This document shows positions 1-26,457 of a stretch of 26,457 bases of DNA, piece by piece. The position numbers and the translations under genes were made by a program. Each line of letters opens with the position of its first letter. Position 1 is the stretch's first letter. The stretch lies in IMG/VR virus record IMGVR_UViG_3300042453_002706, positions 1-26,457 of that record; one strand, 5' to 3'. The notes under the pieces were generated by a model. It was not told where the DNA came from, did no database searches, and saw nothing but the letters and a program-made list of their open reading frames with translations. Origin of the DNA: a virus.

Positions 1-110
1 TCCATAATGTCTTTTTTCATTCCAGGAGTAGTTCCTGTCTTACAAACCTCATCATAAAAGTTGGTAAGAGCAATAGAAAGCAGATTGAGTTGTTTGAAAT
101 TGAGTTCCAT
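1..110 (-). CDS. Hypothetical protein, 5' fragment running off the window
   Basis: An ATG at 110 opens a frame that stays open to base 1, giving the first 36 residues (begins MELNFKQLNLLSIALTNFYDEV). I do not recognise the product. The gene lies just past the terminator at 144-169 and a TATAAT box on the minus strand near 133-138, so it probably starts a new transcription unit. The start is the only ATG in the stretch after the terminator. The 3' end is outside the window. Confidence 0.55.
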   Translation of the reverse strand, partial: MELNFKQLNLLSIALTNFYDEVCKTGTTPGMKKDIM

Positions 111-143
111 CGGTGTTTGTTGTGTATGAAGTCATTATACAAC

Positions 144-169
144 GAAAAAGGGCACCTGTGGAGATGCCC
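144..169 (-). terminator. Rho-independent terminator
   Basis: On the minus strand a GGGCA/TGCCC stem with a 10-base loop is followed by TTTTTCG. It lies just past the stop of the 113-residue gene at 182-523 and should end the run of small overlapping genes that begins at 1367. The flanking bases (tgccagttgttca, 172-184) recur beside the terminator at 1402-1425. Confidence 0.75.
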
Positions 170-181
170 TGTGCCAGTTGT

Positions 182-523
182 TCAAGTGTCCTTCTCAAAC
201 TTCTCCTTGAGTTTCAGGTAAAGTTCATACTCTTCTTTGTTTTGATTTTCTTCTTGTTCTTTGAGAACATCAAGAACATAAGTATCTGCTCTTTTACCTT
301 CAAGTTCTTCCACAATCTCACAAATTACAAGAGTTTCACCCATACAAATTCTACTATCCTTAATATATTCACTCAAACTCTCATAACCTTCTTCATTTGC
401 GACAATCTCTGCCGCAGCACAAATATATTCATTAAGTTGATGTTTTTCAATCACATCAACACCAATATTGGAAATGGTTTCCAGACCATCCCCAAAAGTA
501 TCACGAAGAATAATGTAAGTCAT
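182..523 (-). CDS. Hypothetical acidic small protein
   Basis: 113 residues from ATG 523 (begins MTYIILRDTFGDGLETISNIG). The frame is open further upstream to 679, but that part lies over the gene at 531-716. The ATG at 523 sits 7 nt after that gene's stop, so I take it as the start; the ribosome-binding site is weak. The C-terminal half is rich in Glu and Lys and looks helical (VLDVLKEQEENQNKEEYELY). No known domain was recognised. It is the last gene before a terminator. Confidence 0.6.
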   Translation of the reverse strand: MTYIILRDTFGDGLETISNIGVDVIEKHQLNEYICAAAEIVANEEGYESLSEYIKDSRICMGETLVICEIVEELEGKRADTYVLDVLKEQEENQNKEEYELYLKLKEKFEKDT

Positions 524-530
524 AAGAGGT

Positions 531-716
531 TTATGAATAAGTTTTCGGTTGCTGCGGGTCTTGATACCAGATTCTATCATAGCACAACCACTTCTCTGTG
601 TTATGCTCCATAGTTGCCATCCAATGATTGCCATATTCATCAACAGCATCCAGATAATGAATACCTGTCTTGGGGTCAATCGTTCTGGTGACTGATATAA
701 ACTTTACTGGTGTCAT
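531..716 (-). CDS. Hypothetical small protein
   Basis: 61 residues (begins MTPVKFISVTRTIDPKTGIHY), rich in aromatic residues. Its ATG overlaps the stop of the preceding gene as ATGA (713-716), the usual mark of translational coupling. The sequence suggests a small beta-rich fold (DAVDEYGNHWMATME), but no family was recognised. A TGCTATGAT stretch at 576-584 inside the gene resembles the extended -10 boxes found elsewhere in the window and could help express the next gene. Confidence 0.65.
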   Translation of the reverse strand: MTPVKFISVTRTIDPKTGIHYLDAVDEYGNHWMATMEHNTEKWLCYDRIWYQDPQQPKTYS

Positions 717-964
717 ACTACCTCACATAAAGGAAAGATTTTGCTGCGAGTGATAAAGTCAGATTTTGTGTATTTGTCTTTATAATATGCTGCGAATACC
801 TTTGCGTCTTCTCTTGTTTCAAAAACTCCAAAGTATCGGTGAAGTGCTTCTACACCTTCATATTTGTTATAAAGTCCCACTATCCACTTATGAGAATGAG
901 ATGGGTAGGTGTCGTTTTCATCAATCCAGTCGTAGTATGCTTCCTTAAAATGTCCGCCGCTCAT
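713..964 (-). CDS. Hypothetical small protein (MSGGHF start)
   Basis: 83 residues. The MSGGHF start is one I recall from small phage proteins of unknown role, but no function follows from it. The middle has an aromatic-rich stretch (YFGVFETREDAKVFAAYY). It is joined by ATGA overlaps to both neighbours (961-964 upstream, 713-716 downstream), which places it firmly in the operon 1367-182. Confidence 0.65.
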   Translation of the reverse strand: MSGGHFKEAYYDWIDENDTYPSHSHKWIVGLYNKYEGVEALHRYFGVFETREDAKVFAAYYKDKYTKSDFITRSKIFPLCEVV

Positions 965-1125
965 TTTTCAAGTTCTACTCCGTATTTGTTGAGTGTTCTG
1001 TCTGTGAGGTAATCATACAGCAGGTCGGCAAACCCGTGATGGGGTCTTATGCCAGTCTCTAAAGCACCACTGGTGGCAACCGTCCAAAAAATATCAAGTT
1101 GCTTTTTGTCTGGAAGAGGTTTCAT
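961..1125 (-). CDS. Hypothetical small protein, 54 aa
   Basis: 54 residues (begins MKPLPDKKQLDIFWTVATSG, ends YGVELEK). The start overlaps the stop of the gene at 1122-1367 as ATGA (1122-1125), and the stop overlaps the next start as ATGA (961-964). Coupling on both sides makes it very likely real despite its length. No domain was recognised. Confidence 0.65.
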   Translation of the reverse strand: MKPLPDKKQLDIFWTVATSGALETGIRPHHGFADLLYDYLTDRTLNKYGVELEK

Positions 1126-1367
1126 TCTTCATCCTTCCAACTAATCCAATTGCACCCAAATACATCAAAAGCAAATGAAAAATTCAAAAAGGAAAACATA
1201 AAATCCACCAAACGATTGTTTCCAAATGAAATTGCCAGATATGGGAATTGCGTAAAATCACTCCAATCAAAACTCATTTGAATAAATGACCTTTTTTTAC
1301 CTTTGATGATGGTGAAGATGTGCTCTACACCAAAATCTTCTTTTTTGTAGTAATTCAGTAACTTCAT
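1122..1367 (-). CDS. Hypothetical aromatic-rich protein, first gene of a small-gene operon
   Basis: 81 residues (begins MKLLNYYKKEDFGVEHIFTI). The C-terminal half is very rich in Phe and Trp (LVDFMFSFLNFSFAFDVFG), so it may be membrane-associated or a compact hydrophobic fold; there is no clear signal peptide. It is the first gene after the terminator at 1402-1425 and the extended -10 box at 1388-1399, and it leads the chain of ATGA overlaps. Function unknown. Confidence 0.55.
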   Translation of the reverse strand: MKLLNYYKKEDFGVEHIFTIIKGKKRSFIQMSFDWSDFTQFPYLAISFGNNRLVDFMFSFLNFSFAFDVFGCNWISWKDEE

Positions 1368-1387
1368 CAGGTTTCTGTGTGTATGAG

Positions 1388-1399
1388 AGTATCATACCA
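1388..1399 (-). promoter_or_regulatory. Probable host sigma70 extended -10 promoter
   Basis: The minus strand reads TGGTATGATACT, an extended -10 (TGnTATGAT). The same core with trailing ACT occurs at 19681-19692 and 22986-22997, each time at the start of a gene or operon. No good -35 box is seen, which is common for extended -10 promoters. It lies 20 bp upstream of the ATG at 1367. Confidence 0.55.
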
Positions 1400-1401
1400 T
1401 C

Positions 1402-1425
1402 AAAAAGGGGTCTTGTGGAGACCCC
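1402..1425 (-). terminator. Rho-independent terminator
   Basis: On the minus strand GGGGTC and GACCCC form a 6-bp stem with a 7-base loop, followed by TTTTTG. It ends the transcription unit of the gene at 1457-2275 and is followed at once by the next promoter box. Confidence 0.8.
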
Positions 1426-1456
1426 TGTGCCAGTTGTTCAATTGTGTATGTGATTA

Positions 1457-2275
1457 TCAACGAAGACTACGAAGAACTTCATCTGCAGCACTTGCTAAAT
1501 CATCTCTTTTCACTTTTGGTTTAATTGTTCTATTTGCTTGAGGTGCTTCTGATTTTTGTGGTGCTGGAGTAGAACCCATAGGAGTAGAAGAACGTCTAGA
1601 AACTCCACTCATTTGATTTAATACAGCATTAGCTGCTTTTTCTAACTCTTCTTGTTTCTTCTGTTCTCTTCTTGCCCTTGCTTGTTGTGATGCTCTTTGT
1701 GAAGAAGTTAATGCACCTTTCATTCTCTCACTTGCAGGACGAAGACCTTCAATAGCTTCAACAATACTATCTCTCCAATCTTCACTCATATTTACCATAA
1801 TTGCTTCTGCTGCTTCTGGTGTTTCAGCATATCCTTCATCAAGAAGATGTGAAAGGATTACATCGTAGAGGTCTGTTTGTTCTCTATTAAATTTTTTCTT
1901 TTCATTGGGAGTTAGGACGCCTCTTTGTGCTCCTCTTGCTGCTTGTTTTTCCTTCACATCAGGGTCACTAGACTTATAAGCATATCCGTGAAGACCAGGA
2001 TTTGAAGAAGTTGTCTTACGAAAATCACCTCTTTGTGCTCTAGCAAGGTTTTGTCTTGCTTGAGTATTTACACCACGCTGACCATAAGTTGGTCTATTTT
2101 CCAGTGCAGTTGCTCTATCTGCTGCCTGACCACCACCAGTGCTCTTAGCAATCTGGTTACGAATTGCTGGTTCATTCAAACCACGCTTTGCCATTGCAGT
2201 TGCTTCATCAAGTTCCTGTTCTTGATGAACTTCCAGATATGCTTCTTGAAGCCTAAGAATGTCTTTTGCGTCCAT
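1457..2275 (-). CDS. Cyanophage structural-type protein, paralogue of 16588-17400
   Basis: 272 residues. The N-terminus (MDAKDILRLQEAYLEV) and a central block around residues 138-175 (YDVILSHLLDEGYAETPEAA, then EAIMVNMSEDWRDSIVE) are nearly identical to the protein at 16588-17400, while the rest differs. This pairing of a short N-terminal leader with a YDxILSHLLDEGYAETPEAAE block is one I recall from T4-like cyanophages in proteins of unknown, possibly capsid-associated, role. The remainder is rich in Arg, Lys, Gln and Ala and looks disordered. The late-type promoter upstream suggests a virion or late product. A specific function cannot be given. Confidence 0.75.
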   Translation of the reverse strand: MDAKDILRLQEAYLEVHQEQELDEATAMAKRGLNEPAIRNQIAKSTGGGQAADRATALENRPTYGQRGVNTQARQNLARAQRGDFRKTTSSNPGLHGYAYKSSDPDVKEKQAARGAQRGVLTPNEKKKFNREQTDLYDVILSHLLDEGYAETPEAAEAIMVNMSEDWRDSIVEAIEGLRPASERMKGALTSSQRASQQARARREQKKQEELEKAANAVLNQMSGVSRRSSTPMGSTPAPQKSEAPQANRTIKPKVKRDDLASAADEVLRSLR

Positions 2276-2305
2276 TTTACAAATACTTTTTAGTTATTTA
2301 TAAAA
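2276..2305 (-). promoter_or_regulatory. Late-type promoter TATAAATA inside a start-blocking hairpin
   Basis: TATAAATA lies at 2295-2302 on the minus strand, matching the T4 late promoter. Read as RNA, TTTTATAAATA can pair with TATTTGTAAAA, which runs into the ATG at 2275; the stem is 11 bp with one U-G pair and a 9-base loop (ACTAAAAAG). No Shine-Dalgarno is visible in the leader. Transcripts that start from this promoter would lack the left arm. The leader matches that of the paralogue at 17400. Confidence 0.65.
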
Positions 2306-2307
2306 TT

Positions 2308-2427
2308 TCAAACCAACTCCATCGGATAGTGTTCGTAATCCTTATCTATAGTTTTCTTTACTTTATGTTTACTTTTTATTTTCTGAAGTCTTTCTTCAAG
2401 AATCTTTTTCCAATCTGGAAAATACAT
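2308..2427 (-). CDS. Small basic hypothetical protein, 39 aa
   Basis: 39 residues (MYFPDWKKILEERLQKIKSK at the N-terminus, ends YEHYPMELV). The ATG at 2427 is the first in frame after a stop. A good GGAGG lies too far upstream (about 27 nt) to serve it, which lowers confidence. The composition, with charged helix flanked by aromatic residues, looks like a real small protein. Function unknown. Confidence 0.4.
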   Translation of the reverse strand: MYFPDWKKILEERLQKIKSKHKVKKTIDKDYEHYPMELV

Positions 2428-2467
2428 TTAGATTTTTTAGATATTTGTGAAACCTCCGTTAAATGAT

Positions 2468-2632
2468 TTAAATAAGTTCTTTTTTAAGGCTTTCAATCAC
2501 TTCACGCAATCTTACAATTCTTTCTGGTTGAAACTCTTGTCCATATCCTGAAGTAGAAGATTCAAGAGTTTCAAGAACATCAAGTGCTGATTTAATGGGA
2601 AGTTTGAGATTTATATTTTTTTCCTTTACCAT
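2468..2632 (-). CDS. Hypothetical small helical protein, 54 aa
   Basis: 54 residues (begins MVKEKNINLKLPIKSALDVL, ends VIESLKKELI). The start overlaps the stop of the MazG-like gene by one base (TGATG), indicating translational coupling. The sequence looks mostly helical and charged. No domain was recognised. Confidence 0.6.
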   Translation of the reverse strand: MVKEKNINLKLPIKSALDVLETLESSTSGYGQEFQPERIVRLREVIESLKKELI

Positions 2633-3042
2633 CAAATATCTCCATCCTTTCTATTTTCTGAACGATGAACACTAAATGTACCTTCAGGATAACGAGCACT
2701 TAATTTTTCATAGTTAATTTGCATAATGTCCTCAAAACTCACATCCATAGCAATACATAGTTGTGCAAAATACCAGAAACAATCGGAACATTCTTTAAGC
2801 AAATGAACCTTCGCATCATCATTAAATGGCTTACCTTGCAATAAGCACTTTTTAATAATCTCAACTGCTTCTCCAAGTTCAGCAGAAGCACCCAAAGCAA
2901 AGGTAAGTAAATGAGTTAATTCAACACCTTCTGTCTCAAGTTCAGTCATACGAGCAAGAAGAGAAGCGAAATCACTACTCGCAGGACTTGTAGTTTGTTT
3001 TACAAATTCAATATATTTTTTTGTATCAATTACTTGTGTCAT
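2632..3042 (-). CDS. mazG: MazG-like nucleotide pyrophosphohydrolase
   Basis: 136 residues, all-alpha. Acidic motifs of the MazG/dUTPase-like superfamily are visible: the first near residues 53-60 (ELGEAVE) and the second near residues 84-89 (KECSDCFWYF), matching the ExxE...ExxD metal-binding pattern. Family members hydrolyse (d)NTPs to the monophosphate and pyrophosphate. In cyanophages mazG genes are common near replication genes and have been linked to nucleotide or (p)ppGpp metabolism, though the true substrate is debated. It starts 2 nt after the stop of the downstream gp41 half and so is probably co-transcribed with the helicase. Confidence 0.8.
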   Translation of the reverse strand: MTQVIDTKKYIEFVKQTTSPASSDFASLLARMTELETEGVELTHLLTFALGASAELGEAVEIIKKCLLQGKPFNDDAKVHLLKECSDCFWYFAQLCIAMDVSFEDIMQINYEKLSARYPEGTFSVHRSENRKDGDI

Positions 3043-3044
3043 AT

Positions 3045-3482
3045 TTAAAACTTAAATCCCTCAAATGTTTTTTTAGGTTTTCTGTCTTCAAAATTATACT
3101 CTTCTTCTTTTCCAGAGTCAAGTACATCACTTTGAGCAGATTGTTCACAATCATAAAGTCTCATTTTAGCTCTGTCAATACCAACTACAAATCGTTTATG
3201 AACAGTTGGATCTGAATAACGATTTTTAAGTTGCTTAATCATAATTTGACCAAGTTCTTCAAGTTCTTCAGTAGAAATCAATGCCAACAATAAGTCTGCA
3301 GTCATTGGACCTCCAATACTTTCCGAAGTATCTGTCAAATCAATGTCGCTATTATTAATTCCACTATTATGTGTAAGAATATCATTTGCAAAAAAAAGAT
3401 TATCCCCAGATACTGTAATATCTACAGTCTTTCGTTTTCCAATTTTTTTAATTGACAATATTTCATCTAAAGAAATTTGCAT
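3045..3482 (-). CDS. 41: Replicative helicase gp41, C-terminal half preceded by a C-intein
   Basis: 145 residues. Residues 1-39 are a split C-intein (begins MQISLDEILSIKKIGKRKTV, ends FFANDILTHN) with the conserved penultimate His and terminal Asn, followed by Ser40 as the +1 nucleophile. Residues 40-145 are the C-terminal part of the DnaB-family helicase gp41 (SGINNSDIDLTDTSESIGG). Joined to the N-terminal half this gives about 457 residues, near the 475 of T4 gp41. A clear ribosome-binding site (GAGGAAG) precedes the ATG, so it is translated separately. The product should be inactive until trans-spliced to the partner at 3523-4848. Confidence 0.92.
   Translation of the reverse strand: MQISLDEILSIKKIGKRKTVDITVSGDNLFFANDILTHNSGINNSDIDLTDTSESIGGPMTADLLLALISTEELEELGQIMIKQLKNRYSDPTVHKRFVVGIDRAKMRLYDCEQSAQSDVLDSGKEEEYNFEDRKPKKTFEGFKF
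3366..3482 (-). other. Split C-intein (39 aa)
   Basis: Encodes residues 1-39 of the downstream gp41 ORF. The VDITVSGDNLFFANDILTHN stretch matches the C-terminal splicing blocks, with the catalytic His-Asn pair and a Ser at the first extein position. The length matches known natural split C-inteins of phage gp41 type such as gp41-1. It should associate with the N-intein at 3526-3795. Confidence 0.93.
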
Positions 3483-3522
3483 TTTTCTTCCTCAGTAAAT
3501 TGTAATACATTAAATAATTCAT

Positions 3523-4848
3523 TCAAATCAACTTAGTAAATAATTTATCACCAACAGAAAGACCACTCAAAATATTTTTTTCTCCACTAGATGTTGGGAA
3601 AATATGTTTATTAGAACACAAGATTTTTTTACCAGATTTTGTAGTGATTTCATAAACATCTTGTTCCTCTACAGGAAAAACGTGTTCTACTTTTACATAT
3701 CCAGAATGAGATTCTATTTCATCACCAATTTTAATATCTTGAATTTGAATGGTTTCACCTCCACGTTTAATTAATAAGGTATCTAAACCTAAGCAACGAT
3801 TTACCTGAGTGGCTGTAATTAGAGGAACATTATGCTCTACAGCAAGACCACGAAGTTCTTCTGCGATGGATTTTACATAACTATAAGAATTCACAGACAT
3901 ATTTCCTTTATATCTGGATGAAGAACAAATATTCATATAATCAATTACCAACAGGTCTGGTTTAAATGATTTTTTCAAATAAAGTTCATTCAATAACGAA
4001 TTAAAATGTCCTGAGTGAGCGGAAGCTGTAGGATATTCTTTAATGATTAAAGTTCCTTGAGTTTTTTTGGAGAGAGAATTTATTTTAGTATCAAAAATAG
4101 TCTTCGGTAATGAAGCAAAATCTTTAATATCTACATTCAATAAATTTGCATCAATTCTTTCTGCAATTTTTTCTTCAGACATTTCTAAGGTAATGTATAA
4201 AACATTTTTACCTTGAAGAAGTGTTGAAGCAGCGATGTGACAAAGAGCAAGACTTTTTCCTACACCAGTAGGCGACATCAGAATCGTCATCGTTTTCTTT
4301 ATAATTCCACCCTTGGTAATCTTATTCAGATATTCAATATCAAATTCAAGTTTTTCTTCTTTGCGTGTATAAAAGTCATATCTTTCTTCATAATCTTGAA
4401 AATAATCATGTCCAATATGATTATCAAAAGATACTGCAAGTGCATCTTGAAGAATTGATGGAATTGAATCTTTAGATTTATCTCCTTTACCATCAGCCAA
4501 TTGAATTGCTTCCATCAGAGCAAGATAAATTGCTCTTTCTCTGCACCACTTTTCAGTAGTATCAATTAACCAATTTTGTTCTGAAGATATATTTTCCAGA
4601 CAATCAATAAGATGAATAATCTTATTGAATTGGTCTTCATTTACATCTGTTCTCTTTTGAGTTTCAATTGAAAGAACTTCTTTTGTTGGTGGATTATTGT
4701 ATTCGGAAACAAATTCTAAAATTTCTTCAAATACTACTCTTTGATTCTGGTCTTCAAAATATTCGGGTTTGAGAAATGGTAATACTTTTCTTAAGTAGTC
4801 TTCATTATAAAGTAGATTTCTGATAATTAAAAATTCAATTTTTTCCAT
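3523..4848 (-). CDS. 41: Replicative helicase gp41, N-terminal half ending in an N-intein
   Basis: 441 residues. Residues 1-351 are the N-terminal domain and most of the RecA-like motor of gp41, the hexameric helicase that unwinds the phage replication fork. The Walker A motif is SPTGVGKS (about residues 192-199) and the Walker B-like stretch is PDLLVIDYMN. The extein ends with ATQVNR, which corresponds to the SQLNR-type H3 motif of DnaB helicases. Residues 352-441 are an N-intein starting with Cys352 (CLGLDTLLIKRGGETIQ) with a block-B-like region (KKILCSNKHIFPT). The ORF then stops, so helicase activity needs protein trans-splicing with 3045-3482. It starts directly after the stop of the oxygenase gene. 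Confidence 0.93.
   Translation of the reverse strand: MEKIEFLIIRNLLYNEDYLRKVLPFLKPEYFEDQNQRVVFEEILEFVSEYNNPPTKEVLSIETQKRTDVNEDQFNKIIHLIDCLENISSEQNWLIDTTEKWCRERAIYLALMEAIQLADGKGDKSKDSIPSILQDALAVSFDNHIGHDYFQDYEERYDFYTRKEEKLEFDIEYLNKITKGGIIKKTMTILMSPTGVGKSLALCHIAASTLLQGKNVLYITLEMSEEKIAERIDANLLNVDIKDFASLPKTIFDTKINSLSKKTQGTLIIKEYPTASAHSGHFNSLLNELYLKKSFKPDLLVIDYMNICSSSRYKGNMSVNSYSYVKSIAEELRGLAVEHNVPLITATQVNRCLGLDTLLIKRGGETIQIQDIKIGDEIESHSGYVKVEHVFPVEEQDVYEITTKSGKKILCSNKHIFPTSSGEKNILSGLSVGDKLFTKLI
3526..3795 (-). other. Split N-intein (90 aa)
   Basis: Encodes residues 352-441 of the upstream gp41 ORF. It begins with the nucleophilic Cys, followed by IQIQDIKIGDEIESHSG and the block B region with His (CSNKHIFPT), and ends at VGDKLFTKLI before a TGA. 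The length is typical of naturally split N-inteins (about 88-100 residues). No endonuclease domain is present here or in the 40-bp gap to the C-intein ORF. Confidence 0.93.
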
Positions 4849-5408
4849 TATTTAAAGTGAAAATATGTACTGAGAATATACTTTTCGTTGCTTGTAGGAG
4901 GACAGCCCTTATGAGGGTACATCCATAAAGGAGGGAACACAATCACTCTACCACACTTTGGTGTGATTGTAAGGTCTTCAAAAACAGTTTCTCCACCTTC
5001 TGAAACATCATTCAAATAAAACATAAACGAAAGAAATCTTCTTGCACTCTCATAGTCCTGAACGTCTACGTGAGTGTCAAATCTTTGATTTCCACTTGTA
5101 TCATATTTTTTGATTCTGAATTCTTCAAAATTATGTTTTTCAGGAAAACATCGCGTATCAACTAACTCATAATATTTTTTCTTACATTCAAATACTTTAG
5201 AAATTAAGTAGTTGTGAACGTTATTAATTTCTTCATTGAGTTTACAATTTTGAGTCAGATTGAATTGAGTGAAGTTTGGTTTTCCATCATTTTCAATTAT
5301 CTCTTGTTTTTCAGATTGTATTTCAAATAGTTCAATTAAAAAATCACAATACTTCTTTTCTAAAACATCATCATAAATCTGTATTAAGTCATTAAGTTCA
5401 ATTGCCAT
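4848..5408 (-). CDS. 2OG-Fe(II) oxygenase (prolyl 4-hydroxylase-like)
   Basis: 186 residues. The facial triad of the 2-oxoglutarate/Fe(II) oxygenase family is visible: His113-x-Asp115 in RFDTHVDVQD, distal His166 in MYPHKGCPP, and Lys177 in NEKYILSTYFHFK as the likely 2OG carboxylate ligand. The core FLSFMFYLNDVSEGGETVF matches prolyl-4-hydroxylase-like proteins. Such enzymes use Fe(II), O2 and 2-oxoglutarate to hydroxylate a substrate; the phage substrate is unknown. Genes of this type are common beside uvsX in T4-like cyanophages. The start lies within the end of uvsX (11-nt overlap), so the two are probably coupled. Confidence 0.88.
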   Translation of the reverse strand: MAIELNDLIQIYDDVLEKKYCDFLIELFEIQSEKQEIIENDGKPNFTQFNLTQNCKLNEEINNVHNYLISKVFECKKKYYELVDTRCFPEKHNFEEFRIKKYDTSGNQRFDTHVDVQDYESARRFLSFMFYLNDVSEGGETVFEDLTITPKCGRVIVFPPLWMYPHKGCPPTSNEKYILSTYFHFK

Positions 5409-6399
5409 AAGAAAATTCTATTTTTGCAATTGCATCAAGTTTTTCCATTACATCTTCAGTAAAGTATTGTTCTGGATTTTTTAGAATTTCTTTACCATAA
5501 ATCTTTTTACCATTAAATTCATAACGTCCTCCTACATTCTTCCACATACCACCAAGCTCACCAAGCTCAAGCAATCCATAATATCTGTCAAGACCTCGTT
5601 CATCATAAAATAAACGAATCTCCACATCTTTATTTTCTTTACTTAGACGTGATTTTTGTGTTCTTGCTCGAATAATGTTTCCAACAATTTCAGTACCATC
5701 TTTTTCTTTAGATTTTGAAAGATAGATGATAGTTGAAGATGCATATTGTAATCCAGAACCTCCACTCATTTGCTTTCCACTGTAAATACTCATACTTTCA
5801 TAAGTGTGATTCGTTACAATCATTGGAATTTTTGCCTTTCCCAATTTGAGAGTTAGCATACGAAATGCACCCTTAATCAATTGGGCTTTCGTCATATCTC
5901 TTGAATCTTTTTCTGCAAGAGCATCTCCTATTTCTTTATTTGTCGAAAGCATTCCTAAAGAATCCAGAACAAACATACAGGGACTTCTTTCATCTTCCTT
6001 TTTCTTCATATAAAGGTCAACTGCCTTAAGTGCTTTGCTGCGAAACTCTTCTACGGTGACAACATTAACCACGACAATCCTTGATGTATCGAGGCCGCGT
6101 GACTCCAAGAGGGATTTGGTAATAGCGGCTTCAGTATCAAAGTAGAGACAATAACCATCGGGATTATTATCAAGAAAATTCTTAACCACGGCGAGGCTGA
6201 AGAAAGTCTTTCCAGTAGAAGACTCTCCAGCAATAGCAGTAATCTTATTGCCAGATACACCACCAAATATGCTACCTGAAACCAGTGCATTAAAAATGTA
6301 CGAACCCGTGTCAACATAAGTTTCAGTCTCATCAATATTAGATGCAAGTTGTGCATACTCACCACCAACTTCTTTTACAATTTCATCTAACAGCCCCAT
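5398..6399 (-). CDS. uvsX: UvsX, RecA-like recombinase
   Basis: 333 residues. Walker A is AGESSTGKT (residues 57-65) and the Walker B region is SPCMFVLDSLGML. The stretch VTNHTYESMSIYSGKQMSGG corresponds to the DNA-binding loop region of RecA/UvsX proteins. UvsX forms filaments on single-stranded DNA and catalyses strand exchange in recombination-dependent replication and repair, including the repair that copies homing endonuclease genes. Length is somewhat short of T4 UvsX (about 390). A strong AGGAG lies about 7 nt before the ATG. It follows gp43 with a 14-bp gap. Confidence 0.93.
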   Translation of the reverse strand: MGLLDEIVKEVGGEYAQLASNIDETETYVDTGSYIFNALVSGSIFGGVSGNKITAIAGESSTGKTFFSLAVVKNFLDNNPDGYCLYFDTEAAITKSLLESRGLDTSRIVVVNVVTVEEFRSKALKAVDLYMKKKEDERSPCMFVLDSLGMLSTNKEIGDALAEKDSRDMTKAQLIKGAFRMLTLKLGKAKIPMIVTNHTYESMSIYSGKQMSGGSGLQYASSTIIYLSKSKEKDGTEIVGNIIRARTQKSRLSKENKDVEIRLFYDERGLDRYYGLLELGELGGMWKNVGGRYEFNGKKIYGKEILKNPEQYFTEDVMEKLDAIAKIEFSYGN

Positions 6400-6413
6400 A
6401 TGTTTCTCCTATT

Positions 6414-8918
6414 TTAAACGAAAAAAGACTCTAAACTAGATGTTTTTTCAACTCTCCACCCAACAGAGTCTAAAATATTTTTGAGTGGTTCTAGAAATGA
6501 TTTTTCAAATTGTAAATCATAATCAATGTATTTGTCAAGATTCAATTCCTTAGGAAAATCTTGAATAAACGAAATTACATTTTCGTGAATTATATTTGGA
6601 ACTTTTAGGTATATGTATTTGATTTTTTCACCATTTTGTATCAAAGAATATTTATTTGTAAGTTTATTCTTTTGAATATAATGGTTGAATAAAAGTGAAC
6701 CACGAGCGTGAATTGGAGTTCCTTTACTATAAATTGTAGAATATGATTTATACTTATCCACATCAGAAACTGTTCTTGGACAGGCAATCTCTTCAGGAGA
6801 AAAGGTTTTAAATTTAACTCGACAATCTTCAATGAACTTAATTACATCATCCTCAGTTCCACTCATCATAATCTTAAGAGAATCTTTAATCATCTTACGA
6901 CAAGGTGCTGGAGTAGAAGACTTGATTGCTTCAATTCCCATTATCTTGAGTTTAGGTTCTTCATAACGAACACCTTCACTATCCCAGACGTTCATAATGT
7001 AACGCTTTTTAGCTGTCCATATTCCACGGTCTGCAATGTTTTCCCTTTTCATTCTCATCTTCTGAGAATAAGCATTCAAATAGTCTGCTAGTTCTTGATA
7101 GCAACCTTCAATATACTTTTCAAGTTCTACCTTACACATCTTATCAAGAAAATCAACAACCATTTTAGTAGTTTTTTCTTTTCCTTTGAATACAGTTTCA
7201 ACTAAAGAACCCATATTAAGAATTATAGAATCAGTATCGGAAGCAATCACATAATCAACATCTTCAGTTTTAAGAATGCGACTAAAGTATTGATTGAGTT
7301 TATTTTCAATCCAACGAATTACAACCTGTCCTGAAGATGTAACTGCTTCAGCGTTTTCCAATTTATAATAACGAAAAAATGGATTTCCTAAACTTCCGTA
7401 ACAAGAGTTCAAAGAAATCTTTTTTGCCATCTGAATATTATTACATCTAGCAATTTCTCTCTCTAATTCTTTTGTTGGAGTTTTTTCATATTGCTTCTTT
7501 GCCTCAAGCATTTTCTTCTTGAAATGTTTTCGTTCGTCATACATTTTTTCCATTAGTTCTGGAAGAAATCCACGAACATCTTTGCGATACATTGCACCAT
7601 TTGCACAGATACAATAATCTTTATAATCATCAAAATTTAATTCTTGATTTAAGATTTTATCTATTGTTACTGTTGGGTGTTTTGCTTCAACTAAAGTCTC
7701 AGGACTTAAATTAAATTGCATAATTAGATGTGGATAAAGACTGTCAAGATCTAGAGAAACAATCCAATCATACATTCCTGGCTTTGGTTCTTTTACATAG
7801 GCACCAGTAAACTTATCATTTTTTTCAGATAAGCCTTTATGAGGAATTACAATATTTCTCTTTTTTAGGTAATTGTAAATAATTGAATCCCAGGTTCTTA
7901 CTTGAAAGAAAATATCATTGAAGTTAATCTTTGCATCATAAGCCATCGTAAAGCACAACTCAATTAGCTTCATTTTATCTTCTAATTGATCTATTAGCTC
8001 TACGTCCTTAATATTGTATGAAATAAATTTAGACCACGAATTTCGATAAAAATCTCGGAATGTATCAAACTCAGAGTGGTCTAATTTCTTCTGACCAAGT
8101 TCAACTTCAGCAATATAATCTAGACGATATGATTCTTGTGTCTTGTAAGTAAATTTCTTATACAAATCAAGATAATCAAGTTGAGACAATCCACCAACGT
8201 CAAATGTCGTATGATTACGTCCATTGGTAAATACCTGCTTTTCAGTAACGAGTCCCCAATTAGAGAATCTCTTCATCAATTTTTCACCAAGAACTCTATT
8301 CAACCTTTTACAGATATATGGAATATCATAAAGATTTGTGTTCCATCCAGTAATTACATCTGGAACATTATACATCCAATAATTAATAAAATGAGTTAAT
8401 AGTTCTTCTTCGGATGGACAGTAATGATATGTTAAATCTCTACGATTGTGTGGATAAGGTTTAACTCCCCAGGTAATAATATCCTTTGTTGCATAGTCTT
8501 GAATTGTGATAGCAAGTATTTCTTCTGATGCACTTTCCACATCAGGGAATCCATATTCAGAAGAAACCTCAATATCCAAAATAGAGATTTTAATTTTATT
8601 AATATCAAATTTAATTTCATCCTCTGGATATTTTTCAGCAATATACTGGCAGATATATCTATCGTTTCCATAGATTTCAAATCCATCTACATCTTCATAT
8701 CTGGAATAAAATTCTCTACACTCTTTAATTGAACCGGGTTGAATTGCTTCAACAAACTCTCCACTCAATGTTTTGTATTTTGTTTGTTTTTTTGATTTTA
8801 CAAACAAAGTTGGACTAAAATTATCATCCCTGAATTCATACCTTTTACCATTTTTAACTCCACGAACTAAAATTTGATTTCCAATCAACTGAACATTGGT
8901 GTAAAAGTTTTGAGTCAT
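6414..8918 (-). CDS. 43: DNA polymerase gp43 (family B)
   Basis: 834 residues, slightly shorter than T4 gp43 (898). The exonuclease motifs are DIEVSS (Asp115, Glu117), GWNTNLYDIPY (Asp198) and YNIKDVELID (Tyr301, Asp305). The polymerase motifs are A, SLDLDSLYPHLIM (about 388-400), B, KKISLNSCYGSLGN (about 499-512), and C, ASDTDSIIL (Asp561 and Asp563). Both proofreading and polymerase active sites look intact, and there is no intein or split. It replicates the phage genome with gp45, gp44/62 and gp41. The start overlaps the stop of the preceding gene as ATGA. Confidence 0.97.
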   Translation of the reverse strand: MTQNFYTNVQLIGNQILVRGVKNGKRYEFRDDNFSPTLFVKSKKQTKYKTLSGEFVEAIQPGSIKECREFYSRYEDVDGFEIYGNDRYICQYIAEKYPEDEIKFDINKIKISILDIEVSSEYGFPDVESASEEILAITIQDYATKDIITWGVKPYPHNRRDLTYHYCPSEEELLTHFINYWMYNVPDVITGWNTNLYDIPYICKRLNRVLGEKLMKRFSNWGLVTEKQVFTNGRNHTTFDVGGLSQLDYLDLYKKFTYKTQESYRLDYIAEVELGQKKLDHSEFDTFRDFYRNSWSKFISYNIKDVELIDQLEDKMKLIELCFTMAYDAKINFNDIFFQVRTWDSIIYNYLKKRNIVIPHKGLSEKNDKFTGAYVKEPKPGMYDWIVSLDLDSLYPHLIMQFNLSPETLVEAKHPTVTIDKILNQELNFDDYKDYCICANGAMYRKDVRGFLPELMEKMYDERKHFKKKMLEAKKQYEKTPTKELEREIARCNNIQMAKKISLNSCYGSLGNPFFRYYKLENAEAVTSSGQVVIRWIENKLNQYFSRILKTEDVDYVIASDTDSIILNMGSLVETVFKGKEKTTKMVVDFLDKMCKVELEKYIEGCYQELADYLNAYSQKMRMKRENIADRGIWTAKKRYIMNVWDSEGVRYEEPKLKIMGIEAIKSSTPAPCRKMIKDSLKIMMSGTEDDVIKFIEDCRVKFKTFSPEEIACPRTVSDVDKYKSYSTIYSKGTPIHARGSLLFNHYIQKNKLTNKYSLIQNGEKIKYIYLKVPNIIHENVISFIQDFPKELNLDKYIDYDLQFEKSFLEPLKNILDSVGWRVEKTSSLESFFV

Positions 8919-9196
8919 TCTTTAATTAAGTCTTCGTATTTTTCAAGTAATGTAGGTGTTGGATCTGCAAGAGTAAGGATTTTATCCGAACTCATCATAA
9001 AAACATCTTGTTTTGTAACTCCCATTAAAAATGGCTCTAAAGTTCTAGAAAGCACTTCTAATTGAGGTTCTTTCAGAATAAATGGTTTAATTAATTTACA
9101 GTCAGGCTCTCCAATATCTGAAGTAACTTCTTCAATTTGACTGATTAAAATCTGATTAGTTAGCAATAGAATAATTTTAGTCACTTTCTTTTCCAT
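8915..9196 (-). CDS. Hypothetical protein, likely tandem paralogue of its neighbour
   Basis: 93 residues (begins MEKKVTKIILLLTNQILISQ). It resembles the next gene upstream in layout: a beta-rich start (KIILLLTNQILISQIEEV against KLALLKSGEDVIADIQEM) and a similar end (TLADPTPTLLEKYEDLI against TIVEPISALKEMYEKSL). This suggests an old tandem duplication of a small, perhaps Sm-like, fold. The start lies 20 nt inside the preceding gene and the stop overlaps the gp43 start as ATGA, so expression is probably coupled to the polymerase. Function unknown. Confidence 0.7.
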   Translation of the reverse strand: MEKKVTKIILLLTNQILISQIEEVTSDIGEPDCKLIKPFILKEPQLEVLSRTLEPFLMGVTKQDVFMMSSDKILTLADPTPTLLEKYEDLIKE

Positions 9197-9503
9197 TTTT
9201 CACTTCCCTTGTGGATAAACTTTTCTCATACATTTCTTTTAAAGCTGAAATTGGTTCTACAATTGTAATCACCCAATCCAATGGAACAGGTATTTTTTTA
9301 TCTGAAGTAAGAGGAACCCAGGAGGTTAATTGAAGTTTGGATGGAGTCTTTGTCTGTCCACTTTCCTCTGTATCAAATGCAAATACTTTTGCAACACAAG
9401 GATTTTCAAAGAAGTATCCAACAATTTTTTCTTCAATTACCATCTCTTGAATATCTGCTATTACATCTTCTCCAGATTTTAAGAGGGCTAGTTTTACAGT
9501 CAT
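9177..9503 (-). CDS. Hypothetical protein (possible small beta-barrel), conserved next to gp43
   Basis: 108 residues (begins MTVKLALLKSGEDVIADIQE). Short beta strands and the ending WVITIVEPISALKEMYEKSL suggest a compact beta fold followed by a helix. I recall proteins of this kind upstream of gp43 in T4-like cyanophages, always without an assigned role. It is the first gene of the unit that continues into gp43, uvsX and gp41, with a TGCTATAAT promoter 22 bp upstream and a terminator beyond that. Confidence 0.7.
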   Translation of the reverse strand: MTVKLALLKSGEDVIADIQEMVIEEKIVGYFFENPCVAKVFAFDTEESGQTKTPSKLQLTSWVPLTSDKKIPVPLDWVITIVEPISALKEMYEKSLSTREVKNGKESD

Positions 9504-9524
9504 AAATTATATCAATTCCTATTT

Positions 9525-9535
9525 GTATTATAGCA
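9525..9535 (-). promoter_or_regulatory. Extended -10 promoter for the gp43-uvsX-gp41 unit
   Basis: The minus strand reads TGCTATAATAC, an extended -10 with a perfect TATAAT. It overlaps a TACAAATA late-like box (9520-9527). It follows the terminator at 9538-9578 and lies upstream of the ATG at 9503, so it probably drives the core replication operon. Confidence 0.6.
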
Positions 9536-9537
9536 AT

Positions 9538-9578
9538 AAAAAAATGAGGAGTCAACCTAGTTTTGCCAGGTGCTCCTC
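9538..9578 (-). terminator. Rho-independent terminator after the Hsp20 unit
   Basis: On the minus strand GAGGAG pairs with CTCCTC, with a second inner pairing ACCT/AGGT, followed by ATTTTTTT. It lies 24 bp past the stop of the 56-residue gene at 9602-9772. Confidence 0.75.
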
Positions 9579-9601
9579 TGCGCCAACGATAGCAATTCTA
9601 T

Positions 9602-9772
9602 TTATTCTCCTCCATCTCCACCACTACCATCACCAGAATCTCCAGCACTTGAACGACTTCTTACTGGAACTGCTTTTCCCTTTGGAATTTTCTTTTGTTT
9701 TCCTTGAGAATAAACATCGTGAGGAAGAGAACCTTTATATGCAATTAATTTGAACTCGTTAAACGACTTCAT
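9602..9772 (-). CDS. Small basic protein with a Gly-rich acidic tail, 56 aa
   Basis: 56 residues. It begins MKSFNEFKLIAYKGSLPHDV, continues with a basic middle (GKQKKIPKGKAVPVRSR) and ends in a Gly/Asp/Ser tail (GDSGDGSGGDGGE). The start lies 14 nt inside the end of the Hsp20 gene, implying coupled translation. I have seen short phage proteins with an MKSFNEF-type start but know no function. The charge pattern would suit a nucleic-acid or protein-binding tail; that is a guess. Confidence 0.6.
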   Translation of the reverse strand: MKSFNEFKLIAYKGSLPHDVYSQGKQKKIPKGKAVPVRSRSSAGDSGDGSGGDGGE

Positions 9773-10202
9773 AAGTTTTTTTCTTTTGATGTTCTGGAAT
9801 AACTCTATTTAGTTTAATAGTAAGCAATCCATCTGCAAATGAAACATCACCAACTACAACATCATCTGAAAGAGTCCAAGTTCTTGTGAATGCTCTACGT
9901 GCAATACCTTTATGCATATATTCATATTCTGTCGGTGCTTTTTTACACTCAACAAAAAGTTTATTGCATTCAGAAGAAACTTCAATATCTTCTTTTTTAT
10001 ATCCAGCAAGAGCAATTTCTAAGGTAAACTCTGTGGAACTTTCTTTAATTAGATTATAGGGTGGATAATTGGTAGAAGATTCGTGGAGAGTTCCAAATCT
10101 ATGAAACCATTCTTCCATTCCAATTGAGTTTTTTTCAATATCTTGAATTAATTTGTCAAGACCATTTGAAGTATAATATTTTGTGGTTGTTGTGTTAAAC
10201 AT
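9759..10202 (-). CDS. hsp20: Small heat-shock protein Hsp20 (IbpA-like)
   Basis: 147 residues. The alpha-crystallin domain runs from about residue 48 to 140, with the family signs EFTLEIALAGYKKEDIEVSS, an exposed ARRAFTRTWTL strand and the GLLTIKL strand near the end. Small heat-shock proteins hold unfolding proteins in a refoldable state without ATP. An hsp20 gene in this position, between regA and gp43, is typical of T4-like cyanophages. A strong AAGGAG precedes the ATG. It stands in its own unit with the 56-residue gene. Confidence 0.92.
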   Translation of the reverse strand: MFNTTTTKYYTSNGLDKLIQDIEKNSIGMEEWFHRFGTLHESSTNYPPYNLIKESSTEFTLEIALAGYKKEDIEVSSECNKLFVECKKAPTEYEYMHKGIARRAFTRTWTLSDDVVVGDVSFADGLLTIKLNRVIPEHQKKKTYEVV

Positions 10203-10302
10203 TGTGATTCTCCTTAAAAAGCGAGGATTGATTTAAACTTACGGATCCAAAGACTCCGCTTTAGCGAATGAGGGATTGAAATAATCTTCCTCATCATTAC
10301 TA

Positions 10303-10308
10303 ATTATA
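10303..10308 (-). promoter_or_regulatory. Probable promoter for hsp20
   Basis: A perfect TATAAT on the minus strand in the 147-bp gap before hsp20, directly after the T-run of the terminator at 10319-10345. No clear -35 box is seen. The leader between this box and the ATG is about 95 nt, with a possible small hairpin and a strong AAGGAG near its end. Confidence 0.5.
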
Positions 10309-10318
10309 TGAAAACCAC

Positions 10319-10345
10319 AAAAAAGGGGGAGTGTTGAATTCCCCC
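10319..10345 (-). terminator. Rho-independent terminator after regA
   Basis: On the minus strand GGGGGA pairs with TCCCCC around a 9-base loop, followed by CTTTTTTG-type T-rich sequence. It lies just beyond the regA stop and separates the clamp-loader/regA unit from hsp20. Confidence 0.8.
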
Positions 10346-10349
10346 AAAA

Positions 10350-10799
10350 TCATTCGGTTTCCTGAACCCTACCTTTTTTTCCAATATTATACTTTTGTTC
10401 CAAAATCCAATCACCTTTATCTTTATAGGATAAAACTTTAATTTGATTTAGAGGAGCAATATTTTCAATTACAGAATCGGGTTTAATGATAGAAATCAAT
10501 CCCCAATCAGAAAGAAGACAAATAATGCGATTACGACGCTGAATATCATTCACAGTAAGATTGGCGTGTTTACCATCTAATGCAAAAAGTTCCTTAAAAT
10601 GCGTAATGTAATAACGTCCTTGTTTATGAAGAATATGAGCACTTTGATAAAGTTTCTTCTCTTTTCTTGAAGCAACTCCAATACGGGTCAAAGTCTCACG
10701 AACCTTTAGAAAATCATCAGGCTCATTCAAAATAACCTCCACCATTTGATCGGGAGACCAATTCACCCTTGGCTCTACTGTTTGATTTGCAGTAGTCAT
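10350..10799 (-). CDS. regA: RegA translational repressor
   Basis: 149 residues. The central part matches T4 RegA closely in pattern: DDFLKVRETLTRIGVASRKE, then LYQSAHILHKQGRYYITHFK. RegA binds AU-rich start regions of early phage mRNAs and blocks ribosome entry, including its own. It is longer than T4 RegA (122) because of a short N-terminal extension and a basic C-terminal tail. The start overlaps the gp62 stop as ATGA (10796-10799), giving the order gp44-gp62-regA as in T4. Confidence 0.92.
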   Translation of the reverse strand: MTTANQTVEPRVNWSPDQMVEVILNEPDDFLKVRETLTRIGVASRKEKKLYQSAHILHKQGRYYITHFKELFALDGKHANLTVNDIQRRNRIICLLSDWGLISIIKPDSVIENIAPLNQIKVLSYKDKGDWILEQKYNIGKKGRVQETE

Positions 10800-11176
10800 T
10801 TTATTCCTCCAATGTCAAGTTTTTGTTTAATAATTTTAAGTTGTTCATTATTTAGTATTTTTAACGCTTGAGCTGCTTTTTCATTACTATAGCCATAGTA
10901 TTTTTTGACACACTCTAGGTCTTCAATTTTTTCTTTGTTGATCCAAACAGAAAATCTTTTTCTTTTTCTGATAGTATTTAGATAAAACGAATATTGCATA
11001 TCTTTATCAAGATGATAATTCTTATTCATCTCATTTGCAAAAAGAATAGTATCATATTGACCAGATAAACATTTATTAATAATGTATGGAGAATATGATT
11101 TTATTTGTGCTGGGTCTTCTTCAATTAAATTTTCCCCAGTCTCATTAATTGAGAGCATCCAATACTTTAATTCCAT
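10796..11176 (-). CDS. 62: Clamp loader small subunit gp62
   Basis: 126 residues. The stretches INKCLSGQYDTILFANEMN and HLDKDMQYSFYLNTIRKRKR match the gp62 pattern of T4-like cyanophages; it is shorter than T4 gp62 (187). One gp62 joins four gp44 to load the gp45 clamp at primer ends. It lies 20 bp after gp44 and overlaps regA by 4 bases. Confidence 0.88.
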   Translation of the reverse strand: MELKYWMLSINETGENLIEEDPAQIKSYSPYIINKCLSGQYDTILFANEMNKNYHLDKDMQYSFYLNTIRKRKRFSVWINKEKIEDLECVKKYYGYSNEKAAQALKILNNEQLKIIKQKLDIGGIK

Positions 11177-11196
11177 AATTATAGTTTACGCTAATT

Positions 11197-12141
11197 TTAT
11201 TTCCATTGGCACTCACACATAATCTCTGTAAGTGCTGCTAAAAGATTTATCTCTTGATCGACACAAAAAGCTGACTGATACTGATACCTAGCAATAATGA
11301 GAATAGCAGCAGGAATAGAATTGGGTTGTAAATTATCATAAGAAGCGTCATAAATCCTACGAAGTAGAACCGAAGCATCGTTATCAAGGTTGGAGACCAC
11401 CCACTTACGGGCTTCGGTGAAGTTCTTTTCCTTGAGATGTTTAATCAATTCATTTATAGGGATGTCTGAGAAAGATGCAAGAATGCCCGAGTCAATTTTT
11501 CCTCCCGTAGAGTACCTTTGACATTCGTTGAGGATTCTACGAAAATCCGGGAAGTACTTAGATATAATTTCAATAAGAACTTTTTGATCATATTCAATAT
11601 TTTCTTTATCTAGGATTGTTTGAAGCCGCTTGAAAAATTCTCCTGCCAACTGTGCCTTTTGCTTTCCCCTGATTGTAAAATCAATGACAGCACATCTGGA
11701 GTGAAGAGGTTCAATAATTTTATTCTTATAATTACAGGTAAAGATGAATCTGCAGTTGTTATAAAATGTCTCAATATTAGCTCTAAGCAAAAGTTGAACA
11801 TCAGAGGTGGTATTGTCACTCTCATCCACGATGATGACTTTATGTTTAGAAGACCCCGTAAGTGAGACAGTAGAAGCAAAGTTCTTTGCTTGGTTCCGAA
11901 CAGTATCCAGGAAACGTCCTTCGTCGGATCCGTTGATTACATAAAAGTCTGCTCCCAACTCATTACACAACGCCTTTGCAATTGTTGTTTTACCAATACC
12001 AGGAGGTCCAGCAAGAAGAAGATTTGGAATCTCACCCTTCTCCACAAACTCCTTAAAGGTTTTTTTAATATCATCAGGAAGAATACAGTCATCAATTACT
12101 TGTGGTCTGTATTTTTCGCAAAGTAAGAATTCACTTGTCAT
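11197..12141 (-). CDS. 44: Clamp loader large subunit gp44 (AAA+ ATPase)
   Basis: 314 residues, against 319 in T4. Walker A is AGPPGIGKT (44-52), Walker B is VIIVDESDN (102-110) with catalytic Asp106 and Glu107, and the SRC motif (148-150) provides the arginine finger between subunits. It uses ATP to open gp45 and place it on DNA. No intein or split is visible. The start lies inside the end of the zinc-finger gene (11-nt overlap). Confidence 0.95.
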   Translation of the reverse strand: MTSEFLLCEKYRPQVIDDCILPDDIKKTFKEFVEKGEIPNLLLAGPPGIGKTTIAKALCNELGADFYVINGSDEGRFLDTVRNQAKNFASTVSLTGSSKHKVIIVDESDNTTSDVQLLLRANIETFYNNCRFIFTCNYKNKIIEPLHSRCAVIDFTIRGKQKAQLAGEFFKRLQTILDKENIEYDQKVLIEIISKYFPDFRRILNECQRYSTGGKIDSGILASFSDIPINELIKHLKEKNFTEARKWVVSNLDNDASVLLRRIYDASYDNLQPNSIPAAILIIARYQYQSAFCVDQEINLLAALTEIMCECQWK

Positions 12142-12349
12142 AATTTAATTTACAAACGGACTTTTCAAAATTATTCACAGTTTTAAGAGTCATTTCAGAA
12201 CTCTTTTGAGAAATAGTTGATTTATCTAATCCCAATTCCCAACCCATAGCACATTTGTTACAGGTTTCTCCAGTACACTCCCAACCACTATGACACTTTT
12301 CACATCCTTTACCTCCACATAAATTACAAACAGGATGACTATTATCCAT
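12131..12349 (-). CDS. Small cysteine-rich zinc-finger protein
   Basis: 72 residues. The N-terminal half has the spacing CNLCGGKGCEKCHSGWECTG then CNKC, like the CxxCxGxG zinc-binding repeats of DnaJ, so it probably binds one or two zinc ions. The rest (LDKSTISQKSSEMTLKTVNN) has no known motif. A GTG one codon upstream (12352) is also possible; I prefer the ATG. It overlaps the gp44 start by 11 nt. A role in DNA or protein binding near the clamp loader is only a guess. Confidence 0.65.
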   Translation of the reverse strand: MDNSHPVCNLCGGKGCEKCHSGWECTGETCNKCAMGWELGLDKSTISQKSSEMTLKTVNNFEKSVCKLNYDK

Positions 12350-12395
12350 CACTTAAATCCATTCGAGTTTAGTTTAGCACGACAATCAGCAAAAA

Positions 12396-12965
12396 TCAAG
12401 AACCTTTTTCTTTTCTTCGTTTTGCTGCCTCACTCATTTTTCTTTTAGTTTCTTCTGTATGTTTTCTCCCATAAAAGGAATTGTTTTCTCCAAGTCGATT
12501 TAGTTTATTTTTTTCACTAATCTTTATTCTAGTTTCTTTGGAAATTACATTACCTTGTAGAGATTTTCTTATTCTATCTTTTGTTTCTTTCGTATGTTTT
12601 TTACCATAATGAGGACCCTCTTTACCTCTTTTACCATAGTTAGGATTGTTTTCTCCACTCATCCTTTCACTTTGCTTTTTCTTAACTTCCTCACTTCTTA
12701 CAGTGCCAGAAGCACCATCACCACCATCAGTCATATTATAAAGAATACCAGTTCCCAAATCCTTTCTACCGAACACAGCAATCATATAGATTTCGTGTCT
12801 AAATGCCTCTGCTTCAGTTAGATTTTGTTTGAGGTATATTATTCTACTTTTATCTTTGGGGGGTTTTATACTTCTTTGTTTAGAGTTAATTCTATTACCT
12901 TTACCCTTACCAATATAATAAGGAGTTTTATCTTCACGCAAATATGCGTAAGTGTAGTAATACAT
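12396..12965 (-). CDS. GIY-YIG homing endonuclease with NUMOD3 repeats (HEG A)
   Basis: 189 residues from ATG 12965. The N-terminal catalytic domain has YYYTYAYLREDKTPYYIGKG, a GIY-YIG variant, followed by a likely catalytic Glu (EAEAFRHEIYMIAVFG) and the family Asn in ILYNMTDGGDGASG. From about residue 100 there are NUMOD3-type DNA-binding repeats (GENNPNYGKRGKEGPHYGKK, GENNSFYGRKHTEETKRKM). A TTG at 12989 is in frame, but it lies in the right arm of the leader, so ATG is preferred. Such free-standing endonucleases cut phage genomes lacking the gene and spread by repair. It lies between the gp45 and gp44 regions, replication genes that are common homing targets. Confidence 0.9.
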   Translation of the reverse strand: MYYYTYAYLREDKTPYYIGKGKGNRINSKQRSIKPPKDKSRIIYLKQNLTEAEAFRHEIYMIAVFGRKDLGTGILYNMTDGGDGASGTVRSEEVKKKQSERMSGENNPNYGKRGKEGPHYGKKHTKETKDRIRKSLQGNVISKETRIKISEKNKLNRLGENNSFYGRKHTEETKRKMSEAAKRRKEKGS

Positions 12966-13062
12966 TTCTGCTCTGTTGTTTGTTCGCAATACTATTTATA
13001 AGGGAGAGCATTTCTACTCCCCCACCCGAAAAGTGCGAACAAACCAGGCATCATTATTTATA
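12966..13062 (-). promoter_or_regulatory. Two-arm late-promoter leader of HEG A
   Basis: In the direction of transcription: outer TATAAATA (13055-13062, overlapping the stop of the preceding gene), 10 nt ending CTG, left arm GTTTGTTCGCA (13034-13044), hairpin GGGGGAG/CTCTCCC (13002-13023), inner TATAAATA (12993-13000), 4 nt, right arm TGCGAACAAAC (12978-12988), 12 nt, ATG. The CTG before the left arm can also pair with CAG after the right arm across a 2-nt bulge. The layout is repeated at HEG B and HEG C. Confidence 0.8.
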
Positions 13063-13588
13063 CCACCCATTGTGGGCGCCTTTGAGGCATACGAAGATAA
13101 TTATCCTTCACCCAAGGTTTGGAAGCAATATATCTTTTATATGCCTCAAATGTATCAATTGTTGTATCAAATTTATACTCATCAGGCATTGCCCTCGTAA
13201 ATTCTACCACATTTTTGTAGATGGAAATTTCTTTGCCACTAAAAGTGGAAAAGATATTTTCTGCAACTTCAAGACTTTTCATACAAGAATGTTCTTTTTC
13301 ATAACGATGCCGATACTCATTACAAAGAGCATAACCGTGCCGAATCAACCAAGCAAGGTTCTCGTGGGATTTTGATGCCCAAAGAACACAGGGATGATTC
13401 CTAAACGCCCCCTTAGCGGTGCTGTAGGGAGTTCCATCCTTTTTGGGAATGTATCCCCAGTTGTGATACCACTTGGAAAAGATGATGGAGACCATTTGAC
13501 AGGTCTCCAGAGGCATTTTCACAATATGCTTGTCTGGAAGTGCCGCAGCAGAAAGTACAGGACATAAATCTGTGACAAAAATATTCAT
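13058..13588 (-). CDS. Conserved phage protein of unknown function (MNIFV...DKHIVKM type)
   Basis: 176 residues. The N-terminus (MNIFVTDLCPVLSAAALPDK, then HIVKMPLETCQMVS) and the middle (NHPCVLWASKSHENLAWLIR, then HGYALCNEYRHRYEKEHS) form a pattern I recall from many myovirus proteins, sometimes annotated as pyrimidine dimer DNA glycosylase-like; I cannot confirm an enzymatic role. Conserved His, Lys and Glu residues would suit an enzyme. It follows gp45 after a 40-bp gap holding three TATAAT-containing repeats. The stop codon is part of the outer late box of the HEG A leader. Confidence 0.6.
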   Translation of the reverse strand: MNIFVTDLCPVLSAAALPDKHIVKMPLETCQMVSIIFSKWYHNWGYIPKKDGTPYSTAKGAFRNHPCVLWASKSHENLAWLIRHGYALCNEYRHRYEKEHSCMKSLEVAENIFSTFSGKEISIYKNVVEFTRAMPDEYKFDTTIDTFEAYKRYIASKPWVKDNYLRMPQRRPQWVV

Positions 13589-13599
13589 AATAAAAAAAA

Positions 13600-13631
13600 G
13601 ATTATACTTAGATTATACTTAGATTATATCA
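13600..13631 (-). repeat. 11-bp tandem repeat carrying three TATAAT boxes
   Basis: On the plus strand the unit gattatactta occurs at 13600-13610 and 13611-13621, with a third partial copy at 13622-13631 that reaches the gp45 stop. On the minus strand each copy carries TATAATC, giving three -10-like boxes 11 bp apart directly before the gene at 13588. Confidence 0.75.
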
Positions 13632-14294
13632 ACCAAAAGTTGAGTCTGGTTCCAGTGCAATCCAATAAGAAACATCAAATCCAGTATTTTTAAACTTAGA
13701 AATAAATTTCTGAGAGATTACAACTTCATAAGTTCCATTCAGAATTTTTAAGTTTTCCACTTTAAAGTTAAAAACAAACTCAGAATCAGTTTCTCCTACA
13801 ACAATAGAAAAATCATTTGAGGTTTCGTTCTTCTTATCACGAACAACCAATTTTACTACACCAGCTTCACCAACAGCAGACAAATCTGGAAGTTGATAAA
13901 CAGCTGCTGCCTTTACAAGTTTATCCAGTTGATTTGTATTCAACTCAAAACAAACATCTTCACTTGGCAAAGTAATTTCTTTGTCTGGAGGAACAATAAT
14001 TACATTTGGATCTGAGAAGAAATATTTGGATTTCATCTTACCTTCACGAATCACAACATAGTCTTGATTCTCAAAATCAAGTTCTGGTTGTTGATGAAGA
14101 GCAAGTCCATTCAGAAATTGATTCAAATCATAGATACCAAAATCTCTAGGAAATTCTTCACTGATTGTTGCTTCAGCAAGAATGTTTTTCATCACAGAAA
14201 TTGTTTTCAGACAATTTCCTTGTTTAAAGAGAATAGACTGATTAATGGAAGAAAAGTTTTTGAGTAGAGTCAGAGTTTTATCTGATAGTTTCAT
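13629..14294 (-). CDS. 45: Sliding clamp gp45
   Basis: 221 residues from MKLSDKTLTLLKNFSSINQS, matching the MKLSKDTxxLLKNFAxINxG start of T4 gp45 (228 residues). Other signs are FGIYDLNQFLNGLAL and the C-terminal WIALEPDSTFG. It forms a ring around DNA that holds gp43 in place and, in T4, also activates late transcription. The frame is open for nine more codons (ATG 14321), but homology favours 14294. That late genes here use TATAAATA boxes is consistent with clamp-dependent late transcription; the sigma-like factor itself lies outside the window. Confidence 0.92.
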   Translation of the reverse strand: MKLSDKTLTLLKNFSSINQSILFKQGNCLKTISVMKNILAEATISEEFPRDFGIYDLNQFLNGLALHQQPELDFENQDYVVIREGKMKSKYFFSDPNVIIVPPDKEITLPSEDVCFELNTNQLDKLVKAAAVYQLPDLSAVGEAGVVKLVVRDKKNETSNDFSIVVGETDSEFVFNFKVENLKILNGTYEVVISQKFISKFKNTGFDVSYWIALEPDSTFG

Positions 14295-14317
14295 AGTTTT
14301 ATTTCGAATTTTCATAA

Positions 14318-14644
14318 TCAACGGAATTCTGAAAGGCCATTATCTTGACGAGAATAATGACCATCAAAGTGAAGAAGAAGCATTGCATAATGAATCACCT
14401 TCATCAAGTCTCTTTTATTGCGACCATCTTTATCACCATAACGAGACCCATACTTTAGAATATTTGCCTGACAGAAACAAGGAGCAAGATCTTTTGCTGC
14501 CATCAGATCAATTGTCTGAATATCTTTATAGTCTTGATTATGTCCGCAGTAGTGACTTCCGTAAGTACTAGTCACATAGTCTTCAATATCTTTCATGATT
14601 TTATCTTCGTTGTACTTCCAAAGATTGTTTTTTGTTTCACTCAT
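14318..14644 (-). CDS. Conserved cyanophage protein, possibly DUF3310-like
   Basis: 108 residues. The middle (DYVTSTYGSHYCGHNQDYKD) and end (ILKYGSRYGDKDGRNKRDLM, then KVIHYAMLLLHFDGHY) resemble the small phage family with a YxxRYGxKxGxNxxDLxKAxHY pattern, close to DUF3310. No biochemical function is established for that family. It lies 23 bp before the gp45 ATG, so it is probably co-transcribed with the clamp. Confidence 0.6.
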   Translation of the reverse strand: MSETKNNLWKYNEDKIMKDIEDYVTSTYGSHYCGHNQDYKDIQTIDLMAAKDLAPCFCQANILKYGSRYGDKDGRNKRDLMKVIHYAMLLLHFDGHYSRQDNGLSEFR

Positions 14645-14671
14645 AATTACATTAAATGTGGATTGACCATT

Positions 14672-14701
14672 AAAAAAGAGAAAGAATATAATTTCTTTCT
14701 C
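14672..14701 (-). terminator. Rho-independent terminator
   Basis: On the minus strand GAGAAAGAA pairs perfectly with TTCTTTCTC, followed by TTTTTT. It separates the small gene at 14758-14985 from the clamp unit. Confidence 0.75.
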
Positions 14702-14757
14702 TCAGTCTATCACGACTTCTTGTGTATTGCAATTGTTACATAAACATCATTTTATGA

Positions 14758-14985
14758 TTATGCAATATTGTAATCTTCCTGATAATATCCAGAGATTACT
14801 TTATCATAGTTTGCCGTAGGGCAATTTGATAGACGATGATGAAGATGATTTAATCCTGAAACTTGATAGTCTTCATACTGATTATCTTGAAGAATTCCAA
14901 TGAGATGCTTTCGTTCATTTGATGTCTTAGGATTACGAAGAGCACACCTGTTAATTCCTTCAAGATTTCTGTAAGTTCGGGACAT
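14758..14985 (-). CDS. Conserved cyanophage hypothetical protein
   Basis: 75 residues (begins MSRTYRNLEGINRCALRNPK). The pattern MSRTYRNLE...RxPKTxNERK and the ending VISGYYQEDYNIA is one I recall from small proteins of T4-like cyanophages; function unknown. It is basic at the N-terminus and acidic at the C-terminus. A GAGGAA lies before the ATG. The upstream gap holds an AT-rich possible promoter (TATTATAAAATA, about 15011-15025). Confidence 0.65.
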   Translation of the reverse strand: MSRTYRNLEGINRCALRNPKTSNERKHLIGILQDNQYEDYQVSGLNHLHHRLSNCPTANYDKVISGYYQEDYNIA

Positions 14986-15042
14986 AATTCAATTCCTCAA
15001 TTACACATACTATTTTATAATACTTTTGGTTCTTATGCAAGT

Positions 15043-15303
15043 TCAAGCATAAGAATAGTCATCATAATAATCACTATTGTCAATGACTTCCCATTCAGCA
15101 ACGGTTTCAAGAAACTCTTGAAGTTTCACTTTGTCATTTACATCTACACAATCCATTACAATTGTAGTCGTACAAAGTGCAGGACCATACTCAGGAGGAT
15201 CAAAATAAGACCCTGCATAAGTGAGAACAACATTATCCACCACAGCAGTCACAGTCATTTCTTGTAGATCCTCATTTACTGAAATGTTCTCAATCTCAAT
15301 CAT
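15043..15303 (-). CDS. Hypothetical acidic protein
   Basis: 86 residues (begins MIEIENISVNEDLQEMTVTA), with alternating hydrophobic residues that suggest beta strands (TAVVDNVVLTYAGSYFDPPE) and an acidic Tyr-rich tail (DNSDYYDDYSYA). No family was recognised beyond a likeness to small cyanophage proteins. It follows the terminator at 15336-15361; GAGAAG lies before the ATG. Confidence 0.6.
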   Translation of the reverse strand: MIEIENISVNEDLQEMTVTAVVDNVVLTYAGSYFDPPEYGPALCTTTIVMDCVDVNDKVKLQEFLETVAEWEVIDNSDYYDDYSYA

Positions 15304-15335
15304 TTGGTTCTTCTCACTTTAGGGATTTATTATTG

Positions 15336-15361
15336 AAAAAAAGAGAGGGGAATCACCCCTC
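15336..15361 (-). terminator. Rho-independent terminator overlapping the cobS-like stop codon
   Basis: On the minus strand GAGGGG pairs with CCCCTC around a 5-base loop, followed by TCTTTTTTT. The TGA of the cobS-like gene (15353-15355) falls in the loop region, so the last codons form the stem. Confidence 0.85.
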
Positions 15362-16495
15362 TTCAGTTTTAGATTCTGTTGATTGCTGAAATTCAGCATC
15401 AATTTTGTCGTATAGTTCTACGAAAGTAGTCTTCGTTTCATCATCAAAACGATTCAGACAAACCTTGAGTGCTTTGTCTTTCTTACCAAAGATGGAATAT
15501 GCCTTGATGATATGAACAAGACGACGAGTGCTGATGACTTCATCAATTCCACCATCGTTGAAGGTCTTACGAATAATCTCAGACCAAGTACACAGGTGTT
15601 TGATAAAATCAGTGTGCTCACCGATCATCGGAATGTTAAGTGATTCTGCCACCTTAGTCAAGATTTTAGTCTCTGTCGCAAGAGTAGGATAATCCTGCTC
15701 AAAGGTAATCGGGAATCGCTCCAGGAATGCTTCATTAAGAACGTTAGTGCCAATGAAACGACCATCATCAGAACCCTTACCTTTGGTGTTTGCAGTTGCA
15801 ATCACATTGAATCCTGACTTAGGTGCAACGTGCTTACCAATTTTCTTGAGGAAGACACCTTTGCCTTCCAGAACAGACTGCAGACACATAATCTTGTTAG
15901 ATGCAAGGTCAATCTCATCAAGCAGAAGAATTGCACCACGTTCCATTGCTTCAATCACAGGACCATTGTGCCATACAGTCTCACCATTGACGAGCCTAAA
16001 TCCACCAAGCAAATCATCAGAGTCAGTCTCAATAGTGATATTAACACGAATCAGTTCTCGTTTCAGTTGAGCACAAGATTGCTCAATGCTAAAAGTTTTA
16101 CCATTACCAGAGAGACCAGTGATGAACACAGGATAAAAAATCCCAGATTGAACAACTTTTTTAACATCAGTAAAGTTGCCAAAGCTGACGAAGGTATCAT
16201 CTTTTTTGGGAATAAGATTTTGAACAACAGAGGTCATAGTTGATACACCAGGAACCGTATCGGAACCTTCGGCAGCAGCAGAGTTGTAAGTTTCTTCAAG
16301 TTCTTGCACAGTTGCCTCCAGATTCCATTTGCCACGACCAACTTTATATTGGTTGAGATACTTAGACAGAGTAGCATAAGTTGTATTAAGTTGCGTTGCA
16401 ACTTCTTTAACAGCATCAGCACCAAACTCTGTGCCAAACTTTTCTTTCAGAATAGAGATTGCTTGGTCGATCATAATGTTAGATTTGCTAGGCAT
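15353..16495 (-). CDS. cobS: CobS-like AAA+ ATPase (MoxR type)
   Basis: 380 residues. Walker A is ITGLSGNGKT (125-134); Walker B is ILLLDEID (189-196). The DLLGGFRLVNGETVWHNGPV segment is typical of MoxR/CobS AAA+ proteins. Residues 28-52 look like a helix-turn-helix (VATQLNTTYATLSKYLNQYK). In bacteria CobS pairs with CobT in cobalt insertion during B12 synthesis; cyanophage copies are common, but their true role is not settled and could be remodelling of proteins with a VWA partner. That partner is likely the protein at 17459-19657. Confidence 0.85.
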   Translation of the reverse strand: MPSKSNIMIDQAISILKEKFGTEFGADAVKEVATQLNTTYATLSKYLNQYKVGRGKWNLEATVQELEETYNSAAAEGSDTVPGVSTMTSVVQNLIPKKDDTFVSFGNFTDVKKVVQSGIFYPVFITGLSGNGKTFSIEQSCAQLKRELIRVNITIETDSDDLLGGFRLVNGETVWHNGPVIEAMERGAILLLDEIDLASNKIMCLQSVLEGKGVFLKKIGKHVAPKSGFNVIATANTKGKGSDDGRFIGTNVLNEAFLERFPITFEQDYPTLATETKILTKVAESLNIPMIGEHTDFIKHLCTWSEIIRKTFNDGGIDEVISTRRLVHIIKAYSIFGKKDKALKVCLNRFDDETKTTFVELYDKIDAEFQQSTESKTEEG

Positions 16496-16517
16496 CGGTT
16501 TGTTTGATTACTTCGTA

Positions 16518-16526
16518 ATCATAGCA
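16518..16526 (-). promoter_or_regulatory. Extended -10 promoter for the cobS-like gene
   Basis: The minus strand reads TGCTATGAT directly after the T-run of the terminator at 16527-16551 and 22 bp before the ATG at 16495. It is the same extended -10 form seen before several other units. Confidence 0.6.
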
Positions 16527-16551
16527 CAAAAAAAGGTGCCTCGGGGGCACC
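16527..16551 (-). terminator. Rho-independent terminator
   Basis: On the minus strand GGTGCC pairs with GGCACC around a 5-base loop, followed by seven T. It ends the unit of the paralogue gene at 16588-17400. Confidence 0.85.
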
Positions 16552-16587
16552 TTGGGACGGTTTGGGAAGTGGTCTTCGACTATTTAT

Positions 16588-17400
16588 TTACCAATTATCC
16601 TGAAGTTCATTGCTCCTAGGTCTTCCTGCATCTCTTTTACGACCACCTTCTCTTCTATTATCGTCCTCTTTTCTTTTGGACTTGTTAGGATTATGAGTAT
16701 CTGCAACCTTGGCCATTTTAGCAACTTGCTTATCTACTTTTTCATCTCCATCATCTTTTGAAGCATAGTAAGCTTTATATGCAGCCTGCTTGATCATTTT
16801 ACCTACAGGAAGTTTTTTATAACCTTCACAAATACTCTCTCTCCAATCTTCACTCATATTCACCATAATTGCTTCTGCTGCTTCTGGTGTTTCAGCATAT
16901 CCTTCATCAAGAAGATGTGAGAGGATGATATCGTAGAGGTCTACTTGTTCAGGAAGTCCTTTTTCCCCACCAACTTTACCCCAATGTTTGGGTTTACGTA
17001 CTCCACCAATCGTTGGACTATCTCTTTCGGATTTATTAAGAATCAACTCATTCTTAAATGCTTTTTGAGCATTTTTAGGCATTTTTCCTGCTTTTGTAGT
17101 CTTAAACTTTCTATTTGGTTGAATTCTTGGTTCAGGTCTTCCATATCTTCTTCCTGTGCTTTGAACATATCCATGTTCATCTGCGTGTTTTGCAGTTTCA
17201 GGTCCATATCTTCTTTCAATATGTGATCTAATTTTTGCTTCTCGTTCAAAATCATCTTCATCCGCATAATCATCACCCGCAGTAGCATATGCTCTACCAT
17301 ATGCTTTTATAAATGCCTTTTTGAGTCCTTCATCAAGTTGCTGTTCTTGATAAACTTCCAAATATGCTTCTTGTAGATTGCGAATGTCTTTAGCGTCCAT
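16588..17400 (-). CDS. Cyanophage structural-type protein, paralogue of 1457-2275
   Basis: 270 residues. It shares the MDAKDIRNLQEAYLEVYQEQ start and the block YDIILSHLLDEGYAETPEAA plus EAIMVNMSEDWRESI (about residues 155-190) with the protein at 1457-2275. The regions between and after these blocks are different, basic and of low complexity, so the two proteins seem to be shuffled around fixed modules. It lies between the CobT-like and CobS-like genes but has its own late-type promoter and terminator, so it need not act with them. Function unknown; a virion-associated role is an inference from the late promoter. Confidence 0.75.
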   Translation of the reverse strand: MDAKDIRNLQEAYLEVYQEQQLDEGLKKAFIKAYGRAYATAGDDYADEDDFEREAKIRSHIERRYGPETAKHADEHGYVQSTGRRYGRPEPRIQPNRKFKTTKAGKMPKNAQKAFKNELILNKSERDSPTIGGVRKPKHWGKVGGEKGLPEQVDLYDIILSHLLDEGYAETPEAAEAIMVNMSEDWRESICEGYKKLPVGKMIKQAAYKAYYASKDDGDEKVDKQVAKMAKVADTHNPNKSKRKEDDNRREGGRKRDAGRPRSNELQDNW

Positions 17401-17401
17401 T

Positions 17402-17428
17402 TTACAAATACTTTTTAGTTATTTGTAA
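17402..17428 (-). promoter_or_regulatory. Palindromic late-type box TACAAATA before a leaderless-like start
   Basis: TTACAAATA and TATTTGTAA form a perfect 9-bp inverted repeat with a 9-base loop. On the minus strand the left arm holds TACAAATA (17420-17427), a one-base variant of the T4 late box, and the right arm ends next to the ATG at 17400. The loop and the bases up to the ATG are identical to the leader at 2276-2294. Confidence 0.6.
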
Positions 17429-17430
17429 GA

Positions 17431-17451
17431 GGGGAGTATTAAATACTCCCC
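17431..17451 (-). terminator. Hairpin terminator after the CobT-like gene
   Basis: GGGGAGTATTTAATACTCCCC is a near-perfect palindrome just past the stop of 17459-19657. The following sequence on the minus strand is TCTTACA, so the T-run is weak. It runs directly into the late-type box of the next gene. Confidence 0.6.
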
Positions 17452-17458
17452 CAGGTGG

Positions 17459-19657
17459 TCAGGCAACTAGAGTAATAAAATTGCTGAGCAGTTTCTTGTT
17501 AGTTTTCTTCTTACCCAACATCCTCACAAATGATGATTTAATCTGAGACTTTGTTGCATTCTCGGGAACAGAGAACTCTTCATCCTGAGCAAGAGAAGAT
17601 GCAAGAACCACATTGAACTGATCGAAACCAGTCTCTTTGAACTGAACAGAAGAATTCTTTCTAAATTCAGCCTTCAGTTTCTCATAATCTTCTCCTTTGT
17701 TTCCATACCAACGGAAGCAAGACTGAAAATCACGACTCGGAGTGATTCGGAAGTTCACAAGATTTACAGTAGGAAATCTATCCTTCACAGTTTGAAGAAG
17801 AATCTTCGCATATGATGCAAAGTTATCATATCCATATGCAGGATAAATCCGACCAGTCTTACGATCACGAATTGCAGTGCGAGTATATTTGGTATTTCCA
17901 ATATAAGTTGGAGAAGTAGAATAAGCACCCTTTCGTTCAACCGTCACTGAATTCTGATATCCTTCTCCATCAGTCAGAAAGATAACATTCACCTTCTGAA
18001 GTTTATTCTTTGCCTGAAAATCAGGAATCAAAGAGTGAAGTGCAATGATACTTTCACCAATTGGAGAACCAGAAAGATCCAGATGATGAGGAACAGCACC
18101 ACGACGTTTCTGATAAGATTCACACACAGCCCAGATAGTCTTGAGTTGTTCCTCAAGAACACGATTATTTGTTTTGCTAGTGAACAAATTCATCAGACGG
18201 AAAGAGTTTTCTGGTGCGATGACATCAGCAACTTTATTAAACACAGGAGGATGATTTTGCTGAAGTTCAATATAAGAATTGCAATCCAAAGTGAAAGCAT
18301 AAACCTCAAAGGGAATATTCACCTTACGGCAGAACCAAATGAGATTCAACAGTTGCTTATAAGCATCCAGAAGAAATTCACTCATTGAACCAGACCAGTC
18401 AAAGATGAAAATCAGACCGTGATTCTTGCCGTCAGGCACCACAGAAACCTTCTTAAAGAGGTCTTCGTTGAACTTATAGGTATGAAGCTTAGAAGTATCA
18501 AGAACGCCCGTGCGAGCCGTGCTAGAGCGTGCATATTGGTCTGCAGACTTCTTACACTCAAACTCTTTTACCAGATAAGAAACTTCCTTTTCTGCAGATT
18601 TCTTGTAAGAAGCATAATTCTTACACAACTCTGCATAAATATCACGAGCCCAACCAGAAGTAGTCTGATAAAATTCCTTTGCTTTTGTGTGAATAAAGTC
18701 ATTTGGAATAATCATAGTATCAAGATTCATCTCAGGAAGTCCCACATAATGAATTTCCTGAGCATTCTTATCTATCAAATCCTTTGATTTTTCTTCAAAG
18801 GAACGAGAAGTCTTTGAAGACAGTTCATCCTTTTCAGACTTACCGTGATTATCACTTGCTTCTTGACCAAAATCATTTCCTCTTGGTGCTTCCACAGACT
18901 TACTCATCTCATCACCAAAGGATTCACCATCAGTTTGAGATTGACCCTGAGAATCCTGCTCAAGTTCGGTCTTATTCTGATTATTTTGATTCTCATTCTC
19001 TCCATCTTGAGCAGAAGAGTTCTGTTGAGGAGTTTCTACTTCTTCTCCACCAGGACCAGACATATCCTCATTTCCATTGGGAGTAGGAAGATTATCAACT
19101 TTCTGACGCTTGTATTTCACAAAATCTACAATATCTTGTGAAAGTTGAAGAACTTCATCGAACGTTTCAGTCTGAGAAGCACGAGTTACATACTCATTCT
19201 CCAAATCAGAGAAAGCAATGTTATGAAATGCCCCAATCTTAAAGTAAAGATTAATACGGTCAATGAATGTCAGTTCATTCAGATTCTCTTCCTTGGTTGA
19301 AAAGAAATCATCGTTGTTGAGTTCTTGATATCCATTGTAGAAAGTCCGAGACAAACCAGGATATTTTTTCTTCATCAGACGTTCTACACGAGCATCCTCA
19401 AGAATATTCACAAAATCGTGTGGTACTTCTGGGTATTTTTTCGTCCAATCAATATTGGGAGTTGCGAGACTGTGGCCTACCTCGTGGGCACACATTAGCG
19501 TGTATACTACATCACTTGCGCGGTCCCAAGTTGGTAAAGTGAGAACTCTACGATCAACATCAAACATAGCAGTTTGAACTTTTTTATGCTCAATAATCAA
19601 ATTCTCCATCGCAAGGCATTTAGCCAGCATTCCTTTAACTTCTAAATTAACCGACAT
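17459..19657 (-). CDS. CobT-like protein: zincin plus VWA domain
   Basis: 732 residues. The N-terminal part has a zinc-protease motif HEVGH (58-62) and a likely third ligand in NILEDARVERLM (Glu87). Residues about 190-300 are low complexity, rich in Gln, Glu, Ser and Asn. From about 412 there is a VWA domain with the metal site DWSGS (420-424, GLIFIFDWSGSMSE). The layout matches CobT-related proteins that pair with MoxR/CobS AAA+ ATPases, one encoded nearby at 15353-16495. In cyanophages such genes are often called peptidase or cobT. Whether it acts in cobalt chelation, proteolysis or protein remodelling cannot be told from sequence. Confidence 0.85.
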   Translation of the reverse strand: MSVNLEVKGMLAKCLAMENLIIEHKKVQTAMFDVDRRVLTLPTWDRASDVVYTLMCAHEVGHSLATPNIDWTKKYPEVPHDFVNILEDARVERLMKKKYPGLSRTFYNGYQELNNDDFFSTKEENLNELTFIDRINLYFKIGAFHNIAFSDLENEYVTRASQTETFDEVLQLSQDIVDFVKYKRQKVDNLPTPNGNEDMSGPGGEEVETPQQNSSAQDGENENQNNQNKTELEQDSQGQSQTDGESFGDEMSKSVEAPRGNDFGQEASDNHGKSEKDELSSKTSRSFEEKSKDLIDKNAQEIHYVGLPEMNLDTMIIPNDFIHTKAKEFYQTTSGWARDIYAELCKNYASYKKSAEKEVSYLVKEFECKKSADQYARSSTARTGVLDTSKLHTYKFNEDLFKKVSVVPDGKNHGLIFIFDWSGSMSEFLLDAYKQLLNLIWFCRKVNIPFEVYAFTLDCNSYIELQQNHPPVFNKVADVIAPENSFRLMNLFTSKTNNRVLEEQLKTIWAVCESYQKRRGAVPHHLDLSGSPIGESIIALHSLIPDFQAKNKLQKVNVIFLTDGEGYQNSVTVERKGAYSTSPTYIGNTKYTRTAIRDRKTGRIYPAYGYDNFASYAKILLQTVKDRFPTVNLVNFRITPSRDFQSCFRWYGNKGEDYEKLKAEFRKNSSVQFKETGFDQFNVVLASSLAQDEEFSVPENATKSQIKSSFVRMLGKKKTNKKLLSNFITLVA

Positions 19658-19680
19658 ACAAGGTGTGCTTTTGAACTCCT

Positions 19681-19692
19681 AGTATCATAACA
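19681..19692 (-). promoter_or_regulatory. Extended -10 promoter for the CobT-like gene
   Basis: The minus strand reads TGTTATGATACT, matching the TGnTATGATACT form found at 1388-1399 and 22986-22997. It lies 23 bp upstream of the ATG at 19657 and just past HEG B, so the host gene keeps its own promoter despite the inserted endonuclease gene. Confidence 0.6.
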
Positions 19693-19717
19693 CGCATCAG
19701 GTGCTCTTAAGGAGTTT

Positions 19718-20584
19718 CTAGGACACCTTTTTAAGTGTCCTCCCAATATTCCAGTCATCACCAGGGCAATCAAAACTCATTATATTATTTTTTCCATCAG
19801 TCCACCATCGTTTTCCTTTTCTTGCCTCACTTTGTTTTTTTCTAGTTTCATCACTAACAATTTTACCTAAATTATTTTTTCTAGTTTTTTCTCTAAATTC
19901 TTTTGTTTTATATACTTTACTCTTGGAATTGAATACTCTACCAAGTAACCAGCCTTCACCAGGACAATCAATACAATGTTTATCTTTAGTTCCATTATTC
20001 CACCATCTTCTTTGTGATACTTGTTTAGAAATTATTTCTTTATGTTCTTTTGTTAATTTTCTACCACTATTTTTTTCTGCTATTTTTTGTTTTGTCTCGT
20101 CACTACATACTCGTCCAATATTGATATTGGGTCTGCCTCTATACCATTCATCGCCAGGACAATCTTTTGAATGTTTTGTATTTACTCCATCAGTCCACCA
20201 AACTCTCAATTTGTTTTTTTCAGACATTTTTCTCACTTCTTCTTCGGTAGGTTTTCTTCCTTTTATTGTATTAATAAATCTTATCCTTGATGATTCATAA
20301 AGATGAGAATTTAAATATTCATTTTTAGTTTTTTGATTATTCATACACCAAAAAGCAGTAATCATCTTTTTGGTCCTGCCATCATTTATTCCATATCTTT
20401 TTATCAGTGCTTTTTCCAATAAGGCGTGAGAAATATAATGTTCTCTTGCAGTAAGCACTACAATTTTATTATTATTTCCATAAATGCTTACAGGAAATAT
20501 ATGGTGTTTTTCTATATAACCTTCAGGTGGAACTCTATGTTCTGCTTTCCTTATAAGATTACAATAAGCCTTTAGATAATTCAT
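19718..20584 (-). CDS. HNH homing endonuclease with repeated DNA-binding modules (HEG B)
   Basis: 288 residues. The HNH site is IEKHHIFPVSIYGNNNKIVV followed by LTAREHYISHALL (about 24-56), with His28 and the central Asn visible. The rest alternates NUMOD3-type helices (GRKPTEEEVRKMSEKNK, SGRKLTKEHKEIISKQ, SDETRKKQSEARKG) with three copies of a WW-x-DG...DCPGDxWxxGR module at about residues 128-150, 193-216 and 256-280. These repeats probably read long DNA target sites. The gene is free-standing, between the candidate sRNA and the CobT-like gene, with no sign of an intron around it. Confidence 0.88.
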   Translation of the reverse strand: MNYLKAYCNLIRKAEHRVPPEGYIEKHHIFPVSIYGNNNKIVVLTAREHYISHALLEKALIKRYGINDGRTKKMITAFWCMNNQKTKNEYLNSHLYESSRIRFINTIKGRKPTEEEVRKMSEKNKLRVWWTDGVNTKHSKDCPGDEWYRGRPNINIGRVCSDETKQKIAEKNSGRKLTKEHKEIISKQVSQRRWWNNGTKDKHCIDCPGEGWLLGRVFNSKSKVYKTKEFREKTRKNNLGKIVSDETRKKQSEARKGKRWWTDGKNNIMSFDCPGDDWNIGRTLKKVS

Positions 20585-20681
20585 AATTCTACTCTATGGT
20601 CTGCATACCTATTTATAAGATAAAGGAGGGACTTTCACCCTCCTCCTGTAAGTTTGCAGACCACAGGTATAGGTATTTATA
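20585..20681 (-). promoter_or_regulatory. Two-arm late-promoter leader of HEG B
   Basis: In the direction of transcription: outer TATAAATA (20674-20681), 10 nt ending CTG, left arm TGGTCTGCA (20655-20663), hairpin GGAGGG/CCCTCC with TTTATCT tail (20625-20643), inner TATAAATA (20610-20617), 4 nt, right arm TGCAGACCA (20597-20605), 12 nt, ATG. With the CTG and the TAG after the right arm the stem extends to 12 bp with one G-U pair. Confidence 0.8.
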
Positions 20682-20685
20682 ACAG

Positions 20686-20708
20686 AAAAAAAGGAGTCCG
20701 AAGACCCC
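20686..20708 (-). terminator. Strong UUCG-loop terminator before HEG B
   Basis: On the minus strand GGGGTC-TTCG-GACTCC (one G-U pair) is followed by seven T. It is the second terminator after the promoter at 20789-20817 and lies just before the outer late box of HEG B. Confidence 0.85.
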
Positions 20709-20720
20709 TCGTGTTCCACC

Positions 20721-20782
20721 AAAAAATCCGTCCACACCACTAGACGGGACTTCACATCTCAAAGCTACAAAGAAGTGAAGAC
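20721..20782 (-). ncRNA. Candidate 62-nt small RNA
   Basis: A near-consensus host promoter (20789-20817) would start a transcript near 20782. It folds into two stems: a 12-position stem with two mismatches (GTCTTCACTTCT with AGATGTGAAGTC, 11-base loop) and a terminator stem CCGTC/GACGG followed by ATTTTTT at 20721-20747. The only reading frame is about 12 codons, beginning with an ATG near the expected start site. The unit lies between two coding units in a 240-bp gap. No known RNA family was recognised. Confidence 0.5.
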
Positions 20783-20788
20783 ATTATC

Positions 20789-20817
20789 ATCATATCATAT
20801 CAATTTTTGAATGTCAA
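20789..20817 (-). promoter_or_regulatory. Near-consensus sigma70 promoter
   Basis: On the minus strand a perfect TTGACA (20812-20817) and TATGAT (20789-20794) are 17 bp apart. This is one of the two best two-box promoters seen in the window. It lies just past the stop of 20826-21146 and points to the candidate small RNA. Confidence 0.7.
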
Positions 20818-20825
20818 CTCAGCGA

Positions 20826-21146
20826 CTAATCTCTTCTTCTCCACACATCACCATCTTCATCTCTCTTAAAGAAATCTACAATTTCATCTGCACTCGTAAA
20901 TCCAGATTTATGATCTGTAGGATCTGGACTTCCAAGGTCTAATTGATTTAGAAAATCATCCATATCTCCTTCTTGCATATCAGGATTTTGTGCTTTTCTA
21001 CGTGCCTGACGAAGCATCGTATTTGCAGATCTATTATGTTGAGAAAGTTTCTCTGCCCATATAATCTCACTTAGTTCTACGTGTTCTCCATTTGCAATGT
21101 TATCACAAATATTTTCTAATTTCATTCTATAATTATGAGACAACAT
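20826..21146 (-). CDS. Conserved cyanophage hypothetical protein
   Basis: 106 residues. The start (MLSHNYRMKLENICDNIANG) and middle (IIWAEKLSQHNRSANTMLRQ, then ARRKAQNPDMQEGDMDDFLN) are a pattern I recall from T4-like cyanophages, with no known role. It looks helical in the first two thirds with an acidic tail. AGGAAAA lies before the ATG. It directly follows HEG C, which appears to have entered between it and the small genes at 22103-22881. Confidence 0.7.
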   Translation of the reverse strand: MLSHNYRMKLENICDNIANGEHVELSEIIWAEKLSQHNRSANTMLRQARRKAQNPDMQEGDMDDFLNQLDLGSPDPTDHKSGFTSADEIVDFFKRDEDGDVWRRRD

Positions 21147-21169
21147 AAAAATTTTCCTATTTTTAATAT

Positions 21170-21979
21170 TTATTCTAATCTAATTCTCTTTGAAGTGTCT
21201 ATACCTCTATGTTTTTGATAAAGAGTAAGTGGTCCTGCATTTGTAATATAATTAGTTTCTAAACACATCCATTTTTGTTGTGCGCTTTTTTTTCCACCCT
21301 TTTTACCATTTTTTACTCTTTCGTTATTAGTTAATCCATAAATACCAAGTTTTTTATTTTTAAGTGTTTTTTGTGCGTTTTTTCCACCTTTAGAACCGCC
21401 AATTTTACCTGCCAAACTTTTTTCTTCTTTACTCATCCCAAAAAAACCAGAATTATTTTTTCTTTGAGTTTCGTGGGATTTTTTTACATTTTCTTTTATT
21501 TGGTCTTTACTCATTCCACATATACCAAGTTTTAATTTTTTACAAGTATTTCCTCCTTTTCTACTATTTTCTTTTCTTTGTTCTGGAGTTAAAGAAAATA
21601 TTGATGTTTTATTTTCCTTATGATTTAATCCCACTATCTTACCTCCAATTTTACCACCTATTTTACCTGCTTTTCTTTTTTGCTCTATAGAAAAAACACC
21701 TAAACAATTTGCATTTAAGCACCACTTATCAGTATTATAAACATGTTTAATTAATCTACCTTCAACTTCCTGGGCTTTAATATATCCTTCATCAGTATAA
21801 TCAAATAATTCTAATATCTGCTTCTTTAGAGTATAAAACTCCCAACACCATTTGTTTGTTACGGGAGAACCCCAATATTCTTCATCAAAATATTTTTCTT
21901 TCTTACTACCATAATAGTAATAAGGAACCTCTTCAAAGGTAATCTTATATGTATATATTCTTGGACTTTGTGAAGTCAT
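21170..21979 (-). CDS. GIY-YIG-like homing endonuclease with Lys/Gly-rich repeats (HEG C)
   Basis: 269 residues. The N-terminus IYTYKITFEEVPYYYYGSKK fits a divergent GIY-YIG core, followed by a likely catalytic Glu region (AQEVEGRLIKHVYNTDKWCL, then NANCLG). Residues about 105-230 hold repeats of the type GMSKEEKSLAGKIGGSKGGK and LGIYGLTNNERVKNGKKGGK, as in many phage homing endonucleases, and the C-terminus (WMCLETNYITNAGPLTLYQK, then HRGIDTSKRIRLE) is a DNA-contact tail I recall from the same group. It differs from HEG A in repeats and size, so it was acquired separately. Confidence 0.82.
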   Translation of the reverse strand: MTSQSPRIYTYKITFEEVPYYYYGSKKEKYFDEEYWGSPVTNKWCWEFYTLKKQILELFDYTDEGYIKAQEVEGRLIKHVYNTDKWCLNANCLGVFSIEQKRKAGKIGGKIGGKIVGLNHKENKTSIFSLTPEQRKENSRKGGNTCKKLKLGICGMSKDQIKENVKKSHETQRKNNSGFFGMSKEEKSLAGKIGGSKGGKNAQKTLKNKKLGIYGLTNNERVKNGKKGGKKSAQQKWMCLETNYITNAGPLTLYQKHRGIDTSKRIRLE

Positions 21980-22086
21980 TTGTATTCTATTAAGACGGCA
22001 TTATTATTTATATAAGAAAAGGTGCCCCAAAGAGCACCTAATCTTATCTGTAGAGATTGCCGTCTTAACAGATATTATTATTTATC
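21980..22086 (-). promoter_or_regulatory. Two-arm late-promoter leader of HEG C
   Basis: In the direction of transcription: outer GATAAATA (22079-22086, one base off the late box), 10 nt ending CTG, left arm TTAAGACGGCA (22058-22068), hairpin AGGTGC/GCACCT with TTTTCTT tail (22020-22039), inner TATAAATA (22005-22012), 4 nt, right arm TGCCGTCTTAA (21990-22000), 10 nt, ATG. With CTG and the TAG after the right arm the stem extends to 14 bp with one G-U pair. Confidence 0.8.
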
Positions 22087-22102
22087 ATTAGATTATTGTT
22101 TT

Positions 22103-22276
22103 TTAATTTTTTCTATTAAAATATTTTTTATAGTATTTTTTCTTTAATTCAGTAATGTAGTTATATGCCTCTTCATCATCTAGACAATCTAAAATATATG
22201 AAGCACCCTCTAATTCACTCAATAGTCTTGCTATTGTGGTTGAATTCTCTGGATTTACGTTCCATTTCAATTTCAT
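22103..22276 (-). CDS. Small hypothetical protein, 57 aa
   Basis: 57 residues (begins MKLKWNVNPENSTTIARLLS, continues ELEGASYILDCLDDEEAYNY, ends in a Lys/Tyr-rich tail). It lies in another frame over the last 62 nt of the gene at 22215-22505. AAAGGAG lies about 7 nt before the ATG, which supports the start strongly. The long overlap with a good ribosome-binding site suggests coupled translation. I recall similar short cyanophage proteins; function unknown. Confidence 0.7.
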   Translation of the reverse strand: MKLKWNVNPENSTTIARLLSELEGASYILDCLDDEEAYNYITELKKKYYKKYFNRKN

Positions 22277-22505
22277 CCTGAATCTCCTTTTCTAATTCTC
22301 TTGCAATCTTATCATATTTACGATTTTGTAAATACGTCGTAATAAAATTATTTGGATGAAATCTAATCATCCAAATAAATCTCTCAATATTTACTTTTAA
22401 AATTTTGAATAATAGATTAATGTATTCTGAAACATTATGATCTAAAATCATCATCGTTACAATGACAGTAAAAATAATAAAAAGTGTGTAATAATAAGTA
22501 CTCAT
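22215..22505 (-). CDS. Small membrane protein, conserved in cyanophages
   Basis: 96 residues. Residues about 4-22 (YYYTLFIIFTVIVTMMILD) form one membrane span, followed by an amphipathic stretch (LLFKILKVNIERFIWMIRFH) and a charged helical C-terminus (IARELEKEIQDEIEMERKSR). The RFIWMIRFHPNN pattern is one I recall from cyanophage small membrane proteins. The C-terminal part is probably cytoplasmic. The ATG overlaps the previous stop as ATGA (22502-22505). Confidence 0.7.
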   Translation of the reverse strand: MSTYYYTLFIIFTVIVTMMILDHNVSEYINLLFKILKVNIERFIWMIRFHPNNFITTYLQNRKYDKIARELEKEIQDEIEMERKSREFNHNSKTIE

Positions 22506-22681
22506 TTATTCTTTGAAATTATAACAGGACAACTGGGAACAGAATCAGTTAAAAAAGGATTAAATATTTTGTCTGGTTCGGGAACCGAGTCGGACGTTAA
22601 ACAAAAACAGCAGGAGGTGTCTTCAATAGAAGAGTCTATGAATGCTGAAACCGCGACATCTTTAGTGTCGCGGTAGTTCAT
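22502..22681 (-). CDS. Small Cys-containing hypothetical protein, 59 aa
   Basis: 59 residues (begins MNYRDTKDVAVSAFIDSSIE, continues DTSCCFCLTSDSVPEPDK). The start overlaps the preceding stop as TAATG and the stop overlaps the next start as ATGA, so it is coupled on both sides and very likely real. Four Cys (CCFC and a later SC) might bind metal. A perfect 9-bp hairpin (ACCGCGACA/TGTCGCGGT, 22650-22674) falls in codons 3-11 and could slow or regulate its translation. Function unknown. Confidence 0.65.
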   Translation of the reverse strand: MNYRDTKDVAVSAFIDSSIEDTSCCFCLTSDSVPEPDKIFNPFLTDSVPSCPVIISKNK

Positions 22682-22881
22682 TACTTAATAATCATCCAAT
22701 TCTTATCATCCTGCTCTTTCATCCAAAACTTTAGATTACCTGCAATTGGATTCAAAAGAATCTGATTATTTTCCTTTTTTAGTACCTTACACGAATGAAG
22801 TTGTCTCATATCAGTATTAAACAACTCCTTTGCTTCTTCTGTCTTTGGTTGAATAGTAATAAACTGTGCTTTAGGCTTCAT
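22681..22881 (-). CDS. Hypothetical protein, first gene of a small-gene unit
   Basis: 66 residues (begins MKPKAQFITIQPKTEEAKEL, ends FWMKEQDDKNWMIIK). Short beta strands and a helix are suggested, but no family was recognised. It is the first gene after two promoter-like sites (22940-22968 and 22986-22997) and leads a chain of overlapping small genes down to 22103. Confidence 0.6.
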   Translation of the reverse strand: MKPKAQFITIQPKTEEAKELFNTDMRQLHSCKVLKKENNQILLNPIAGNLKFWMKEQDDKNWMIIK

Positions 22882-22939
22882 AATGTGTCTTTAAGTTACT
22901 TTAAGTAATTAGAACTTTCTCTTCATCCCCAACAAAGGT

Positions 22940-22968
22940 ACTCTAATCAAATTTAGAAGACTTGTCAA
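22940..22968 (-). promoter_or_regulatory. Sigma70 promoter with perfect -35
   Basis: On the minus strand TTGACA (22963-22968) is 17 bp from TAGAGT (22940-22945), a weak -10. It lies about 60 bp upstream of the ATG at 22881. Confidence 0.5.
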
Positions 22969-22985
22969 GTACTGAAGAGTATGCT

Positions 22986-22997
22986 AGTATCATAGCA
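22986..22997 (-). promoter_or_regulatory. Extended -10 promoter TGCTATGATACT
   Basis: The minus strand reads TGCTATGATACT, the same form as at 1388-1399 and 19681-19692. It lies upstream of the TTGACA promoter, in the gap between the tail-fibre-like genes and the small-gene unit. Confidence 0.55.
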
Positions 22998-23037
22998 TTC
23001 TTGAAGAGAAATTAATGAACTTAAGGACAGTTTGAAG

Positions 23038-23098
23038 AGTGTCTATCTTGTAAGTGCTTGTAGTTGAGAGTTTGGAAGTCTTTTAGGCCAGTAGGTGA
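23038..23098 (-). repeat. 61-bp perfect direct repeat, copy 1
   Basis: Identical to 25237-25297. It codes the C-terminal residues YWPKRLPNSQLQALTR of the fibre-like protein and continues a few bases past the stop codon, so a DNA-level exchange or duplication, not only protein constraint, explains the identity. Confidence 0.9.
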
Positions 23099-24380
23099 TG
23101 CGTTTTATGGTGCCAGTCAACAGAAAATCTGTACCACTGCGGCGGCCAATGCTTAATTGATTGACCACAGGAACGGTTCCTGAATTATCCGTTGCCCCGC
23201 TAAGAATGCTACCGGCTTGCACAAACGCAAAGTTATTTATTTGGTAGCCAACAGAAAGTCGAGTGCCATTGGATTGCCTGTTTGTGTCAAAGCTAGCTTG
23301 GATGACGTTGCTATTAGCAACGCTATATCCCGCATCTGTATAAGCTGAAAGAACCCGATAAAACAAGTCAATGCGTGTAGCAGTCGTGCCGTCAGACAGG
23401 CTAGCTATTCGCGGGAATTGGTTAGTGCCGCCGTGCAACTGATTACTTGTTGCTTCCGCAAACACCGTCCCCTCATCCTGCCGATACCAGGAGCTGAAGT
23501 TCGCCCCCTCAATTCTGGCAACGTCCGCAAATCTTGTGACTGTGGATGCTTGTGTGGGAATGTAGCTGGTGGGGAAGGCTCCGACTTCTAGTTGAGGTCC
23601 CCAATAATAAATTCCAGAACTTCCATCGCCAACATTTTTGTATATATTTGGACTTTCAGTATCTAAAAAATTATTTGGATTACCAATAGACACTTGAAGA
23701 ACTACATTTGTAAGATTGGATGCTCCTACAGTTGCTGTTACATAACATCTATACCACCCATTTCCATATGGAATCATTTTTGTAATAGAAGGATTGCTAC
23801 TTGTTCCTGTTAATAAATCAATAAAAGAAGATGCGCCATAAAATACACCTTCAACTGGAGCATTACCTGGTGAAGTATTATCAAACCATAGAGTTGCATA
23901 TCTTCTGGATGCAGTTCCCTTTAAAAAAACAGAAATAGTATATGATGTATTTGCATTCATTGTAAATGTATTAGAATTTAAAGATTGTCTCAATGTTGAT
24001 CCAGAGTTACCAATAATTTTATATGCATTAAAAGTTCCATCGGGTGATGTTGTTTCAGATGTAAGAGTACGAGTTGCGTAAAGAGATGTGCCATGAGAAG
24101 ATAATGTGGTGCTGCGCAAAATTAAATTAGTCCTACCCCCCTCAATCAACAACCCTAAGCTTTCACCAGTTACAGGATTATGATCAAATCTTGCTTCATT
24201 TACTCCAGCATACTTAATTAATCCATCAGCACCCACATAAGACCCACCACTAGAACGAGTGAATGTAATTCTGGGATCTAATGTTTTTGTTCTGGCAAAG
24301 TTTAAATCCAAAGATGGTCTAATTTCTGGATAGTTTAAATCAGTTGCACTTGCAGAGAGAAGAAAATTATCTACTGACAC
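23043..24380 (-). CDS. Tail-fibre/adhesin-like protein with mosaic middle
   Basis: 445 residues, GTG start (MSVDNFLLSASATDLNYPEI). The N-terminal module has RPSLDLNFARTKTLDPRITF and GADGLIKYAGVNEARFDH; the middle has a lectin- or CBM-like beta pattern ending YYWGPQLEVGAFPTSYIPT; the C-terminal module ends YWPKRLPNSQLQALTR. This layout is widespread in phage and prophage surface proteins thought to bind carbohydrates. The half below about 23600 is GC-rich and that above is AT-rich, suggesting joined parts of different origin. It likely contacts the host surface; that is an inference. Confidence 0.75.
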   Translation of the reverse strand: MSVDNFLLSASATDLNYPEIRPSLDLNFARTKTLDPRITFTRSSGGSYVGADGLIKYAGVNEARFDHNPVTGESLGLLIEGGRTNLILRSTTLSSHGTSLYATRTLTSETTSPDGTFNAYKIIGNSGSTLRQSLNSNTFTMNANTSYTISVFLKGTASRRYATLWFDNTSPGNAPVEGVFYGASSFIDLLTGTSSNPSITKMIPYGNGWYRCYVTATVGASNLTNVVLQVSIGNPNNFLDTESPNIYKNVGDGSSGIYYWGPQLEVGAFPTSYIPTQASTVTRFADVARIEGANFSSWYRQDEGTVFAEATSNQLHGGTNQFPRIASLSDGTTATRIDLFYRVLSAYTDAGYSVANSNVIQASFDTNRQSNGTRLSVGYQINNFAFVQAGSILSGATDNSGTVPVVNQLSIGRRSGTDFLLTGTIKRITYWPKRLPNSQLQALTR

Positions 24381-24386
24381 AATATA

Positions 24387-24812
24387 TCAACCCGTAGTAA
24401 TTGAATAACGCCAAGAACCAGCAGGAGTTCTGATATAAAGACGATTATTTAAGGTATCATAAATCAAAGGAACAGTTCCAATCGGAATTGCTGGATTTGA
24501 TGGATTAGTAGATGGTCCTACTGTTGGAGGTCCAGAACAAGTGGGAATACATAAAAATCCATTTGTTGCAGTTGTTGCCAATGAACTTCCAGAACCTATA
24601 ACTACGTTTCCTGTGATTGGTTGAAGAGTAAGATTTGTATATTCATTTACAGTTCCTGTAGTTGAAAATCCAGCACTAGTTACAGTTGTACCAAAACCTA
24701 CAGGAGATTGAATACTTCTTACTGTAATTCCTGAAGTATTTTGAAATGCCATTTCACCAAGCATTCCATTAACACTAATTTGGTTAATCCCCGTGCCAAT
24801 TAAACTAGCCAC
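24387..24812 (-). CDS. Small fibre-like structural protein
   Basis: 141 residues, GTG start at 24812 with AGAGG upstream. The sequence is rich in Thr, Ser, Gly and Asn (YTNLTLQPITGNVVIGSGSS) and ends in a strand-rich block (PLIYDTLNNRLYIRTPAGSW, then RYSITTG) that I recall from phage tail-fibre or short-fibre proteins. There are two Cys in a CIPTCSGPP loop. It lies between the two fibre-like paralogues and has a TATAAATA late box 24 bp upstream. Confidence 0.65.
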   Translation of the reverse strand: MASLIGTGINQISVNGMLGEMAFQNTSGITVRSIQSPVGFGTTVTSAGFSTTGTVNEYTNLTLQPITGNVVIGSGSSLATTATNGFLCIPTCSGPPTVGPSTNPSNPAIPIGTVPLIYDTLNNRLYIRTPAGSWRYSITTG

Positions 24813-24835
24813 TTTATAACACCTCTTTTATTAAT

Positions 24836-24843
24836 TATTTATA
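24836..24843 (-). promoter_or_regulatory. Late-type promoter TATAAATA
   Basis: An exact match to the T4 late box on the minus strand, overlapping the stop of 24839-25204 and lying 24 bp upstream of the GTG at 24812. Confidence 0.65.
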
Positions 24844-25204
24844 GGAACGTTCTTTGTGGATTTGGAGGAGTCACTTGATAAGGTTCTAATTCTACAGGAA
24901 GTGGAATTGGTGGCTTGTTTCCATAAACTGTTCTGTAGTTATAATGATATCCACTTATTTGAGTTGGTGAAGTGACTACAGTAATTTCTCCAGTTTCTGA
25001 ATTCGTTTCATAAACTCCATCATCTTCATAAAGAACTCCAACCTCATCGATTGCAAAGGTTTCAGTTTGAGTCGTGATTTCTAATGTATTCAATGGTTCA
25101 TTGGTTTCTGGATTATAGGGTGTATAAGTGTGTTCTGGAATTGTTGAGAACACTTGAATTGCTTCTTCTTTGGAAGAAAATTTTAGGAAATAATCTGAGT
25201 ACAT
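24839..25204 (-). CDS. Hypothetical protein in the tail-fibre region
   Basis: 121 residues (begins MYSDYFLKFSSKEEAIQVFS). The N-terminus looks like an alpha/beta unit; the C-terminal part is Pro-rich (NKPPIPLPVELEPYQVTPPN). Its place between fibre-like genes suggests a fibre-assembly chaperone or a small virion part, but no family was clearly recognised. Confidence 0.6.
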   Translation of the reverse strand: MYSDYFLKFSSKEEAIQVFSTIPEHTYTPYNPETNEPLNTLEITTQTETFAIDEVGVLYEDDGVYETNSETGEITVVTSPTQISGYHYNYRTVYGNKPPIPLPVELEPYQVTPPNPQRTFL

Positions 25205-25222
25205 AGTATGATTGTTTTTGAG

Positions 25223-25230
25223 TATTTATG
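25223..25230 (-). promoter_or_regulatory. Late-box variant CATAAATA
   Basis: One base off TATAAATA on the minus strand, 18 bp upstream of the ATG at 25204 and just past the stop of the larger fibre-like gene. Confidence 0.4.
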
Positions 25231-25236
25231 ATGTGA

Positions 25237-25297
25237 AGTGTCTATCTTGTAAGTGCTTGTAGTTGAGAGTTTGGAAGTCTTTTAGGCCAGTAGGTGA
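25237..25297 (-). repeat. 61-bp perfect direct repeat, copy 2
   Basis: Identical to 23038-23098 (offset 2199 bp). It covers the C-terminal codons of the partial fibre-like gene and a few bases past its stop. Confidence 0.9.
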
Positions 25298-26457
25298 GGC
25301 GGCGGATGGTGCCGTTAAGTTGGGTACCGCCTCCACTGGACCCGATGTTCAGTACGTTTGGGTCGGGTGTATTGGTAACAGTAATGTCAACGCCTGCCGT
25401 TCCAACTTGCAGCCTTCCTGTTAAATCCGAAAAAGCTACGGCTGCTTGAGATACGCCAGTAGTCAGGTTTGCCCCAGTGCCAGGCGCTGTAGAAAATACT
25501 CCCGCTACCAATGCTCTAAATTGATTTGACGTTGATTGCGGCTGCCTCAGACTGCTTGCATATGAACCACCGCCGAGTTCCCAGGCTATTTGCGTTTTTA
25601 TTTGCGAAGCAATAATTGTAGAATCACTGAATAATGTCCATCCACTTTGCGAGTACCACGAACTAAACGCACTGCCCGTGATGCTGGCAACGTCCGCGCT
25701 GCGGGTGGCTGCGGCGGTGGTGGTGGGGATGTAGCTGGTGGGGAAGGCTCCGGCTTCCAGTTGGGCGCCCCATGCAAAGTAATTGGTTGTCAGGGACGTG
25801 CTTGCAAACTTATTTAACCAAAGCTGGGGCTGCATTACAGAGAAGGGGAGCGCCAAAACACTGCATGACACTGAACAGCGAAACCACCCATTACCGACCG
25901 CTGTGGCAACTGCGGCTTGACCTGTAGCCGTCCCTTCGTTAGTAATTACGCTGGTGCCATCCGTTAAACTGAATCGCGCTCGCACGCCATTTGTGGATCC
26001 GTCAGTCAATCGAACGACAACAAATTGCTCTGTGCCTTGTTTCAAATAGATTGAAAATGTATAAAAACCTGTGGCGGAAGCTGAGACGTTGTTTAACAGA
26101 AATTTGTTGGCAGTTCCTGCTGCGCCCGCAATTAAATCGGCGGTGTTAATACCATTTGGAGCGGTTGTGTTGTCAGCGGTTACAGTTGAGGTGTTATACG
26201 TCCAAGGCCGTGTTGCGCCAGCATCTGCAGTATTCCTGAAATCCTCGCTCCATACTTGCAAATTCGTCCTCGCCCCCTCCACCAACAGCCCCAGGCTTTC
26301 GCCAGTTACAGGATCGTGATCAAATCTTGCTTCATTCACTCCAGCATACTTAATTAATCCATCAGCACCTACATAAGAACCACCACTAGAACGAGTGAAT
26401 GTAATTCTGGGATCTAATGTTTTTGAGTTTGCAAAGTCTAAGTCTAGAGTGGGTAAG
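25242..26457 (-). CDS. Tail-fibre/adhesin-like protein, 5' end outside the window
   Basis: The reading frame is open to the end of the window, giving at least 405 residues; the internal Met at 26339 is not the true start. The visible N-terminal part (DFANSKTLDPRITFTRSSGG and GADGLIKYAGVNEARFDH) and the C-terminus (YWPKRLPNSQLQALTR) match the paralogue at 23043-24380, while the middle is different. The middle is clearly richer in G and C than its surroundings. WGAQLEAGAFPTSYIPTTTA marks the shared beta module. It probably makes a host-binding surface protein. Confidence 0.75.
   Translation of the reverse strand, partial: LPTLDLDFANSKTLDPRITFTRSSGGSYVGADGLIKYAGVNEARFDHDPVTGESLGLLVEGARTNLQVWSEDFRNTADAGATRPWTYNTSTVTADNTTAPNGINTADLIAGAAGTANKFLLNNVSASATGFYTFSIYLKQGTEQFVVVRLTDGSTNGVRARFSLTDGTSVITNEGTATGQAAVATAVGNGWFRCSVSCSVLALPFSVMQPQLWLNKFASTSLTTNYFAWGAQLEAGAFPTSYIPTTTAAATRSADVASITGSAFSSWYSQSGWTLFSDSTIIASQIKTQIAWELGGGSYASSLRQPQSTSNQFRALVAGVFSTAPGTGANLTTGVSQAAVAFSDLTGRLQVGTAGVDITVTNTPDPNVLNIGSSGGGTQLNGTIRRLTYWPKRLPNSQLQALTR

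Follow-up and report, generated by a model that had tools for sequence, protein, structure and literature searches.

Three nuclease genes of a T4-like virus (HEG A, HEG B and HEG C) are preceded by the same leader, which combines two late boxes and two complementary arms with a small helix and a terminator-like hairpin. The leader is linked exclusively to nucleases, and there is practically no doubt that it represents a genuine family. Its conserved folds suggest that the nuclease might be kept off until late infection, perhaps with the help of a short silencing RNA. That the leader is a modular late-expression unit on mobile nuclease genes of T4-like cyanophages, equipped with such a short same-strand silencing RNA, is a reading to which we give about even chances.

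Three leaders of the same layout in one stretch of viral DNA

The window, which is the whole stretch analysed here (a complete IMG/VR record of 26,457 bases), carries T4-like genes and has its best DNA matches in Synechococcus phages. Coordinates and spacings were rechecked; all three leaders are genuine and are located on the minus strand. Each follows the order outer late box, P1 strand, ARM, P1′, terminator-like hairpin, inner late box, ARM′ and ATG. The leaders and their genes are:

Leader C
22079..22086, minus strand: outer late box GATAAATA, predicted +1 the A at 22073
22068..22073, minus strand: P1 5′ strand ATCTGT, beginning at the predicted outer +1
22058..22068, minus strand: ARM TTAAGACGGCA
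22046..22051, minus strand: P1′ ACAGAT, local partner (from covariation and the MFE of the short RNA)
22020..22039, minus strand: terminator-like hairpin AGGTGCTCTTTGGGGCACCT, then TTTTCTTA
22005..22012, minus strand: inner late box TATAAATA, predicted +1 the G at 21999
21990..22000, minus strand: ARM′ TGCCGTCTTAA
21170..21979, minus strand: HEG C, 269 aa, GIY-YIG-like by motif IYTYKITFEEVPYYYYG

Leader B
20674..20681, minus strand: outer late box TATAAATA, predicted +1 the A at 20668
20655..20663, minus strand: ARM TGGTCTGCA, pairing continues through CTG
20625..20643, minus strand: terminator-like hairpin GGAGGGTGAAAGTCCCTCC
20610..20617, minus strand: inner late box TATAAATA
20597..20605, minus strand: ARM′ TGCAGACCA
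19718..20584, minus strand: HEG B, 288 aa, HNH-type homing endonuclease (PHROG 655, E 9e-33)

Leader A
13055..13062, minus strand: outer late box TATAAATA, predicted +1 the G at 13049
13034..13044, minus strand: ARM GTTTGTTCGCA
13002..13023, minus strand: hairpin GGGGGAGTA-GAAA-TGCTCTCCC, T run weak
12993..13000, minus strand: inner late box TATAAATA
12978..12988, minus strand: ARM′ TGCGAACAAAC
12396..12965, minus strand: HEG A, 189 aa from ATG, GIY-YIG class by motif, NUMOD3 (PF07460, E 1.2e-20)

The strand ATCTGT of leader C has two possible partners, ACAGAT at 22046-22051 and TAGA-A-T 3′ of ARM′; the arm pairing reaches 15 nt here (TCTG with TAGA). In leader A, the TAA of the outer box doubles as the stop codon of the upstream gene. 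The first-pass annotation had placed leader C with its paired arms at 21980-22086 and had reported a distance of 10 nt ending in CTG between outer box and ARM, of 4 nt between inner box and ARM′, and of 12, 12 and 10 nt between ARM′ and the ATG of HEG A, B and C (for HEG C the ATG is at 21979), all of which we could reproduce. Two details had to be corrected: the outer box of leader C is GATAAATA and not TATAAATA, and the core arm of leader B is 9 bp and not 11 bp long. Overlooked had been the P1 helix, the +1 register common to both boxes and, between the arms, the terminator-like hairpin.

Dinucleotide shuffling of the left 95 nt (3000 shuffles per leader) produced arms as good as the observed ones in 0/3000 cases for C, 1/3000 for B and 0/3000 for A. 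A double-box pattern with tight gaps has two exact matches in the window, compared with 0.04 expected, and with slightly wider gaps it recovers all three leaders.

The three endonucleases had been described as belonging to different families or being clearly diverged, and indeed BLASTP detected no relatedness of HEG C to either HEG A or HEG B. HEG C itself is without a Pfam or PHROG match, and comparison with another GIY-YIG profile gave nothing significant, so its family assignment rests on the motif and on relatives, one of which (L109) matches the homing endonucleases of PHROG 314.

Further observations were made in the window on the minus strand. Downstream of HEG A (12300-12420) the sequence AAACTCGAATGGATTTAA resembles the upstream Pyr_excise gene at its original 3′ end, as present in S-SRM01 (gp236); it looks as if the HEG A cassette had been inserted near the end of this gene, bringing its own ending. 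The gene for a gp41-like helicase (3045-4848) consists of two ORFs approximately 40 nt apart, which may correspond to the N- and C-terminal halves of a split-intein arrangement as found in gp41. Positions 1457-2275 and 16588-17400 code for a paralogous protein pair with the common start MDAKDIxxLQEAYLEVxQEQ and a common C-terminal block.

The leader is found before nucleases of many classes

Altogether, at least 212 distinct leaders with the same layout were found in viral contigs and cyanophage isolates. According to their N-terminal motifs, the genes behind them encode five GIY-YIG classes, two main HNH classes, TnpB and other proteins; 6 of the leaders listed have no intact ORF downstream. 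A set of 56 non-redundant leaders was collected via the nuclease proteins and not via the leader sequence, and outer box, P1, ARM, P1′, hairpin, inner box and ARM′ are present in nearly all of them.

As a blind approach, a DNA pattern consisting of the two boxes and P1 was run on viral contigs, leaving arms and gene unspecified. It yielded at least 133 unique leaders, at least 128 of which are arm-bearing. Among the matches listed, all assignable genes behind arm-bearing leaders are nucleases; the first-pass annotation had proposed to see whether the pattern is enriched before homing genes. The 71 diverse downstream proteins belong, among the matches listed, mainly to PHROG homing and HNH endonuclease families, with one TnpB; a few of them, for instance that of L124, have no Pfam match. 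Five matches among those listed are armless, four without an ORF and one before a protein not recognisable as a nuclease, and these look like chance matches. When 257 Gb of genomes from bacteria and archaea were scanned with a near-identical pattern, two matches were obtained, both of which lack arms of a quality comparable to those of the leaders; occurrence of the leader in bacterial chromosomes was rejected.

The complete genome of S-SRM01 contains 98 ATAAATA boxes, from which 10 arm-bearing matches were obtained compared with 1.3 expected after shuffling. Seven of the ten are located before nucleases of the homing type, of which some carry the annotation hypothetical or translation initiation factor 2, and two endonuclease VII genes account for the other three. 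No ordinary gene is preceded by such a match; an equal frequency at ordinary genes or in shuffled DNA, which had been named as evidence against the link, is not what this genome shows. Other isolates with the leader are B23, S-B68 (inner box CTAAATA) and S-CREM2 (outer box decayed); several isolate nuclease genes have a late box alone or no leader.

The annotation as translation initiation factor 2 is found on GIY-YIG/NUMOD3-type homing endonucleases in S-SRM01 (gp114), B23 (gp45) and Sf-CH5 (SfCH5_200). One endonuclease VII gene of S-SRM01 (126143, L104) follows a perfect 20-bp hairpin with a late box in its loop, which would resemble the lock of T4 gene 49 and be of another kind than the cassette leader. 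TnpB genes with the homing endonuclease leader are present at L141 and L146, both on one 243-kb contig, and at L199 (PF07282, OrfB_IS605 in L141); bearing the same leader, TnpB appears to be handled like a homing endonuclease in these phages.

A second leader type was observed in Sf-CH5, where the ARM is located in the loop of the hairpin GGGCAGCA...TGCGTAAGTCCC and ARM′ abuts the ATG. In these type II leaders the ARM is looped in GGGCAGCAAC...GTTGCGTAAGTCCC, followed by an inner late box and by ARM′ immediately 5′ of the ATG; no clear outer late box is present. Type II loci are L045, L047, L050, L080 (3426), L091, L097, L103 (27786), L120 (2044), L148 (7882), L153 (2604), L158 and L271.

Both boxes are placed like promoters

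Across the 56 leaders, nTAAT-R-Y comes after each of the two boxes; the +1 is a purine six nucleotides past the last A, usually with a C or T next. Ordinary late boxes of S-SRM01 have a purine at the equivalent place in 50 of 57 cases, which shows that both leader boxes are at promoter register. For the three leaders of the window, the predicted inner +1 falls on the second nucleotide of ARM′; in most of the 56 it is on or adjoining this nucleotide.

In the outer box, TAAATA is preceded by A in 41 leaders, by C in 14, by T in one and never by G. Strand counts in S-SRM01 are 91:7 for ATAAATA, 21:7 for CTAAATA, 33:29 for GTAAATA and 49:37 for TTAAATA, so that a clear bias for the coding strand exists only for the first two; the letters used by the outer box (A or C in 55/56) are those with the strand bias. 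A run of at least three T precedes the inner box in 48/56 leaders. Judged from these sequence features, the outer promoter is rather likely to be active, and transcription might terminate at the hairpin between the arms.

Predicted competing folds of the leader RNA

The first five nucleotides of the predicted outer RNA pair perfectly with the local partner in 37/56 leaders (z 7.6) and with the segment after ARM′, allowing up to one bulged nucleotide, in 45/56 (z 9.2), both z values being upper estimates since the shuffles do not remove the relatedness of the leaders. Both pairings of the P1 strand covary, and 0/1000 shuffles reach either value; GCTTA, GCTTG and GCTTT, for example, vary along with both partners. 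The covarying base pairs include G-U pairs, and a 1-nt bulge is conserved.

MFE folding of the short outer RNA gave P1 in 53/55 cases and the terminator-like hairpin in 55/55. In the predicted short RNA, the ARM is in the P1 loop and is complementary to the downstream start region on the same strand; the duplex with the mRNA has -21.1 kcal/mol for cognate and -8.5 kcal/mol for non-cognate pairs. For the read-through RNA, the long hairpin is the predicted MFE structure in 55/55 cases. As in T4-type locks, the start region of this RNA is predicted to be hidden in the hairpin, and the inner late box is so placed that late RNA would lack the 5′ arm.

Arms of the same genome are no more diverged than arms of different genomes (105 pairs, P = 0.38), and four same-genome pairs share a run of at least 8 nt. 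There is thus no sign of selection for specificity in trans, and a selection for distinct arms within a genome was dropped as unsupported.

Rfam covariance models, including that of C4 antisense RNA, have no match in the window at gathering score, and four leader-bearing loci gave a single spurious weak match up to E 1. A riboswitch or ribozyme was rejected based on the missing Rfam match and on the variable arms without a conserved core; HDV-like and pistol ribozymes, whose topologies were considered, were dropped because the conserved catalytic residues are absent.

A model for control in cis and in trans

From this anatomy we infer the following course of events. The inner late promoter would start the nuclease mRNA at ARM′, approximately 17-25 nt 5′ of the ATG, and since this mRNA has no left arm it would be translatable. 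RNA coming from upstream, or read-through RNA from the outer promoter, would contain both arms and fold into a hairpin of approximately 12-17 bp over the start region, which would be a T4-type lock on early translation. At the foot of the same helix, the outer late promoter would initiate an RNA whose 5′ strand would pair locally first (P1), displaying the ARM in the loop; the hairpin 5′ of the inner box would terminate this RNA at approximately 50-60 nt. Beginning at its +1, the short RNA would have complementarity to the nuclease mRNA over the stretch reaching from the +1 of that mRNA to close to the start codon, and it might bind by loop contact and opening of P1, damping translation like the c4 RNA of phage P1.

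The lock in cis is probable. Silencing in trans, to which promoter register, P1 and terminator point and which would resemble c4, is a tentative proposal that we hold for slightly less than evenly probable. A lock acting exclusively in cis would consist of a T4-type hairpin at the ribosome site and an insulating terminator, with no RNA acting in trans; the outer box would add late transcription or merely mark the left end of the cassette and provide a stop codon. I-TevI and mobE are established cases of the T4 mechanism, in which segB is implicated as well; the long hairpin is stable across all read-through RNAs, the arms have not diverged within genomes, and among the leaders listed the stop codon of the upstream gene is supplied by the TAA or TAAATAA of the outer box in 74 of 147 cases. 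A lock of this kind leaves unexplained, however, the covarying P1 helix with the ARM in its loop and the outer +1 at the base of the helix, and the restriction to A and C before TAAATA fits the strand bias of a promoter and not the need for a stop codon. We regard the exclusive action in cis as a serious alternative somewhat short of an even chance.

The proposed control by lock and short RNA leads to a wider picture, which is possible at a similar level: mobile nucleases of cyanophages, including TnpB, might exchange a two-promoter module, and its antisense RNA of approximately 50-60 nt with a bistable 5′ strand might dose each nuclease as the phage genomes multiply. If true, unrelated selfish nucleases depend on a single transferable RNA control unit; taming of expression would then be a general need of homing elements, and the control unit would evolve separately from the enzyme. 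With the DNA signature of the leader, homing nucleases of phages can be detected irrespective of family, even where they are unannotated or misannotated, and TnpB as well; the leader also gives a clear test case for whether a lytic T4-like phage uses antisense RNA for control.

The leader is exchanged between nuclease classes

Among the leaders listed, 20 of 100 arm cores are found in identical form before at least two nuclease classes, and the core of HEG C recurs before HNH and other GIY-YIG genes. This indicates that the leader is portable, and from the sequences we are highly confident that it moves between nuclease classes. The first-pass annotation had considered a portable expression cassette or a repeatedly evolved control unit. 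The former is supported by the identical cores at unrelated classes and by the nuclease-linked scans; the latter is disfavoured, since such identical cores indicate module swapping.

This swapping would also fit a mobility element at the DNA level, namely a shared recombination or target site for cassette exchange and insertion past gene ends with RNA structure being secondary, as would the sharp onset of conservation at the outer box (upstream of it approximately 0.1 bit per position) and the upstream stop codon that is often inside this box. Such an element is very improbable, since the arms vary freely while pairing (100 different cores), which a DNA target would not permit, and the promoter register is retained at both boxes. 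The least probable reading is a protein operator, in which each endonuclease would bind its own inverted repeat and repress its own promoters, as known for I-TevI with its operator over the late promoter (PMC2988022): the arms do flank the inner promoter, but unrelated nucleases share arm cores, and base-pair covariation with G-U pairs and a conserved bulge indicates RNA.

Comparison with known systems

The core of the portable leader would work like the late lock of T4 I-TevI and mobE, which is already known. Published work demonstrates or indicates late locks at I-TevI, mobE, segB and gene e (PMC2988022, PMC3014915); the set used for comparison comprised I-TevI, I-TevII, I-TevIII, segB, Aeh1 mobE and the T4 genes e, soc and 49. 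As in these, a hairpin contains or adjoins a late box and would make the start region inaccessible in early read-through RNA, and the late RNA begins beyond the left arm. In contrast, inspection of nine endonuclease leaders of T4 showed no more than one late box close to each gene and, if any hairpin, a short one; a fixed-register outer box, a P1 helix and an internal terminator-like hairpin are absent from all nine, and a cassette leader in T4 was therefore rejected. A leader common to unrelated nucleases likewise sets the cyanophages apart from T4. For T4 itself, a review from 2010 lists no functionally characterised small trans-acting regulatory RNA (PMC3014915), and we found no report in the literature of the outer promoter, the P1 loop, the terminator or the sharing by unrelated nucleases.

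The CfrI antisense RNA of cyanophage S-PM2 is approximately 225 nt long and is encoded on the opposite strand over psbA and an endonuclease gene (PMC2984593). It is, like the leader RNA, a cyanophage RNA tied to a homing endonuclease, whereas the leader RNA is predicted to be from the same strand and approximately 50-60 nt long. The S-PM2 endonuclease gene has a late box and no arms.

The c4 antisense RNA is a short upstream RNA from the same strand, whose loops are complementary to the region near the downstream start site. The predicted leader RNA is similar: it is short, upstream and from the same strand, with a loop complementary near the start. For c4 of phages P1 and P7 (Citron and Schuster, cited in PMC12197685 and PMC8546580), a longer transcript is processed to give the RNA, and its target is an antirepressor operon, whereas the leader RNA is without an Rfam match and is predicted to have a dedicated late promoter and terminator. 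Outer promoter, P1 loop, terminator and shared use together suggest a same-strand antisense RNA like c4 of phage P1.
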